Assembly: GCF_000756385.1 (NCBI RefSeq)
Contig: NZ_JNFC01000012.1
Span: 1-64,000 of the forward strand
Source of the DNA: Sphingopyxis sp. LC363
Lineage (GTDB): Bacteria; Pseudomonadota; Alphaproteobacteria; Sphingomonadales; Sphingomonadaceae
DNA length: 64,000 bases
Reading direction: 5' to 3'
Shown here: positions 1 to 64,000 of the stretch, one piece after another
Layout: each line of letters begins with the position of its first letter
Numbering within the stretch: the stretch's first letter is position 1
Program-made: the position numbers and the translations under genes
Notes under the pieces: generated by a model
What the model was told of the DNA's origin: nothing
Seen by the model: the letters and a program-made list of their open reading frames with translations, nothing else
Databases searched by the model: none

Positions 1-1245
1 GGGCTGCTGGCGCTGGTCGGCGAGGCGGCGGGGGTCGGGCTGTTCCGGCAGCTCGGGCTCGTGCTGATGCTGCAGGGGGCGGTCGGCACGGCACTCGGCG
101 AAAAACTCGTTCGCGGACTGCTGTTCCCGCTCGGCTATGCGCTGCTGCTTGTGCCGTTCGGCGAGGAACTGGTGCCGCTGCTCCAGACCTTCACCGCGCA
201 CATCAGCGTCGTCCTGCTCCATCTCTCGGGCATCGCCGCCGAGATGCAGGGCGTGTTCATCACGACGAAGGCCGGCTTCTTCGAGGTTGCCGAGGAATGT
301 TCGGGGGTCAATTTTCTGATCGCGATGCTCGCCTATTCGGTGTTCGCGGCGCATCTCTGTTTCAAAAGCTGGACGCGGCGGATCGTCTTCGTCGTCGCGG
401 CGCTCGCGACGACGATCCTCGCCAACGCGCTGCGCGCCTATGGTACGATGGTCGCCGCCGAAATCTGGGGGATCGAGGCGGCGGGCGGTATTGACCATGT
501 CTTTTACGGCTGGATTTTCTTCGGGCTCGTCATCCTGCTCGTGATGCTCGTCGCGCTGCGCTGGTTCGACCGGCCGGCGAACGACCCCGCGGTCGATGTG
601 CGCGCTCTGGGCGGCGTGCCGCGCTTTGCAGGGCCGGCAAAATCGGTGCTGCCTGCCGCGCTCGCACTTCCGATGGTCTTTGCCGGATGGGGGATGCTGA
701 TCGGCGGTCGCAGCGCGCCGCTGCCCGCGACAATGGCAATCATCGCGCCGCCGGGCTGGAGCGAGGTCATCCTCGAACGCCCGATATGGTCGCCGCGCTT
801 CGATGGCTCCGACCAGATCCGGATCGTGCATTTCGTCGATGGCGCTGGGCGGTATGTGACGGTCGCGATCGGCGGCTATGAGCGCCAGGCCGAGGGACGC
901 GAGGTCGTCGCGTTCGGGCAGGGCGCCGTCGATCCCCAAAGCAAATGGGCATGGAGCGCCGCGCTTCCCCCCGTCGAAGGTGCGAAGACCGAGCGCCTGC
1001 TCCACCCCGGCCCGGTGCTGCGCGATGCTGCAACCTGGTACGTTGTCGACGGCCGTGTGACGGGCGATCCGCGCCGCGCCAAGCTCGCGGGGCTTCGCGC
1101 GCGGCTGCTCGGCGGCGACCCGCGCGCACTCTCCTTGATCATATCGAGCGAGGAGCGGCAGGGGGGGCTTGATGCGATCACCGATTTCCTTTCCGCGTCG
1201 GGTGGTGTCAAAGCAATGGCTGACCGCGCGCTGAAACTGCGATAG
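1..1245 (+). CDS. xrtA: exosortase A with C-terminal EpsI-like domain (5' truncated by window)
   Basis: Membrane cysteine protease/transpeptidase that processes PEP-CTERM proteins at the inner membrane. The reading frame is open from base 1, so the true start lies upstream. The exosortase triad is visible: Cys in AEECSGVNF (codon 298-300), Arg in LANALRAYG (433-435) and His in DHVFYGW (496-498), all amid hydrophobic helices. After about nt 640 follows a soluble region with the EpsI (DUF3485) pattern, including IGGYERQAEGREVVAFGQG. This fused architecture is known for exosortase A. An amidotransferase starts 11 nt downstream, as in exosortase-linked exopolysaccharide loci. Family assignment is firm; the protein substrates are not visible here. 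Confidence 0.88.
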   Translation, partial: GLLALVGEAAGVGLFRQLGLVLMLQGAVGTALGEKLVRGLLFPLGYALLLVPFGEELVPLLQTFTAHISVVLLHLSGIAAEMQGVFITTKAGFFEVAEECSGVNFLIAMLAYSVFAAHLCFKSWTRRIVFVVAALATTILANALRAYGTMVAAEIWGIEAAGGIDHVFYGWIFFGLVILLVMLVALRWFDRPANDPAVDVRALGGVPRFAGPAKSVLPAALALPMVFAGWGMLIGGRSAPLPATMAIIAPPGWSEVILERPIWSPRFDGSDQIRIVHFVDGAGRYVTVAIGGYERQAEGREVVAFGQGAVDPQSKWAWSAALPPVEGAKTERLLHPGPVLRDAATWYVVDGRVTGDPRRAKLAGLRARLLGGDPRALSLIISSEERQGGLDAITDFLSASGGVKAMADRALKLR

Positions 1246-1256
1246 GAGCGCACCAT

Positions 1257-3152
1257 ATGTGCGGCATCGCGGGCATCTATCATCTCGAAACCGCGAAGCC
1301 GGTCGACCCGGCCCGCTTGCGCGCGATGCTCCAGCCGATGCAGCATCGCGGCCCCGACGGGTCGGGCGAATGGACCGCGCCCGGCGTCGGCCTTGGGCAT
1401 CTCCGCCTGTCGATCATCGACATCGAGGGCAGCCCGCAGCCGATGGCGAGCGACGACGAATCCGTTACGCTCACCTATAACGGCGAAATCTACAACTTCC
1501 GCGAGCTGCGCGCCGAACTCGAGGATCGCGGCCACCGCTTCCGCACCAGCGGCGATACCGAGGTCATCATCGCCGCGTGGCGCCAATGGGGCCCCGACTG
1601 TCTGCCGCGGCTCAACGGCATGTTCGCCTTCGCGATCCACGATCATGCGCGCGGCGGCCTGTTCCTCGCGCGCGACCGGCTGGGGGTGAAGCCGCTTCAT
1701 TATGCCCGCCTGTCCGATGGCTCGGTGGCGTTCGCGTCGGAGCTCAAGGGGTTGCTGCGCAATCCCTTGCTGCGACAGGAAGCGAACCTCACCGCGATCG
1801 AGGATTTCCTCGCCTTCGGCTACGTCCCCGACGACAATTGCATCGTCGCGGGCGTGGAGAAACTGCCCGCGGGCCATTGTCTGATGCTCGAACGTGGCAA
1901 GCCGGTCCCGGCGCCGACGCGCTGGTGGGCGCCCGATTTTTCGAAACGCATCAGGGCTAGCGAAGGCGAGGCGGCCGAACATCTCGTTCACCTGATGCGC
2001 GCCGCGGTGACCGACCGCATGGTCGCCGACGTGCCGCTCGGCGCTTTCCTGTCGGGTGGGGTCGATTCGAGCGCGGTCGTCGCGCTGATGGCCGAAGCGA
2101 GCGCGAAGGCGGTCAAGACCTGCACGATCGGCTTCGATCAGGCGGCACTCGACGAAACGGCCCATGCGCGAGCGATCGCCGAGCGTTTCGCGACCGATCA
2201 CCGCACCCGTATCGTTTCACCCGGCGATTTCACGCTCGTCGACCGGATCGCCGACATGTTCGACGAACCCTTTGCCGATGCCAGCGCGCTGCCGACCTAC
2301 CGCGTCTGCGAACTCGCGCGCGAGGAGGTGACGGTCGCGCTGTCGGGCGACGGCGCCGACGAGGCGTTCGCGGGTTATCGCCGCCTCGTCTTTCAGCATC
2401 AGGAGGAAAGGCTGCGCGGGCTGATCCCCGGTTTCCTCCGCCGCGGCCTGCTCGGCCCGCTGTCGCATGTCTGGCCGCAGATGGACTGGGCGCCGCGCCC
2501 CCTGCGCGCCCGCGCGACGCTCGCCAGCCTCTCGAAAAGCGGGGCGGAAGGCTATGCCGAGGCGGTCGGCGTGACGGGGCCGGCGCAGCGCGCGCGGCTC
2601 TTCAACGATGCCGCACACCATGCGCTCGGCGATCATGTCGCCGAAGCGCGCTATTGGAAAGCGATGACGGACGCGCCGGCGCGCGAGGCGCTCGACCGCG
2701 CGCAATATGCCGACCTGATGATCTGGCTGCCCGGCGATATTTTGACCAAGACCGACCGGATGAGCATGGCGGTCAGCCTTGAGGCGCGCGAACCCTTGCT
2801 CGACTATCGCCTCGTCGAATTCGCTGCGAGCCTGCCCGCGTCGATGCGCGTCAGGCGCGGTACGGGCAAGGCGATCATGAAGCAGGCGATGGAACGCTAT
2901 CTGCCGCACGATATTCTTTACCGGCCGAAAATGGGGTTCGTGACCCCCGTGTCGGCGTGGTTCCGCGGCGCGCTCGCGCAGCAGGCGAAGGGGCTCGCGA
3001 CCTCCTCGACGCTCGCGCGCTCGGGCTGGTTCGACATGGCCGAGATCGAGCGCATCGTCGCCGCGCACCAGTCGGGCCGCCGCGACCACGGCCGGCTGAT
3101 CTGGCAATATTTCATGCTCGAAAAATCGCTGGCGAAGCTGTTCGGGATTTGA
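1257..3152 (+). CDS. asparagine synthase-like amidotransferase, exosortase A/EPS-associated
   Basis: Glutamine-hydrolysing asparagine synthetase (AsnB) fold, 631 aa. Cys2 after the initiator Met is the class II glutaminase nucleophile (MCGIAGIYH). NGEIYNFRELR and RLNGMFAFAIHD are class II glutaminase motifs, and SGGVDSS (residues 266-272) is the PP-loop ATP site. An AGGAGCG ribosome-binding site precedes the ATG. Its place directly after an exosortase matches the 'XrtA/PEP-CTERM system amidotransferase' subfamily, thought to amidate a sugar or peptide during exopolysaccharide assembly rather than make free asparagine. That role is inference; a housekeeping AsnB cannot be excluded. Confidence 0.88.
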   Translation: MCGIAGIYHLETAKPVDPARLRAMLQPMQHRGPDGSGEWTAPGVGLGHLRLSIIDIEGSPQPMASDDESVTLTYNGEIYNFRELRAELEDRGHRFRTSGDTEVIIAAWRQWGPDCLPRLNGMFAFAIHDHARGGLFLARDRLGVKPLHYARLSDGSVAFASELKGLLRNPLLRQEANLTAIEDFLAFGYVPDDNCIVAGVEKLPAGHCLMLERGKPVPAPTRWWAPDFSKRIRASEGEAAEHLVHLMRAAVTDRMVADVPLGAFLSGGVDSSAVVALMAEASAKAVKTCTIGFDQAALDETAHARAIAERFATDHRTRIVSPGDFTLVDRIADMFDEPFADASALPTYRVCELAREEVTVALSGDGADEAFAGYRRLVFQHQEERLRGLIPGFLRRGLLGPLSHVWPQMDWAPRPLRARATLASLSKSGAEGYAEAVGVTGPAQRARLFNDAAHHALGDHVAEARYWKAMTDAPAREALDRAQYADLMIWLPGDILTKTDRMSMAVSLEAREPLLDYRLVEFAASLPASMRVRRGTGKAIMKQAMERYLPHDILYRPKMGFVTPVSAWFRGALAQQAKGLATSSTLARSGWFDMAEIERIVAAHQSGRRDHGRLIWQYFMLEKSLAKLFGI

Positions 3153-3186
3153 ACGGGCGGTTTTTGGGGGTGGAGATCGGACGTCC

Positions 3187-3338
3187 AGATCCTCCCCTTT
3201 GCGGAGCAATGGGGAGGTGGCAGCGCGAAGCGCTGACGGAGGGGTCGACGCCGTCAGGCGTCGGTGCAAGGCCAGACCCCTCCACCACGCCCTACGGGCG
3301 CGGTCCCCCTCCCCATCGCTTCGCGAAGGGGAGGATCT
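3187..3338. repeat. intergenic inverted-repeat element, family A copy 1
   Basis: The ends AGATCCTCCCC and GGGGAGGATCT are inverted repeats. The interior carries GGGGAGGTGGCAGCGC, GACGGAGGGGTC and CCCTCCACCAC blocks. The same blocks in the same arrangement recur at 35829-35967. No coding potential. It looks like a small non-autonomous palindromic element. Together with the terminator at 3391 it fills the gap 3153-3451. Confidence 0.7.
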
Positions 3339-3390
3339 TTCTACGGCCGCAACCGGCCTCCAGCCGCCCACCATTCGAAAATCGCATAAG

Positions 3391-3428
3391 AAAAGGGCCG
3401 CGCCTCCATCGGGAAACGCGGCCCTTTC
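3391..3428 (-). terminator. rho-independent-type terminator of the rpsF-rpsR-rplI operon
   Basis: Perfect 11-bp stem AAAGGGCCGCG/CGCGGCCCTTT with a 14-nt loop, about 25 bases past the rplI stop on the minus strand, followed there by a T-rich run. Confidence 0.75.
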
Positions 3429-3451
3429 GAAAGGCTTCAGCCTGAAAAAGC

Positions 3452-4084
3452 TTAAGCTTCTTCTTCGGCCTCGTCGGCAGCCGGAGCTTCCTCGGCGGCG
3501 AGTTCCGAAGGCGGGGTCGCGTCTTCGAACTCGTCCTCGCTGTCGGGCTCGAGCGCGGCAGCGGCGGCTTCGGCCTGTTCTTCTTCGAACATCGCGGCGA
3601 TGACGTCGATGCCCTGCTTCTGCATCTCGGCTTCGTCGGGCGAGCGCGCGACGTTGACGCCGACGGTCACGACGACCTCGGGGTGCAGCTTGACCTTGAC
3701 GTCGACGAGGCCGAGCGACTTGATCGGGCGCTCGAGCTCGACCATCGCCTTGGTGACGCCCTGGACGCCGTCTTCGGTCAGTGCCTCGACGATGTCGCGG
3801 ACGGCAACCGAGCCATAGAGCTGGCCGGTGTTCGACGCCTGGCGGATCAGGACGATCTGCTTGCCGTCGATGTCCTTGGCGCGGCCTTCGGCGTCGGTGC
3901 GACGCTCGGCGTTGTCGGCCTCGATCTTCGAACGATTGGCTTCGAACAGCTTCTTGTTGGCGTCGTTCGCACGGAGCGCCTTGTTGTTCGGCAGCAGATA
4001 GTTACGGGCAAAGCCGTTCTTGACGGTGACGACGTCGCCGATACCGCCCAGTTTCTCGATACGTTCGAGCAGGATGATTTCCAT
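3452..4084 (-). CDS. rplI: 50S ribosomal protein L9 with acidic C-terminal extension
   Basis: Binds 23S rRNA in the large ribosomal subunit. The N-terminal domain is canonical (MEIILLERIEKLGGIGDVV, then KNGFARNYLLP), followed by the connecting helix and the C-terminal domain ending near residue 150. The protein is 210 aa, against about 150 in most bacteria. The additional C-terminal stretch is almost purely Ala/Glu/Asp and probably disordered. Third gene of rpsF-rpsR-rplI, 13 nt after rpsR. Function certain; the role of the tail is unknown. Confidence 0.97.
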   Translation of the reverse strand: MEIILLERIEKLGGIGDVVTVKNGFARNYLLPNNKALRANDANKKLFEANRSKIEADNAERRTDAEGRAKDIDGKQIVLIRQASNTGQLYGSVAVRDIVEALTEDGVQGVTKAMVELERPIKSLGLVDVKVKLHPEVVVTVGVNVARSPDEAEMQKQGIDVIAAMFEEEQAEAAAAALEPDSEDEFEDATPPSELAAEEAPAADEAEEEA

Positions 4085-4097
4085 CGGTCCGCCCTCC

Positions 4098-4322
4098 TTA
4101 CTTCACAATGTAGGGGAGCAGGCCGATATGGCGCGAACGCTTGATCGCCTTCGCCAGCTCACGCTGCTTCTTGGTGGACACCGCGGTGATCCGCGACGGG
4201 ACGATCTTGCCGCGCTCCGACAGGTAACCCTGGAGCAGACGGACGTCCTTGTAATCGATGACCGGTGCGTCCTTCGCGCTGAAGGGGCAGGTCTTGCGGC
4301 GGCGGAAAAAGGGTCGTGCCAT
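4098..4322 (-). CDS. rpsR: 30S ribosomal protein S18
   Basis: Primary rRNA-binding protein of the small subunit that pairs with S6. 74 aa, the normal length. Signature: [54 protein letters not shown]. Lies 12 nt after rpsF and 13 nt before rplI in one operon. Confidence 0.98.
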
Positions 4323-4334
4323 GGGTGCTGTTCC

Positions 4335-4700
4335 TTATTCTTCGCCGTCGCGGTCACGGCCACGGCCGCCGCGGCGTTCCTGCTTGCGCATCATCACCGA
4401 CGGACCCTTTTCGAGTTCGTCGACCTTGATGGTGAGCCAGCGGATGATATCTTCGTTGATCGCAGCCTGACGCTCGATCTCTGCGATCGCTTCGCCCGAC
4501 ACTTCGGCCGACAGCATCACATAATGACCCTTGCGGTTCTTCTGGATCTTGTAGGCGAGCTGCTTGAGGCCCCAGGTCTCGGTCTTGTGGACCGTGCCCT
4601 TGAACTCGCCGATGACGTTGGTGACGGTTTCCGCCAGCGCATCGACCTGAGCCTGGCTCAGGTCCTGACGCGCGATAAAGACATGCTCGTAAAACGGCAT
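4335..4700 (-). CDS. rpsF: 30S ribosomal protein S6
   Basis: Small-subunit protein binding S18 and 16S rRNA. 121 aa. [15 protein letters not shown] at the start, [20 protein letters not shown] in the middle, and a charged tail of Arg/Gly/Asp/Glu residues typical of proteobacterial S6. First gene of the operon; its leader (4701-4862) may hold autoregulatory RNA and the promoter. Confidence 0.98.
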
Positions 4701-4834
4701 GGTTTGCGTCCTTCGATTTGGCCGATCGCTGATTTCGCGCCAATCGCGAAACCCCTCCGGCTGTCGTCCGGCCTTGCGTATTCGTGCAAGACAAACGGGG
4801 CGACAGGCACAAGGCCTCGCCCCGAATGCGGGCG
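4701..4834 (-). promoter_or_regulatory. rpsF mRNA leader, possible S6:S18-binding autoregulatory RNA
   Basis: A 134-nt leader with a perfect hairpin TTTCGCG-N5-CGCGAAA (plus coordinates 4733-4751) and a CCGG-flanked loop (near 4757-4775). Bacterial rpsF leaders often carry an S6:S18-binding structure built around CCG. I see CCG-containing loops but cannot fold or align the RNA. Confidence 0.35.
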
Positions 4835-4862
4835 CCTATATAGATTTCGGTGAAAGAAGCAA
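4835..4862 (-). promoter_or_regulatory. candidate promoter of the rpsF operon
   Basis: On the minus strand TTGCTT is followed, 16 nt later, by TATAGG (within CTATATAGG), about 135 nt before the rpsF ATG. It is the only AT-rich hexamer pair in the leader. Transcription start unknown. Confidence 0.4.
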
Positions 4863-4884
4863 GAGCTGGAGAGAATTGGGATTC

Positions 4885-5084
4885 GCGCAGAGGACGCAGA
4901 GATCGCGGAGGGGAAGATATCGGATTCACGCGGAGGCGCGGAGAGAAAGTGTTTGCCGCGAAGCGGTCTTTCCCTTCGGCCTCGCCTCGCAAATTGACGG
5001 TGCAATAAGAAGGGGCCTTTCGGCCCGATCATCTCCGCGCCTCCGCGTCTCCGCGTGAACAAAAAATCTCTGCGTCCTCTGCGC
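4885..5084. repeat. nested inverted-repeat element without a gene (GxxExxY-cassette type)
   Basis: The outer arms are a perfect 18-bp inverted repeat, GCGCAGAGGACGCAGAGA (4885-4902) and its complement (5067-5084). The inner arms TTCACGCGGAGGCGCGGAGA (4925-4944) match 5032-5059, which has one extra CTCCGCGT unit. The inner arms share their sequence with the terminal repeats of the GxxExxY cassette at 8545-8986. The interior of about 87 bp is non-coding. Probably a deletion relic or a gene-less sister of that cassette. Confidence 0.75.
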
Positions 5085-5101
5085 CTCTGCGCGCAATAGT
5101 C

Positions 5102-6481
5102 TCAGCCAAGCTTTGCCAGCAATTTCCTCCCAAACTCGGTGAGCGTGTCGTCGCGCGCGCCGAGGATCAGGATGCGGTCGCCGGGCCGCGCTTCGTCGAG
5201 GATCGCGGCGCCGCAATTGGCGCGCGTCGTCAGGTGGACGGCGTCGGCGCCGCCCGCAACGACATCGGCGACCAGCGCCTCGCTGCCGATGCTGCGATCG
5301 ACGGTGCCGCCAAAATAGACGGGGTCGCAGACATAGAGTTTGTCGCCGTCGCGCATACCGGCGGCAAAGCTGGCGGCGAGTTCCTTGCCCATCTGGCGGA
5401 GCGGGCCATAGCCGTGCGGCTGGAAGAAGAGCAGGGCGCGGCCCGGCAGTTCGGCCACGGCCGCCAGCGTCGCGGCGACCTTGTCGGGATTATGCGCGAA
5501 ATCGTCGATGACCGTGATGCCGTTCGCCTGTCCCAGCACCTCATAGCGCCGCGCGAGTCCCGCGAAATCGGCGAGCGCCTCGACCGCCTGCGCCACGGTC
5601 GCGCCCGCCGCACGCGCCGCCGCGATCGCCGCGAGCGCATTGGCGGCATTGTGGCGGCCGGGCATGCGCAGCTTCACCTGATAGGCGGTGCCGCCCGCAT
5701 GGACGGCGAAGCGGCACCCATCGGGCAGCGCCTCGAAATCACTGCCGCGCACTGTTGCGCTGTCGTGGAAACCGAATGTCACAACATTCTGCCCCGACAG
5801 CAGCGGCGCCGATTCCGTATCGTCCGCATTCACTACAGCGACGCGCGCCTTCGTGGCGAAATCGCCGAACAGCTGGTGCAATTCGGCGAGGCTCTTATGA
5901 TCAAGGCTGATATTGGTGACGACCGCGACATCGGGCGCATAGAGCGCGATCGACCCGTCGCTCTCATCGACTTCGCTGACATAAAAAGCATCGTCGCCCA
6001 CCAGCGCGCTAGCAAAGGGCCTGCCGTCTCCCGTGAAATTGCGCATCACCGCGCCGTTCATCACCGTCGGTCTTTTGCCTGCGCTTTCGAGGATCCAGCC
6101 GATCATGCCGGTAACGGTCGACTTGCCGCTCGTGCCGCCAACGCCGACCGCCCCGTCGGCCGCGTTGAACAGCGCGGCATTCAGGTCGGCGCGCGTCATC
6201 CGGGGCAGGCCAAGCGCGTTGGCGGCGGCGATGTCGGGAACGCTGTCCTCGATCGCTGCCGATGCGACGAGAATCTGCCCCGCCTTCGGCCCGCTGCCGT
6301 CTTGCGGATAAAAGACGATGCCTTGTCCTTCGAGCCAGGCGAATTTCTCGGGCGTCCGGCCCTGGTCGCGGCTGCGGTCCGAGCCCGAAACCGCCGCGCC
6401 GCGCGCCGCGACGATCATCGCGAGCGGCAGCATGCCCGATCCACCGATGCCGCAGAAGAAATAGGATTTGTTTTCGGCCAT
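5102..6481 (-). CDS. mpl: Mpl-like Mur ligase (UDP-MurNAc:tripeptide ligase type)
   Basis: 459-aa ATP-dependent Mur ligase of the MurC/Mpl branch. It has the N-terminal nucleotide-binding fold (FFCGIGGSGM, VSGSDRS), the P-loop GTSGKS (116-121), a central domain with SEVDESDGS and NISLDHKSL, and a C-terminal domain with DDFAHNPDK. A separate, canonical MurC is encoded at 26957, so this second enzyme is probably the recycling ligase joining L-Ala-gamma-D-Glu-mDAP to UDP-MurNAc. It is divergent from an LD-carboxypeptidase, which makes that tripeptide. Alternative: an uncharacterised MurC paralogue; the Mpl call rests on context and general similarity. Confidence 0.7.
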   Translation of the reverse strand: MAENKSYFFCGIGGSGMLPLAMIVAARGAAVSGSDRSRDQGRTPEKFAWLEGQGIVFYPQDGSGPKAGQILVASAAIEDSVPDIAAANALGLPRMTRADLNAALFNAADGAVGVGGTSGKSTVTGMIGWILESAGKRPTVMNGAVMRNFTGDGRPFASALVGDDAFYVSEVDESDGSIALYAPDVAVVTNISLDHKSLAELHQLFGDFATKARVAVVNADDTESAPLLSGQNVVTFGFHDSATVRGSDFEALPDGCRFAVHAGGTAYQVKLRMPGRHNAANALAAIAAARAAGATVAQAVEALADFAGLARRYEVLGQANGITVIDDFAHNPDKVAATLAAVAELPGRALLFFQPHGYGPLRQMGKELAASFAAGMRDGDKLYVCDPVYFGGTVDRSIGSEALVADVVAGGADAVHLTTRANCGAAILDEARPGDRILILGARDDTLTEFGRKLLAKLG

Positions 6482-6522
6482 CGCGGCGCGATATGGCTTC
6501 CATCAGTCATTTGCAATTGCTT

Positions 6523-6692
6523 CCCTCTCCCATCGGGAGAGGGTTGCGCAGACTTGGTGCGAAGTGCCCAGTCGAAGCTGGATGAGGGGATGTGAGGGTG
6601 CTGGTGAAACGATACGGCCGACATCCTCATCCAACTTCGCCTAGCCGGCGAGCCGGCAAGGCTGCGTATCCTTCTCCCAAGGGGAGAAGGAT
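6523..6692. repeat. intergenic repeat flanked by two hairpins
   Basis: Left hairpin CCCTCTCCC-ATC-GGGAGAGGG (6523-6543); right hairpin ATCCTTCTCCC-AA-GGGGAGAAGGAT (6668-6692). The interior has inverted CATCCTCATCCAACTTCG and GAAGCTGGATGAGG blocks. The 3' arm of the right hairpin contains the GAGAAGGA Shine-Dalgarno of the next gene. This element fills nearly the whole gap 6482-6695. Confidence 0.7.
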
Positions 6693-6695
6693 GTA

Positions 6696-7523
6696 ATGCG
6701 TATCGGGATCGTTGCCCCCTCCACTCCCATATTGCCCGACGATGCCGAAGCCGTGCGCGCGCTCGCCAGCCTCGGCTATCCCGACATCGAACTCGAATTC
6801 GACCCGCAATGCTTCGCGATACACGGCCATTTCGCCGGCGAGGACGGCCACCGCTTCGCCGCGCTCGTCGAGATGGCGAACCGCCCCGACATCGACGCCA
6901 TATGGTTCGCGCGCGGAGGTTACGGTGCGTGCCGGATCGCCGAAGATGCGGTCGCGGCGATGACCCACGTCGCGCGGGGCAAGGCGTTCCTCGGCTATTC
7001 GGATCAGGGTAATCTGCTCGGCGCGCTCTATCGCGACGGTTTCGACCATGTCGCGCACGGCCCGATGGTCGCCGACATCCGCCGCGAGGGGGGCGACGCG
7101 GCGGTGCTCCGTGCGCTCGACTGGCTCGTCGCGCGCGATCCGGCAGCCTGCGAGTCTGGCCTTCAGCATGGCGCGCAGCACGCCGCCTTCAACCTGATGA
7201 CGCTGTCGATGCTGCTCGGGACCCCGCTCGAGCCCGACCTTTCGGGGCATGTCCTGCTCGTCGAGGAGGTCAGCGAATATCTTTACGCCTTCGACCGCGC
7301 CTTTTTCCATGTCGCGACCTATCTCGCACCGCGCGGGCTCGCCGGGCTACGGCTGGGGCGGGTGAGCGACGTGCCCGAGAACGACCGTCCCTTCGGCATC
7401 GAGGCCGTGGAAATCGCGCAGGACTGGTGCGCGCGCACCGGCATCGCCTATCTCGGCCGCGCCGACATCGGCCACGACGCGGCGAACAAGGTCGTGCCCT
7501 TCGGCTTGCATCGCGCCGGGTGA
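6696..7523 (+). CDS. ldcA: muramoyltetrapeptide LD-carboxypeptidase (S66 family)
   Basis: Removes the terminal D-Ala from murein tetrapeptides during recycling. 275 aa, somewhat short for S66 (about 300). The pattern fits: MRIGIVAPSTP start, FARGGYG, GYSD with the likely nucleophile Ser102, Glu190/191 in LLVEEVSEY, and His260 in DIGHDAANKVVPFG. No signal peptide, so cytoplasmic. The ATG lies 4 nt after a GAGAAGGA contributed by the repeat hairpin. Divergent from the Mpl-like ligase that could use its product. Confidence 0.88.
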   Translation: MRIGIVAPSTPILPDDAEAVRALASLGYPDIELEFDPQCFAIHGHFAGEDGHRFAALVEMANRPDIDAIWFARGGYGACRIAEDAVAAMTHVARGKAFLGYSDQGNLLGALYRDGFDHVAHGPMVADIRREGGDAAVLRALDWLVARDPAACESGLQHGAQHAAFNLMTLSMLLGTPLEPDLSGHVLLVEEVSEYLYAFDRAFFHVATYLAPRGLAGLRLGRVSDVPENDRPFGIEAVEIAQDWCARTGIAYLGRADIGHDAANKVVPFGLHRAG

Positions 7524-7567
7524 GCGAATAGGCGCGGGCCCATTCAAGAACACGCAGGGGACGCATC

Positions 7568-8506
7568 ATGCGCGCATTCATCTTTCCGGGTCAGGGCAGC
7601 CAGTCGGTCGGCATGGGCAAGGCGCTCGCCGAAGCATCGAGCCACGCGCGCGAGGTGTTTCAGGAAGTCGACGACGCGCTCGGCCAGAAACTGTTCCAGC
7701 TGATGAGCGAAGGCCCCGAGGATCAGCTCACCCTCACCGAAAACGCCCAGCCCGCGATCATGGCGAACGCGATCGCGACGCTGCGCGTGCTCGAAAAGGA
7801 AGGCGGCGTGACGCTCGCCGCCAAGGCCGATTATGTCGCGGGCCACAGCCTCGGCGAATATAGCGCGCTCTGCGCTGCGGGCGCCTTCGACCTCGCGACC
7901 ACCGCGCGGCTTTTGAAGACGCGCGGGCAGGCGATGCAGGCGGCCGTGCCCGTCGGCGTCGGCGCGATGGCCGCGCTGCTCGGCGCCGATATCGACACAG
8001 CGCAAAAGCTCGCCGACGCCGCTGCCGAGGGCGAGGTTTGCACCGTCGCCAACGACAACGACCCCTCGCAGGTCGTGATCTCGGGCCACAAGGGCGCGGT
8101 CGAGCGCGCCGTCGCGTTGGTCAAGGATTATGGCATCAAGCGCGGCGTGCTGCTCCCGGTGTCGGCGCCCTTCCACTGCCCGCTGATGCAGGGAGCCGCC
8201 GACGCGATGGCCGAAGCGCTCGGCGCGAACCCGCCCGCTGCGCCGCTGGTACCCGTCGTCGCCAACGTCACCGCCAGTCCGGTGAGCGACGCCGACAGTA
8301 TTCGCGACCTCCTTGTCCAGCAGGTGACCGGCCGCGTCCGCTGGCGCGAAAGCGTCGCGTCGATGGAGGATATCGGCGTTGCCCAGTTCGTCGAATTCGG
8401 CGGCAAGGTCCTCTCGCCGATGGTCAAGCGCAGCGCATCGGGCGAGGTCGAGACGGTGAGCGTCATCTCGATGGACGACATCGAAGCGCTGCTGAAAACC
8501 CTCTAA
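7568..8506 (+). CDS. fabD: malonyl-CoA:ACP transacylase
   Basis: Transfers malonyl from CoA to acyl-carrier protein for fatty-acid synthesis. 312 aa, the usual length. FPGQGSQSVGMG at the start; the GHSLGEYSAL motif holds nucleophile Ser94; the distal catalytic His lies in VSAPFHCPLMQ. fabG follows 500 bp downstream. The two are often adjacent, but here a GxxExxY cassette separates them. Confidence 0.97.
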   Translation: MRAFIFPGQGSQSVGMGKALAEASSHAREVFQEVDDALGQKLFQLMSEGPEDQLTLTENAQPAIMANAIATLRVLEKEGGVTLAAKADYVAGHSLGEYSALCAAGAFDLATTARLLKTRGQAMQAAVPVGVGAMAALLGADIDTAQKLADAAAEGEVCTVANDNDPSQVVISGHKGAVERAVALVKDYGIKRGVLLPVSAPFHCPLMQGAADAMAEALGANPPAAPLVPVVANVTASPVSDADSIRDLLVQQVTGRVRWRESVASMEDIGVAQFVEFGGKVLSPMVKRSASGEVETVSVISMDDIEALLKTL

Positions 8507-8544
8507 AGAATACACGCAGGGGCGCAGGGGCAGCGACGAAGAAG

Positions 8545-8986
8545 TTCACGCGGAGACGCGGAGACGCGGAGGGATTGTGCGGGACATAGATGTCGTAAGC
8601 GGCGATGTGCTTGATTTGTCCCTCCGCTTGCACCGCGATTTGGGACCGGGCTTACTGGAAAGCGTATACGAGACCGTGCTTGCCGGAAAACTGGTTGCGC
8701 TCGGATATCGGGTCGATCGGCAAATGCCGATCGATATATATTTCGAAGGGTCTCGCTTCGACGCGGCCTTTCGTATCGATTTGCTCGTCGATAACCGTCT
8801 GCTGGTGGAGATCAAATCGGTCGAACGGCTGAACCCGGCACATGGCAAACAGCTGTTGACCTATCTTCGCCTGACCGGCCAATCCGTCGGACTGCTTATC
8901 AATTTCGGTGGCGCGACGCTCAAGGAAGGCGTCCGCCGCATCGTCAACGATCATAAACCCTCCGCGTCTCCGCGTCTCCGCGTGAA
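8545..8986. mobile_element. GxxExxY cassette bounded by perfect 29-bp inverted repeats
   Basis: 8545-8573 and 8958-8986 are exact reverse complements, built from TTCACGCGGAGACGCGG units ending GGAGGG. They enclose the GxxExxY gene, whose GTG lies 3 nt inside the left repeat and whose last codons are read through the right one. The unit is inserted between fabD and fabG. Upstream, 8513-8530 carries a related ACGCAGGGGCGCAGGGG stretch. No target-site duplication could be identified. Mobility is inferred from the structure and from the related element at 4885-5084. Confidence 0.65.
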
Positions 8987-8993
8987 CCGGTAA
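8577..8993 (+). CDS. GxxExxY protein, PD-(D/E)XK nuclease-like
   Basis: 138-aa protein with the defining motif in GPGLLESVYE (GLLESVY). A core RIDLLVDN-RLLVEIKSVE resembles the D...ExK active site of PD-(D/E)XK nucleases (Pfam PDDEXK_3). It starts at GTG right after the left 29-bp inverted repeat. The C-terminal residues SASPRLRVNR are encoded by the right repeat and may be a read-through tail. The biological role of the family is not known; nuclease activity is inferred from the fold. Fatty-acid genes on both sides suggest insertion rather than function in that pathway. Confidence 0.85.
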   Translation: MRDIDVVSGDVLDLSLRLHRDLGPGLLESVYETVLAGKLVALGYRVDRQMPIDIYFEGSRFDAAFRIDLLVDNRLLVEIKSVERLNPAHGKQLLTYLRLTGQSVGLLINFGGATLKEGVRRIVNDHKPSASPRLRVNR

Positions 8994-9011
8994 TCATCAG
9001 GAGAATAAGCT

Positions 9012-9752
9012 ATGTTCGATCTCACCGGCATGACCGCCCTCGTCACCGGCGCCTCGGGCGGTATCGGTTCGGCTATCGCGCAGGCGCTCGCGGCGCGGGG
9101 CGCGCGTCTCGCGGTGTCGGGCTCCAACGCCGACAAGCTCGCCGCCTTCCGCGACACGCTCGGCGGCGACCATGTCGCGTTGCCGTGCAATCTCGGCGAT
9201 GCCGCCGCCGTCGATGCGCTGGTGCCGTCGACGGTTGAGGCGCTCGGCCAGCTCGACATCCTCGTCAACAACGCCGGCGTCACGCGCGACAACCTCATCC
9301 TGCGGATGAAGGACGACGAATGGTCCGACGTCATCCGCATCAACCTCGAGGCCAATTTCCGCCTCGCGCGCGCGGCTGCGAAGCCGATGATGAAGGCGCG
9401 CTTCGGGCGTATCATCTCGATCACCAGTGTCGTCGGTGCGACGGGCAACCCGGGGCAGGCTAATTATGCCGCGTCGAAGGCGGGTGTCACCGGCATGAGC
9501 AAGGCGCTGGCGCAGGAACTCGCGAGCCGCGGCATCACGGTCAACTGCGTCGCGCCGGGCTTCATCGCGACCGCGATGACCGATGACCTGCCCGACGCAC
9601 AGAAGGAGGCGCTCAACCAGCGCATTCCCGCAGGCCGGATGGGCGAGGGCAGCGACATCGCCGCTGCGGTCGTTTATCTCGCGTCGAAGGAAGCGGGCTA
9701 TGTCACCGGCCAGACGTTGCATGTGAACGGCGGCATGGCCATGCTGTCCTGA
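9012..9752 (+). CDS. fabG: 3-oxoacyl-ACP reductase
   Basis: NADPH-dependent reduction of 3-ketoacyl-ACP, second step of the elongation cycle. 246 aa, classical SDR: TGASGGIG cofactor loop (12-19), NNAGVTRDN, and catalytic Ser139, Tyr152 and Lys156 (NYAASKAG). A strong AGGAGAA site precedes the ATG. It follows the GxxExxY cassette by 18 bp, so transcription from fabD must cross the cassette unless fabG has its own promoter. Confidence 0.96.
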   Translation: MFDLTGMTALVTGASGGIGSAIAQALAARGARLAVSGSNADKLAAFRDTLGGDHVALPCNLGDAAAVDALVPSTVEALGQLDILVNNAGVTRDNLILRMKDDEWSDVIRINLEANFRLARAAAKPMMKARFGRIISITSVVGATGNPGQANYAASKAGVTGMSKALAQELASRGITVNCVAPGFIATAMTDDLPDAQKEALNQRIPAGRMGEGSDIAAAVVYLASKEAGYVTGQTLHVNGGMAMLS

Positions 9753-9784
9753 AGAACGGACCCTCCGGATCGAAAGACGAGTCG

Positions 9785-10324
9785 ATGATGAAGGTTTTGA
9801 TGGCGGGCACGGCGTTGATGCTCGCGGTGCTGCCGGACGTTGCCGCGGCGCAGGATGGCGAGAAGCTCGATTGCGTCGTTACTTCGGTGCCCGGCGACAC
9901 AAAGATCTCGATCGGCGATGCGATGGCCGGCGGCGGTGACGACGCGTCGCGCGAAGCCCTGTTCAAGCAGTTGGCGAGCGTTACCGACGCTTGCGTCACG
10001 CGGCACGGCATCGCGGCGGAGCAAAAGGGTCCTTATTTCGATTATAGCCTCGCGCGCATTTCGCGAGAATGGCTGGCGAACGACATCGCCAAACTCGATC
10101 TGTCGCCGGCGATCGTCGACAAGGCGCTCGATTTCGGACCCGCCGGCGCAAACCCCGACCTTTCGACCGACATGACCGAAGAGCAGATCATGAAGATCGT
10201 TCAGGCCTATGTCGAAGCCGGGGTCGATATCGACAAGGTCGACGGCGCGGTCTGGGAAAAGGTCGGCGCCTATGCCGCGGCGACCTCGATCTACTGGAAC
10301 AAGCGCAAGCTGCTCGTGCCCTGA
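9785..10324 (+). CDS. secreted hypothetical protein
   Basis: 179 aa with a clear signal peptide (MMKVLMAGTALMLAVLPDVAAAQ, likely cut after AAA). The mature part is mostly helical and has two Cys that could pair (DCVVT and DACVT). No catalytic motif recognised. Starts 32 nt after fabG, so possibly co-transcribed. A second ATG one codon in is equally possible. Function unknown. Confidence 0.7.
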   Translation: MMKVLMAGTALMLAVLPDVAAAQDGEKLDCVVTSVPGDTKISIGDAMAGGGDDASREALFKQLASVTDACVTRHGIAAEQKGPYFDYSLARISREWLANDIAKLDLSPAIVDKALDFGPAGANPDLSTDMTEEQIMKIVQAYVEAGVDIDKVDGAVWEKVGAYAAATSIYWNKRKLLVP

Positions 10325-10351
10325 TCGCTTCGAGTCCGATTTCTATCTGTT

Positions 10352-10379
10352 CGTCATCCCGGCCTGCGCCGGGATGACG
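10352..10379. repeat. REP-like hairpin, family C
   Basis: CGTCATCCCGGC-CTGC-GCCGGGATGACG: perfect 12-bp stem with a 4-nt loop. It sits between convergent genes (secreted protein and TonB receptor) and may serve as a two-way terminator. The same core recurs at 43541-43617 and 59648-59675. Confidence 0.8.
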
Positions 10380-10402
10380 ATCCAAATAAATTCGGCTGGA
10401 AG

Positions 10403-12532
10403 CTAAAAGCTCGCTCGCGCCGTCAGACGGAAATCGCGGCCCGCCAGCGGCACATAATCCTTGGTAAAGCTCGCGTGGCGGCGTGCCTCGACGTCGAAGA
10501 TATTGTTCGCCGACAGGCTGAGCGTCAGATTCTTCGTGTCGGGCAGCGGACGCCAGCTCAGCGAGGCGTTGACCAAAGTGAAGCCGTCGGTCGGCGTCTC
10601 GAACTGCGCGACGCGCGTCTGATCGTCGGTCCATTCGACCTCGACGCGCGCATCGACGCGTTCTCCCTGCGCTTCAAGCCCTCCCAGCACGCGCAGCGGC
10701 GGGATGCGTGGGACGTTGCGGTCGAGCCCGGCATTCTTGATCTTCGCGCGCGTCATGTCGGCGGTCACATCGCCGACGATGTTGAAACCGCCGATCTGCG
10801 CCAGCCGCGCGCTCGCCTCGGCCTCGAAGCCATAGACGCGTGCGTCGCGCTGGAAATATTGGAAGACGGGCAGCTCATCCTCTTCGGCACCGGTGGCGGC
10901 CGAATAGATGAAATTGTCGAACCAGTTCGAATAGCCGGTAAGGCTGAGGTTGAAGCCGTCGGACTTGAATTTGAACGAGGCTTCGGCGCCCCAGTTTTTC
11001 TCGAGACGCAGGTTCGGGTCGCCGACCTCGAAGCTCTGCGTCGCGATGTGCGGACCGTTCGACAGCAGTTCCTCGGCCGACGGCGCCCGCACCGCGCGCG
11101 AGACCGAAACGCCGAACTTGCCGCCTTCGAAGATATCGTAGGTCGCACCGAGCGCGCCCGAGAAGCTGTCGAAATTGCGCTCGAAGCCGAGCGTCTGCGC
11201 ACGCACATTGGTCTTTTCATAGCGCGCCGCGGCTTCGAGGCCGAGCGGACCCATCGTCAGTTCCTGCAGCGTGAAGAGCGCGAACTGGTCGGTCAGGTTG
11301 CGCGGCACGAAGGCTTCGGCGCCGATCGCGTTGAAATCGCGGTGGCTGTACTGGACGCCGCTCGCGCCGCGCCAGCCGCCGCGGTCGTTCTGCGCCAGCT
11401 CGATCCGGCCTTCGACGCCCTGGTTGGTGAAGATCGTGCCGACCTCGTCGCCTTCGAACTCGGTGTGCTTGTAATCGGCAAAGCCCGCGCGGACGCGCAG
11501 CTTGTCGAAAAAGCCGTCGCCGAGCTCGACCTCGCCGCGCAGGTCGGCGCGCCATTGCTTCATGCCGATCGTGACGGGGCCTTCGCCATGGTCATGGCCG
11601 CCTTCTTCCTCTTCGCCGTCCTCGTCATGATGCTCGGTTCCGGGACGCGCGGGGACGCCATAATTGGTGTCGAAATAGCCGACCGAAATGCCGAGCTGAC
11701 CGCCGTCGTTGATCAGCGAGATGCCGCCGCCCGCGGTCCAGGTCTCGCTCTGGGTGTTGTCGATCTTGCCGCGCTTGCCCGCCTGCTCGGTCAGTTCGGC
11801 CGCTTCGTCGAGATGGCCTTCTTCGACTTCATGCTCGGCAAGGTGGAGCAGGTCGTCGCGAATGCCGGGGGCAAAGACATAGCCGCCCGAGCGCACGTCG
11901 CCTGTCTTGCGCCAGCTGCCGTCAAGATGTGCAACGATCTGGGGACTTAGCGCCACGTCGATCGAGCTGCCGATGTTCCGGTCGTTCGCTGCGGTAGCAT
12001 AGCCGCCGATCGCGTCGATATGGACATGGTCGGCGGGGACTTTCCTCGGAATCCGGCGGTCGAACAGGTTGACCGCGCCGCCGATCGCCTGGCTGCCGAA
12101 CAGCAGCACCGCTGGGCCGCGCAGGATTTCGACGCGCTCAACGGTCAGCGGGTCGATCGTCACCGCGTGGTCGGCCGACGTGTTCGACGCGTCGATCGAT
12201 CCGATGCCGTCGGTCAGGACCTTGACGCGCTCGCCCGAAAAGCCGCGCAGGACGGGGCGCGACGCGCCTGGCGAAAAGCTCGTCGCCGACACGCCCGGTT
12301 GCCGCGTCAGCGTGTCGCCGATCTGGCCGCGAATGTCGCGTGCCAGCTCGTCGCCCTCGAGCACCGACACATTGCCGAGGATATCGAGGCTGCGGACATA
12401 GGGCGCGGTGACCACGATCGGCTCGCCGGTATGCACATCGTCATCGCTGCCGGCATTGGCGCGGTCCTGCGCAAAGGCGGGGGCGGCGAGGAAAAGGGCA
12501 AAGGTAAAACCGGCGGAACAAAGCAAACGCAT
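10403..12532 (-). CDS. TonB-dependent outer-membrane receptor, ZnuD-like (probable zinc uptake)
   Basis: 709 aa. Signal peptide (MRLLCSAGFTFALFLAAPAFAQ). TonB box-like EPIVVTAPY. Plug domain with RQPGVSATSFSPGASRPVLRG and VEILRGPAVLLFGSQAIGGAVN. Beta-barrel ending in the aromatic terminus RLTARASF. An extracellular loop near residues 300-320 is packed with Asp/Glu/His (HHDEDGEEEEGGHDHGEG), a metal-binding feature of ZnuD-type zinc receptors. A candidate palindromic operator lies upstream (12573-12599). Zinc as the substrate is inference from the loop and the family pattern; nickel or another metal is possible. Confidence 0.85.
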   Translation of the reverse strand: MRLLCSAGFTFALFLAAPAFAQDRANAGSDDDVHTGEPIVVTAPYVRSLDILGNVSVLEGDELARDIRGQIGDTLTRQPGVSATSFSPGASRPVLRGFSGERVKVLTDGIGSIDASNTSADHAVTIDPLTVERVEILRGPAVLLFGSQAIGGAVNLFDRRIPRKVPADHVHIDAIGGYATAANDRNIGSSIDVALSPQIVAHLDGSWRKTGDVRSGGYVFAPGIRDDLLHLAEHEVEEGHLDEAAELTEQAGKRGKIDNTQSETWTAGGGISLINDGGQLGISVGYFDTNYGVPARPGTEHHDEDGEEEEGGHDHGEGPVTIGMKQWRADLRGEVELGDGFFDKLRVRAGFADYKHTEFEGDEVGTIFTNQGVEGRIELAQNDRGGWRGASGVQYSHRDFNAIGAEAFVPRNLTDQFALFTLQELTMGPLGLEAAARYEKTNVRAQTLGFERNFDSFSGALGATYDIFEGGKFGVSVSRAVRAPSAEELLSNGPHIATQSFEVGDPNLRLEKNWGAEASFKFKSDGFNLSLTGYSNWFDNFIYSAATGAEEDELPVFQYFQRDARVYGFEAEASARLAQIGGFNIVGDVTADMTRAKIKNAGLDRNVPRIPPLRVLGGLEAQGERVDARVEVEWTDDQTRVAQFETPTDGFTLVNASLSWRPLPDTKNLTLSLSANNIFDVEARRHASFTKDYVPLAGRDFRLTARASF

Positions 12533-12572
12533 GAGGGGAGAGTCCTGTAATTTTGGCGATCAGATGGCGCGT

Positions 12573-12599
12573 CAGTAATGATATACTGTCACAATGACA
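12573..12599. promoter_or_regulatory. overlapping palindromes, candidate metalloregulator operator
   Basis: CAGTA-N6-TACTG (12573-12588) overlaps TGTCA-CAA-TGACA (12587-12599), in the AT-rich part of the 186-bp gap between the divergent TonB receptor and cysK. The first is Zur-like in size and AT content, but I cannot match it to a known consensus. Confidence 0.4.
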
Positions 12600-12718
12600 A
12601 CCCCCGACGCGCGCAAACCCTGTCGTTCGTCGGGCCTCGGCGCCCGTTGGTCGACAAGGCCGATCATCGGCGGGGCAAGCGAAGCTGTCTTGCGGGGCCG
12701 CGGGCGCCGCCCTAGATC

Positions 12719-13702
12719 ATGGGCATGACTATTGCTGCAAACAGCCTCGACCTGATCGGCAACACTCCGCTGGTGCTGCTCAAGGGGCCGAGCGAAGCGA
12801 CCGGCTGCGAAATCTGGGGCAAGTGCGAATATGCGAACCCCGGCGGCTCGGTGAAGGACCGCGCCGCGCTTTATATCGTCCGCGATGCCGAGGCGAACGG
12901 CAGCCTGCGCCCTGGCGGCACGATCGTCGAGGGGACGGCGGGCAACACGGGCATCGGGCTTGCCCTCGTCGCCAATGCCTTGGGGTACAAGACGATCATC
13001 GTCATGCCCGACAATCAGAGCGCCGAGAAAATGGCGACGATCCGCGCATTGGGCGCCGAGCTGGTGCTCGTTCCCCCCGCGCCCTTTGCCAACCCCGGCC
13101 ATTTCGTCCACACTTCGCGCCGCATCGCCGAGGAAACCGACAATGCGATCTGGGCCAACCAGTTCGACAATATCGCGAACCGCAAGGCGCATATTTTCGG
13201 CACGGCCGAGGAAATCTGGGAACAGATGGACGGCCGCATCGACGGCTTCACCTGCGCCGCGGGCACCGGCGGCACGATCGCGGGGACCGGGCTCGGGCTC
13301 AAGGCGCATAATTCGGACATCGTCATCGCGCTCACCGATCCGCACGGCGCGGGACTCTATAATTATTACCAATGCGGCGAACTGAAGCCCGAGGGGTCGA
13401 GCGTCGCCGAAGGTATCGGGCAGAACCGCATCACCGCCAACCTCGAAGGCGCGCCGATCGATACGCAGTTCCGGATCTCGGACGCCGAAGGGCTCGCGGT
13501 GGTCCGCCGCCTGCTGGGCGAAGAGGGGCTGTGCCTCGGCCTCTCGTCGGGGATCAATGTCGCCGGCGCTATGGCGCTCGCGCGGCAACTGGGCCCCGGC
13601 AAACGCATCGCAACCATCCTCTGCGACAGCGGGTTTCGCTATCTCTCGACGCTCTACAACCCCGAATGGCTGGCGAGCAAGGGACTGGAGGCGGCAGCAT
13701 GA
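12719..13702 (+). CDS. cysK: cysteine synthase A (O-acetylserine sulfhydrylase)
   Basis: PLP enzyme converting O-acetylserine and sulfide to cysteine. 327 aa. The PLP lysine is Lys46 in NPGGSVKDRAA; the phosphate-binding loop is GTAGNTG; the substrate loop is GTGGTIAGTG; SSGIN near the C-terminus is the ring-nitrogen serine. ATGs at 12719 and 12725 are both usable and neither has a strong Shine-Dalgarno. Overlaps the next gene by ATGA, so the downstream membrane genes are probably co-translated. Confidence 0.95.
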   Translation: MGMTIAANSLDLIGNTPLVLLKGPSEATGCEIWGKCEYANPGGSVKDRAALYIVRDAEANGSLRPGGTIVEGTAGNTGIGLALVANALGYKTIIVMPDNQSAEKMATIRALGAELVLVPPAPFANPGHFVHTSRRIAEETDNAIWANQFDNIANRKAHIFGTAEEIWEQMDGRIDGFTCAAGTGGTIAGTGLGLKAHNSDIVIALTDPHGAGLYNYYQCGELKPEGSSVAEGIGQNRITANLEGAPIDTQFRISDAEGLAVVRRLLGEEGLCLGLSSGINVAGAMALARQLGPGKRIATILCDSGFRYLSTLYNPEWLASKGLEAAA

Positions 13703-14100
13703 GCGTTCGGATCGACACCCCCTCGGCACCCAAGTCGCAAGCCGCGCCGCCAGCGCCGACGGCGCCCGTCAACGACACGATGCGGCGGCTGCAGATCGGC
13801 ATCGCCGGGGTGCTCACGGTGCTGCTGCTCGTCGGCATGGCGGGGCTGATCGGCGGGCGCGCGCGCGAACGGGCGGAAGCCGAGGCTCCGACAACCGCCG
13901 AGGTGAAGATGCCCGGCGAAGAACCTGCGGTCGGCGCGCCCCTCGAAGAACTTGGCGTCCAGCCGGTCTCGCCCTCGTCGTCGAAGGATGAAAATGCGGC
14001 GACCTCGGTCAAGATCCCGCAGGCGGTGGCGCCGGCGGCGACCGTTCCCGATCTCGAACCCGACCCTGAACTCCAGCGCGCGCGCCAGTCGAAACAGTGA
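13699..14100 (+). CDS. single-pass membrane protein, unknown function
   Basis: 133 aa, starting at the ATG that overlaps the cysK stop (ATGA). Pro/Ala-rich N-terminus, one transmembrane helix at about 31-53, then a low-complexity tail rich in Glu, Ala and Pro. Overlaps the following gene by GTGA. The tight coupling suggests a role tied to the next membrane protein. No recognised domain. Confidence 0.7.
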   Translation: MSVRIDTPSAPKSQAAPPAPTAPVNDTMRRLQIGIAGVLTVLLLVGMAGLIGGRARERAEAEAPTTAEVKMPGEEPAVGAPLEELGVQPVSPSSSKDENAATSVKIPQAVAPAATVPDLEPDPELQRARQSKQ

Positions 14101-15260
14101 TCGTGGTATCGCGCGGACCGCTGCTGCGCGCTTTCATCATCTCCATTGCAACTGTTGCTCTGGCGTGGGTCGCGGGCGGGCAGGCGCTGCTCGGGCGCAT
14201 CGATCCCGCGCTCGCCGTCCCCTTGCTTGTGCCCTCGATGCTGCTTCTCGCCTGGTGGCAGCGCCGCGCACCCACCGCGGCGCGGCGGCGCACTTGGCTC
14301 GTGACGCTGGCGTTTCTGGTCACGGCGCAGGCGTTGCTCGGGCTGGTGCTCGCGGGCTCGGCCGGCTGGCCGCAACTGCCGCTGGTCGTCGTCGCGGCGG
14401 GCGTTGCCGCGGCGCTTGCCGATCTTGTCGTTCAGTGGCGCCCGCGCTTGGCCGTCCTGCCATGGCTCGGCGCGCTCGCGCTCGCCGTCGGCTGGTTCGC
14501 GACGGGGCATGCGCTGCTTGCCGTCCTCTATCGCCCCGCCCCCGCAGGGCCGGGTGCGCCCGCCGCCACGATGCTCACCGGCCTGCCGCTGCGCTGGTCG
14601 GGCGGCGGCGACATCGCGGCGATGATCGCCGAGGGGGCGAATGACGATCCCGCACTCGCGCGGCTGGCGGCGGCCGGCCCGGTGTCGCTCGTCGACAGCC
14701 TCGCCGACCATGTCCCGCCGCCCGGCGGGGCGCTGCTGCTCGCGCATCCGCGCGCGGTCGCGCCGCAGGAGCTGGTCGCGATCGACGCCTTCGTGCGCGG
14801 GGGCGGCCGCGCGGTCGTTCTCGCCGACGCGCTGTCGGGCTGGCCTCCGCGCCACCCGCTCGGCGATCCGCGCAACCCGACGGTGACGAGCCTGCTCACC
14901 CCGCTGCTCGATCATTGGGGCGTGGTGCTCGCCGCCGCATCCGCCGCCGAGGGTGCGGCACTTCCGGCCGATGTCGATGGCGCGCGGCTGCGGCTGTTCA
15001 GCGCCGGCCGCTTCGATCGCCTTCCTTCGCAATGTCAGGCTTTCGCCGACCGGCGCGTTGCCCGCTGCCCGATAGGCGAGGGCGAGGCCTGGCTCGTCGG
15101 CGACGCCGACCTCCTCTTCGCGCCGCTCTGGCGGCCGCTCGTGCCCGGCGCCGACCATCTGCGGCAGGCCGACACGATGGAATGGCTTTCGGCGCGCCTC
15201 TGGCCCGGCGCGGGCAGTAGCGTGCTCCGCCCGCTCTGGATTCGCGCCCACGCCGGCTGA
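14097..15260 (+). CDS. multi-pass membrane protein with GldG-like soluble domain, unknown function
   Basis: 387 aa, GTG start overlapping the previous stop (GTGA). About five hydrophobic helices fill residues 9-145. The C-terminal half contains LLAHPRAVAPQELVAIDAFV and GGGRAVVLADALSGWP. That pattern resembles the Rossmann-like domain of GldG/DUF4350 ABC-transporter auxiliary proteins, though similarity is only motif-level. Last gene before the dcw leader and possibly co-transcribed with cysK. Function not known. Confidence 0.65.
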   Translation: MIVVSRGPLLRAFIISIATVALAWVAGGQALLGRIDPALAVPLLVPSMLLLAWWQRRAPTAARRRTWLVTLAFLVTAQALLGLVLAGSAGWPQLPLVVVAAGVAAALADLVVQWRPRLAVLPWLGALALAVGWFATGHALLAVLYRPAPAGPGAPAATMLTGLPLRWSGGGDIAAMIAEGANDDPALARLAAAGPVSLVDSLADHVPPPGGALLLAHPRAVAPQELVAIDAFVRGGGRAVVLADALSGWPPRHPLGDPRNPTVTSLLTPLLDHWGVVLAAASAAEGAALPADVDGARLRLFSAGRFDRLPSQCQAFADRRVARCPIGEGEAWLVGDADLLFAPLWRPLVPGADHLRQADTMEWLSARLWPGAGSSVLRPLWIRAHAG

Positions 15261-15273
15261 GTCGGCGTTTTCG

Positions 15274-15412
15274 CCCCAATTCACCCCGATCGAAGCTCCC
15301 CGACGGTGCCTCCGCTGCGCCGCGCGACCGCCATTTACCCAATTTCGAGTGCTTTTTGCGGTAAATAGGGGCTAGATTCCCTATTTCACCCTAAAATACC
15401 CCTTTTCACCCC
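15274..15412. promoter_or_regulatory. mraZ control region with 10-bp-phased CCC repeats (candidate MraZ operator)
   Basis: CCC blocks start at 15379, 15389, 15399 and 15409, an exact 10-bp period, separated by A/T-rich spacers (ATTT, AAAATA, TTTT). A second pair lies at 15274 and 15284. The 12-mer TTCACCCCGATC occurs at 15280-15291 and 15405-15416. ATTTACC/GGTAAAT (15333-15339, 15360-15366) forms a further inverted repeat. MraZ of other bacteria binds TGGGN boxes at 10-bp period upstream of mraZ; here the G-rich face is on the minus strand. Confidence 0.65.
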
Positions 15413-15473
15413 GATCTATAGTTGATACTCAAGCAAGTGGAGAGGGGCATTCTCCGCCCGGGCCGAACCAGCT

Positions 15474-15489
15474 GGAATCACGCGATTCC
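15474..15489. promoter_or_regulatory. GANTC palindrome in the mraZ leader
   Basis: GGAATC-ACGC-GATTCC: a 6-bp inverted repeat containing two GANTC sites (15475-15479, 15484-15488). A third GANTC is at 15375-15379, touching the CCC array. GANTC is the CcrM methylation site in alphaproteobacteria. Confidence 0.5.
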
Positions 15490-15537
15490 GGGGCCGGGAA
15501 AGTTTTGCCCGGTGGCGCGGATACGGGGGGCAGAGCG

Positions 15538-16038
15538 ATGGCGATTGTGACGCCCGGCCAATATGCGGGCACCAATTTCGCCGCGATCGATGGCAAGGGG
15601 CGCATCGCCGTCCCCTCTCAGTTCCGCAACAATGTGCCCCTCAATGCGGACGGCCAGCGCGTGCTCTGGGTCGGTTTCCACGAAAAACTGCCCTGCCTTG
15701 TCGCCTATGGTCAGGATCAGTACGACCGGCTGAACGGCGAGATCGAGCGCGACCGCGAAACCGCGCGGCTCCGCAACCTCGATTTCGATGAGGATAGCGA
15801 GTTCAAGAAGCGCTTCAGCTATACCGAGCCCTACACGCTCGACGACAGCGGTCGTTTCCTTCCCAGCTTCATCCACCGCGACCGCGTCGGCGATGCCGGC
15901 GCGACGGCTTTTGTGGGCTCGGGCCGCCGCCTCGAAATCTGGTGGCTGCCGACCTTGGCCGAATGCGTCGATGCCGATCCCGTGCTCCAGCGCCTTGCCG
16001 CCTCGTGGGATCAGGCGAAAGGGAAGGGGCGCAAGTGA
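15538..16038 (+). CDS. mraZ: transcriptional regulator MraZ
   Basis: First gene of the dcw cluster; DNA-binding protein that autoregulates the operon. 166 aa with two AbrB-like repeats marked by [14 protein letters not shown] (17-30) and [10 protein letters not shown] (101-110). The start at 15538 is chosen because GGGGGCAGAGCG precedes it and the N-terminus [21 protein letters not shown] fits the family; an in-frame ATG at 15505 would add an atypical leader. Its last bases GTGA also start rsmH. Confidence 0.95.
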
Positions 16039-17039
16039 CTGACCTCCCCCCCAGACTCCCAAGGGATCCCCGCCACGATCCGGTCCTCCGCGACGAAGTC
16101 ATCGCCGCGCTCGCCATCGCCCCGGGTGAGCGCCATGTCGATGCGACCTTCGGCGCCGGCGGCTACACGCGTGCGATGCTCGCCGCGGGCGCCGAGGTCG
16201 TCGCCTGCGACCGCGACCCCGACGCGATCGCCGAAGGGCAGGCGCTCGTCGCCGAAGCCGGCGGCAAGCTGACGCTGGTCCACGGCCGCTTCGGCGAGAT
16301 CGACCGGCTGCTCGCCGAGCGCGGAATCGACGCGGTCGACGGCATCACCTTCGACATCGGCGTCTCCTCGATGCAGCTCGACCGTGACGAACGCGGCTTT
16401 TCCTTTCAAAAGGACGGCCCGCTCGACATGCGCATGGCGCAGGAGGGCGAAAGCGCCGCCGACTGGCTCAATCGCGCCGACGAGGCCGAGATCGCCGACG
16501 TGCTCTTTCACTATGGCGACGAGCGCCAGTCGCGCCGCGTCGCGCGCGCGATCGTCGCCGCGCGCCCGCTGACGCGCACCGCCGAGCTTGCGAGCGTGAT
16601 CCGCAAGGCGCTGCGCCATCCGCCCGGCGCGCCCAAGGATCCCTCGACCAAAAGCTTTCAGGCGATCCGCATCCACATCAACAGCGAACTCGACGAACTG
16701 GTCGCGGGTCTTTCCGCCGCCGAGCGGCTGCTGCGTCCCGGCGGCCGGCTCGCCGTCGTCAGCTTTCACAGCACCGAGGACCGGATCGTGAAGAATTTCC
16801 TGCGCGAACGCAGCGGTGGCGATGCCGCGGGTTCGCGTCACCGGCCCGCGCCGATCCCTCTGGCGCGGGCCGCAACTTTCGAGACCCCGGCGCGCAAGGT
16901 GCGCCCGGGCAAGGCAGAGGAAGCGCGCAATCCGCGCGCGCGCTCGGCGACGCTGCGCAGCGCAGTCCGCACCGCGGCGCCCGCCTGGCCAGGAAATTCA
17001 GGGCCGGATAGTTCGATGAAGGAGGCGATGTCATGCTGA
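16035..17039 (+). CDS. rsmH: 16S rRNA (cytosine1402-N4)-methyltransferase
   Basis: SAM-dependent methylation of C1402 in the 16S rRNA P-site. 334 aa with GTG start overlapping the mraZ stop by 4 nt. SAM loop [10 protein letters not shown] (36-45), [28 protein letters not shown], and the C-terminal [15 protein letters not shown]. Formerly mraW. Overlaps ftsL by 7 nt. Confidence 0.96.
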
Positions 17040-17656
17040 TGGCGGCCCGCAAGCTCCAGGGAATCGGCCTGGTCCTGCTCGTGCTCATCTTCGCGATGAT
17101 GCTCTATCCCGTGTCGCTCAAGGTCGCGGCGACGCGCAGCGAACTGACGCGCATCGAGCGCGACATTATCCGGACGCGCGACAATATCCGCTACCTCGAA
17201 TCCGAACTCGCGGTGCGCGCCTCGATGCGCCAGCTCGAACAGTGGAACGCCGATGCTTTCGGCTATTCGGCGCCCGACGCGACGCAATATCTGGAAAACG
17301 AGCGCCAGCTTGCCTCGCTCGACCGCCTTCCGCGCGCGCGCGGCGCGGGCGAGGTGGCGCCGGTGCTGATGGCGATGGTCTCGCCGGTCGCGGTGGCGGC
17401 CGCGCCGACGGAAAGCCCGGTTGCAAACAAGCCCGCGGCGGCAAAGCCTGCGGCGCCCAAGCCCGTCGCCGCGAAGCCCGTCATGCTGGCGCAGGCCGAT
17501 ACCGGCGTGCGCAGCGACGTGGCGCCGCGCATGGCGCCGACGCGCCGGCGCGAGCAGCTCAAGATGATCGAGGACCAGTTGCTCGCCGAATCGACGCTCG
17601 CCGATTTGAAGCGCGCGGCCGCCATCGAAGCGGCGGGAGGCAAGCCCGGCCGATGA
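17033..17656 (+). CDS. ftsL: cell division protein FtsL
   Basis: Bitopic divisome protein that works with FtsB and FtsQ. 207 aa: hydrophobic helix at about 10-32, then a coiled-coil-forming segment ([20 protein letters not shown]) with the periplasmic FtsL pattern. The C-terminal half is an unusual Ala/Pro/Lys-rich low-complexity extension (about 110-155), longer than the ~100-120 aa of enterobacterial FtsL. Identity rests partly on position between rsmH and ftsI. AAGGAGG precedes the ATG, one of the strongest ribosome-binding sites in the cluster. Confidence 0.88.
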
Positions 17657-19341
17657 ACACGCTCGTCGTCCGTCCGACGCGGGTCCGAACCGCCGGGGTG
17701 CGGCAGCAGATATTGCTGACCGCGCAACAGCGTTTGATGATCCTGATGCTGCTGTTCATGGCGGCATTTTTCGTCGTGTCGGTGCGCCTTCTCTATTTCG
17801 CGCTGTTCGACACCTCGTCGGGCCGGTCGTCGGCGGCGGCGTTCGTCCCGGCACGCGCCGACATCGTCGACCGCAACGGCGTGCCGCTCGCGCGCACGAT
17901 CGACGGCTATTCGATCCGCGTCGTGCCGTCGAAACTGCTCAACGACCGGCACTATCTGGCGGCCGAGCTTCACAAGATCTTCCCCGACATGTCGCGCCAG
18001 GACTTGCTGGCAAAGCTGACCGGGCCGCGCCCGACCTATATTCGCCGCCGCGCGCTGCCCGATCAGGTCGCGGCTGTGAATGCGATCGGCGATGTCGGTT
18101 TCGACTTCCCGCGCGAAAAGGAACGCCTCTATCCGCAGCTCACGCTCGCGGCGCATGTGCTCGGCTTCATCAACGCCGACGGCCATGGCGTGACGGGAGT
18201 CGAGGGGGCGTTCGACCAGCGGCTGATCGACGAGGCGACGCGCGGCCAGCCGCTCGCGCTGTCGATCGACGCGCGCGTGCAGGGTGTGCTCGAAAGCGAG
18301 CTGAGTTCGGCGGTCACCAACCTCGAGGCGATCGGCGGCGCGGGCATCATCCTCGACGTCCACACCGGCGAAGTCGCCGCGATGACCTCGCTGCCGACCT
18401 ATAATCCGAACAAGCTGACGGGCAGCGATCCGACGACGCGGCGCAACGCCGTCACCTATAATCTCTACGAGCTTGGTTCGACCTTCAAGCCGCTGTCGAT
18501 CGGCGCCGCGATCGATGCGGGCACGGTGACCAGCATGGCGCGCCGCTATGATGCGACGGCGCCGCTCCCGATCGCGGGCTTCCGTATCCGCGACAGCCAT
18601 CCCGGCCGCTGGTACAATGTGCCCGAGACGCTGATTGAAAGCTCCAACATCGCGACCGCGCGTATCGCCGACGAGCTGGGGCGCGAAAAGCTGGAAGCGT
18701 TGTTCCGCAGCGTCGATTTCGACAAGCGCCCCGAAATCGAACTCAAGGAACGCGCCTTTCCGCTCTGGCCCAAAAACTGGGGCCGGGTGACGACGATGAC
18801 GACCAGCTATGGTCACGGCATCGCGGTGACGCCGCTGCATCTCGCGAGCGCCTATGCCGCGCTCGTCAACGGCGGCCTCTATCGCCCGGCGACGATGCTC
18901 AAGCTCGGCGACAAGCCGCCGCCGCAGGGGCGCCGCGTGTTCAAGGCGTCGACCAGCGCGCGGATGCGCCAGCTGTTGCGGCTGATCGTTTCGGACGGTA
19001 CCGGCAAACAGGCCGACGCGCCCGGCTTCCGCGTCGGCGGGAAGACCGGGTCGGCCGAAAAGCCGGGCGCGGGCGGGTATCGCCGCCATTCGCTCGTCTC
19101 GACCTTCGCCGCAGCCTTCCCGATGGACAATCCGCGCTATATCGTGCTCGTGATGATCGACGAGCCCAAAGGCAATGCCTATAGCTCGGGCCAGCGCACC
19201 GCGGGCTGGACCGCGGCGCCGGTCGTGCGCAAGGTCGTGACGCGCGCGGGGCCGATGCTCGGCGTCTTCCCCGACGAAAGCCGCGATGTCGACGTCTCCG
19301 AACTCACCCCGCTGCTACGGAGAGAGGAGGAAACGCACTGA
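17653..19341 (+). CDS. ftsI: peptidoglycan transpeptidase FtsI (PBP3)
   Basis: Septal DD-transpeptidase, target of beta-lactams. 562 aa, ATG overlapping the ftsL stop. Membrane anchor at about 27-51, pedestal domain starting at RADIVDRNGVPLA, then the penicillin-binding motifs SxxK (Ser276-Lys279, GSTFKP), SxN (Ser330-Asn332) and KTG (464-466, GGKTGSAEK). The stop overlaps the murE start by one base (TGATG). Confidence 0.96.
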   Translation: MNTLVVRPTRVRTAGVRQQILLTAQQRLMILMLLFMAAFFVVSVRLLYFALFDTSSGRSSAAAFVPARADIVDRNGVPLARTIDGYSIRVVPSKLLNDRHYLAAELHKIFPDMSRQDLLAKLTGPRPTYIRRRALPDQVAAVNAIGDVGFDFPREKERLYPQLTLAAHVLGFINADGHGVTGVEGAFDQRLIDEATRGQPLALSIDARVQGVLESELSSAVTNLEAIGGAGIILDVHTGEVAAMTSLPTYNPNKLTGSDPTTRRNAVTYNLYELGSTFKPLSIGAAIDAGTVTSMARRYDATAPLPIAGFRIRDSHPGRWYNVPETLIESSNIATARIADELGREKLEALFRSVDFDKRPEIELKERAFPLWPKNWGRVTTMTTSYGHGIAVTPLHLASAYAALVNGGLYRPATMLKLGDKPPPQGRRVFKASTSARMRQLLRLIVSDGTGKQADAPGFRVGGKTGSAEKPGAGGYRRHSLVSTFAAAFPMDNPRYIVLVMIDEPKGNAYSSGQRTAGWTAAPVVRKVVTRAGPMLGVFPDESRDVDVSELTPLLRREEETH

Positions 19342-20780
19342 TGCGTCTCGCCGCGCTGCTCGACGATCAGGCGCTGGAGGGAAGCGATCCCGTCGTGACG
19401 GGGCTCGCGATCGATCATCGCAAGGTCGCGCCGGGCACGATCTTCGGCGCTTTCGTCGGCGAAAAATTCAACGGCGAGGATTTCATTCCCGCCGCGGTCG
19501 ACGCGGGCGCGGTCGCGATCGTCGCGCGGCCCGAAGCGCGGGTCGAGGGCGCGGTGCACGTCGCCGACGCCAATCCGCGCCGCGCCTTCGCGCATATCGC
19601 CGCGCGCTTCTTCCACCGCTTTCCGGCGACCTCGGTCGCGGTGACGGGGACGAACGGCAAGACCTCGACTGTCGAGATGACGCGCCAGCTTTGGCGGATG
19701 GCGGGGTTCAACGCCGCGTCGATCGGTACGCTCGGTATCACGACGTCGATGGACAGCGCCTCGACCGGGCTCACGACGCCCGACATCGTCACTTTCCTCT
19801 CGAACATGTCGGGCCTCGCCGCCGAGGGTGTGACGCATGCGGCGTTTGAGGCGTCGAGCCACGGCCTCGACCAGTATCGCACCGAAGGCCTGCCGGTGAA
19901 GGCGGCCGCCTTCACCAATTTGAGCCACGACCATCTCGATTATCATGGCACGATGGAGGCCTATCTTCAGGCCAAGCTCCGCCTCTTCACCGAAGTGGTC
20001 GAGCCGGGCGGCGCGGCGGTGGTCTGGGCCGACGATGACTATTCACGCGCCGTGATCGACGCCGTGCAGGCGCGCGGCGCCCGCCTGCTGACTGTCGGCA
20101 CGAAGGGCGAGGCGCTCCGCCTCGTCTCGCGCGCGCCGACCCAGCTCGGCCAGTCGCTGATGATCGCGGCGGGCGACGCTACGCACAAGGTCGATCTGCC
20201 GCTGATCGGCGCCTATCAGGTCGCGAATGCGTTGGTATCGGCAGGACTCGTCATTGCCACCGGCGGCGACATCGGCCAGACGCTCACCAACCTCGCGCGG
20301 CTCCAGCCGGTGCGCGGGCGGCTCGAACGCGCCGCCATCACCCGCGCGGGCGCGCCGGTCTATGTCGACTATGCGCACACCCCCGACGCGATCGAAGCGG
20401 CGCTCGACGCGCTGCGCCCGCATGCGAGCGGCCGGCTGATACTCGTCTTCGGCGCGGGCGGCGACCGCGACCAGGCGAAGCGCCCCGAAATGGGCAAGGT
20501 CGCTGCGGCCAAGGCTGACGCGCTTATCATCACCGACGACAATCCGCGCGGCGAGGAGCCCGCGGTCATTCGCGACGCGATCGCTGCCGCCGCACCGACG
20601 GCGCAGGTGATCGGCGACCGCCGCGCCGCGATCGCCGCCGCGATCGCTGAAGCGCAGGCCGACGACATCATCTGCATCGCGGGCAAGGGACACGAACAGG
20701 GCCAGATCGTCGGGCGCGGCGACGCGATGCGCGTCATCCCCTTCGACGATGTGACCGTCGCGCGCGAGGAGGCGGCATGA
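19341..20780 (+). CDS. murE: UDP-MurNAc-L-Ala-D-Glu:meso-diaminopimelate ligase
   Basis: Adds the third residue of the stem peptide. 479 aa. ATP loop GTNGKT (103-108), the carbamylated lysine in AKLRLF (Lys212), YVDYAHTPD, and the DNPR motif (400-403), which specifies meso-diaminopimelate rather than lysine. This predicts a standard Gram-negative mDAP peptidoglycan. Joined to ftsI and murF by 1- and 4-nt overlaps. Confidence 0.97.
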   Translation: MRLAALLDDQALEGSDPVVTGLAIDHRKVAPGTIFGAFVGEKFNGEDFIPAAVDAGAVAIVARPEARVEGAVHVADANPRRAFAHIAARFFHRFPATSVAVTGTNGKTSTVEMTRQLWRMAGFNAASIGTLGITTSMDSASTGLTTPDIVTFLSNMSGLAAEGVTHAAFEASSHGLDQYRTEGLPVKAAAFTNLSHDHLDYHGTMEAYLQAKLRLFTEVVEPGGAAVVWADDDYSRAVIDAVQARGARLLTVGTKGEALRLVSRAPTQLGQSLMIAAGDATHKVDLPLIGAYQVANALVSAGLVIATGGDIGQTLTNLARLQPVRGRLERAAITRAGAPVYVDYAHTPDAIEAALDALRPHASGRLILVFGAGGDRDQAKRPEMGKVAAAKADALIITDDNPRGEEPAVIRDAIAAAAPTAQVIGDRRAAIAAAIAEAQADDIICIAGKGHEQGQIVGRGDAMRVIPFDDVTVAREEAA

Positions 20781-22153
20781 ACCCGCTCTGGACCGCGCGC
20801 GCTATCGCATCGGCAACAGGCGGCACCGCCAGCGCCGACTTCACCGTCCAGGGCGTCGCCTTCGACTCGCGCGAGGTGACGAAGGGCGATCTCTTCATCG
20901 CGATGAAGGGCGAGAGCGCCGACGGGCATGCTTTCATCGACAAGGCGATCGCGGCGGGCGCGGCAGGCATAATCTGCGAAAGTGCGATCGACCATCCGCA
21001 TGTCCGCGTCGCCGACACCGCCGCCGCGCTGAACGCGCTCGGCATCGCGTCGCGTGCGCGCAGTCATGGCCGCATCATCGGCGTCACCGGATCGGCGGGC
21101 AAGACGGGGACGAAGGAGGCGCTGTTCGCCGCGCTCGACCGCTTCCGTCCGGGCAGGGCGCATCGCTCGGTCAAAAGCTACAACAATCATGTCGGCGTGC
21201 CGCTCAGCCTCGCGCGTATGCCGAGCTCGGCCGATTACGGCATCTTCGAAATGGGCATGAACCATGCGGGCGAGCTTGCCGCGCTGACGCGGATGGTGCG
21301 CCCGCACGTCGCCATCGTCACCACTATCGCCCCCGCCCACATGGAGTATTTCGGCAGCGAGGAAGCGATCGCCGATGCGAAGGGCGAGATTTTCGAGGGG
21401 CTCGAACCCGGGGGCACCGCGATCGTCCCGTTCGACAGCCCGCATTATGCGCGCCTCCGTGCCAAGGCCGAACAACACGCCGGGCAAATCGTCAGCTTCG
21501 GGCTGAACGAGGGCGCCGACGTCCGCGCGGTCGACTGGCTGCCCGACGGGCAGGGCGGCTCGCTCGTCACCGCCGAGGTGCAGGACTCGCTGCTCTGCTT
21601 CACCATCGCGCAGGCCGGGGCGCACTGGGTCGCCAACTCGCTCGCGGTGCTCGCCGCGGTGAAAGCGGTCGGCGGCGACTTGCCCGCGGCGGGTCTCGCC
21701 TTCGCCGAAATGGGAGGCCTCACAGGGCGCGGTGCGCGTCACCGGGTCGAGGTGCCTGGCGGCGACATCCTCGTCATCGACGAAAGCTATAACGCCAACC
21801 CGGCCTCGATGGCCGCGACGATCGGCCAGCTCGGGACCGAATCCGCAGCGCGCAAGGTCGCGATTCTCGGCGCGATGAAGGAGCTCGGGCCGGACGGCGA
21901 GGCCTATCACGCCGCGCTCGCGGCTCCGCTCGTCGCGGCCGGAGTGCAATTCGCCCTGCTTGTCGGCGAAGAGATGGCGCCGCTCGCCAAAGCACTTGAG
22001 GGCCGCATCGATTTCGAGCATGTGCCCGCCCACTCGGCCGCGGTAGGGCGGCTCGGTGACCTGATCCGCGCCGGCGACGCCGTGCTGGTCAAGGGGTCGA
22101 ACAGCGTCGGCCTGTCGCATGTCGTGACGGCGCTGACCAACGGGGATTATTGA
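20777..22153 (+). CDS. murF: UDP-MurNAc-tripeptide:D-Ala-D-Ala ligase
   Basis: Adds D-Ala-D-Ala to complete UDP-MurNAc-pentapeptide. 458 aa. ATP loop GSAGKT (105-110), [21 protein letters not shown], and [12 protein letters not shown] in the C-terminal domain. ATGA overlap with murE; the TGA stop shares its A with the mraY ATG. Confidence 0.97.
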
Positions 22154-23223
22154 TGTTATATTGGCTGGCGGAATGGCTTGGCTTTCCGGGGGCTCTCAAC
22201 CTCATCCGCTACCTGAGCTTCCGCTCGGGCGCCGCGGTCGCGACCGCGATGATCCTCGGGCTGTGGATCGGGCCGCGCTTCATCCTGATGTTGCGGATGC
22301 GGCAGGGGAAGGGGCAGCCGATCCGCGACGACGGCCCGCAGAGCCACCTCGCCAAAAAGGGCACGCCGACGATGGGCGGGCTGATGATCCTCATTTCGCT
22401 GATGATCTCGGCGCTCCTCTGGATGGACCTCTCCAACCGTTTCGTCTGGGCGTGCCTGTTCGTAACCGCGGGTTTCGCGGTCGTCGGTTTTCTCGACGAT
22501 TTCGACAAGGTGACCAAGGCCAGCCACCGCGGCATTCCCGGCCGCGTGCGCCTGCTCATCGAATTCCTCATCGCGGGGGTTGCGGTGCTGCTGATCGTCT
22601 CGCGCACCGGCACCGACCTCTACCTGCCTTTTTTCAACGACGTCTATGTCCCGCTCGGCCCGCTCTACTATGTCTTCGCGATGGTGCTGATCGTCGGCTT
22701 CGGCAACGCGGTGAACCTGACCGACGGGCTTGACGGACTCGCGACCTTCCCGGTGATCATCGCCAGCCTGACCTTCCTCGTCATCGTCTATCTCTCGGGC
22801 AACGCGAAGTTCGCGGGCTATCTCGGCATCCCGCACGTCCCCGGCGCGGGCGAGCTCGCGGTGTTCGCCGCCGCGATCATCGGCGCCTGCCTCGCATTCC
22901 TGTGGTTCAACGCGCCCCCCGCCGCCGTCTTCATGGGCGACACGGGCAGCCTTGCATTGGGCGGCGCGCTCGCGACGATCGCGGTGACCGCGCAGCACGA
23001 ACTGGTGCTCGTCCTCGTCGGCGGGCTGTTCGTGGTCGAGGCGCTATCGGTGATCATCCAGGTCTTCTGGTACAAGCGTACCGGCAAGCGCGTCTTTCGC
23101 ATGGCGCCGATCCACCATCATTTCGAGCAATTGGGCTGGCCCGAATCGACCGTCGTCATCCGCTTCTGGATCGTCTCGATCGTCCTCGCTCTGGCAGGGC
23201 TCGCGACCTTGAAACTCCGGTGA
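22153..23223 (+). CDS. mraY: phospho-N-acetylmuramoyl-pentapeptide transferase
   Basis: Makes lipid I by moving phospho-MurNAc-pentapeptide onto undecaprenyl phosphate. 356 aa polytopic membrane protein. [17 protein letters not shown] with the catalytic aspartates, [22 protein letters not shown] and [13 protein letters not shown] are all present. The ATG overlaps the murF stop; the TTG three bases earlier is less likely. Confidence 0.97.
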
Positions 23224-24536
23224 TCACCTCGCGCGCCTTCGCCGGCCGCCGCTACGCGGTGCTGGGACTGGCGCGCTCGGGGCTCGCGACGGTCGAGGCG
23301 CTCGTCGCCAGCGGCGCGGGCGTCACCGCGTGGGACGAGCGCGAGGACGCGCGCGACGACGCGATGGCGCTCGGCGCCGACATCGGCGACCCGCTAGAGA
23401 TCGACCTCGTCGGCTTCGCGGGCGTCGTCGTGTCGCCCGGCGTGCCATTGAACCGCCACCCCATCGCCGCGCACGCCAAGGAAGCCCATGTACCCGTCAT
23501 CGGCGATATCGAACTCTTCGCAGAGGCGCAGGGCGACCTCCCGCCGCACAAGCTCGTCGGCATCACCGGCACCAACGGCAAGTCGACCGTCACCGCGCTC
23601 GTCGCCCACATGCTCGAAAGCGCAGGGATCCCGACGCTGATGGGCGGCAATATCGGTCTGCCGATCCTCAGCCGCGAGCCGCTCGCCCCCAATGAAAACG
23701 GCGTCGGCGTTTACGTTCTCGAACTGTCGAGCTACCAGATCGACCTTGCGCACAGCCTCGCGTGCGATGTCGCGGTGCTGACCAATCTCAGCCCCGATCA
23801 CCTCGACCGCTACGACGGTTTCGCGGGCTATACGGCATCGAAGGCGCGGCTCTTTTCGCTCCAGCACCGCGATCAGGTCGCGATCGTCGCGGTCGACGAC
23901 GATCCGTCGAAGATGATCGCGGGGCGCATCAACCATCGTCTCCACCGCGTCTCGGGCAGGGATATCGACCCCGCCGACCAGGCGCGCTGGCCCGCATTGC
24001 AGGGCCCGCACAACGCCCAGAACGCCGTCTGCGCGATCGCGGTATGCCGCGTGCTGGGGCTGAACGACGAGCAGATCGAACGCGGCCTCGCGACCTACAC
24101 GTCGCTGCCGCATCGCATGGAATTGGTCGGCGAAGCCGATGGTGTCCGCTGGTTCAACGACAGCAAGGCCACCAACGCGGCTTCCGCTGCACCGGCGCTG
24201 GCGGCATTCCCGCCGGCGCCGGACCAGCGTTTGCACTGGATCGCCGGCGGACAGGCAAAGGGCGACGGGCTCGCCGCGTGCCGTCCGTGGTTCGGGCACG
24301 TCAAACGCGCCTATCTGATCGGCGAGGCGATGGAGCCGTTCGCCGCCGAGATCGGCGGCGCGGTTCCGGTCGAGCGGTCGGGCGACCTGGCGACGGCGGT
24401 CAAGCAGGCGGCGGCGGCGGCAGAGCCCGGCGACATCGTCCTGCTGTCGCCCGCCTGCGCCTCGTTCGACCAGTTCAGGGATTATGAACAGCGCGGCGAT
24501 GCGTTCCGCGCCGCCGTACGGGCGCTCGGGGCATGA
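23220..24536 (+). CDS. murD: UDP-MurNAc-L-Ala:D-glutamate ligase
   Basis: Adds D-Glu, second residue of the stem. 438 aa, GTG start overlapping the mraY stop by 4 nt. [10 protein letters not shown] at the N-terminus, VVSPGVP, ATP loop GTNGKS (117-122), [17 protein letters not shown], and [12 protein letters not shown]. The GTG fits translational coupling and gives the expected N-terminus. Confidence 0.96.
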
Positions 24537-25765
24537 GCGGGGGGGACAATATGGATGCGACCGAACGCCCGGTGATCGCCACGACGCGCACGACCAAACG
24601 CCGGGGCCCGCGCCTCAGCCGCGCCGACCGCACGCCGCTCGGCCTCTGGTTCTGGGAAATCGACCGCGTGCTGCTGCTGCTCGTCTCGATCCTCGTCGCG
24701 GTCGGGCTCGTCGCGGTCGCGGCGGCATCGCCTGTCGCGGCGCAGAAACTCTCGACTTCGACCGCGGCGCTCGACCCGCTCTACTATTTCTATCGCCAGC
24801 TGATGTGGGTAATCGTCGGCGTGCCCGTGATGCTCATGGTCTCGATGCTGCCCAAGCCGCAGGCGCGGCGCTTCGCCATTTACGGCACCGTCGCCTTTCT
24901 CTTCCTGCTCTTTCTCGTGCCGCTCGTCGGCACCTCGGTCAACGGTGCGCAGCGCTGGCTCGGAAGCGGGATGTTCCGGCTCCAGCCGTCCGAATTTCTG
25001 AAGCCCTTTTTCGCGGTGTCGCTCGCGTGGGTGCTGTCGCTGCGCCTCCACGACCAGAGCCTGCCCGTCGTCCCGCTCGCCGCGGCGCTCACCGGGGTCA
25101 TCGCGCTACTGCTGATGGGGCAGCCCGACCTTGGGCAGACGGTGATCTTCGCCGCGACCTGGTTCGTGCTCGTGCTCGTCGCCGGCCTTTCGATGCGGAT
25201 CATGGGGATGCTCGCGGGCACCGGCGTCGCCGGCCTCATCCTTGCCTATTTCTTCTATCCCGTGGCGCAGCAGCGCATCAACATCTGGCTGTTCGACAAG
25301 GGCGACAGCTTTCAGGTCGACAAGGCGCATGCGACGCTGACCGCCGGCGGCCTCATCGGTACCGGCCCCGGCGCCGGGCTCGCCAAGTTCCAGCTGCCCG
25401 AAGCGCACACCGACTACATCTTCTCGGTGATCGGCGAGGAGTTCGGGATGATCGCCTGCATCGCGATCGCCGCGCTTTATCTCGCGATCATCGTCCGCGT
25501 GCTCGTTCGCCTGCTCGACGAGGAGGACAGCTTCCTGATCCTCGCGGTCGCGGGGCTGATCGCGCAGTTCGGCGGACAGGCAGTGATCAACATGGGGGTG
25601 AACACGCAGATATTCCCGTCAAAGGGGATGACGCTGCCTTTCATCTCCTACGGCGGCTCGTCTTTCATCGCTTTGTCGATCGGCATGGGTTTGCTCTTGT
25701 CGCTGACCCGGCGAAACCCCTATGCGGCACGGGTGTCGATGACCCGAAACTGGAACAAGAAATGA
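24533..25765 (+). CDS. ftsW: SEDS peptidoglycan polymerase FtsW
   Basis: Septal glycosyltransferase partner of FtsI. 410 aa with about ten membrane helices. SEDS signatures: GAQRWL, LQPSEFLKP, QPDLGQT, PEAHTDYIFSVIGEEFG, and the C-terminal PFISYGGSS. ATG 24533 overlaps the murD stop, but ATG 24551 has a G-rich Shine-Dalgarno about 4 nt upstream and may be the true start. murG follows after a 10-nt gap. Confidence 0.95.
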   Translation: MSGGDNMDATERPVIATTRTTKRRGPRLSRADRTPLGLWFWEIDRVLLLLVSILVAVGLVAVAAASPVAAQKLSTSTAALDPLYYFYRQLMWVIVGVPVMLMVSMLPKPQARRFAIYGTVAFLFLLFLVPLVGTSVNGAQRWLGSGMFRLQPSEFLKPFFAVSLAWVLSLRLHDQSLPVVPLAAALTGVIALLLMGQPDLGQTVIFAATWFVLVLVAGLSMRIMGMLAGTGVAGLILAYFFYPVAQQRINIWLFDKGDSFQVDKAHATLTAGGLIGTGPGAGLAKFQLPEAHTDYIFSVIGEEFGMIACIAIAALYLAIIVRVLVRLLDEEDSFLILAVAGLIAQFGGQAVINMGVNTQIFPSKGMTLPFISYGGSSFIALSIGMGLLLSLTRRNPYAARVSMTRNWNKK

Positions 25766-25775
25766 GCGCCCAAAA

Positions 25776-26960
25776 ATGACCGCGACGCGCCACTTCCTTC
25801 TCGCCGCCGGCGGGACGGGAGGCCATATGCTGCCCGCCTACGCCCTCGCCGGCGAACTGATCGCGCGCGGCCACCGCGTCGCGCTGGTCAGCGACGACCG
25901 CGGGCTGAAGATCCCCGGCGCGCCCGCCGAGATGGAAACGCATGTGCTTCCCGCCGGCCGCGTCCACGGCGGCCCCGTCGGCTGGCTCAAGGCGGCGCTC
26001 GCGATCCGCAAGGGGCGCCGCTTGGCGATCGACCTGATCCGCGAGTTCGACCCTGCGGTCGTCGTCGGCTTCGGCGGCTATCCCTCGCTTCCCAGTCTGC
26101 TCGCGGCGGGTTCGACGAAGCGGCCGCGCGTGCTGCACGAGCAGAATGCCGTGCTCGGCCGCGTCAATCGCATGATGGCGCCGCGCGTCGACGCGGTGGC
26201 GGTCGCCTATCATAATATCCAGCGCTATCCCGCGGGGCACGAGCTCAAGAAACATATCACCGGCAATCCGGTGCGCGACGAGATCGTCGCGATCCGCGAC
26301 GACGGTTTCCCGCCTTTGCCCGAGGACGGCATCTTCCGCCTGCTCGTCGTCGGGGGCAGCCTCGGCGCGACGGTGCTCAGCGAGGTCGTGCCCGCCGCGA
26401 TCGCGATGCTGCCGCGCGCGCTGCTCGACCGGTTGCAGGTCGTGCAGCAATGCCGCGAGGATGATCTGGAAGCGGTGCGCGCCAAATATGCCGAACTCGG
26501 CGTCGCCGCCGAATGCGCGTCCTACATCAAGGATTTTCCCGATCGGCTGCGCTGGGCGCATATGGTCATCGCGCGCGCCGGGGCGTCGACCGTCGCCGAA
26601 CTCGCCTGCGCCGGGCGCCCCGCTATCTTCGTCCCCTATCCGAGTGCGATGGACGATCATCAGACTTATAATGTCGTCGACCTGGTCGAAGCGGGCGGGG
26701 CGATCGCCTTTCAGCAGCCGGCCTTCACTCCCGCCGAGGTCGCGAAGCATATCCAGCGCATGGCGCTCGAACCCGGCGCGATCGAGGAAGCCGCCGAGCG
26801 CGCGGCAAGCTGCGGCCTGCCGAACGCGACGCGCGACCTCGCCGATCTTGTCGAATCGCTCGTCGCGCCGCCGATGATGGACGTGATCCGCGTCGGCGCG
26901 CCGTCGCGCAGCGCGGCGGTAGCTGGCGGCGTCGCCGCTACCCGCGCGGGAGACAAATGA
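25776..26960 (+). CDS. murG: lipid II synthase MurG (GlcNAc transferase)
   Basis: Transfers GlcNAc from UDP-GlcNAc to lipid I on the cytoplasmic membrane face. 394 aa GT28 enzyme. GGTGGH (12-17), [27 protein letters not shown], and [23 protein letters not shown]. The C-terminus is about 25 aa longer than usual and ends in a low-complexity Ala/Gly/Arg tail. ATGA overlap with murC. Confidence 0.97.
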
Positions 26961-28390
26961 TGCGCGGCGTCGCGACCGATATCGGCACGATCCATTTCAT
27001 CGGCATCGGCGGCATCGGCATGTCGGGCATCGCCGAGGTGATGCACAATCTCGGCTATCGGGTGCAGGGCAGCGACATCGCCGAATCCTATGTCGTCGAG
27101 GGCCTGCGCAAACGCGGCATCAAGGTCGCGATCGGCCATGAGGCCTCGAACGTCGATGGGGTCGCGGTGGTCGTCACCTCGACCGCGGTCAAGCGCGGCA
27201 ACCCCGAGGTCGAAGCCGCGCTCGCGAGCCGCATCCCCATCGTCCGCCGCGCCGAGATGCTCGCCGAGCTGATGCGGCTCAAGTCGACCGTCGCCATCGC
27301 GGGCACGCATGGCAAGACGACGACGACCAGCCTCGTTGCGGCCTTGCTCGACGCGGGCGGGATCGACCCCACCGTGATCAACGGCGGCATCATCAATAAT
27401 TATGGCTCGAACGCGCGTCTCGGCGCGTCGGACTGGATGGTGGTCGAGGCCGACGAGAGCGACGGTAGCTTCCTGCGCCTCGACGGGACGATCGCGGTCG
27501 TCACCAACATCGATCCCGAACATCTCGACCATTATGGCAGCTTCGACGCGATCAAGGATGCGTTCGTCGAGTTTATCGAGAATGTGCCCTTTTACGGCGC
27601 CGCGATGCTGTGCCTCGACCATCCCGAGGTGCAGGCGATCATCCCGCGCATCCGCGACCGCCGCATCATTACCTATGGCTTCTCCGCCCAAGCCGATGTG
27701 CGCGGCACCAATGTGACGCCGGGCCCCGACGGCAACCGCTTCGACGTCGTCGTGCGCGACCGCGACGGGAACAGCCGCACGATCGAAGGCATCCACCTGC
27801 CGATGTCGGGGCGCCATAATGTGCAGAATTCGCTCGCGGCCATTGCCGTCGCCCTGCACATGGGCGTTTCGGACGACAAGATTGTATCGGGCTTCAACGG
27901 CTTTGCCGGGGTCAAGCGGCGCTTCACCAAGGTCGGCGAGATTGCCGCGGGCGAGGGCGTCGTCACCGTCATCGACGATTATGCGCATCATCCCGTCGAG
28001 ATCCGCGCGGTGCTGTCGGCTGCGCGCGAAGGCGTCGGTGCGGGGCGCGTCGTCGGCGTCGTCCAGCCGCACCGTTTCACGCGCCTTCGCGATCACATGG
28101 ACGATTTCCAGCAGGCATTCAACGACGCCGATATCGTGCTCGCGCTGCCCGTTTACGCTGCCGGGGAGGCGCCGATTGACGGTGTATCGTCGGATGCGCT
28201 GGTCGAGGGCCTCCGCGATCGCGGTCATCGTCAAGCCAATGTCGTCGCTGACGCGGGGGCGTTGGCTTCCGCTATCGCCGCCAGCATCGCCGCAGGCGAT
28301 CTCGGCGCAGGCGACAAGATCATCTGTCTCGGCGCGGGCGACATTACCAAGATGGCGGCGGGTTTAGCCGCTGCGGTCGAGGCAGCATGA
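26957..28390 (+). CDS. murC: UDP-MurNAc:L-alanine ligase
   Basis: First amino-acid addition to UDP-MurNAc. 477 aa. [15 protein letters not shown] at the N-terminus, ATP loop GTHGKT (116-121), [34 protein letters not shown] and [11 protein letters not shown] two-ATG start (26957 and 26960) overlaps the murG stop. This is the canonical MurC, in contrast to the Mpl-like paralogue at 5102. Confidence 0.97.
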
Positions 28391-29286
28391 GCGCCGCCGA
28401 AACCCTCCCTGCGGTGCGTGGCAAGCTGACGGCAAAAGCGCCGCTGGCGCCGCTGGTCTGGTTCAAGTCGGGCGGCCCCGCCGACTGGCTCTTCGAACCG
28501 AAGGACGCCGATGATCTCGCCGATTTCCTCCGCGACCTCGATCCCGCCGTGCCGGTTATGGCGCTCGGGCTCGGCTCGAACCTGATCGTCCGCGACGGCG
28601 GCTTTCCCGGCGTCGTCGTCCGGCTCGGCAAGGCGTTCGCGAAGGTCGAAGCCATCGACGCGACGAGCTTGCGCTGCGGTGGCGGCGCGTCGGGGATACT
28701 CGTCTCGTCGACCGCGCGCGATGCGGGGATCGCCGGCATGGAATTTCTGCGCTCGATCCCCGGCACGGTTGGCGGCTTCGTGCGGATGAACGGCGGCGCC
28801 TATGGCGGCGAGGTCAAGGACATATTGATCGACGCCGACGTCGTGCTGCGCTCGGGCGAGCGCCGGTCGCTGCCGCTCGCCGATTTGGGCTACACCTATC
28901 GCCACAGCGAATTGCCCGAAGGTGCGGTGGTGATCGGCGCGACCTTCCGCGGCCGTCCCGGCGAACCCGCTGCGATCCAGGCCGAAATGGACCGCATTTC
29001 GGCGAGCCGCGAGGCGTCGCAGCCGCTGCGTTCGAAGACCGGCGGCTCGACCTTCAAGAACCCCGACGGCAACAAGGCATGGCGACTCGTCGACGAGGCC
29101 GGCTGCCGCGGCTTCACCGTCGGCGGCGCGCAGGTCAGCGAAAAGCACACCAATTTCCTCATCAACACCGGTGAGGCGACGAGCGCCGACATCGAAGCGC
29201 TCGGCGAGGAAGTCCGCCGCCGGGTCAAGGCCAAGAGCGGCATCGAATTGCAATGGGAGATTCAGCGCGTGGGGAAGGCCAAGTGA
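28387..29286 (+). CDS. murB: UDP-N-acetylenolpyruvoylglucosamine reductase
   Basis: FAD enzyme reducing UDP-GlcNAc-enolpyruvate to UDP-MurNAc. 299 aa, type II-like length. FAD-binding [12 protein letters not shown] (61-72), [27 protein letters not shown], and the proton-donor Ser221 in GGSTFKNP. Coupled to murC (ATGA) and ddl (GTGA). Confidence 0.97.
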
Positions 29287-30209
29287 GCCGGGGTCCGTGG
29301 CATGTCGCCGTCCTGATGGGCGGCTGGTCGGCCGAGCGCGAAGTGTCGCTGATGAGCGGCAACGGCGTCGCCGACGCCCTCGAAAGCCGCGGCCACAAGG
29401 TCACACGCATCGACATGGACCGCGACGTCGCGCTGCGGCTCGCCGAAGCGAAGCCCGATGTCGTGTTCAACGCGCTCCACGGCGTGCCGGGCGAGGACGG
29501 AACGGTGCAGGGCATGCTCGACTTGATGGGCCTCAAATATACCCATAGCGGGCTGGTCACTTCGGTGATCGCGATCGACAAGGAATTGACGAAACAGGCG
29601 CTCGTGCCGCATGGTATTCCCATGCCGACGGGGACGATGGTCGACAGCGAAAGCCTCTTTTCCATCGACCCCCTGCCGCGCCCCTATGTGCTGAAACCCG
29701 TCAACGAAGGCTCGTCGGTCGGGATTGCAATCGTCAAGGACGACAGCAATTACGGCAACCCGATCGCGCGCGATGCGGTGGGCCCCTGGCAGAAGTTCGA
29801 CCGCCTGCTCGCCGAACCCTTCATCAAGGGGCGCGAGCTGACTGTTGCCGTACTTGCCGACACGCCGCTCGCGGTCACCGAATTGCGCGTGAAGTCGGGC
29901 TTCTACGACTATGACGCCAAATATACTCCGGGCCTCACCGAACACATCTGCCCCGCCGACGTTCCCGCCGACGTCGCGCAGCGGATGAAGGATCTGGCGC
30001 TGCAGTCGCATCGCCTGCTCGGCTGCAAGGGCGCGTCGCGCTCGGATTTCCGCTGGGATGACGAGCATGGCCTCGCGGGCATCTTCCTGCTCGAGGTCAA
30101 CACCCAGCCCGGCATGACGCCGCTCAGCCTCGTGCCCGAACAGGGGCGCGCCGTCGGCATGGATTATGCCGAACTCGTCGAACGCATCGTGGGGGAAGCG
30201 CTCATATGA
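29283..30209 (+). CDS. ddl: D-alanine:D-alanine ligase
   Basis: Makes D-Ala-D-Ala for MurF. 308 aa ATP-grasp enzyme. VAVLMGGWSAEREVSLMSG at the N-terminus, HGVPGEDGTVQGMLD, PYVLKPVNEGSSVGI, and FLLEVNTQPGMTPLSLVPEQ. The GTG at 29283 overlaps the murB stop and gives the family N-terminus; an ATG 30 nt earlier is inside murB and less likely. Confidence 0.96.
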   Translation: MSRGPWHVAVLMGGWSAEREVSLMSGNGVADALESRGHKVTRIDMDRDVALRLAEAKPDVVFNALHGVPGEDGTVQGMLDLMGLKYTHSGLVTSVIAIDKELTKQALVPHGIPMPTGTMVDSESLFSIDPLPRPYVLKPVNEGSSVGIAIVKDDSNYGNPIARDAVGPWQKFDRLLAEPFIKGRELTVAVLADTPLAVTELRVKSGFYDYDAKYTPGLTEHICPADVPADVAQRMKDLALQSHRLLGCKGASRSDFRWDDEHGLAGIFLLEVNTQPGMTPLSLVPEQGRAVGMDYAELVERIVGEALI

Positions 30210-31144
30210 GCAAGACACAGATCAAGCGCGGGAAAGCACCGCCAAGGCGGCCCGCGCGCGCGCCGAAAAAGCGGCGCAAGATCCAGCAGTCGCGCCTCAA
30301 CGCGATCATCAACGCGCTGCCGGTCAGCCCGCAGCGTCTGCAGCAGGTCGCCAACTGGACGATCGGGCTCAGCCTCTGCGCCGTCGTGGCGATCGCCGCG
30401 CACGCGACCGGCGTCACCGCGAAAGTCCACGAGGAATATGCGCAGGCGGTCGGCCGCGCGGGCTTTCAGGTCAAAAAGGTCGAGGTCGTCGGCGCCGACC
30501 GCATCGACCGGCTCAAACTCTATGACATCGCGCTCGCGCAGAAGGACCGCTCGATGGCCGCGGTCGATCTCGAGGATGTCCGCGCGGACCTCATGAAATA
30601 TGGCTGGATCAAGGATGCGCGCGTGTCGCGACGCCTGCCCGACACGCTCGTCGTCGACATCGTCGAACGCACCCCGGCGGCGATCTGGCAGCACTCGGGC
30701 CGTCTGTCGCTGATCGACGACAAGGGCGTCGTGCTCGAGCCCGTCACCGTCGCGACGATGCCCGACCTGCCGCTCGTCATCGGCCCGCGCGCCAACCAGC
30801 GGTCGCAGGATCTCGCGCGCCTGCTCGCCGAGGCGAGCAGCCTCAAGGAATTGCTCGCCGGCGCGACCTGGGTCGGCAACCGCCGCTGGGACCTCCGCTT
30901 CCGCAGCGGCGAGACGCTGTCGCTGCCGGAAGGCGAGGCCGAAGCGAAAGCCGCGCTCGTCAAATTCGCGCATATGGACGGCGCCAACCGCCTGCTCGGC
31001 CGCGGCATCCTCCGCTTCGACATGCGCGACCCCGCGCGCTTCGTGCTCCGCCTGCCGCACGAGGGGCAGGTGGCGCCGGCGAAGCTCGACGACATGCGCG
31101 CCGCGGTCGATGCCGTCGCCGACGCGGCGGCGGAGAAGGGCTGA
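30206..31144 (+). CDS. ftsQ: cell division protein FtsQ
   Basis: Bitopic divisome scaffold linking early and late division proteins. 312 aa: strongly basic cytoplasmic N-terminus (about 1-30), transmembrane helix near 50-68, POTRA domain starting FQVKKVEVVGADRI, then the FtsQ/DivIB domain (RRLPDTLVVDIVERTPAAIWQ). ATGA overlap with ddl; ftsA follows 3 nt after the stop. Confidence 0.93.
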   Translation: MSKTQIKRGKAPPRRPARAPKKRRKIQQSRLNAIINALPVSPQRLQQVANWTIGLSLCAVVAIAAHATGVTAKVHEEYAQAVGRAGFQVKKVEVVGADRIDRLKLYDIALAQKDRSMAAVDLEDVRADLMKYGWIKDARVSRRLPDTLVVDIVERTPAAIWQHSGRLSLIDDKGVVLEPVTVATMPDLPLVIGPRANQRSQDLARLLAEASSLKELLAGATWVGNRRWDLRFRSGETLSLPEGEAEAKAALVKFAHMDGANRLLGRGILRFDMRDPARFVLRLPHEGQVAPAKLDDMRAAVDAVADAAAEKG

Positions 31145-31147
31145 GCC

Positions 31148-32404
31148 ATGGCGCCGCCGCGCATCGAAAAGATCATCACCGCGCTCGATGTCGGGTCGTG
31201 GAAGGTCTGCGCGTTGATCGCGGGGCAGACCGCCGACGGCAAGCTCCACGTCCTCGGCACCGGCCAGCGCGAGAGCCGCGGCGTCCAGCGCGGCTATGTC
31301 GCCGACATGGAACAGACCGAGCATGTCGTGCGCGAGGCGATCGAACAGGCCGAGCGCATCGCGGGCCTCAACATCGACGATGTCTGGGTCAGCTTCTCGG
31401 CGGGCAGTCTCTTGAGCGACGTCGCGCCGATCGAAAGCGAACTCGGCGGCCACCGGATCGAGCAGGAGGACGTCGACGATCTGCTCGCCGCGGGCCGCGC
31501 GGGCATCGATCCCGAGGGCCGCATGATCCTCCACGCCCAGCCCGCGCTCTACACGCTCGACGGGCTCAACGGGGTCAAGAACCCGATCGGCCTTCACGCC
31601 GACCGCCTCGGCGTCGATATCCACATCATCATGGCCGACGGCGCGCCGGTACGGAACCTCGAGGCGGCGGTGCGTCAGGCGCATCTCGACGTCAACGCGG
31701 TCGTCGCTTCGCCGATCGCCGCGGGGCTCGCCTGCCTGTCGGAGGAGGAGCGCGACCTCGGCGTCGCGCTCGTCGAGCTCGGCGCCGCAGTCACGACCGT
31801 TTCGCTCTACGCCGGGGGCATGCTCGTCGAAATGGCGTCGCTGCCCTTCGGCGCGAGCGACATCACCGACGACATCGCCTCGGCCTTCGGCATAAGGCGG
31901 AGCCAGGCGCAGCGCTTGCAAAGCTTCTACGGTTCGGCCTCGGCCAGTCCGCGCGACAATAACGAGATTATCGAACTCGAACCCGGCGCGCCTTCGGGCG
32001 GCGATTCCCCGCGCATCACGCGCGCGCAGCTCGTCGCGGTGATCCGCCAGCGGCTCGACGCGATGATGGGCGAGATCGGCCGGACCTTGAAGGACCTCCA
32101 TTTCGTCGGCCCGATCGGGCGCCAGGTCGTGCTCGTCGGCGGCGGCGCCGACCTCAAGGGCATCGCCGACTATACGCAGGCCGCGCTCGGCCGCGCCGCG
32201 CGCGTCGGGCGACCGCGCGGCTTGCACGGCCTGCCCGATGCGCATGGCGGTCCCGCTTTCGCGACGCTCGCGGGTCTGGTTCTCTATGCCGCGTCGGACC
32301 CCGTCGACCTTCGCGACCTGCCGATGATGGCGCAGGATGTTTACAAGCCGACGGGGACCTCGATCCTCCACCGGCTGATGGCCGCATTGAAAAGCAGTTT
32401 TTAG
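31148..32404 (+). CDS. ftsA: cell division protein FtsA
   Basis: Actin-like ATPase that tethers FtsZ to the membrane. 418 aa. ALDVGSWKVCALIA is the phosphate-1 motif; RGVQRGYVADM and the SHS2-type 1C domain follow; VVLVGGGADLKGI is the adenosine motif. The C-terminus (HRLMAALKSSF) is an amphipathic membrane-targeting helix, as expected. A 153-bp gap then precedes ftsZ. Confidence 0.95.
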   Translation: MAPPRIEKIITALDVGSWKVCALIAGQTADGKLHVLGTGQRESRGVQRGYVADMEQTEHVVREAIEQAERIAGLNIDDVWVSFSAGSLLSDVAPIESELGGHRIEQEDVDDLLAAGRAGIDPEGRMILHAQPALYTLDGLNGVKNPIGLHADRLGVDIHIIMADGAPVRNLEAAVRQAHLDVNAVVASPIAAGLACLSEEERDLGVALVELGAAVTTVSLYAGGMLVEMASLPFGASDITDDIASAFGIRRSQAQRLQSFYGSASASPRDNNEIIELEPGAPSGGDSPRITRAQLVAVIRQRLDAMMGEIGRTLKDLHFVGPIGRQVVLVGGGADLKGIADYTQAALGRAARVGRPRGLHGLPDAHGGPAFATLAGLVLYAASDPVDLRDLPMMAQDVYKPTGTSILHRLMAALKSSF

Positions 32405-32557
32405 GTGCTGCAAAGGCGAAAAGGTTAATTTTTTGGGTGATTCCGGCGTCACAATAGTGCAATGCGGTAACAGTTATCCGGGCGGCAGGACCACCGCCCG
32501 ACGGGTCGCAAGGTGCAGGGAAGCGGCATCGGTTCGCCGCTGCAGGGAGATTATTTG
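32405..32557 (+). promoter_or_regulatory. ftsA-ftsZ intergenic region, probable ftsZ promoter
   Basis: The only long gap inside the cluster (153 bp). It begins with an AT-rich block (AAGGTTAATTTTTTGGGTG) and has one GANTC site (32439-32443). No confident -35/-10 pair. AGGGAG ribosome-binding site just before ftsZ. Confidence 0.4.
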
Positions 32558-34009
32558 ATGAGCATCAATATTGGCCCGCCGCAGGTCGACGAGCTGAAGC
32601 CGCGCATCGCGGTGATCGGCGTCGGCGGCGCGGGCGGCAATGCCATCGCAAACATGATCGCGGCGCGCGTCGAGGGCGTCGATTTCGTCGTCGCGAACAC
32701 TGACGCGCAGGCGCTTAACGCCTCGCCGGCCGAACGGCGCATCCAGCTGGGGACGCAGATCACCCAGGGACTGGGCGCGGGTTCGCGGCCCGAGGTCGGC
32801 CGCGCGGCGGCCGAGGAAAGCATCACGCAGGTCGAAGAGGCGCTCAACGGCGCGCATATGTGCTTCGTCGCGGCGGGCATGGGCGGCGGCACGGGCACCG
32901 GCGCGGCGCCGGTCATCGCGAAAGCGGCGCGCGACCGCGGCATCCTGACCGTCGGCGTCGTGACCAAGCCCTTCATGTTCGAAGGCTCGCGGCGGATGCG
33001 CTCGGCCGACGCCGGCATCGCCGAGCTGCAAGAGCATGTCGATACGCTCATCGTCATTCCGAACCAGAATCTCTTCCTCGTCGCCAACCCGAACACGACC
33101 TTCAAGGAAGCGTTCACCATGGCCGACGAGGTGCTTCAGCAGGGCGTGCGCGGCATCACCGACCTGATGGTCATGCCCGGCCTCATCAACCTCGACTTCG
33201 CCGACGTGCGCAGCGTGATGCGCGAGATGGGCAAGGCGATGATGGGCACCGGCGAAGCCGAAGGCGACGGCCGCGCGCTCGAAGCCGCCCAGAAAGCCAT
33301 TGCCAACCCGCTGCTCGACGGCGTGTCGATGGCGGGCGCGAAGGGCGTCATCATCTCGATCACCGGCGGCGAGGACATGCGCCTGATGGAAGTCGACGAG
33401 GCCGCGAATCATATTCGCGAGCTGGTCGATCCCGACGCCAACATCATCTGGGGCAGCGCGTTCAACGACAGCCTCGACGGCAAGATTCGCGTTTCGGTCG
33501 TCGCGACGGGCATCGACGGCACGGGCGAAGCGGCGCAGGCCGCGCCCGCGACGCGCAGCTTCTCCTTCGCTCCCGCGCGCACCGCGGCGCCGGCACCGGT
33601 GGCCGAAGAGGTGGTCGAACCCGCGGTGCAGGAAGAACCCGTCGCCGAAGCGCCGGTCCAGCAGGACAACGACCCGGCACCGGGCTTCTCGCTCGGCGAT
33701 GCCCCCGAACCCGAGGCTCCGGCCGCAGCGGAGGAAGAGCCGATGGAATTGTCGCAGGTCGCCGCGACCTATGACGATACCGCCGACGAACTGGTGCTCG
33801 ACGCGCCCGAAGCTCCGGCGAGCGATTATCGTTCGGCGCCCGCAGCGGAAGCTCCTGCCGAAGCGCCGGCGCGCTCGGTCGGCGGCGGCACCCTGTTCGA
33901 GCGCATGTCGCGGCTCTCGCGCGGGGCATCGACCCCCGACGCCGAAGAGGGCGGCAAGGACGACGGGGTCGATATTCCGCGTTTTCTGGGACGGCAGAAC
34001 AACCAGTAA
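32558..34009 (+). CDS. ftsZ: cell division GTPase FtsZ
   Basis: Tubulin homologue forming the Z-ring. 483 aa. GVGGAGGNA near residue 21, the GTP signature GGGTGTG (109-115), [10 protein letters not shown], and the T7-like [11 protein letters not shown]. Residues from about 325 to 470 form a long Pro/Ala/Glu-rich linker, typical of alphaproteobacteria. The conserved C-terminal peptide (DIPRFLGRQ) that binds FtsA is intact. Start at 32558 from the AGGGAG site and family N-terminus; an in-frame upstream ATG (32513) is rejected. Confidence 0.98.
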
Positions 34010-34069
34010 CGGGGCTATCGAGCGGCCGCCCGCCGGGCACGGCAGGCCGGAAATCGGGATGAGTTGCCC

Positions 34070-35809
34070 ATGCGGCAGGTGAAATGGACGGCGAAGCCGG
34101 CGCGCGCGCGCTACCTTGTTCGCGCTCTCGGCGCGCTGTTGCTTGGAACCGCGACGCTCGGCCTGGTGCAGGCGCCCGCACTGGCTCAGGTGACGCCGCC
34201 GGACCCCGCGACGAAGGCGGCGATGGAAAAGCGCACGGCCGCGCGTAGCTTGCTGTCGTCGTCGCTCGCCCGCATCGCGGCGAACAGCAGCGACACGGCA
34301 GCGCTGCTCGATGCGGGGCGCGCGTCGATCGATCTCGAGGATTATCGCGCCGCGCTCGGTTTCCTCGTCCGTGCCGAACAGGCGCGCCCGCGCGACGGCA
34401 CGATCAAGGCGGCGCTGGGATCGGCGATGGTCCATATGGAAAATCCGACGCGCGCGCTCGACTATTTCGGCGAGGCGCAGCTGATGGGTGCGCCCGAACG
34501 CCTGTTCCTCGCCGACCGCGGCCTCGCGCGCGACCTTCTGGGGCAACAGGATGCGGCGCAGCGCGACTATCAGCTCGCCCTGTCGATCGCGCCCAACGAC
34601 GAACTGACGCGGCGCTATGCGCTGTCGCTCGGGATCAGCGGCGACGCCGATCGCGGAATCGCCATGCTGACCCCGCAACTGCGCGCGCAGGATCGCGGGG
34701 CTTGGCGGCTCCGCGCGATGATCCTCGCGATGAACGGCCGCGACAAGGAAGCGACCGAAATCGTCAATGCGACGATGCCGCCCGCGATGGCGCAAAATAT
34801 CACCCCCTATCTGCTCCAGATGGACCGGCTCAATCCCGCGCAGCAGGCCGCGGCGGCGCACTTCGGCCGCTTCCCCAGCGGTCAACCCGGCCCGAAACGT
34901 GGGCCCGTGCAGGTCGCGGCCGCGACGCCGCCGGCCGGGGCGACGGGCAAACCGGCGGCCAACGACCGGCGGCGGCCCGCTGCGGCGGTGACGCCGACGC
35001 CCGCGCCGGTGCCTACCGCGCGCAAACCTGAGCCGGCACCGGCCGTGCGTTCACCCACGCCCACGCCCACGCCGCCGGCCGCCCGGCCGGTCGCCGAGCC
35101 GCCCGCTTCGGCGCGGGTGGAGGCCAGCCGCCCCGCTCCGGCGCCCGCGCGCCCCGCGGCGGCGCCCGAACCGGTCGGTGCGGCGGTCGACGCCGGAAAA
35201 GGACCGATCGGTCCCGGATTCTCGATCGCCGATATGGGCCGTTCGACCCCGGCCGCATCGCCGTCCGCGCCGGCTGCTTCTCCGGTCGCGACGAGTTCCG
35301 CCGCCGCGTCGGCCCCGCTCGCGTCGCTTGCCGAGATCGTCGGATCGATCGAAATCCCGGCCGAAGAGCTGAGTCGGCCGGACAATGCGATCGGCGCCGA
35401 CACGCTCGCCATGCTGCTCGAAGACAAGCGCAAGGCCGAAGCGGCCGAAGCGGCGAAGCGCGAAAAGGAAGAGGCGGCCGCCAAGGCGAAGGCCGAAGCG
35501 GATGCCAAGGCGAAGGAAGAAGCCGCGAAGAAAAAGGCGAACCCCGCGCGCCTCTGGGTCCAGATCGCGACGGGCGCGAACCTCAAGGCGCTCGCCTTCG
35601 ACTACAACCGCTTCGCCAAGCGCAACGCGGCGCTGTTCAAGGGCAAATCTGGGTCGACCGCCGAATGGGGCCAGACGCGGCGCCTGCTCGTGGGGCCCTT
35701 CTCCAACCGCAAGGCGGCGCAGGACTGGCTCGGCGACTATAAAAAGGCCGAAGGCGACGGCTTCCTCTTCGACAGCGAAATCGGCGAAATCGTAGAGCCG
35801 CTCAAGTGA
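34070..35809 (+). CDS. TPR and SPOR domain envelope protein
   Basis: 579 aa: signal peptide (to about residue 40, APALAQ), TPR-like helical repeats (about 60-240), a very Pro/Ala-rich region (about 270-400), a charged Lys/Glu/Ala coiled coil (about 445-485), and a C-terminal SPOR domain (LWVQIATGANLKALA ... LLVGPFSNRKAAQDWL). SPOR domains bind denuded septal glycan, so a periplasmic division or remodelling role is likely. It lies 60 bp after ftsZ. ATG 34070 is preferred over TTG 34064. Confidence 0.82.
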   Translation: MRQVKWTAKPARARYLVRALGALLLGTATLGLVQAPALAQVTPPDPATKAAMEKRTAARSLLSSSLARIAANSSDTAALLDAGRASIDLEDYRAALGFLVRAEQARPRDGTIKAALGSAMVHMENPTRALDYFGEAQLMGAPERLFLADRGLARDLLGQQDAAQRDYQLALSIAPNDELTRRYALSLGISGDADRGIAMLTPQLRAQDRGAWRLRAMILAMNGRDKEATEIVNATMPPAMAQNITPYLLQMDRLNPAQQAAAAHFGRFPSGQPGPKRGPVQVAAATPPAGATGKPAANDRRRPAAAVTPTPAPVPTARKPEPAPAVRSPTPTPTPPAARPVAEPPASARVEASRPAPAPARPAAAPEPVGAAVDAGKGPIGPGFSIADMGRSTPAASPSAPAASPVATSSAAASAPLASLAEIVGSIEIPAEELSRPDNAIGADTLAMLLEDKRKAEAAEAAKREKEEAAAKAKAEADAKAKEEAAKKKANPARLWVQIATGANLKALAFDYNRFAKRNAALFKGKSGSTAEWGQTRRLLVGPFSNRKAAQDWLGDYKKAEGDGFLFDSEIGEIVEPLK

Positions 35810-35828
35810 GCGGGGCTGAAACGAACAT

Positions 35829-35967
35829 AAATCCTCCCTGTGCCGAAGGCATGGGGAGGGGGACCGCCGCCGCAGGCGGTGGTGGAGGGGCGACGACGCG
35901 GCGCCATGGCCCCTCCGTCAGCGCTTCGCGCCGCCACCTCCCCATGCCTGCGGCACAGGGAGGATTT
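35829..35967. repeat. intergenic inverted-repeat element, family A copy 2
   Basis: The ends AAATCCTCCCTGTGCC and GGCACAGGGAGGATTT are perfect inverted repeats, continued by GGCATGGGGAGG/CCTCCCCATGCC. Shares internal blocks with 3187-3338. Its right end contains the GGGAGG that acts as Shine-Dalgarno for the dGTPase gene. Confidence 0.8.
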
Positions 35968-35969
35968 GC

Positions 35970-37139
35970 TTGATTTCCCATTGCGCCAGCGACCCCGCGC
36001 GCAGCCGCGGCCGCCTCCACCCCGAATCCGGCCGCGTCGTGCGCGGCCCACGCGACGATTTTCAGCGCGACCGCGACCGCATCATCCACTCGATCGCCTT
36101 CCGCCGCCTGCGCCACAAGACGCAGGTGTTCGTCGCGCCCGACGGCGATCATTACCGCGTCCGCCTGACCCACAGCATCGAGGTCGCGCAGATCGGCCGT
36201 GGTATCGCGCGCGCGCTCGGGCTCAACGAGGATTTGACCGAAGCCCTGTGTCTGGCGCACGACATCGGTCATCCGCCCTTCGGTCACGCGGGCGAGGATG
36301 CGCTCAAGGCCGCGATGGCGGCGCACGGCGGCTTCGACCACAACGGCCATACGCTGCGCACGCTCGCGCGCCTCGAATGTCCCTATCCGCTGTTCGACGG
36401 CATCAACCTGACGTGGGAAACATTGGAAGGGCTCGCCAAGCATAATGGCCCCGTCGCGAATCCCGGCTGGGCGCTCGCCGAAATCGACGGCGAGTTCGGG
36501 CTCGATCTCGCCAGCCATGCCAGCCTCGAGGCGCAGGTCGCGGCGATCGCCGACGATATCGCCTATGACAATCACGACATCGACGATGGCCTGCGCGCCG
36601 GGCTGCTCGACCTCGACCAGCTGATGGCGCAGCCCTTCGTTGCCGCCAATTACCATGCGGTCGAGGGGCGTTTCCCCGGCGCGCCGCGCGACCGGCTGCT
36701 GCGCGAACTCGTCCGCGATCAGATCGGCGTGATGGTCAACGACGTGATCGCCGCAACCGCCGCCAACGTGTCCGATGCCGGCGTCGCGAGCGCCGATGAG
36801 GTCCGCGCTGCGGGGCGCACGCTCGGCGGCTTCTCGCCCGAACTCGCCGCCGCGGAACGCGAGCTTAAACGCTTCATGTACGCGAACCTCTATCACCACC
36901 CCGAACAGCTCGCCGCCGCCGAGGCCGCAAACCGGGTCGTCGCCGACCTCTTCGCCGCCTATGCCGCCGATCCCGCGCTGATGGGCGCCGACTGGGCGGC
37001 GCGGCTCCCCGGCGAAACCTGCGCGACAAACCGGCATATCGGTGATTATATCGCGGGCATGACCGACCGTTTCGCCATCGACCGCTACGCCGACATCTTC
37101 GGCCGCGACGCCGTGCCCCCGGCGCTGGCGCATGCCTGA
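35970..37139 (+). CDS. dgt: deoxyguanosinetriphosphate triphosphohydrolase-like protein
   Basis: HD-domain dNTP triphosphohydrolase. 389 aa. FQRDRDRIIHSIAFRRLRHKTQVF is typical of the dGTPase-like group; the metal site is His68 (RLTHSIEV) and His97-Asp98 (HDIGHPPFGH). It begins at TTG 35970, because the family N-terminus (ASDPARSRGRLHPE) follows at once and no other start lies nearby. The Shine-Dalgarno GGGAGG, 6 nt upstream, belongs to the repeat at 35829-35967. Confidence 0.92.
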   Translation: MISHCASDPARSRGRLHPESGRVVRGPRDDFQRDRDRIIHSIAFRRLRHKTQVFVAPDGDHYRVRLTHSIEVAQIGRGIARALGLNEDLTEALCLAHDIGHPPFGHAGEDALKAAMAAHGGFDHNGHTLRTLARLECPYPLFDGINLTWETLEGLAKHNGPVANPGWALAEIDGEFGLDLASHASLEAQVAAIADDIAYDNHDIDDGLRAGLLDLDQLMAQPFVAANYHAVEGRFPGAPRDRLLRELVRDQIGVMVNDVIAATAANVSDAGVASADEVRAAGRTLGGFSPELAAAERELKRFMYANLYHHPEQLAAAEAANRVVADLFAAYAADPALMGADWAARLPGETCATNRHIGDYIAGMTDRFAIDRYADIFGRDAVPPALAHA

Positions 37140-37151
37140 AACTCCTCGTTT

Positions 37152-37249
37152 CCCCGAGCGAAGACGAGGGGCCCGTTCGAACGGAGCGAGAACTGCGCAC
37201 CCGCGCTGCCTCGACTTCGCTCGGCATAGCCCCTCGTCTTCGCTCGGGG
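37152..37249. repeat. inverted-repeat element with 20-bp perfect ends, family B
   Basis: CCCCGAGCGAAGACGAGGGG (37152-37171) and its exact complement (37230-37249) flank a shorter imperfect inner repeat of GAGCGAGAAC/TTCGCTCGGC. It fills the gap between dgt and the next gene. No coding content. Confidence 0.75.
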
Positions 37250-37265
37250 ATACGGATCAGGTTTC

Positions 37266-37919
37266 ATGAATATGTCGTCAATCCTCCTCGTCGGCGCGAC
37301 CGGCATGGTCGGCCGCGCGGTGATCGCCCATTTCGGACCCGCACCCGTAACCGTCCTCGCGCGCCGCGCGGTCGAGGGGCTCGCACCGCATCACAAGGCG
37401 CTGGTCGCGCCATCCGAACGCTGGGGCGACATCATCGCCGCCGAACGGCCCGCCCTGCTCATCTCCTGCCTCGGCACCACGATCCGCCAAGCGGGGTCGC
37501 AGGCGGCGTTCCGCGCGGTCGATCACGACCTCGTGCTTGCCGCTGCGCGCGGGGCGAGGACGGGCGGCACGCCGCATATGATCGCGGTCAGCTCGGTCGG
37601 CGCCGCGGCGAAGAGCGGCAATTTCTACCTTCGCACCAAGGGCGAGACCGAGGACGACCTCAGCGCGCTCGGCTTCGACCGCCTAGACCTCATCCGCCCC
37701 GGCCTGCTCCGCGGCGACCGGCCGGGACCCCAGCGCCTCGCCGAAGGGCTCGCGACGATCGCCGCGCCGCTGACCGATGCGCTGCTCCACGGCGGCTTTC
37801 GCCGCTACCGCTCGATTTCGGGCGACAGCGTCGCCGCCGCGATCGTCGCGCTGGCCGGACAAAAGGGTTCGGGCGTGTATATCCACGAAAACGACGCGAT
37901 CCGCGCGCTCGCCGATTGA
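37266..37919 (+). CDS. NAD(P)-binding Rossmann protein (HTATIP2/HIM1-like)
   Basis: 217 aa atypical SDR. SILLVGATGMVGRAV is the dinucleotide loop (GxxGxxG); SCLGTTIRQAGSQAAFRAVDHD and the VSSVGA-N9-YLRTKGETE segment match the HIM1/HTATIP2-type oxidoreductase group. Substrate unknown. Starts just after the family B repeat and ends 52 bp before the glycine riboswitch; no link to glycine metabolism is evident. Confidence 0.8.
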   Translation: MNMSSILLVGATGMVGRAVIAHFGPAPVTVLARRAVEGLAPHHKALVAPSERWGDIIAAERPALLISCLGTTIRQAGSQAAFRAVDHDLVLAAARGARTGGTPHMIAVSSVGAAAKSGNFYLRTKGETEDDLSALGFDRLDLIRPGLLRGDRPGPQRLAEGLATIAAPLTDALLHGGFRRYRSISGDSVAAAIVALAGQKGSGVYIHENDAIRALAD

Positions 37920-37971
37920 CTCCGCCGGGGCGCAGCGCCAAGGCTCGCGGCGTCTGTCGGTCCTGACAAGG

Positions 37972-38172
37972 GATTCGACCGGCCGCGCGGGAGAGCGCGG
38001 GGGCAACCCCGCCACCGAAGGAGCAACCGCCCCGGAAACTCTCAGGTCAAGCGGACCGCGCGGGCTGGAACGGACACTCTGGAAAGCGTTCCGGCCGATT
38101 CTGCCGGAACCACCGAAGGGGTAACTCCATGAAATCATGGAGGAAAACTCTCAGGTTCCCGTGACAGAGGGG
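37972..38172 (+). ncRNA. tandem glycine riboswitch
   Basis: Two aptamers in series. Each has the core CACCGAAGG(A/G)G followed by GGAAA(A)CTCTCAGGT: aptamer I at about 37975-38063 (CCACCGAAGGAGCAACCGC), aptamer II at about 38073-38171 (CCACCGAAGGGGTAACTCC). The linker is short. It lies in the gcvT leader, the standard location, and should switch the gcv operon on when glycine is abundant. Confidence 0.95.
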
Positions 38173-38229
38173 GCATGGCACAGGGCGGCACCCGGCCGCG
38201 CCTTGCCGTGTCAACGACGGGAGTGCGAT

Positions 38230-39354
38230 ATGCGCGAAGATGAAGAAATTCCGATCGAAACGGCCACCCTGCCGCTCGACGCCTGGCACCGCGCGAAGGG
38301 CGGCCGCATGGTCGAATTCGCCGGATACTGGATGCCGATCCAGTATGAAGGCATCATGGCCGAACATCTCTGGACGCGCGAAAATGCCGGCCTGTTCGAC
38401 GTCAGCCACATGGGGCAGCTCTCACTCTCGGGCGACGGCGTCGCCGAAGCGCTCGAAACGCTCGTCCCCGGCGATATTTCGGCGCTGAAACCCGGCCGGA
38501 TGCGCTACTCGCTGCTGCTCGATGAAGACGGCGGCATTCTCGACGACCTGATGATCACCAACGAGGGCGATCAATATGGCATCGTCGTCAACGGCGCGGT
38601 GAAATGGGAGGATATCGGCCATCTCCGCGAAAATCTGCCCGATCATATCACTCTCAATCACAATGAGGATTATGGCCTGCTCGCGCTGCAGGGACCCAAA
38701 GCGGTCGATGCGCTCGTACGGCTGATGCCCGAAGCGGCCAATCTCGTTTTCATGCAGGCGACCCGCGCGACCTGGCAGGGCCATGCGATCGGCCTCAGCC
38801 GCTCGGGCTACACCGGCGAGGATGGCTTCGAGATTTCGTTGCCCAACGAGGCACTTGAAGCCTTTGCCGACGCGCTCTGCGCGATGGAAGAGGTCAAGCC
38901 GATCGGCCTCGGCGCACGCGATTCGCTGCGGCTCGAAGCGGGCCTGCCGCTTTACGGGCATGACCTAAGCCCGGAGATCGACCCCGCCGAAGCCGATCTC
39001 GGCTTCGCGGTCAGCAAGCGCCGCCGCGAGGAGGAGAATTTCCCCGGCGCCGCGCGCATCCTCGGCCATCTCGAGGACGGCCCGCCCCGCAAGCGCGTCG
39101 GCCTGACCGTCGATGGAAAGCTGCCGGTGCGTGAGGGCGCCAAGCTGTTCGACGGCGAGGATGAAATCGGCGTCGTGACCTCGGGCGGTTTTGCGCCCAG
39201 CGTCGGCGCGCCGATCGCGATGGGCTTTGTTCCGACGGGCCTGTCCGAGCCGGGCGCCGCGATCGCCGCCGAAGTGCGCGGCAAGCTGGTCCATTGCACC
39301 GTCACCGCCATGCCATTCATTCCGCACCGCTATGTGCGCAAACAGGGAGCCTGA
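38230..39354 (+). CDS. gcvT: aminomethyltransferase (glycine cleavage T protein)
   Basis: Transfers the aminomethyl carbon of glycine to tetrahydrofolate. 374 aa. LFDVSHMGQLSLSG, RSGYTGEDGFEI, GLGARDSLRLEAGLPLYGHD and the C-terminal FIPHRY fit the family. The ATG at 38230 is preceded by GGGAG; the longer frame from 38137 would run through the riboswitch. First gene of the gcv operon. Confidence 0.96.
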   Translation: MREDEEIPIETATLPLDAWHRAKGGRMVEFAGYWMPIQYEGIMAEHLWTRENAGLFDVSHMGQLSLSGDGVAEALETLVPGDISALKPGRMRYSLLLDEDGGILDDLMITNEGDQYGIVVNGAVKWEDIGHLRENLPDHITLNHNEDYGLLALQGPKAVDALVRLMPEAANLVFMQATRATWQGHAIGLSRSGYTGEDGFEISLPNEALEAFADALCAMEEVKPIGLGARDSLRLEAGLPLYGHDLSPEIDPAEADLGFAVSKRRREEENFPGAARILGHLEDGPPRKRVGLTVDGKLPVREGAKLFDGEDEIGVVTSGGFAPSVGAPIAMGFVPTGLSEPGAAIAAEVRGKLVHCTVTAMPFIPHRYVRKQGA

Positions 39355-39357
39355 TCG

Positions 39358-39729
39358 ATGCCGCGTTATTACACCGAAGAACATGAATGGATCGACGTCG
39401 ACGGCGACGTCGCGACGGTCGGCATCACCGACTTTGCGCAGGGCCAGCTCGGCGACATCGTCTTCGTCGAGGTTCCCGACACCGGCGCCGAACTGACCGC
39501 GGGCGGCGACGCCGCGGTGGTCGAATCGGTGAAGGCCGCCAGCGACGTCTATGCTCCCGTCGACGGCACCGTGACCGAAGGCAATGGCCAGCTCGAGGAA
39601 GACCCCGCGCTCGTCAATTCGGACCCCGAAGGCGAAGGCTGGTTCTTTCGCATGACGCTGTCCGACAAGGGCCAGCTCGATGGCCTGATGGACGCGAAGG
39701 CCTATAAGGCCTTCTGCGACGCCCTGTAA
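39358..39729 (+). CDS. gcvH: glycine cleavage H protein
   Basis: Lipoyl carrier shuttling the aminomethyl group between P and T proteins. 123 aa, normal length. [13 protein letters not shown] at the N-terminus; lipoylated Lys59 in [20 protein letters not shown] at the end. Three nt after gcvT. Confidence 0.97.
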
Positions 39730-39736
39730 CCGATCG

Positions 39737-39758
39737 CCCCTCCCGCGGGCGGGAGGGG
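39737..39758 (+). promoter_or_regulatory. GC hairpin abutting the glycosyltransferase ribosome-binding site
   Basis: CCCCTCCCGC/GCGGGAGGGG with a 2-nt loop. The 3' arm continues into GAGGGATGCG and the ATG at 39769, so the purine-rich Shine-Dalgarno overlaps the stem. Confidence 0.5.
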
Positions 39759-39768
39759 GAGGGATGCG

Positions 39769-40575
39769 ATGACCGACGCCGCGCCAGCCAATTGCCGCCT
39801 GATGGTGGCGACGCCGATCTATGACGGCGCGCAGGGCACCTATGTCCGCGCGGCGCTGGGTCTCGCGTTGGCGGCGCAGGCAGAGGGTGTGCCGGTGCGG
39901 TTCGAATTCATCCTCCACGAAGCGCAAATCCACCGCGCGCGCAGCCTGCTCGCCGACCTGTTCGTGCAGAGCGATTGCAGTCATCTGCTGTTCGTCGATG
40001 CCGATATCGACTTTGCCGCCGCCGATATTTTTTCGATGATCGAGGCGATGGCGGGACGGCCCGACTGCGCCATTCTCGGGGCCGCGGTGCCGCGCCGCAC
40101 GGTCAACTGGCCGCAGGTCGCGCGCGCTGCGGAGCGCGGATTGGGAAAGGACAATGCGGCCGATCTTGCCCGATATGCCGGTGATTTCGCATTGAGCTTC
40201 CTGCAAGCCGATCAGCGCTTCGCGCTGACCGACCTCGTCGAGCTGTCGCAGCTCGGCACCGGGCTGATGCTGATCCGCCGCGATGTCGTCGAAACGCTTT
40301 GCGCGCGGCACCCTGAACTCGCTTTCCGCACCGATGCGCGGGACCGGCAGGGGACGGGGGTGCGTGAGAGCGTCCACGCGCTCTTCCTGCCAGAGATCGA
40401 TGGCGGCAGCGGCCTGATGCTGTCGGAAGACTATGCCTTCTGCCACCGCGCGCGCGATGCGGGCTTTCGTATCTGGCTCGCCCCTTGGGTGCGCACGACA
40501 CACAGCGGCCCCGCCGCCTTTCGCGGATCGCTCGCCGATCTCGCGCCGCTTTTTGCTTCTTCTTCCGATACCTGA
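39769..40575 (+). CDS. GT-A fold glycosyltransferase-like protein inside the gcv operon
   Basis: 268 aa, no signal peptide or membrane helix. MVATPIYDG near the start, a DxD-type metal site in LLFVDADIDF (77-82), GTGLMLIRRDV, and SEDYAFCHRARDAGFRIWLAP, a layout typical of GT-A transferases. It lies between gcvH and gcvPA with gaps of 39 and 12 bp on the same strand, so it is probably in the riboswitch-controlled transcript. Acceptor and sugar unknown; no obvious link to glycine cleavage. Confidence 0.75.
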   Translation: MTDAAPANCRLMVATPIYDGAQGTYVRAALGLALAAQAEGVPVRFEFILHEAQIHRARSLLADLFVQSDCSHLLFVDADIDFAAADIFSMIEAMAGRPDCAILGAAVPRRTVNWPQVARAAERGLGKDNAADLARYAGDFALSFLQADQRFALTDLVELSQLGTGLMLIRRDVVETLCARHPELAFRTDARDRQGTGVRESVHALFLPEIDGGSGLMLSEDYAFCHRARDAGFRIWLAPWVRTTHSGPAAFRGSLADLAPLFASSSDT

Positions 40576-40587
40576 CCGGAGTATTTC

Positions 40588-41946
40588 ATGCGTTATCTCC
40601 CTCTCACTCCCGATGACCGCGCGGCGATGCTTGCGGCGGTCGGCGCGTCGTCGATCGACGACCTATTCGCCGATGTGCCCGCCGAGGCGCGGCTCGATGG
40701 TCCGATCGAAGGCCTGCCGATGCACGCGAGCGAACTCGCGGTCGAACGTCATATGGCGGCGCTCGCGCGACAGAATCGCGCCGCGGGCGACGGGCCTTTC
40801 TTTCTCGGCGCGGGCGCCTATCGCCACCATGTTCCCGCCAGCGTCGATCATCTGATCCAGCGCGGCGAGTTTCTCACCGCCTACACGCCCTATCAGCCCG
40901 AAATCGCACAGGGCACGCTGCAGATGCTGTTCGAATTCCAGTCGCAGGTCGCGCGGCTGCTCGGCACCGATGTTGCCAATGCGTCGATGTACGACGGTTC
41001 GACCGCCTGCTGGGAAGCGATCGTCATGGCGCGCCGCATCACGAAGCGCAGCAAGGCGCTGCTTTCGAACGGCCTCCACCCGCATTACCGCAGCGTCGCG
41101 CGCACGATGGCGAAATATACCGGCGATGTGCTGGTCGACGGCGACCCCAGCCTCGAAGCAGGAACCGACTGGGCCGCGCTCGCGGATAGCGTCGACAAGG
41201 AGGTGAGTTGCGTCGTCGTCCAATATCCCGACATCCTCGGCCGCATCGACGACATGACGAAGCTCGCCGAAGCTTGCCAGGCGGCGGGTGCGCTGCTGAT
41301 CGCGGTTGTCACCGAACCCGTCGCGCTGGGCCTTATCAAGTCGCCGGGCGAAATGGGCGCCGACATCGTCGTGGGCGAAGGGCAGGCGATCGGCGTCGGG
41401 CTGCAATTCGGTGGGCCTTATGTCGGCCTGTTCGCCTGCAAATCGAAATATGTCCGCCAGATGCCCGGCCGCCTCTGCGGCGAGACGGTCGATGCGAATG
41501 GAAAGCGCGGTTTCGTGCTCACCCTGTCGACCCGCGAGCAGCATATCCGTCGCGAGAAAGCGACGAGCAATATCTGCACCAACGCAGGGCTTTGCGCGCT
41601 GGCCTTCAGCATTCACATGACCCTGCTCGGTGAAGCCGGCCTCCGCCAGCTTGCCGCGATCAACCATGGCCGCGCGCAGGCGGCCGCCGCGGAGCTGGCG
41701 AAGGTGCCGGGCGTGTCGGTGATGAACGACAGTTTCTTCAACGAATTCACGTTGCGGCTGCCCGCCGACGCGCGCGCGACAGTGCACAAGCTCGCCGAAA
41801 AGGGCGTGCTGGGCGGCGTGTCGCTCGGCCGTCTTTATCCCGAAAATGATGGCCTCGCGAACGGGCTGGTGGTCGCGGTGACCGAAACCGTGACCGAGGA
41901 TGATATCGCCGCCTTTGCCGCGGCGCTGAAGGAGGTGCTCGCATGA
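40588..41946 (+). CDS. gcvPA: glycine dehydrogenase (decarboxylating) subunit 1
   Basis: N-terminal half of the PLP-dependent P protein, made as a separate subunit. 452 aa. [60 protein letters not shown] and [11 protein letters not shown] are characteristic. ATGA overlap with gcvPB fits 1:1 synthesis. Confidence 0.96.
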
Positions 41947-43490
41947 CCGCGCTCAACCGCGCCGGCTGGCGCCCCGAAATGAACGCCGCGGGCGGCGCCG
42001 ACGACAATGTGACCTTCACCGGAAACCGTGCCTTGATGCTCGAGGAACCGCTGATTTTCGAAATCGGCTCGACCGATACCACCGGCGTCGATTTCGACGA
42101 GCCGGCGCCCGCCGCCGACCTCGGTTCGCTGATGCGCAGCGCTCCCATCGGCCTGCCGGGGCTGAGCGAGTCCGAAACGGTGCGCCACTATACGCGCCTG
42201 TCGCGGCAGAATTACGCGATCGATCTCGGCCTCTTCCCGCTCGGTAGCTGCACGATGAAGCATAACCCGCGCCTCAATGAAAAGGTCGCGCGGATGCCGG
42301 GCTTTGCCGACGTCCACCCGCTTCAGCCGCAGGAAACGGTGCAGGGCGCGTTGGCCGTGATCAACGAACTTGCCGTGTGGCTGATCAAGCTCACCGGCAT
42401 GTATGGCGTCGCCATGTCGCCCAAGGCGGGCGCGCATGGCGAGCTTTGCGGCATCCTCTGTATCAAGGCGGCGATCGAGGCGCGCGGCGAGGATCGGCGC
42501 GTGCTGCTCGTCCCCGAAAGCGCACACGGCACCAACCCCGCCACCGCGGCGTTCGCGGGCTTCACGGTCGAGGATATTCCCGCGACTCCCGAGGGCCGCG
42601 TCGACCTCGCGGCGCTCAAGGCGCGCCTTGGCCCCGACGTCGCGGGGGTGATGATCACCAATCCCAATACCTGCGGCCTGTTCGAGCGCGACATGAAGGC
42701 GATTTCGGACGCGGTGCACGCGGCGGGCGGCTATGTCTATTGCGACGGCGCGAACTTCAACGCGATCGTCGGCCGCGTGCGTCCGGGCGACCTCGGCATC
42801 GACGCGATGCACATCAACCTGCACAAGACCTTCTCGACCCCGCACGGCGGCGGCGGTCCGGGTTCGGGGCCGGTCGTGCTGTCGGAGGCGCTGTCGCCGT
42901 ACGGCCCGATCCCCTATTCCGCGCGCTACGCCGACGGCTCGTTCAAGCTGGTCGAAGAGGAGAGCGCGGGCGAGGAGCACCCCGATACCTTCGGCCGCAT
43001 GACCGCCTTCCATGGCCAGATGGGCATGTTCACGCGCGCGCTGACCTATATCCTCAGCCACGGGGCCGACGGGCTGAAACAGGTCGCCGAGGATGCGGTG
43101 CTCAACGCGAACTATGTGCTGCGCAGCCTCGAGGACGTCCTCGACGCGCCCTTCGCTGGCTCGGGCCCGTGCATGCATGAGGCGCTGTTCAGCGACAAGG
43201 GCCTCGCCGAGGGCTTCTCGACGCTCGATATCGCCAAGGGGCTGATCGACGAGGGCTATCACCCGATGACGGTCTATTTCCCGCTCGTCGTCCATGGCGC
43301 GATGCTCGTCGAACCGACCGAGACCGAGTCGAAGGCGGTGCTCGACCAGTTCATCGGCGCGCTGCGCAGCATCGCGATGCGCGCGAAGAATGGCGATCCC
43401 GCGCTCAAATCGGCGCCGCATTTCGCGCCCCGCGCGCGGCTCGATGAGACGCTCGCGGCGCGGAGGCCGATGCTGGCGTGGGAAGGATGA
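41943..43490 (+). CDS. gcvPB: glycine dehydrogenase (decarboxylating) subunit 2
   Basis: C-terminal half of the P protein with the cofactor lysine. 515 aa. [43 protein letters not shown], and the PLP Lys295 in [20 protein letters not shown]. With gcvPA it decarboxylates glycine. The frame ends shortly before a REP-like repeat. Confidence 0.96.
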
Positions 43491-43540
43491 ATAGAGGCCA
43501 TTCAAGCGGCCGGCGCGGATTGAGCTAATCTAGCTTTAAC

Positions 43541-43617
43541 CGTCATCGCGGCGTAGGCCGGATCTCATCAGGGAGTTGGTTCCCAACGGCGAGATCCCGG
43601 CCTGCGCCGGGATGACG
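43541..43617. repeat. composite REP-like hairpin, family C
   Basis: Ends CGTCAT and ATGACG; the interior has GCCGGATCTC/GAGATCCCGGC arms, and the right part carries the CCCGGC-CTGC-GCCGGG core seen at 10352 and 59648. Located in the 142-bp gap after gcvPB, where it could end the operon. Confidence 0.7.
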
Positions 43618-43632
43618 GAGAAGAGGGTGCAT

Positions 43633-44079
43633 ATGAGCTGGGAGAGCTTGTTTCTGCTAGCAAATTATTGGGCTTTCGCCGGCTGGATCGCGCTGGCCTT
43701 CCTCCCGCGCGGGCCCAAGATTCTCGCGGCGATCCTCTATGTCGGCGTGTTCCTGCTCTGTCTGGTCTACACCGTCTTGATCGTCGGCTTCCTTACCGGC
43801 GGGATCGATGCGGGTGGGCCGGGCGGCGGCGATTTCACGACGCTGAAGGGCGTGATGAAATTATTCGACAGCCCGGGCGGGGCGACTATGGGGTGGATCC
43901 ATTATCTGGCGTTCGACCTGTTCACCGGCATGTGGATTGCGCGCGACGCCGACCAGAAGGGCTTCAGCCGCGTCGTGCAATTCCCCTTCCTGTTTCTGAC
44001 GCTGATGGCCGGTCCGGTCGGGCTCTTCGCATGGCTGATCGTGCGCGAGCGTCGCGCGCGGGCGCAGGCGAAACGGTGA
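43633..44079 (+). CDS. ABA4-like membrane protein (DUF4281)
   Basis: 148 aa with four hydrophobic helices. [17 protein letters not shown] at the N-terminus, [17 protein letters not shown], and [19 protein letters not shown] are the DUF4281/ABA4-family pattern, named after a plant protein needed for neoxanthin synthesis. Bacterial role unknown; a carotenoid link is possible because sphingomonads are pigmented. The ATG at 43633 has AGAGGG upstream. The stop overlaps the next start by one base. Confidence 0.75.
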
Positions 44080-44711
44080 TGCCGCAGCCCTGGATGCCCG
44101 GCGACGGTGGTGAAGCCGACAAGCGCCACGCCCCCGCGACGCTCCGTAACCGCGAGGCCATCGCCGCGGTGCTCGCCGACTGGTTGCCACCGGCGGGGAG
44201 TGTGATCGAGGGCGCGAGCGGATCGGGCGAGCATGTGATCCATTTCGCCGCGGCTTTCCCGCATCTGCATTGGCAGCCGAGCGATCCCGCCCCCGCCGGT
44301 CTGGTGTCGATCGCGGCATGGCGCGCCGAGGCCGGGCTTTCCAATGTCGCGCCGCCGCTGGCGCTCGACGCTTCGGCATCGGGCTGGCCGGTCGACCGTG
44401 CCGATGCGATCCTCTGCATCAACATGGTCCATATCAGCCCGTGGGAAGCGACGCTCGGCCTGCTCGCTGGAGCCGCGCGATTGCTCGCGCCCGGCGCGCC
44501 GCTGATCCTCTACGGTCCCTACATCGAAGCGGATGTGCCGACCGCGGCGAGCAATCTCGACTTCGACGCCAATCTGCGCACGCGCGATCCGGCATGGGGG
44601 CTGCGCGATATCGATGCGGTCAAGGCGGCCGCCCGCGACGCGGGGCTCGCCTTCATCGAGCGCCGCGCGATGCCCGCCAACAATCTGATGCTGCTCTTCC
44701 GCCGCACCTGA
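44079..44711 (+). CDS. DUF938 SAM-dependent methyltransferase-like protein
   Basis: 210 aa. Opening [38 protein letters not shown] (SAM loop), [27 protein letters not shown] and LILYGPY are hallmarks of DUF938. Substrate unknown. Start overlaps the previous stop (TGATG). The following 100 bp to the ligase hold nothing recognisable. Confidence 0.85.
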
Positions 44712-44814
44712 CGGACCTGACAGGGTCGGCCGATCGGCGCTTTACCTCGCCGGCAGAACCGTTAGCTTTCTCATCAATTGCGCGCAAACGACGCGATTCG
44801 AGGAGAGAGAGGCG

Positions 44815-46374
44815 ATGGGCCGCGACGTTTCGGAGCTGTTTACGTTCGACGAATTCCTGACCCATTGGGCCGCCGAGCGTCCCGAGCGGGTGGCGATGCG
44901 CGAAGAGGACCGCGTCTATTCCTACGCCGAACTCGACGACCTGACGGCGCGCGCCGCCTCGGCGCTGATCGCGGCGGGGCTGAAAAAGGGCGACCGCATC
45001 GCGTGGATCGGCAAGAACAGCGATCTTTACTTCACCCTTTTTTATGGCGCGGCGCGCGCGGGCATCGTGATGGCGCCGATCGGCTGGCGCCTGTCGCCGG
45101 CCGAATGGGCGTTCATCGTCAATGACACGCAGGCGAAGATCGTCCTCGCCGGGCCGGGGTTCGAGGGATTGGCCGACCAACTCGCGGGCAAGCTCGCGAA
45201 CGATCCGGCGATCATGAGTGCCGCCGACGCATGGGTGATGATCGAGGGCGCGGCGCGCACGCCCTTCGAACCGTCGGGCGCCAACGATGCGGTGCTCCAG
45301 CTCTATACTTCGGGCACCACCGGCAATCCCAAGGGCGCGGTGCTGTCGAACCGCAACCTCTTCGCGCTGCGCAAACATTCGAGCACCCTCGACATGCCCT
45401 ACACCAAATGGGAGGATGACGAGGCGGTGCTGGTCGCGATGCCATGCGCGCATATCGGCGGCACCGGGCTCGGCATCATGGCGCTCGCGGCGGGGCTTCC
45501 CGGCGTCATCCTCGCCGAATTCAATCCCGACGGCGTGTTCGACGCGGTCGAACAGCATGGCGTCACGCGCTTCTTCATGGTGCCCGCGGCGCTTCAGATG
45601 CTGCTGATGCACCCGCGCTGCGCCAGCGTCGATTACAGCCGCCTCAAATATATCCTCTATGGCGCCGCGCCGATCCCGCTCGAACTGCTGCGCCAGTGCA
45701 TCCAGGTTTTCGGCGCGCAATTCATTCAGGCTTACGGGATGACCGAGACGACGGGCACCATCTCGATGCTGCCGCCCGAGGATCATGATCCGGCCGGCAA
45801 TGCGCGGATGCGCTCGGCGGGCAAGGCGCTTCCCGGGGTCGAGATTGTCATCCTCGGACCGGACGGCCAGCCGGTTTCGACAGGCGAGGTCGGCGAAGTC
45901 GTGACACGATCGTCGAACAATATGCTCGGATACTGGAACCTGCCCGACGCGACCGCGAAGACGATGACCGACGACGGCTGGATCCGCACCGGCGACGCGG
46001 GTTACCTCGACGCCGACGGCTATCTGTTCATCCACGACCGGATGAAGGACATGATCATCACCGGCGGCGAGAATGTCTATCCGGCCGAGGTCGAAAGCGC
46101 GATTTTCGGCCATCCCGCGGTGCAGGAAGTTGCGGTGATCGGCATCCCCGACGCGAAATGGGGCGAGACGGTGAAGGCGGTCGTTGTGGCCAAGCCCGGT
46201 GCCAGCGTCGAGGAAGCCGATATCATCGCCTGGGCGCGCGAGCGCATCGCCCCCTTCAAATGCCCGCGCAGCATCGACCTGATCGATGCGTTGCCGCGCA
46301 ACGCCAGCGGCAAGATTTTGCGAAAAGACCTGCGCGCGCCCTATTGGGAAGGCTATGAGCGGATGGTGAACTGA
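44815..46374 (+). CDS. AMP-dependent acyl-CoA synthetase/ligase
   Basis: Activates a carboxylic acid as acyl-AMP, then acyl-CoA. 519 aa ANL-superfamily enzyme. P-loop TSGTTGNPKG (165-174), AYGMTETTGT, DDGWIRTGDAGYLD (hinge aspartate) and the A10 lysine Lys500 (NASGKILRKDL). Strong GAGGAGAGAGAGG upstream. A long- or medium-chain fatty acid or aromatic acid could be the substrate; the sequence alone does not decide. Confidence 0.9.
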   Translation: MGRDVSELFTFDEFLTHWAAERPERVAMREEDRVYSYAELDDLTARAASALIAAGLKKGDRIAWIGKNSDLYFTLFYGAARAGIVMAPIGWRLSPAEWAFIVNDTQAKIVLAGPGFEGLADQLAGKLANDPAIMSAADAWVMIEGAARTPFEPSGANDAVLQLYTSGTTGNPKGAVLSNRNLFALRKHSSTLDMPYTKWEDDEAVLVAMPCAHIGGTGLGIMALAAGLPGVILAEFNPDGVFDAVEQHGVTRFFMVPAALQMLLMHPRCASVDYSRLKYILYGAAPIPLELLRQCIQVFGAQFIQAYGMTETTGTISMLPPEDHDPAGNARMRSAGKALPGVEIVILGPDGQPVSTGEVGEVVTRSSNNMLGYWNLPDATAKTMTDDGWIRTGDAGYLDADGYLFIHDRMKDMIITGGENVYPAEVESAIFGHPAVQEVAVIGIPDAKWGETVKAVVVAKPGASVEEADIIAWARERIAPFKCPRSIDLIDALPRNASGKILRKDLRAPYWEGYERMVN

Positions 46375-46445
46375 GCGCCAAGCCGCTCGTCGTGGTGCCG
46401 GTGGACGTCCGGCAGGTTCATTTCCTCAGTGCTTAGCGCGCAACG

Positions 46446-46758
46446 ATGGAATGGGTGATCGACTTTTACCGTCCGCTGAGTGCCGCGCTCGGCATGAGCA
46501 CGGGCGCCTCGGACAGTCTGCTGCATGTGCATGGCGGCATGGTCGTCCTGTTTCTCGCTCGCATCGTAACCCGGCGTTCGCTCGCGACGTGGACGCCGTT
46601 TCTGTTCGTTCTGGCGGCGGCAGTTGCGAAAGAAGCGGCCGATCGCGTGGCGCATGGCGGATGCCCGACAGCGCTTTCGATGTGCTGAGCACGATATTCT
46701 GGCCATTGTCCTGATGGTCGGACTGCGATGGCGTCGGGCGCATCCCGACAAGCGCTAG
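46446..46758 (+). pseudogene. frameshifted small membrane protein gene
   Basis: The first frame begins MEWVIDFYRPLSAALGMSTG and reads well to ADRVAHGG, then leaves frame at about 46662. The sequence continues one frame over as AWRMPDSAFDVLSTIFWPL (to about 46710), then shifts again to IVLMVGLRWRRAHPDKR and a stop at 46756. Together the pieces make a coherent ~104-aa protein with two hydrophobic segments. Each shift equals a net loss of one base (mod 3). Either a decayed gene or two sequencing errors. Family unrecognised. Confidence 0.65.
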
Positions 46759-46833
46759 TTTGGGGCAGGGCAATGGCCTGCGTGAAAATATGAAAGCCAA
46801 CCTTCCCGCCGTCCCATAAATTGGGCCCACATA

Positions 46834-46867
46834 CGGCCCTTCACGCGACCTACACCCCGAAGGGCCG
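46834..46867. repeat. inverted repeat
   Basis: CGGCCCTTC (46834-46842) and GAAGGGCCG (46859-46867), 16-nt spacer, in the gap after the frameshifted gene. Confidence 0.45.
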
Positions 46868-46908
46868 ATGCGTTTTCCTCGTTGGCTTTGCCATGCACGG
46901 GGGCACGG

Positions 46909-46938
46909 AGGGCTTCACCGGATGGTGGAGCCCTTTTT
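46909..46938 (+). terminator. rho-independent-type terminator
   Basis: AGGGCTTCACC-GGAT-GGTGGAGCCCT followed by a T run on the plus strand, just before the end of the convergent GST gene. One G-T wobble in an 11-bp stem. It would stop transcription coming from the acyl-CoA ligase side. Confidence 0.7.
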
Positions 46939-46940
46939 CG

Positions 46941-47564
46941 TCACGCTGCGGCCTTCTGACGTGTGCGGGCGCGCTGGAACCCTTCGCGCGCCATGCAGCG
47001 ACCGAGCCATGCCTTCGTCGCCTCGCCCAGCACATCGTCGGCATCGAGGGTCGTCGCAAGGAACGCCGCATAGCCGATCACGATGTCGGCGATGGTGAAG
47101 CGCCTCGCGACCAGCCATTCGCGCCCATCGGCCAGCGCCGCCTCGATGCTCCTGGCCCGGCCCCCGAAAAACGCCTTATAGTCCGCGACCGCCTGCGCGA
47201 GCCGCCGCTCCTCGGGTTCGACGCGCGTGTAGCGGATCATGATCGCGAGCGGGAAGGTCAGCGTCGCGTCGCTGCGGTGCAGCCAGTTGCGATAATCCCA
47301 ATAATCGGCTTCGCTCCGCCGGACTTCGAGCGGCGTCCCTTCGGCGATCCGTTCGCAGATCGCGGCGGACTCGGTCATCAGCCGCCCGTCCTCGACCCAG
47401 CCGGGAATCGTCATCAGCGGGTTCACGGCGCGATAATCGGGCTCAAACGCGCGCGGCGGGAATTTAAGCAGCTTGAGATCGACGTCGATCTCCGCCTCCT
47501 CGACCGCCCACAGGCAGCGCAACGAGCGGGCGTCGGGGCAGTGATACAGGATAGGGCGCGTCAT
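46941..47564 (-). CDS. glutathione S-transferase family protein
   Basis: 207 aa. N-terminal thioredoxin-like domain (ILYHCPDARSLRCLWAVEEAEIDV, VNPLMTIPGWVEDG, TESAAICERIAEG) and an all-helical C-terminal domain (WLVARRFTIADIVIGYAAFL with the conserved N-cap aspartate). Substrate unknown. AAGGAGG Shine-Dalgarno lies in the 3' end of the upstream permease gene, with ATGA overlap, so the two form an operon. Confidence 0.88.
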   Translation of the reverse strand: MTRPILYHCPDARSLRCLWAVEEAEIDVDLKLLKFPPRAFEPDYRAVNPLMTIPGWVEDGRLMTESAAICERIAEGTPLEVRRSEADYWDYRNWLHRSDATLTFPLAIMIRYTRVEPEERRLAQAVADYKAFFGGRARSIEAALADGREWLVARRFTIADIVIGYAAFLATTLDADDVLGEATKAWLGRCMAREGFQRARTRQKAAA

Positions 47565-48505
47565 GCTGCAACCTCCTTCGGCCGGTCGATATGGCGGCGA
47601 TGTTCGCGCCAGGCGATGAACAGGCCCGACGCGATGATCAGCGGCGCGCCGACCCAGGTGGTGTCGGCGGGCAGGGTACCGAAAAACCACCAGCCGGCGG
47701 CGATCGCCCAGAGCAGGCTCGAATAATCCATCGGGATCACGACCGACACCGGCGCGAGGCGCAGCGCGCCGGTCAGCGACATCTGGACGACCGCGCCGAG
47801 GAAGCCGAGCCCGATCAGCAACAGCCATTCGTGGCCGTCGTGCGGCGTGATGACGAAGGGAAGGGCGATGCCGAGCGGGATCATCGACAAGAGGCTGAAC
47901 CAGAAAACGATCGTCGCGGCATTTTCGGTGCGGCCGAGATCGCGCACCGCAATGGTTATCAGCGCGGTCATGATCGCGCCGGTAAGGGCGACCAATGTGC
48001 CGACGCCGTGCATGCCGCCGAAACCGTCCGCGAAGCTTGAAAGCGGGTCGAGCACGACGAGCACGCCGACGAAGCCGACGATCACTGCACTCCACCGCTG
48101 CCACCCCGTCGCCTCGCCGAGCAGAAGCGCAGCGAAGAGAACGGCAAAGATGGGCACCGACAGGCTGATCGTCGTCGCTTCGGCCATCGGCAGCAGGATC
48201 ATTGCGCCGAAATTGCACGCCATGCCGGCGAGGCCCATCAGCATTCGCCGCGCATGCGCGCCGATCCTCCGCGTCTTCAGCGACGACAGGCCGGTGGTCG
48301 CCATCACCCATGCCAGCAGGAAGGGCAGCACGAGCGCCTGTCGCCAGAAGAGGCTCTCGACGACATGGATGCCCGCGGCGTCGATCTTTTTGACGAGCAC
48401 GAACATCAGCGACAGGCTGACCATCGCGAGCAGCCGCAACGCGATCCCGCCCAGATAATGCTGCGGAGGCCCGTCGGGCCGGGCGGGAAACGGGGCGTCG
48501 CTCAT
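47561..48505 (-). CDS. EamA/DMT-family transporter
   Basis: 314 aa with ten predicted membrane helices in two EamA repeats (first about 20-150, second about 165-300). SLMFVLVKKID, ESLFWRQ, MAEATTISLSVPIFAVLFAALLLGE and LRLAPVSVVIPMDYSSLLWA match the drug/metabolite exporter superfamily. Substrate cannot be predicted. Couples to the GST gene by a 4-nt overlap. Confidence 0.88.
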   Translation of the reverse strand: MSDAPFPARPDGPPQHYLGGIALRLLAMVSLSLMFVLVKKIDAAGIHVVESLFWRQALVLPFLLAWVMATTGLSSLKTRRIGAHARRMLMGLAGMACNFGAMILLPMAEATTISLSVPIFAVLFAALLLGEATGWQRWSAVIVGFVGVLVVLDPLSSFADGFGGMHGVGTLVALTGAIMTALITIAVRDLGRTENAATIVFWFSLLSMIPLGIALPFVITPHDGHEWLLLIGLGFLGAVVQMSLTGALRLAPVSVVIPMDYSSLLWAIAAGWWFFGTLPADTTWVGAPLIIASGLFIAWREHRRHIDRPKEVAA

Positions 48506-48597
48506 ATGAAATCGCGCATATCAGCCCGGCGCGTGCGCGCAACCCGTCATCCCCCTTGCCCCGCCCCTCCAATCCGGCTAGTGGCGCACTCCGGCCT

Positions 48598-48673
48598 AGG
48601 GGTATAGCTCAGTTGGTAGAGCATCGGTCTCCAAAACCGAGGGTCGCGGGTTCGAGTCCTGCTGCCCCTGCCA
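48598..48673 (+). tRNA. trnW: tRNA-Trp (anticodon CCA)
   Basis: 76 nt with genome-encoded CCA end. Acceptor stem AGGGGTA/TGCCCCT, D arm TAGCTCAGTTGGTAGAGCA, anticodon stem TCGGT/ACCGA around loop CTCCAAA (anticodon CCA), T loop GGTTCGAGTCC. All arms pair. The 268 bp that follow, to the antiporter, show no gene. Confidence 0.97.
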
Positions 48674-48941
48674 GGCCGGCGTCTTCGAGCAAGATTTCGG
48701 CCTCGCCGATTAACCGGGTGGCATTTGCTCTGCGGCGAAATGGGCTCGAGCGCATTGCATCGGACGCGTCACGACGCCCGACAGCACCGTATCGACGACC
48801 CCAACCCACTTGGCGAAACAGGCGTCTTGATGCGATAATTGCCTGCGTCCTTCAGGTTGAAGCCCCGAACCTGTGTCCCGTTATAACGGCCGATCTGCTC
48901 GACGCCGATGCGGATACCGATTGCTCGGGGAGATGGAGCGC

Positions 48942-50192
48942 ATGAACGAACAGGCCTTCTTTGGATTGAGCGCCTATCATCTCGCCATGATGCTCGTCGG
49001 TGCGGGCGTCATCGTGGCTTTCTGGCTTCCGCGCTTTCTCTCGGGACGCGAGCCTGCGGCTTCTGCACTGCTGATCCTCTTCGGTATCGCAATCCATTGG
49101 GCGATGCCGGACGTCTGGCGTGCTCTCGATCCGCGTGAAGCGCCGAAACTTTGGGAGGTCGCGAGCGAGCTGGCGGTGATCGTCGCGCTGTTCGGTACCG
49201 GCATCCGCATCGACGATCTGGCGCATTACCGCCGCTGGCGACCGACGATCAGGCTGCTCGCGGCAGCGATGCCGCTGACCATCGCCGCGGTGGCACTCAT
49301 GGGATGGGCCTTCGCGGGCATGACTCTCGCCGGAGCCATTCTGCTCGGTGCTGTGCTGGCGCCCACCGACCCCGTGCTTGCGGGCGAAGTACAGGTCGGC
49401 CCGCCGACCGAGGGCGACGAACAGCCGGTACGCTTCACCTTGACGACCGAGGCGGGGCTCAACGACGGATTGGCTTTCCCCTTCGTCTATCTCGGCCTGC
49501 TCCTCGGGAGCAGTGGATTCTCCGCGGCAATGCTCGGCGAATGGCTGCTTGTCGACGTCTTCTACCGGATTGCCGCGGGTGTGCTCGGGGGCGCCGCCGT
49601 CGGTTGGCTCCTCGCGCGCGTCCTTTTCGTGATTCCGCGCGGCAACGTCCTCGCCGACACGGCGTCGGGGGTGCTTTCGATTGCCGGCGTCCTCTTTTGC
49701 TATGGCGCAACCGAACTCGCCGAAGGCTATGGCTTCATCGCCTGCTTCGTCGCCGGTATTGTCCTCCGCCGGGTTGAGGCCGAGCATGAATTCCATGGTC
49801 GTCTCCACAGTTTCAACGAGGCGATCGAACTGGCGCTCACCGCGCTGTTGCTTCTTCTGGTCGGTGCGACCTTTCCACGGCTTTTCGGCATACTCGACTG
49901 GGCGCATGCCGGCATTGCGCTGGGGCTGATATTCCTGGTCCGGCCGATCGCAGGCTGGGTCGGCCTGGCGCGCACGGGACTTGCGGCCCGCGAACGCCTT
50001 TTCGTGGCATTTTACGGGATACGGGGCGTCGGCTCGATCTATTATCTCGCCTATGCGGGGAGCCATCTCGAACTGGTCAACGAAGGACAGCTTTGGGCTA
50101 CGATCCTTTTGACCATCCTGCTGTCGACGATCGTCCATGGCTTTACGGCGGGGCCGATCGTCGATCAGGTCGCGAAACGCCGCGCCCAGTGA
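48942..50192 (+). CDS. cation:proton antiporter, CPA1 (NhaP) family
   Basis: 416 aa, 11-12 membrane helices. LAPTDPVLAGEVQVG, and TTEAGLNDGLAFPFV with the ND ion-binding motif, then FYGIRGVGSIYYLAYA place it in CPA1 Na+/H+ (or K+/H+) exchangers of the inner membrane. The start at 48942 follows GGGGAG with 9-nt spacing; ATG 48933 in the same frame is possible. Stands alone between tRNA-Trp and the response regulator. Confidence 0.9.
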   Translation: MNEQAFFGLSAYHLAMMLVGAGVIVAFWLPRFLSGREPAASALLILFGIAIHWAMPDVWRALDPREAPKLWEVASELAVIVALFGTGIRIDDLAHYRRWRPTIRLLAAAMPLTIAAVALMGWAFAGMTLAGAILLGAVLAPTDPVLAGEVQVGPPTEGDEQPVRFTLTTEAGLNDGLAFPFVYLGLLLGSSGFSAAMLGEWLLVDVFYRIAAGVLGGAAVGWLLARVLFVIPRGNVLADTASGVLSIAGVLFCYGATELAEGYGFIACFVAGIVLRRVEAEHEFHGRLHSFNEAIELALTALLLLLVGATFPRLFGILDWAHAGIALGLIFLVRPIAGWVGLARTGLAARERLFVAFYGIRGVGSIYYLAYAGSHLELVNEGQLWATILLTILLSTIVHGFTAGPIVDQVAKRRAQ

Positions 50193-50366
50193 CGCCGCAG
50201 GCGAAAGCGAAGCTTTTCAGCCCGATCGCTCAGCCAAAACGTGGCGGCCGTGACATCCCGCTCGACGTCGCGACCGGCGTCCCCCAATATTATTCGGGTT
50301 GCGGCGACGGGAAAATCTGCTGATCAATCCGCATCGGGCAGGCTGGGGGGCAGGCGGGGCGCAGGC

Positions 50367-50984
50367 ATGGTGTCGAAGCACAATATATTGATCGTCGACG
50401 ATCATCGCATCACCCAGAGCGGGTTGCGGTTCCTGTTCGGGTCGCTCGACCGCTATATGGTCGTGGGCGCGCTCGATCGCGGCGCGACGGTCAACGCCTT
50501 CGTCCAGTCGCAGCCCGTCGACCTGGTGATCCTCGACCTCAACCTGCCCGACGTGCGCGGGATCAATGTGCTCGCCGAAATCGTGGGTTCGCGCGACATG
50601 ACGGTGATCATCCTGACCGGCGAGACGCATGTGAACGAGATTCATTCGGCGCTGAAGCTCGGCGCGCGCGCGATCGTCAGCAAGTCGGACTCGCTCGACC
50701 ATATCGTCGCCGCGTGCGACGCGGCGCTCGCCGGCGAAATCTATGTCTCGCCGCATATCGGCGAGGCGCTCGGCAAGTTCCAGCAGCCGCCCGTCGCGCT
50801 GTCGTCGCGGCAAATGGCGATTCTTCACTATCTGGCGCAAGGCGAGACGAACAAGGAAATCGCCTATCGTCTGGCGATCGCGCCGCCGACCGTGTCGTTC
50901 CATATCGCCGAACTGCGGCGCAAGCTTGACGTCTCGCACAACCGCAAGATCGTCGAGCGGGCGAACGAGCTAAACCTGCTCTGA
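50367..50984 (+). CDS. NarL/LuxR-type response regulator
   Basis: 205 aa. Receiver domain with acidic pair Asp11/Asp12, phospho-acceptor Asp57 (VILDLNLPD) and Lys106 (VSKSDS); C-terminal LuxR helix-turn-helix (LSSRQMAILHYLAQGETNKEIAYRLAIAPPTVSFH, roughly 140-180). Start at ATG 50367, where the receiver begins; the longer upstream frame is unlike a receiver. The 3' end overlaps the convergent histidine kinase by 15 bp, which suggests they are cognate. Confidence 0.92.
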   Translation: MVSKHNILIVDDHRITQSGLRFLFGSLDRYMVVGALDRGATVNAFVQSQPVDLVILDLNLPDVRGINVLAEIVGSRDMTVIILTGETHVNEIHSALKLGARAIVSKSDSLDHIVAACDAALAGEIYVSPHIGEALGKFQQPPVALSSRQMAILHYLAQGETNKEIAYRLAIAPPTVSFHIAELRRKLDVSHNRKIVERANELNLL

Positions 50985-53225
50985 TCTTGCTGAAACAGCG
51001 CCCAAAAGCGGGTGGAGCGCCATTTCGCGGCATGCGGGCTTGACCGCCATCATCGTGACGAGCTGGCTGAGCCGCCCGCGCGTCACCGTCGTGTCGTCAT
51101 AGGTGAGCGCGATCGTCGGGCCGCTCGCGGCGGCATCGAGTCCCGCCTCGAACGCCGTGCGGTCGTCGAAATCGAGCAGCGTCCAGCCGTCGAGCTCCGC
51201 CTGTAGGGCTTCGGCGGACACCGGAGTGATCGACGAAAAGGCTGCGGGCAGCGCGATCCGAATTTCGGTTCCGGCGGCACTCGATGCGACAATTTTCAGC
51301 GATCCGCGCAGCGTGCTGATGATGCGCTGCGCCGATCCGAAGCCCGACCCGCTGCCTTCGTCGCTTTCATCGGCGCGAATGCGGTTCATGGTGCCGTCAT
51401 TCAACGCCGCGACGAGTTCGGCGGGCATTCCGCCCCCGCTGTCGCGGACCGTGATGATGGCGCAGCCTTCCTCGATTTCGAGCGAGAGGCTCGCCCCTCC
51501 GCTGTGGGTATATTTGTAACTGTTGCTCAGCAGGTTCGCGAGTGCGCGCATCAGCAAGGGGCGGTCGGAAATGATCGTGGCCTTGTCGGGAATGCGGACT
51601 TCGAGCGTCAGCCTCTTGCCCGCGAAGGGTGTCTTGAACATCATCGACAGTGGCTCGACGAGCGCCTCGGCGCGAAAGCTGCTGAGTGCGAGGAAACCCG
51701 TATCGCTTGCGGCGATATTGGCGCCCGAGATGGTCGTTGATACGATTTCATTGAGATAGTCGGCCGAACTTTCGAGCATCTCGACCAGCTCGTCGTCGGC
51801 ATCGGCGCGCTTCTGGCGCTTGAGAACCTCGACCGCGCTGTTGAGCGCCAGAATCACCTGCCGGCTGTCGTGCCCCGACGCGTGGAGCAGCGCATTCTGG
51901 CTGTTGACCGTTTCGAGTGCGAAGGCCTTTTCCTCGGCAAGCCGCGTGGCGCGCTCGCTGATCTCCAGCCGCTCCGTCAGCGACTGCGCATATTTCCAGT
52001 CGGCGACGAGCTTGTCGCGCTGGATCTTCTTGAGGTTGAGCCCCAGCGCGATCGTCACCATCACCGATTCGAACAGCCCGACCGGTCCGGCGAGGTGCCA
52101 GTTGATCGGCAGCCATGCGAAAATGCCCATCGACGCGATCGCCGCATAGACGATGAAGAGCGCGAGGCTCGCCCAGCCTACAAAGAGCGGCCAGAGCTGG
52201 ACGCCGAGCTGTTTCATTGCGGCATAGCCGACGAAGGGCAGGAACAATGCGACCGCCACCGCGACCAGCCAGGTCGCGATGTGCAGCAGGAAGCGCAGCT
52301 CGGGCGGGTAATAGGCGAGGCCCGGCTGAAAGAGCATGATCGCGAGCGCGAACCAGATCAGCGCCTTCAGCACCATGTCGCGCCGCGGAAAATGGGTAGG
52401 GGTGTCGACGAAGCTCCGGCAGAATTGCGCCATCGACGCGGCAAAGCCGCATTTGATGAAATCCTCTACCGCCAGCCCGGTCAGCGGTTTGTCGTAGAGG
52501 AAGAAGATCGTGATATAGCCTTCCGAATGGACCGTGTTCAGTGCGAAAAAGGCCTCGGCGACCGCCAGCCACAGAAATTCCCTGAAACCCGTGATCGAGA
52601 AGAAGAGGAAGTTGAGCAGCAGCAGCGTCAGCGCGCCGACCACGACGCCCGAGACCATCGAGATATTCGCCCGCCGTTCCTTGAAGAAGGTGCCGTAGCT
52701 GTTGATCTTGAGCGGCATATAGGTCGAGTTTTCCGAAATGAACTCGATGGCCACCAGCGTGGTCTGGCGCGGGCCGAGGACCAGTTCGGAGCTGAAGGCC
52801 TGATATGTGCCGAGATTTTGCCGGGCGGCCTGCGGGTCCGTGCCATCGACGACCAAGGCGAGGCGCTCCCCATTTGCTTCATAGAGCCGGAAATGTTTGA
52901 GCGACCCGCGGCCTGTGGTCAGAATCCAGCTTCCTTGCTCGTCGCTGGCGTTGCGGACCTGTAGTAGAACGACTGTGCGTGTGCCCGGCGGCCCGAAGTG
53001 GATGGTCGAACCCTCCACCTGCTGAAGCGGGCCCCGCAGGATGGCGTCCAATTGCGGCGCCCGGATGTCGCCGGGGCGCTTGGCGAAGCGTATGAAAGGC
53101 GCCAGATTCGGCGCATCCTCATGGGCGTGCAGTTCGAGCACAGGCAATGTGTCCGTCGCCCCCCACGCCGGCTGCACCAGCCCGAGCAGGGTGAAAAACA
53201 GGACGGCAAGCAGGCTTCGCATCAT
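50970..53225 (-). CDS. 7TMR-DISM sensor histidine kinase
   Basis: 751 aa. Signal peptide (about 1-22), periplasmic 7TMR-DISM extracellular domain (about 25-185), seven helices (about 188-400), a coiled coil, dimerisation region with phospho-acceptor His452 (SGHDSRQVILALN), and an HATPase with N-box Asn564 (NLLSNSYKY), DSGGGMP (595-601) and GSGSGFGSAQRI. Some 85 extra residues follow the ATPase and look like a degenerate receiver or regulatory tail. Likely partner is the regulator at 50367. Start at the ATGATG at 53225 gives the signal peptide. Confidence 0.9.
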   Translation of the reverse strand: MMRSLLAVLFFTLLGLVQPAWGATDTLPVLELHAHEDAPNLAPFIRFAKRPGDIRAPQLDAILRGPLQQVEGSTIHFGPPGTRTVVLLQVRNASDEQGSWILTTGRGSLKHFRLYEANGERLALVVDGTDPQAARQNLGTYQAFSSELVLGPRQTTLVAIEFISENSTYMPLKINSYGTFFKERRANISMVSGVVVGALTLLLLNFLFFSITGFREFLWLAVAEAFFALNTVHSEGYITIFFLYDKPLTGLAVEDFIKCGFAASMAQFCRSFVDTPTHFPRRDMVLKALIWFALAIMLFQPGLAYYPPELRFLLHIATWLVAVAVALFLPFVGYAAMKQLGVQLWPLFVGWASLALFIVYAAIASMGIFAWLPINWHLAGPVGLFESVMVTIALGLNLKKIQRDKLVADWKYAQSLTERLEISERATRLAEEKAFALETVNSQNALLHASGHDSRQVILALNSAVEVLKRQKRADADDELVEMLESSADYLNEIVSTTISGANIAASDTGFLALSSFRAEALVEPLSMMFKTPFAGKRLTLEVRIPDKATIISDRPLLMRALANLLSNSYKYTHSGGASLSLEIEEGCAIITVRDSGGGMPAELVAALNDGTMNRIRADESDEGSGSGFGSAQRIISTLRGSLKIVASSAAGTEIRIALPAAFSSITPVSAEALQAELDGWTLLDFDDRTAFEAGLDAAASGPTIALTYDDTTVTRGRLSQLVTMMAVKPACREMALHPLLGAVSARSEQV

Positions 53226-53325
53226 GGGCACCCGTTCGATTACGGGGCCGGCGGTTCCATCATGTTCACGGGAGAGCAGGCGCGCGAAGCCGCGCGCTTC
53301 CCCGAATATCAGCGACCCACCCCCC

Positions 53326-53340
53326 GGTGACGAGGTCACC
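53326..53340. promoter_or_regulatory. palindrome upstream of the kinase
   Basis: GGTGAC-GAG-GTCACC, perfect 6-bp arms, 100 bp before the kinase start. Operator-like; protein unknown. Confidence 0.4.
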
Positions 53341-53395
53341 GTAACGACTACGCCGCCGGATGTGCAAGTATGACGTCAACGGTCCGTCGCAAATT

Positions 53396-53416
53396 TACCC
53401 AAAAAAACATTGGGTA
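53396..53416. promoter_or_regulatory. palindrome between kinase and autotransporter
   Basis: TACCCA-N9-TGGGTA with an A-rich spacer in the AT-rich part of the 360-bp divergent gap. Operator-like. Confidence 0.4.
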
Positions 53417-53520
53417 GACGCTCGGGGGAGCCTCGACCTAGTCAACGCGCACAAAGCTGAGCGATGCGAGTCATCCCATCAGCTGGGGGCGCATATTTTT
53501 TGGGGGGTGGGGTGGACCAG

Positions 53521-53543
53521 CCGGAGGACGCGACGTCCTCCGG
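53521..53543 (+). promoter_or_regulatory. stable hairpin in the autotransporter 5' leader
   Basis: CCGGAGGACG-CGA-CGTCCTCCGG, perfect 10-bp stem, 42 nt before the start codon. Could protect the mRNA, attenuate transcription or modulate translation. Confidence 0.5.
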
Positions 53544-53585
53544 CGAACCCCTCGCCATGCTTGAATGTCGAGGGGAGTCTCAGTC

Positions 53586-56500
53586 ATGTCGCGTATTTCG
53601 AAATCCCGCCTGCTTGCCACCAGCGCGATCGTCGGCCTGTCGATAGGTCAGATCGCGGCGCCCGCCGCGGCGCAGCAATCCTTCGGCATCCACAACGACC
53701 AGCCCGAAACGCTGGAGATCGTCGTCGCCGAGGACGAGGATGTCGAAGGCCTCGACATCGGCATCTATGCAGACAATGGCCCCGTCACCGTCGACAATGC
53801 CGGCGACGTTCGCGGCGACGGCACCAGCCTCGGCAGCATCGACAGCCGGCCGAGCGGCGGCATCGTCATCGCGCAGCCGGGGTCGAGCGTCACCAACAGC
53901 GGCACGATCGCCGGCGGCTCCAACGGCATCGTCACGTCCTATTTCTTCAGCGAGGACGAAAATGACAACGAACTGCCGCCCGAAGCGCGTGCGGCCGACA
54001 CGACCGTCGTTAACACGGGGCTGATCCGCGGTGACGCGGGCACCGGCGTCGGCCTGACCGGCGGCGGCAGCGTCACCAACAGCGGCACGATCCAGGGCTT
54101 CAGCGGCAACGTCGGCAACGGCGCGCAGGGCGTCGGGGTTGCGATCTCCGAATTCGCCGATCGCATTGCCGAAGGCGTGACCGGGGTCGGGACCATCGCC
54201 AACAGCGAAACCGGCCTGATCGAAGGAACGACATTCGGCGCGGTGCTGCAAGGCGGCGGCACGATCGACAATGCGGGTGTCATCCGCAGCACCGGAACAC
54301 CCAACCCGGCAACGCCGGGGATCAGCCCCTTCGGTATCATTCTGACCGCCTCGCCCGATCAGGTCGGCCGAACCGCGACCGTCAATAACAGCGGAACGGT
54401 TTCGGGTTTCCTCGGCGTGCTCGCGGGCGGCTCGCTCGATACGGCGGTCATCAACAACAGCGGCACGATCAACGCCGTCACCACTGCGATCTTCGCCAAC
54501 CTGTCGGGCGACCTCGTCGTCAACAACGAAGCGGGCGGCGAGATCATATCGAACGGCTTCATAGCGATCAATTCGGCGGGCGGCACGTTGACGCTCGACA
54601 ATGAAGGGCTGGTTCGCAGCAACGCCAACACGGCGATCAGCGTCGGCACCCCGGGCGCCTCGATCACCAACAGCGGTACGATCGCCGGTGGCGGGAGCGA
54701 CGGCATCTATACGAACGCGGACGGCGTCACCACGATCGACAATGCGGAGGATGGCACGATCACCGGCGCGGCGTCGGGCGTCCACGCCGAGCTTGGCGGG
54801 CTCGAACTCACCAATGCGGGCACCATCCACGGCGACGGCATCAACCCCGGTTTCGACGCACCGCCCGACGCGGGCGTCACCATTTCGGGCGGGCCCAGCT
54901 CGGTCGTCAACAGCGGCAGCATCACCGGCAACCGCTTCGGCATCACGACCGCCAATTATTTCAACGCCGCGACCGGCCAGCTCCAGGGTCTCGCGACCGG
55001 CACCACCGTGGTCAACAGCGGCACCATCTATGGTTATAACGACGATGGCGTGCGCCTGATCGGCGGCGGCAGCGTCACCAACAGCGGTGAAATCGGCGGC
55101 CAGATCGACGCCTTCGCCGACGGCGTGTCGATGTTCGCCTACACCGACCAGGCGAACGAGGATTATAGCGCGCTGGTCACGAATGAGACCGAGGGGCGGA
55201 TCATCGGCGTTCGCTTCGGCGTCATCCTGTCGGGCGGCGGCGAGGTCGTGAACGATGGCGAGATCATCGGCGCCTCGGGCGGCGTCTATATTCAGGGCAC
55301 CGCGCTCAACACCGACCCGAACGAGGAACGCAGCGGACTGACCGCGAACGTCGTCAATCGCGGCACGATCACCGGGCTCGGCGATTTCGGCGGCACCGGC
55401 ACCGAAGGCTATGGCGTCGGTTTCGGCAGCGACATGTCGACCGCGACGTTGGTCAACAGCGGCACGATCAGCAGCGAATTCGCCGAGGGCGTCAGCCACG
55501 GCTCGCTCGCCGATCTGACGATCACCAACGAGGAAGGCGGCGTGATCACCGGCGCAACCTCGGGCATCTACAGCGGCGCCAGCGGCACGCTGACCGTCGA
55601 CAACGCCGGCACGATCCGCGGCAATGGCGCCTATGACGGCTTCGCTGCACCGCCCGACGCCGGCATCACCATCGGCACCGCGAGCTCGAGCGTAACCAAC
55701 AGCGGCATCATCTCGGGCGCCGGCGCGGGCATCACCACCGCGTCGCTGTTCGACGAGGAAATCAATGCGCTCGTCGGCCTCGCCGTGGGTACCGAAATCA
55801 CCAACAGCGGCAGCATCCTCGGCGAAACGAATGACGGCGTGCGCCTGATCGGCGGCGGCACCGTCACCAACAGCGGAACGATCCGCGGCGAAGGCACGGC
55901 TTTCTCCGATGGCGTCTCGATGTACGCCTTCACCGATCAGGCGAACGAGGATTTCAGCGCTTCGGTCGTCAACGCCGAGGGTGGCGAGATCGAAGGCACG
56001 CGCTTCGGCATCATCCTGTCGGGCGGCGGCGCGGTCGAAAATGCCGGCGACATCACCGGCGGCGACGGCGGCATGTTCATTCAGGGCACCGCGATCAACA
56101 CCGATCCGGGTGAGGACCGCAGCGGCCTGACCGCAAGCGTGGTCAACAGCGGCACGATCAGCGGCACCCGCGCCGACGGGCTCAACGGCTATGGCGTCGG
56201 CTTCGGCAGCGACCTTTCGACCGCGACGCTCGACAACAGCGGCACGATCAGCAGTGTCGCGGCCGCGGGCGTCTTCCACGGCACGCTCGGCGACGTGACG
56301 ATCACCAACGCTGCCGATGGCGAAATCACTGGCGGCGCTTATGGCGTGCTGGCCGATGGCGCCGGGTCGCTGACGCTCGTCAACGCCGGCACCATCCGCG
56401 GCGAGGGTGCTTATGAAGGTGCCGACCGCCCGGCCGAAGCGGGGGTGCCGATCACCTCGGCGAACGCCGTGATCGAGAATAGCGGCATCATTTCGAGCGC

Positions 56501-59500
56501 CGGGCAGGGCATCGTCACCCAGCTCTATTATAATGATGACACCGCCCAGCTTGAGATGCGCGCGGCGAACACGAGCGTCACCAACAGCGGGACGATCCGC
56601 GGCGAGAGCAACGATGCGATCCGGCTGTTCGGCGGCGGCAGCGTGACCAACAGCGGGACGATCGAAGGTACGGGCAGCGATTTTGCCGACGGCGTCACGA
56701 TCCAGGCCTTCGTCGGGCAGGACACGAGCGGCAGCACGATGCTCGGCACGGTCGTCAACGAGGCCGGCGGCACGATCACGGGCGAACGCTATGGCGTGCT
56801 CGCGGTCAGCGGCGCGTCGGTCGACAATGCCGGCACCATCTCGGGCGGCATCGCGGGCGTCATCATCGGCCGCCAGAACAGCGCGGGCAAGGAAGGCGTG
56901 CTGCTCAACAGCGGCACGATCAATGGCGGCGTCCAGATCGACGTCGACAGCGCGGATGCGACGAACAGCGGTTCGATCGTCAGCGAAACCGGCGTCGCCC
57001 TGGCTTCGCTTGGCCAGCTGGACCTGGTCAACAGCGGCACGATCACCGGCGGCAACGGCGTCGCGGCGCAGCTCAGCGCGTTCGACGACACGGTGACGCT
57101 GAAGACCGGCAGCGCGATTTCGGGCCTCGTCGATGCGGGCGACGGTATCGACACGCTGACGCTCGACGGCGACGTGCTCGAACTGACCGAAGCGCAGCAG
57201 CTCACCGCCGCCAACGGCTTCGAGGCGCTCGACGTCGCGGCGGGCTATTGGTCGACGTCGGGCTTCGTCGGCGAATTCGGCAATGTGACGGTCGACGCGG
57301 GTGCGTCGCTCCAGGTCAACGAAGTCGATCTGGGCGAAGAAGGCACCTCGTCGCCGATCCTCACCTCGGCGGTGCGGACCGACGGCCTCCTCGTGCTCAA
57401 CTTCGGTGAGGATGAAACCGTCTCGGCGCTCGACGATCTGACGATCGACGGGGCAGGGCAGCTGCAGCTGATCGGCGACGCCGTGTTCACCGTCGATACC
57501 GCGAATATCGCGCACACCGGCGGCACGATCATCTCGAACGGCGGGCTGGTGCTGACCGGCGTGCTGCAGGGCGACGTCCGGACCGAAGGCGACGGCTTCT
57601 TCGAACTTGGCGCTGGCGGGACCGAGGGCAGCTTCGCGGGCAATATCGTCAACGACGGCCGCTTCGTCTTCAATCGTTCGGACAACTATGACTTCCTCGG
57701 CGATTTCTCGGGCAATGGCGCGCTCGACAAGCTGGGCGACGGCACGCTGACCTTCATGGGCGACTATGCCTTCGAAGGCGTGACGAACATCCTCGGCGGT
57801 TCGGTGCGTATCGGCGGGACGATCGATCCGACGACCGATTTCAATCTCGGCGAGGGCGGCATGCTCGACATCACGGGCAAGGACCAGACGATCGGCGGTC
57901 TCGAGGGTGAAGAAGGTTCGAACGTCGAACTCGGCGACAGCCAGCTGACCGTCGACCAGCCGGGGAATACGTCCTTCGGCGGCGACATCTCGGGAACCGG
58001 CAGCTTCGTCAAACAGGGCGAGGGCACCCTCAACCTGACGGGCAACAACACCTACACCGGCCCCACGTCGGTCGACGGCGGCACCCTCGCGGTGAACGGC
58101 TCGATCGTCTCGCCGGTCACCGTCAACAGCGGCGGCACGCTCGGCGGCAACGGCAGCGTCGGTTCGACCACCGTCGGCGACGGCGGGACGCTCGCGCCGG
58201 GCAATTCGATCGGCCGGCTCACCGTCAACGGCGACCTCGCCTTCGCCGCCGGCTCGACCTATGAGGTCGAAGTCAATGCGGCGGGCGAGGCTGACCGCCT
58301 CGACGCCACCGGCGCGGTCACGATCGACAGCACGGCGAGCGTCGCCGTTCTCGCCGAAGATGGCGAATATGCCGGCCGCACCGACTATGTGATCCTGACC
58401 GGCGCGGGCGGCATCACCGGCACCTTCGGGACGGTGACGAGCGATCTCGCCTTCCTCGATCCGCTGCTGCGCTACGACGCCAATTCGGTGATCCTGTCGC
58501 TCTATCGCAACGACATCGACTTCGCCGACATCGCCATCGGCTTCAACCAGGCGAGCGTCGCGACCGCGGTTCAGGCGCTCGGCATCGACAACCCGCTCTA
58601 CGAAGCGGTGCTGGTCCAGAATGCGGCGACCGCACAGGCGAGCTTCGGCGACCTGTCGGGCGAAATGCTGGCCAGTTCGCTCAGCGGCCTGACCGACGAC
58701 AGCCGGCACCTGCGCAACAGCCTGATGGGGATGAAGGCGCCCGAGGAAAGCGGCGCGTTCGTCTGGGGCTCGGCCTTCGGCGGCTGGGGCGATTTCGACG
58801 CCAATCGCGGCAATTTCGCGATGGACACCGACCACAAGGGGCTGGTCGCGGGGGTCGGTTTCGGCGGCAACGGCTTCGCCGCGGCGCTCTCGGCGGGGAT
58901 CGGCGGTTCGGACTTCCGTTTCGACGGGCGTAATGACCGCACCGAGGTCGACAGCAAATATCTCGCCGCGCATGCCACCTATGGCAGCGGCGAGGGGCTG
59001 CGCGGCACCGTCGGGGTCAGCTACGCCTGGCACGACGTCGACACCAGCCGCAGCATCAGCGGCGCGCCGCTCGCCCAGACGCTGACGTCGAAGCGCGATG
59101 CCGACACGCTGCAGATCTTCGGCGAAATCGGTTATGACATCACCGCCGGCAACACGGCGATCACACCCTTTGCCCGGCTGGCGCATGTCGACACCGGCAG
59201 CGACGCCTTCACCGAAACCGGCGGCAGTGCGGCGCTGACGGTGGGCAAGGCCGACCAGAAGACGACCTTCCTCAGCTTGGGCGCGCGGGCGCAGTTCAAC
59301 GCGGGACAGCCGGGCTTCCAGCCCTATCTGTCGGCGGCGTGGAACCGCGCCTTCAACGATCGCCGCGCCCCGATCGTCTCGCGCTTCGTCGCGGGTGGTC
59401 CGGCGTTCGACATCCTCGGCATCGCGATCCCCAAAAATTCGGCGGAGGTCGAAGCCGGCTTTGAATTCACCACGGGGGCCTTCCGCCTCGGCGCCGCCTA

Positions 59501-59567
59501 TACCGGCACGCTGGCGTCGGATCGCAGCGCCCATGGTGCACGAGTAACTGCGCGCATCGCTTTCTGA
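53586..59567 (+). CDS. giant modular autotransporter (type Va-like), outer membrane
   Basis: 1993 aa. Signal peptide about 1-35 (to AAPAAAQ). The passenger is made of short beta-helix-like repeats with the recurring NSGTI pattern, organised in large modules whose equivalent VNSG codons lie at 54009, 55011, 55800 and 56580 (periods 1002, 789 and 780 nt). PATR-type motifs follow (GTGSFVKQGEGTLNLTGNN). The C-terminal autotransporter beta-barrel (about the last 280 aa, WGSAFGGWGDFD onwards) ends in ARIAF. Start at 53586 after GGGGAGTC. No protease or lipase motif seen, so probably an adhesin or surface-layer-like fibre. Confidence 0.93.
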   Translation: MSRISKSRLLATSAIVGLSIGQIAAPAAAQQSFGIHNDQPETLEIVVAEDEDVEGLDIGIYADNGPVTVDNAGDVRGDGTSLGSIDSRPSGGIVIAQPGSSVTNSGTIAGGSNGIVTSYFFSEDENDNELPPEARAADTTVVNTGLIRGDAGTGVGLTGGGSVTNSGTIQGFSGNVGNGAQGVGVAISEFADRIAEGVTGVGTIANSETGLIEGTTFGAVLQGGGTIDNAGVIRSTGTPNPATPGISPFGIILTASPDQVGRTATVNNSGTVSGFLGVLAGGSLDTAVINNSGTINAVTTAIFANLSGDLVVNNEAGGEIISNGFIAINSAGGTLTLDNEGLVRSNANTAISVGTPGASITNSGTIAGGGSDGIYTNADGVTTIDNAEDGTITGAASGVHAELGGLELTNAGTIHGDGINPGFDAPPDAGVTISGGPSSVVNSGSITGNRFGITTANYFNAATGQLQGLATGTTVVNSGTIYGYNDDGVRLIGGGSVTNSGEIGGQIDAFADGVSMFAYTDQANEDYSALVTNETEGRIIGVRFGVILSGGGEVVNDGEIIGASGGVYIQGTALNTDPNEERSGLTANVVNRGTITGLGDFGGTGTEGYGVGFGSDMSTATLVNSGTISSEFAEGVSHGSLADLTITNEEGGVITGATSGIYSGASGTLTVDNAGTIRGNGAYDGFAAPPDAGITIGTASSSVTNSGIISGAGAGITTASLFDEEINALVGLAVGTEITNSGSILGETNDGVRLIGGGTVTNSGTIRGEGTAFSDGVSMYAFTDQANEDFSASVVNAEGGEIEGTRFGIILSGGGAVENAGDITGGDGGMFIQGTAINTDPGEDRSGLTASVVNSGTISGTRADGLNGYGVGFGSDLSTATLDNSGTISSVAAAGVFHGTLGDVTITNAADGEITGGAYGVLADGAGSLTLVNAGTIRGEGAYEGADRPAEAGVPITSANAVIENSGIISSAGQGIVTQLYYNDDTAQLEMRAANTSVTNSGTIRGESNDAIRLFGGGSVTNSGTIEGTGSDFADGVTIQAFVGQDTSGSTMLGTVVNEAGGTITGERYGVLAVSGASVDNAGTISGGIAGVIIGRQNSAGKEGVLLNSGTINGGVQIDVDSADATNSGSIVSETGVALASLGQLDLVNSGTITGGNGVAAQLSAFDDTVTLKTGSAISGLVDAGDGIDTLTLDGDVLELTEAQQLTAANGFEALDVAAGYWSTSGFVGEFGNVTVDAGASLQVNEVDLGEEGTSSPILTSAVRTDGLLVLNFGEDETVSALDDLTIDGAGQLQLIGDAVFTVDTANIAHTGGTIISNGGLVLTGVLQGDVRTEGDGFFELGAGGTEGSFAGNIVNDGRFVFNRSDNYDFLGDFSGNGALDKLGDGTLTFMGDYAFEGVTNILGGSVRIGGTIDPTTDFNLGEGGMLDITGKDQTIGGLEGEEGSNVELGDSQLTVDQPGNTSFGGDISGTGSFVKQGEGTLNLTGNNTYTGPTSVDGGTLAVNGSIVSPVTVNSGGTLGGNGSVGSTTVGDGGTLAPGNSIGRLTVNGDLAFAAGSTYEVEVNAAGEADRLDATGAVTIDSTASVAVLAEDGEYAGRTDYVILTGAGGITGTFGTVTSDLAFLDPLLRYDANSVILSLYRNDIDFADIAIGFNQASVATAVQALGIDNPLYEAVLVQNAATAQASFGDLSGEMLASSLSGLTDDSRHLRNSLMGMKAPEESGAFVWGSAFGGWGDFDANRGNFAMDTDHKGLVAGVGFGGNGFAAALSAGIGGSDFRFDGRNDRTEVDSKYLAAHATYGSGEGLRGTVGVSYAWHDVDTSRSISGAPLAQTLTSKRDADTLQIFGEIGYDITAGNTAITPFARLAHVDTGSDAFTETGGSAALTVGKADQKTTFLSLGARAQFNAGQPGFQPYLSAAWNRAFNDRRAPIVSRFVAGGPAFDILGIAIPKNSAEVEAGFEFTTGAFRLGAAYTGTLASDRSAHGARVTARIAF

Positions 59568-59600
59568 TAGCGACCCGATCGGAAGCGGTTCACGCAGTTT

Positions 59601-59640
59601 GAGGCCGAGGCAACTTAGGTTGCCTCGGCCTCATCCTTTA
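59601..59640 (+). terminator. terminator of the autotransporter gene
   Basis: GAGGCCGAGGCAAC-TTAG-GTTGCCTCGGCCTC, perfect 14-bp stem followed by ATCCTTTA; the T tract is weak. It lies 33 nt after the stop. Confidence 0.75.
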
Positions 59641-59647
59641 ATTGCAT

Positions 59648-59675
59648 CGTCATCCCGGCCTTCGCCGGGATGACG
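59648..59675. repeat. REP-like hairpin, family C
   Basis: CGTCATCCCGGC-CTTC-GCCGGGATGACG, identical stem to 10352-10379. Between convergent genes. Confidence 0.8.
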
Positions 59676-59712
59676 AGCTATGGAATAACGGTGTTTCGGT
59701 CTATTCCGATCA

Positions 59713-62700
59713 CTAGAACTTCACGCTCAGTCCGGCAGTGATCCGGCGATCGGTCAGGCCCTGGAAGCAGAGCAGCGCCTTGTTGTTGACGCAATATTGG
59801 TTCTGGTCGCCGCGCAGCAGGTTGATGCCCTCGACGCCGACATTGATGTGATCGTTGATGTCGTAATTGATGCTGGCGTTGAGTTGGCCCCGCGCGCCGT
59901 TGATCAGCGGCAGGCCGAAGAAGAAGGGATCGTCCGACACATAGCTCGACCGCCACGTATAACGCACGCGCGCATTGAGCCCGTATTTGTCGTAGAACAG
60001 CGTCGCATTATAGGCATATTTAGACAGATTGGTCAGCGAGATCAGGTCCTGCGAACCCGGATAGCCGAGCTGGGTGAAGACCGTCCGCGGCCCGTCGGCG
60101 GTGCGATATTCGCGCGCCGAGCCGCCCGCCTTCTGATAGGTGAAATTGCCGATAAAGCCGAAGCCCGAGGCGAAGCCGAGCACGTCCTCCCACGCCGAAA
60201 GATCGTGCTGGAACGCGACCTCGACGCCGGTTTGCGTCGTCGTGCCCGGAACGTTGAAGGTCGAACTGCGCGGAACGCAGATGCCGACGCCCTGAATCGG
60301 GTTGTTGATGTTGCGGTTGGCGATCGGATTATAGATGCCGCCGTCGGGGCAAGAGGGGTCGATCGAAATATTGAGGTTGCCGTCGGCGTCGAGATTCGGC
60401 GCCGGATCTTCCTGCCGCTGCGCGAACAAATTGGTGCGGCTCTTGTGGAAGAAGCCGATGCTGATCAGGCTCGACGGCGCGAAATAATATTCGCCCGACA
60501 GGTCGAACGACCACACCGCTTCGGGAACGAGGTCGGGATTGCCCACCGCGACCGGCGTGTTCGCGCCGGTGCCGAAAGAGAAGGAGGTCGACAGCGTGTC
60601 GAAATTCGGGCGGCGAATGTCGCGCGCGATGCCGGCGCGGACGAGGAAGCGGTCGGCGGGTTCGAGCACGAGGTTGAAGCGCGGCAACAGGAAGTTGTAC
60701 GAGCTTTTGGCGACGGTCTGCCCCGTGACCTCGCCGTTCGCGATATTGTTGCCGGTCGAGGACAGGCTGGTGTGCAGCCAGCGCACGCCCGCGTTGCCGC
60801 GCACCGGCATGCCGGCGATCTCGCCCTCCATATTCGCCTGAAAATAGGCGGCATTCGTCGTTTCCTTGATCTTGAAAAAGCCCGCGAAGGATTCGGTCGG
60901 CGTCACCAGCGACGCGATGGGCGGCCCCTGCGTCGCGGCGGCGTTGCTCGCGTCGATCGCGGCGTTGAGTGCGTCGAGCACTTTCGCCGGATCGTCGAAC
61001 GCCAGCCCGCCGTCGATCAGCAGAAAATCGGGGAAATAGAGCCGGCGCCCGTCGGCCGCGTTGAAGTTGCTCGGCCCCGGGATCAATATGTCCGAAAACA
61101 GGTCGCCCGACGGCCGGTTCCATGCGCTGGTCGTGTTGGTCAGGCTGACATTTCGTGAAAATTCGTTGTTTTCCGCCGAGGTGCGGTTCCAGCGATAGCC
61201 GAAATCGATCGAAGTGACGAACGGGTTGAGATCGCTCGTATCATAGGAGAAATCGAGGCGCGCCGCCCTTTCCTGATTGTCGGTCGTGTTCGCGCCCTGC
61301 GCCACTTGCTGCAGCTGGTAATTGGCGGGATCGAGCAATTGCGCCGTCGTCGGCGCGAAGGGGCTCGCCTGGTCGATGCCGAACTGCAGTGTGCCGCCGC
61401 GCAGGTCGAATTCGATCGGCACGCCATTGTCGATGCTGCGTCCGATTTGCGGCTGCGGGCCGTTGGGGTTGATGAAATCGAGCGTTGTCGAAAAGTTCGG
61501 GAAATCCGATTTCGAGGTCGATAGCGCTACTTCCGCGCGCATCCTCAGCTTGTCGGTTACCTGCCAGTCGGTGCCAAAGTCGAACACCCGGCTTTTGGTG
61601 ACGCGCGCTCCGGTGTCGCTCGACGTGCGCATATTCGGATCGATCACCGTTCCGGTGCTGCCGCCGATACCGAGCGTGCCCGCGACCGTCGCATCGACGC
61701 TGCCAAGGTCGATCGGGCCGTCGGGGCCGTCGAGCGTGCCCCAGTTGACGGTCTCGAACGCGCTATTGTCGGTCGCGTCGACGACCGACGGCGTCGCGGT
61801 GCCCGAAATCTGCACGCGGTGGCTTTGCTGCCCGCGCGTCTGGTTGTTGAGCGTCGCGTCGAAATAGAATTTCAGGTCGTCGTTCGGCTTCCATTCCAGC
61901 GCGGCGGTGCCATTGTAGGTTTCATATTCGTAATTCTCCAATCCCTGCTGAAGGAACTGGATGCGCAGAAAGGGAAAGGCCTCGGCGCTTGGGCCCGATC
62001 CGGGAAGGACGACCGCGTCGCGGTCGACGCGCGGTTTGAACGCGGCGACGTCCTGCCGGGCATAGCTGCCGCTCAAGACGATGCCGATTTCGCCGATGCC
62101 GGTGTCCCAATTGCTGCCGACCGTCGCCGACAGCCGCGGCAGGGTCGACTTCGACAGGTCGCTGTTTTCCATCTGCGCGCGCGCGGCGATCAGCGGTTCC
62201 TTGAGGTCGAGCGGGCGGATCGTCCGCAGGTTGATCGTGCCGCCGACCGACCCCTCGATCGTCTGCGCGGTCGGGACCTTGGTGACTTCGACCGAGGCGA
62301 TCAGCGCAGCGGGCAGATCCTCGAAACTGATGCCCGAGCGGCCGGCGCCTGATCCGACGGTCGACACGCCGTTGATTTCGGTGCGGTTGGCGTCGGTACC
62401 GCGGATCTGCACCGCATTGCCGACGCCGGCTTGCCGGGTGATCTGGACCCCGGTGACATTCTCCAGCACTTCGGCCAAATTCTGGTCGGGCAGTTTGCCG
62501 ATATCTTCGGCTTGGATGACCTCGACGATATTGTCGGAGGTGCGCTTTTCGCCCAGCGCGGTGGCAAGGGAACTGCGGATGCCCGTGACGACAATCGCGT
62601 CATCGACCGCCTCATCGGCGGGGGCATCGTCCGACGCCCTATCCTGCGCGAACGCGGGAATGGCGAGCATCGCCAAGGCCGTCGTGCCCAACAAGGTCGC

Positions 62701-62751
62701 CGCGAAATTCATTCTGCCGCGCGAAACGCGCACGAGGCTGCCCCGAATCAT
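59713..62751 (-). CDS. TonB-dependent receptor, Xanthomonas/Caulobacter type (probable alginate oligomer uptake)
   Basis: 1012 aa. Signal peptide ending AIPAFAQ, TonB box-like DDAIVVTGIRSSL, plug with NIVEVIQAEDIGKLPDQNLAEVL, RGTDANRTEINGV and ISFEDLPAALIASVEVTKVPT, large barrel ending TAGLSVKF. The plug motifs are those of the TIGR01782 glycan-importer group. The ATG at 62751 follows GGGAGAG; a GTG at 62757 is weaker. Divergent from a PL6 alginate lyase across a palindromic operator, which suggests alginate or its oligomers as cargo. Confidence 0.88.
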   Translation of the reverse strand: MIRGSLVRVSRGRMNFAATLLGTTALAMLAIPAFAQDRASDDAPADEAVDDAIVVTGIRSSLATALGEKRTSDNIVEVIQAEDIGKLPDQNLAEVLENVTGVQITRQAGVGNAVQIRGTDANRTEINGVSTVGSGAGRSGISFEDLPAALIASVEVTKVPTAQTIEGSVGGTINLRTIRPLDLKEPLIAARAQMENSDLSKSTLPRLSATVGSNWDTGIGEIGIVLSGSYARQDVAAFKPRVDRDAVVLPGSGPSAEAFPFLRIQFLQQGLENYEYETYNGTAALEWKPNDDLKFYFDATLNNQTRGQQSHRVQISGTATPSVVDATDNSAFETVNWGTLDGPDGPIDLGSVDATVAGTLGIGGSTGTVIDPNMRTSSDTGARVTKSRVFDFGTDWQVTDKLRMRAEVALSTSKSDFPNFSTTLDFINPNGPQPQIGRSIDNGVPIEFDLRGGTLQFGIDQASPFAPTTAQLLDPANYQLQQVAQGANTTDNQERAARLDFSYDTSDLNPFVTSIDFGYRWNRTSAENNEFSRNVSLTNTTSAWNRPSGDLFSDILIPGPSNFNAADGRRLYFPDFLLIDGGLAFDDPAKVLDALNAAIDASNAAATQGPPIASLVTPTESFAGFFKIKETTNAAYFQANMEGEIAGMPVRGNAGVRWLHTSLSSTGNNIANGEVTGQTVAKSSYNFLLPRFNLVLEPADRFLVRAGIARDIRRPNFDTLSTSFSFGTGANTPVAVGNPDLVPEAVWSFDLSGEYYFAPSSLISIGFFHKSRTNLFAQRQEDPAPNLDADGNLNISIDPSCPDGGIYNPIANRNINNPIQGVGICVPRSSTFNVPGTTTQTGVEVAFQHDLSAWEDVLGFASGFGFIGNFTYQKAGGSAREYRTADGPRTVFTQLGYPGSQDLISLTNLSKYAYNATLFYDKYGLNARVRYTWRSSYVSDDPFFFGLPLINGARGQLNASINYDINDHINVGVEGINLLRGDQNQYCVNNKALLCFQGLTDRRITAGLSVKF

Positions 62752-62801
62752 TCCCACTCTCCCTGTTTGCCTTGTTTGGAGAGAGGCTCTTCCTGTCAGA
62801 C

Positions 62802-62845
62802 CAATATGTCAACCCATGATTCATACCATATCTGGGTTGATATTG
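62802..62845. promoter_or_regulatory. palindromic operator between TonB receptor and alginate lyase
   Basis: TCAACCCA-N16-TGGGTTGA (62809-62816/62833-62840), flanked by CAATA/TATTG that extend the symmetry with a 2-nt offset. The spacer contains ATGATTCAT. The right arm overlaps a possible -35 (TTGATA, 62837) of the lyase promoter with TATAGG at 62858. A repressor bound here could control both divergent genes. Confidence 0.6.
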
Positions 62846-62898
62846 TCCTACCTCTTGTATAGGCCAATGGCCAAGAATCATAAAAAGGGTGAGGCGCG

Positions 62899-64000
62899 GT
62901 GCAGATAAGGGCGATTCTAACGATAGTGATGTTGGCATCGACGGCGCATCCCGCGTGGGCGCGCGACCTGCTCGTGGCCGATCAGGCGCAATATAAGGCG
63001 GCGGTCAAAAAGGCGCAGCCGGGCGACGCGATTGTCCTCGCCGAAGGCGAGTGGCGCGATTTCCAGATCGTCTTCACCGGCACCGGCACCGCCGCCAAGC
63101 CGATCGCGCTGACCGCTGAGACCAAGGGCAAGGTGCTGATCACCGGCCAGTCGAACCTGCGCATCGGCGGAAAGCATCTTCTCGTTTCGGGTCTCGTCTT
63201 CAAAAATGGCGCGAGCCCGACCCGCGAAGTCATCAGCTTCCGCCGCGATTCCAAAACGCTCGCCACCGACAGCCGAATTACCGAGACTGTCATCGACGGC
63301 TTCAGCAAGGCCGACCGCCGCGCCGAGGATATTTGGGTCGCGCTTTACGGCACCGGCAACCGCGTCGATCATTCGCATTTCGAGGGCAAGACCAACGCCG
63401 GCGTGACGCTCGCGGTGATCCGCCGCGCGGGCGACCCGCTCGATAACGGCCACCGCATCGATCACAATTATTTCGGCCCGCGTCCGCCGCTGGGATCGAA
63501 CGGCGGAGAGACGATCCGCATCGGCACCAGCGAGGAATCGCTGTCCGACAGCCATACGATCGTCGAACGCAACATCTTCGACCGGACGAGTGGCGAGGTC
63601 GAGATCGTCTCTGTCAAGTCGGGCGGCAATATCATCCGCGAAAATCTGGTGCTCGAAGCGCAGGGTGCCTTCGTGCTCCGCCACGGCAACGGCAATCTCG
63701 TCGAGCGCAACATCTTCTTCGGCAAGGGCGTGCCCGACACCGGCGGCGTGCGCGTGATCAACCGCGATCAGATCGTGCGCGACAATTATTTCGAAGGGCT
63801 CGCGGGCAGCTCGTTCAAAAGCGCGATCACCGTGATGAACGGCGTGCCCAATTCGGTGATCAACCGCTATCATCGGGTCGCGAACGCGCGGATCGAGCGC
63901 AACAGCCTCATCGACGTCGCGCGCATCACCCTGGCGGCGGGCGCCGACGCCGAACGTTCGGCGCCGCCCGTGGACAGCAAATTCGAGCGCAATCTGATCG
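62899..64000 (+). CDS. PL6 family alginate lyase (3' truncated by window)
   Basis: Secreted polysaccharide lyase with the chondroitinase B/PL6 beta-helix pattern. GTG start at 62899 after GGGTGAGG, with a signal peptide (MLASTAHPAWA end). NGGETIRIGTS, catalytic Lys240 (SVKSGGN) and Arg261 (LRHGNGN) with the 21-residue spacing of the family, and the calcium-binding Glu233/Glu235 (SGEVEI). Cleaves alginate by beta-elimination, presumably in the periplasm. An in-frame TGA precedes, so no longer start. The end lies beyond the window. Confidence 0.88.
   Translation, partial: MQIRAILTIVMLASTAHPAWARDLLVADQAQYKAAVKKAQPGDAIVLAEGEWRDFQIVFTGTGTAAKPIALTAETKGKVLITGQSNLRIGGKHLLVSGLVFKNGASPTREVISFRRDSKTLATDSRITETVIDGFSKADRRAEDIWVALYGTGNRVDHSHFEGKTNAGVTLAVIRRAGDPLDNGHRIDHNYFGPRPPLGSNGGETIRIGTSEESLSDSHTIVERNIFDRTSGEVEIVSVKSGGNIIRENLVLEAQGAFVLRHGNGNLVERNIFFGKGVPDTGGVRVINRDQIVRDNYFEGLAGSSFKSAITVMNGVPNSVINRYHRVANARIERNSLIDVARITLAAGADAERSAPPVDSKFERNLI

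Follow-up and report, generated by a model that had tools for sequence, protein, structure and literature searches.

A GxxExxY gene between inverted heptamer arms and its gene-less palindromes in Sphingopyxis: a candidate two-part system

The fabD-fabG element and its protein

We analysed a window of 64,000 nucleotides from the genome of Sphingopyxis sp. LC363 (contig NZ_JNFC01000012.1, forward strand; this genome is G000 in our sample). Between fabD (7568..8506, + strand) and fabG (9012..9752, + strand) lies a small gene (8577..8993, + strand), which begins with a GTG at 8577, ends with a stop codon at 8991-8993, and encodes a 138-amino-acid protein of the GxxExxY family (PDDEXK_3). The gene is bracketed by two arms. 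The left arm (8544..8573, + strand) contains three inward-pointing CGCGGAG heptamers with a period of 8 nt, and the right arm (8958..8987, - strand) is its exact reverse complement and encodes the last codons of the gene. A first-pass annotation of this locus had reported perfect inverted ends of 29 bp; the exact match is 30 bp, and in a repeat search the pair stretches to 36 nt at 94% identity. The left arm stops 3 nt short of the start codon. As that annotation also described, the right arm supplies the final ten codons (SASPRLRVNR). The left arm contains GGAGG, which could be the ribosome-binding site of the gene.

The arms of this locus align with a score of 30, while the highest score among shuffled sequences was 14 (each of 109 related loci was shuffled 20 times), so the arms are not due to chance. 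Across loci, the arms generalise to CRCNRAG units (sometimes CRCNGAT) that are spaced 8-10 nt apart, typically with three units per arm. Immediately outside the left arm, we noticed by eye a probable decayed arm of the CGCAGAG type (8511..8543, + strand), which was not counted in the nesting scan described below. To the eye, this decayed arm is clearer in three other genomes (G005, G054, and G002), and no right-hand partner for it was seen.

The protein is a clear member of TIGR04256 (GxxExxY; 119.7 bits, curated cut-off 35) and of PF13366 (PDDEXK_3; 118.9 bits, cut-off 22), family names that give no function. It has the complete D...ExK residues and the alpha-beta core of the PD-(D/E)XK superfamily, which bears out the earlier description of the protein as PD-(D/E)XK-like. 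The gene is under purifying selection. Because PDDEXK_3 is the only Pfam family above its cut-off, and this is a nuclease-type family, no transposase is seen inside the element, as had been stated. In particular, the product is neither the HUH Y1 transposase that an arm-associated RAYT gene would encode nor a transposase of the kind that lies within the terminal inverted repeats of IS elements and transposons. (Cas4 proteins have four cysteines that hold an iron-sulphur cluster.) Unlike Cas4 and RecB-type exonucleases (SSO0001) and archaeal Hjc resolvases, the GxxExxY protein is much smaller, has no cysteine in its 138 amino acids, and is not adjoined by CRISPR or recombination genes. We also considered membership in a known defence system and rejected it, as the matches were weak (for example, PADLOC's RT-associated PDDEXK at 5e-4). 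A sequence search for relatives with solved structures gave two chance-level matches, one of them a Cas4, and Foldseek on its own gave nothing at E 0.001 or better.

The first-pass annotation had drawn attention to a C-terminus that is written by a repeat. This is incidental, as it is not conserved: in 104 of 159 loci, the stop codon falls where the right arm begins or past that point. We also asked how the arms mismatch. If the sense RNA were the paired form, G-U mismatches should outnumber A-C mismatches, yet we counted 88 and 90, respectively (p = 0.94; related loci were not thinned), which makes it unlikely that the arms stay paired for the sake of a sense-RNA stem. Duplex sites, a cruciform, or a single-stranded DNA hairpin remain as the form that arm pairing maintains. 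(The 189 loci behind the mismatch and stop-position analyses include genes that were reached twice by two routes.)

Gene-less palindromes and their association with the gene

The window genome contains one TIGR04256 gene, and its arm motif recurs elsewhere. Within the window, a gene-less element has inner arms of the CGCGGAG type (4925..4943, + strand, and 5033..5060, - strand) and is enclosed by a second palindrome with outer arms of the CGCAGAG type (4881..4910, + strand, and 5068..5093, - strand). Further gene-less pairs of the CGCGGAG type lie at C12:228896-229036, C38:15895-16033, and C47:7599-7766, and pairs of the CGCAGAG type lie at C34:93717-93778 and C15:19619-19743. In a pattern scan of this genome, which placed the inner pair of the window's gene-less element at C12:4929-5055 and also picked up a pair on C56, inverted pairs span 62-176 nt, and the gene-bearing pair spans 434 nt. 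Copies of the repeat with and without the gene, which the first-pass annotation had suggested counting, thus both exist, in the window genome and in its relatives. Looser scans on their own are not very informative. The 16-mer ACGCGGAGACGCGGAG, allowing up to 3 mismatches, matches the window 9 times (4.5 expected; 3 of 100 shuffles reach 9), and it matches the whole genome (4.21 Mb, 73 contigs) less often than the reversed control does (131 vs. 202). What stands out is inverted pairs of copies that are exact or carry one mismatch.

The loop of the gene-less element in the window (4955-5026) has terminator-like hairpins on both strands: GCCGCGAAGCGGT at 4955..4967 (+ strand) and another at 5013..5026 (- strand). 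These are consensus matches only, and the region holds 5 such sites as against 3.5 in shuffles. Insertion of a loop like this one could place a two-way terminator between genes. We also observed a second dispersed repeat (GTGCTGAGCTTGTCGAAGCAC ... CCTTCGACAAGCTCAGGGCGAAC) in or beside CGCGGAG repeats, at C47:7598-7767 (L035) and C1:95154 (L036) in the window genome and also at L312.

From another Sphingopyxis genome, G050, we fetched 17 gene-less CGCGGAG palindromes and counted 16 (L317 was left out). Their outer 18 nt are 97.4% identical and their loops are 56% identical (44.7% when shuffled), with a GCCGC-GCGG hairpin kept in the loops of 15 of the 16. Three gene-less elements from G054 have different loops. 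Conserved ends with diverged middles are the pattern of REPINs. Nesting was also seen in G050: CGCAGAG-type arms flank the CGCGGAG palindromes on both sides in 12 of 17 cases, on one side in three, and on neither side in two. Nesting on both sides was found in 0 of the 3 elements read in G054 and in 1 of 5 in the window genome (the element in the window). It is possible that nesting arises by insertion into palindromes or by the copying of composites. A second nesting pair, with CACRAAG palindromes inside CGCRAAG palindromes, occurs in G022 (C51, C105, and C130) and in G050 (C16:83869-84079).

Arms accompany the gene widely. Among 60 Sphingopyxis genomes, 30 have a TIGR04256 gene, with 51 matches in all; arms are present at 49 of these, and the two without arms are short fragments. 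We detected arms at 103 of 109 related loci (29 of which come from the genus sample), with the other 6 below the threshold, and at 25 of the best 30 loci from a sample of 397 genomes of Pseudomonadota, with 5 undetected at the threshold. In six genomes from other groups, 22 of 31 matches were tested (nine fragments or weak rows were left out); arms were found at 15 of these 22 loci and were undetected at the threshold at 7. These other groups include a locus, L191, with a perfect 31-nt arm (CTGAACCACGGAGACACGGAGGCACGGAGAA), and the planctomycete G064, in which none of the three loci tested had arms at the threshold. Overall, the heptamer-arm design recurs at some GxxExxY loci of several phyla.

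We also searched collections of plasmids and phages. Just 8 of 72,556 plasmid records have a match, including the chromosome-like NZ_CP155749.1, and none of 50,697 phage records do, so we rejected both spread by plasmids and a phage origin. Six of the eight plasmid records were fetched and five were tested for arms (H6 and H7 were left out). Three of these five have arms (Bacteroides, Gemmatirosa, and Bernardetia), and arms were undetected at the threshold in Fusobacteria and Treponema. NZ_CP155749.1 (L326) is described as an 880-kb plasmid of Sphingomonas parapaucimobilis; it looks chromosomal because it carries rpsF, fabD, fabG, and fabF.

The number of dispersed repeats tracks the presence of the gene. 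Sphingopyxis genomes with the gene have a median of 44.5 copies of CGCRRAGNCGCRRAG (range 7-226, n = 30), as compared to 5.5 in genomes without it (range 1-45, n = 30; p = 8.5e-10). Neither this test nor the one for Pseudomonadota below is corrected for kinship, and the gene's own arms are among the repeats counted. Genomes with the gene also had higher counts for the reversed-pattern control (median 9.5 vs. 5.5, p = 0.0025); this is not a clean control because a repeat with an 8-nt period partly matches its own reverse, and we take gene-less genomes as the better control. A few genomes are rich in repeats without a detected gene: G052 (45 copies), G049 (24; this assembly is 81% complete), G034 (17), and G010 (16). 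Across the Pseudomonadota sample, 44 of 397 genomes have a GxxExxY gene (including G066, which is below the family cut-off), and a stricter pattern was found in 23 of these 44 genomes and in 18 of the 353 others (p = 1.2e-14). In one of those 18, G446, the match is a tandem array. When family f41 was taken by itself, the association was not significant (14/22 vs. 8/17, p = 0.24).

The type of arm follows the lineage of the protein. On a tree of 47 of the 51 Sphingopyxis proteins (two fragments and two genes of L265 were left out), arm type changes 6 times, as compared to a mean of 26.7 changes when shuffled (minimum 20), while the genome of origin changes 43 times, as compared to 40.3 when shuffled. 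This implies that arm type follows protein lineage and not the genome. Furthermore, 9 of the 11 multi-gene genomes on the tree have more than one coarse arm type. The two sides of a locus also match each other: across 80 named loci, taken without selection for a high arm score, the left side aligns better with the right side of the same locus (score 22.8) than with the right sides of other loci (16.2). The own side scored at least as well as that of every other locus in 15 of 80 cases, with many loci sharing one arm type. Arms agree at 95.0%, and the best partner was the locus's own in 52 of 69 cases, figures that are biased upwards because the loci were chosen for high arm scores.

Repeat type matches gene type for CGCGGAG: there are 17-69 repeats of this type in the ten genomes with a CGCGGAG-armed gene and 0-54 in the 20 genomes whose genes have other arms (p = 1.5e-4). 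The corresponding match between AAG-type repeats and AAG-armed genes is weak (p = 0.025), and the cross-control of repeat type against gene type was null (p = 0.40). There are also exceptions of both types. G002, G026, G041, and G045 each have 51-92 AAG-type repeats and no AAG-armed gene; G009 has 165 with just a gene fragment; and CGCGGAG repeats occur without a CGCGGAG-armed gene in G032 (54), G045 (28), and G056 (27). We also noticed that AAG-armed genes from different Sphingopyxis genomes (L045, L048-L053, and L056) adjoin the same few sequences, such as GGTGCTGGTGCCGT, in either orientation; by eye, these look like a second recurrent site.

Occupied and empty sites

The first-pass annotation had proposed comparing the spacing of fabD and fabG in sister strains. 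We were able to read this junction in 53 of the 60 Sphingopyxis genomes, and the gene is present in 13. Of the 40 junctions without it, 34 have a spacer of 22-29 nt, four have an insert of 636-728 nt, one has a spacer of 3 nt, and one has no fabD that we could find. A CRCNRAG unit was found in 0 of the 34 empty spacers. From coordinates and arm types in the genus sample, the gene at this site has CGCGGAG arms in ten genomes and CGCAGAG arms in seven. The 636-728 nt insert (L161, L166, L162, and L169, from G036, G007, G014, and G027, respectively) is something else: judged by eye, the start of its coding region looks like that small gene which the window has at 9785-10324.

Both fabD and fabG are within 200 bp of the gene in 64 of 80 named relatives. 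More broadly, fabG lies within 200 bp downstream in 81 of 109 loci, and the two genes are on the same strand in all 81. Because of this conservation, we conclude that the fabD-fabG copy is long-resident, with descent and allelic exchange as its main routes of transmission. This bears on the earlier proposal of a self-contained mobile or repeat-propagated unit. Its own ends do define a unit, copies exist with and without the gene, and repeats track the gene, but the fabD-fabG copy is not the product of a recent jump. Conversely, we did not find the same arrangement at the same locus everywhere with no copies elsewhere, which would have argued for fixed vertical inheritance, as there are both empty sites and copies at other sites. 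(A record titled Arthrobacter, QDFQ01000005.1 or L081, also has fabD-GxxExxY-fabG, with a gene that is 82% identical to the window's; it resembles Sphingomonas records, and its label is probably wrong.)

Alignments point to recent exchange of segments between species that took in the fabD-fabG element. At 8201-9000, the window is identical to L071 (a contig of G040) at 797 of 800 positions, while identity is 90% at 8001-8200, 97-99% at 7601-8000, and 77-93% to the right of 9000. At 9001-9800, the window is instead 96-99% identical to G024, which does not have the element.

Gene-less elements also have occupied and empty sites. We compared the site upstream of infA in 12 genomes: the element has CGCGGAG arms in four (G000, G054, G002, and G051), CGCGAAG arms in G009, and mixed arms in G052, and the site is empty in G023, G037, G005, G024, G016, and G039. 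By eye, the loop in G009 resembles that in G054 although their arms differ, so both arms of this element seem to have changed type together. An element beside ahcY is present only in the window genome among seven genomes aligned. We saw no target-site duplication at the infA or fabD-fabG sites, where the flanks have diverged.

A proposed two-part system

The dispersed repeats suggest an undescribed family of palindromes that is served by its own nuclease. We propose that GxxExxY genes and palindromic CRCNRAG repeats probably form a single two-part system that works like RAYTs and REPINs, with a PD-(D/E)XK nuclease in place of the HUH transposase. The gene is flanked by a pair of inverted arms, each made of three iterated heptamers, and when such arms pair around a short loop that codes for nothing, they make up the dispersed gene-less elements. 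The small RecB/Cas4-like nuclease would recognise the arms, whether as double-stranded sites or in hairpin form (extruded or single-stranded), and would cut at or near them. Repair or re-integration of the cut palindrome might then spread or homogenise the gene-less copies. The gene itself, at about one copy per lineage and genome, would move mainly by descent and allelic exchange.

In the accessible portion of the literature on REPIN/RAYT systems (PMC3116915), REPINs are described as REP doublets that go with a Y1 HUH transposase, several RAYTs in one genome are each distinctive, and excision products are reported; the likeness that we describe is one of genomic organisation. Compared with that account, our palindromes are likewise dispersed, inverted doublets around variable loops, and the few sites that we read closely are intergenic. 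The gene is flanked by its own type of repeat and repeats track its presence (with G052, G049, and the weak match of the AAG type as exceptions), and most of the 11 genomes with multiple GxxExxY genes have distinctive ones, as with RAYTs. In contrast, the enzyme is a PD-(D/E)XK nuclease instead of a HUH tyrosine transposase, and the arms are three iterated heptamers. Because the defining HUH transposase is absent, we consider the GxxExxY system to be close in organisation to REPIN/RAYT but not a member. In the accessible parts of the literature on GxxExxY and PF13366, we came across no account of either flanking arms or partners without the gene, and GxxExxY is named in passing; in the texts returned by searches with the arm sequences, we found only unrelated work.

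An unlikely but serious alternative is that the arms are regulatory, as an operator or an RNA stem, that gene-less palindromes spread by general recombination or serve the host as terminators, and that the role of the protein lies elsewhere, for example in defence or repair. The association between repeats and genes could even arise if the only use that the protein has for the arms is in regulating itself. The position of the left arm, 3 nt before the start codon and with its GGAGG, would fit, as would the terminator-like hairpins on both strands of the loop and the hairpin kept in G050, and the weak PADLOC match hints at another role for the protein. The lack of any preference for G-U over A-C mismatches speaks against an RNA stem, however, and regulation alone leaves unexplained the dozens of gene-less copies that track the presence of the gene and, for CGCGGAG, its type. 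That the gene is merely long-resident and vertically inherited, with an inverted repeat that is due to chance or is maintained locally and has no link to the dispersed repeats, seems scarcely credible: it accounts for the conserved location between fabD and fabG, but it is contradicted by the repeats elsewhere, the other genomic sites, the lineage-specific arms, and the association with gene presence.

It is also quite improbable that these are MITE-like elements that are moved by an unrelated transposase encoded elsewhere, with GxxExxY as cargo. Like MITEs and IS elements, they have terminal inverted repeats and gene-less copies, and no transposase is seen inside; on the other side, no target-site duplication was seen at the infA site, where the flanks have diverged, and their enzyme is from another superfamily. 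Furthermore, the inverted-pair pattern found no longer, transposase-sized pair in the window genome, and a foreign transposase would not lead us to expect that arm type tracks GxxExxY lineage or that the design recurs with the gene in several phyla. Slightly less probable still is a homing-like spread, in which the nuclease cuts the allele without the gene and the element is copied in along with flanking DNA. Co-conversion would give the near-identity to L071 beside sequence that resembles G024, and the site is occupied in some genomes of the genus but not in others. But the mosaic to the left of the element is what ordinary recombination also gives, the empty spacers lack a CRCNRAG unit, and gene-less copies at unlinked sites are left unexplained.

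Returning to the two-part system, a broader version of it can be offered tentatively: there may be a class of mobile palindromes in bacteria, extending across several phyla, whose dedicated enzyme is a PD-(D/E)XK nuclease and not a transposase. Each GxxExxY lineage would recognise a heptamer code of its own and spread gene-less elements that bear this code, and different lineages could nest in one another's palindromes. Since the arm code is specific to the lineage, the specificity of the protein is directly testable. GxxExxY proteins are widespread in bacteria under a name that gives no function, and the palindromes offer a testable substrate for them. The link to palindromes may also explain a class of short dispersed repeats. 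If the mobility is real, then the way of life of REPINs and RAYTs would have arisen again with an unrelated enzyme.
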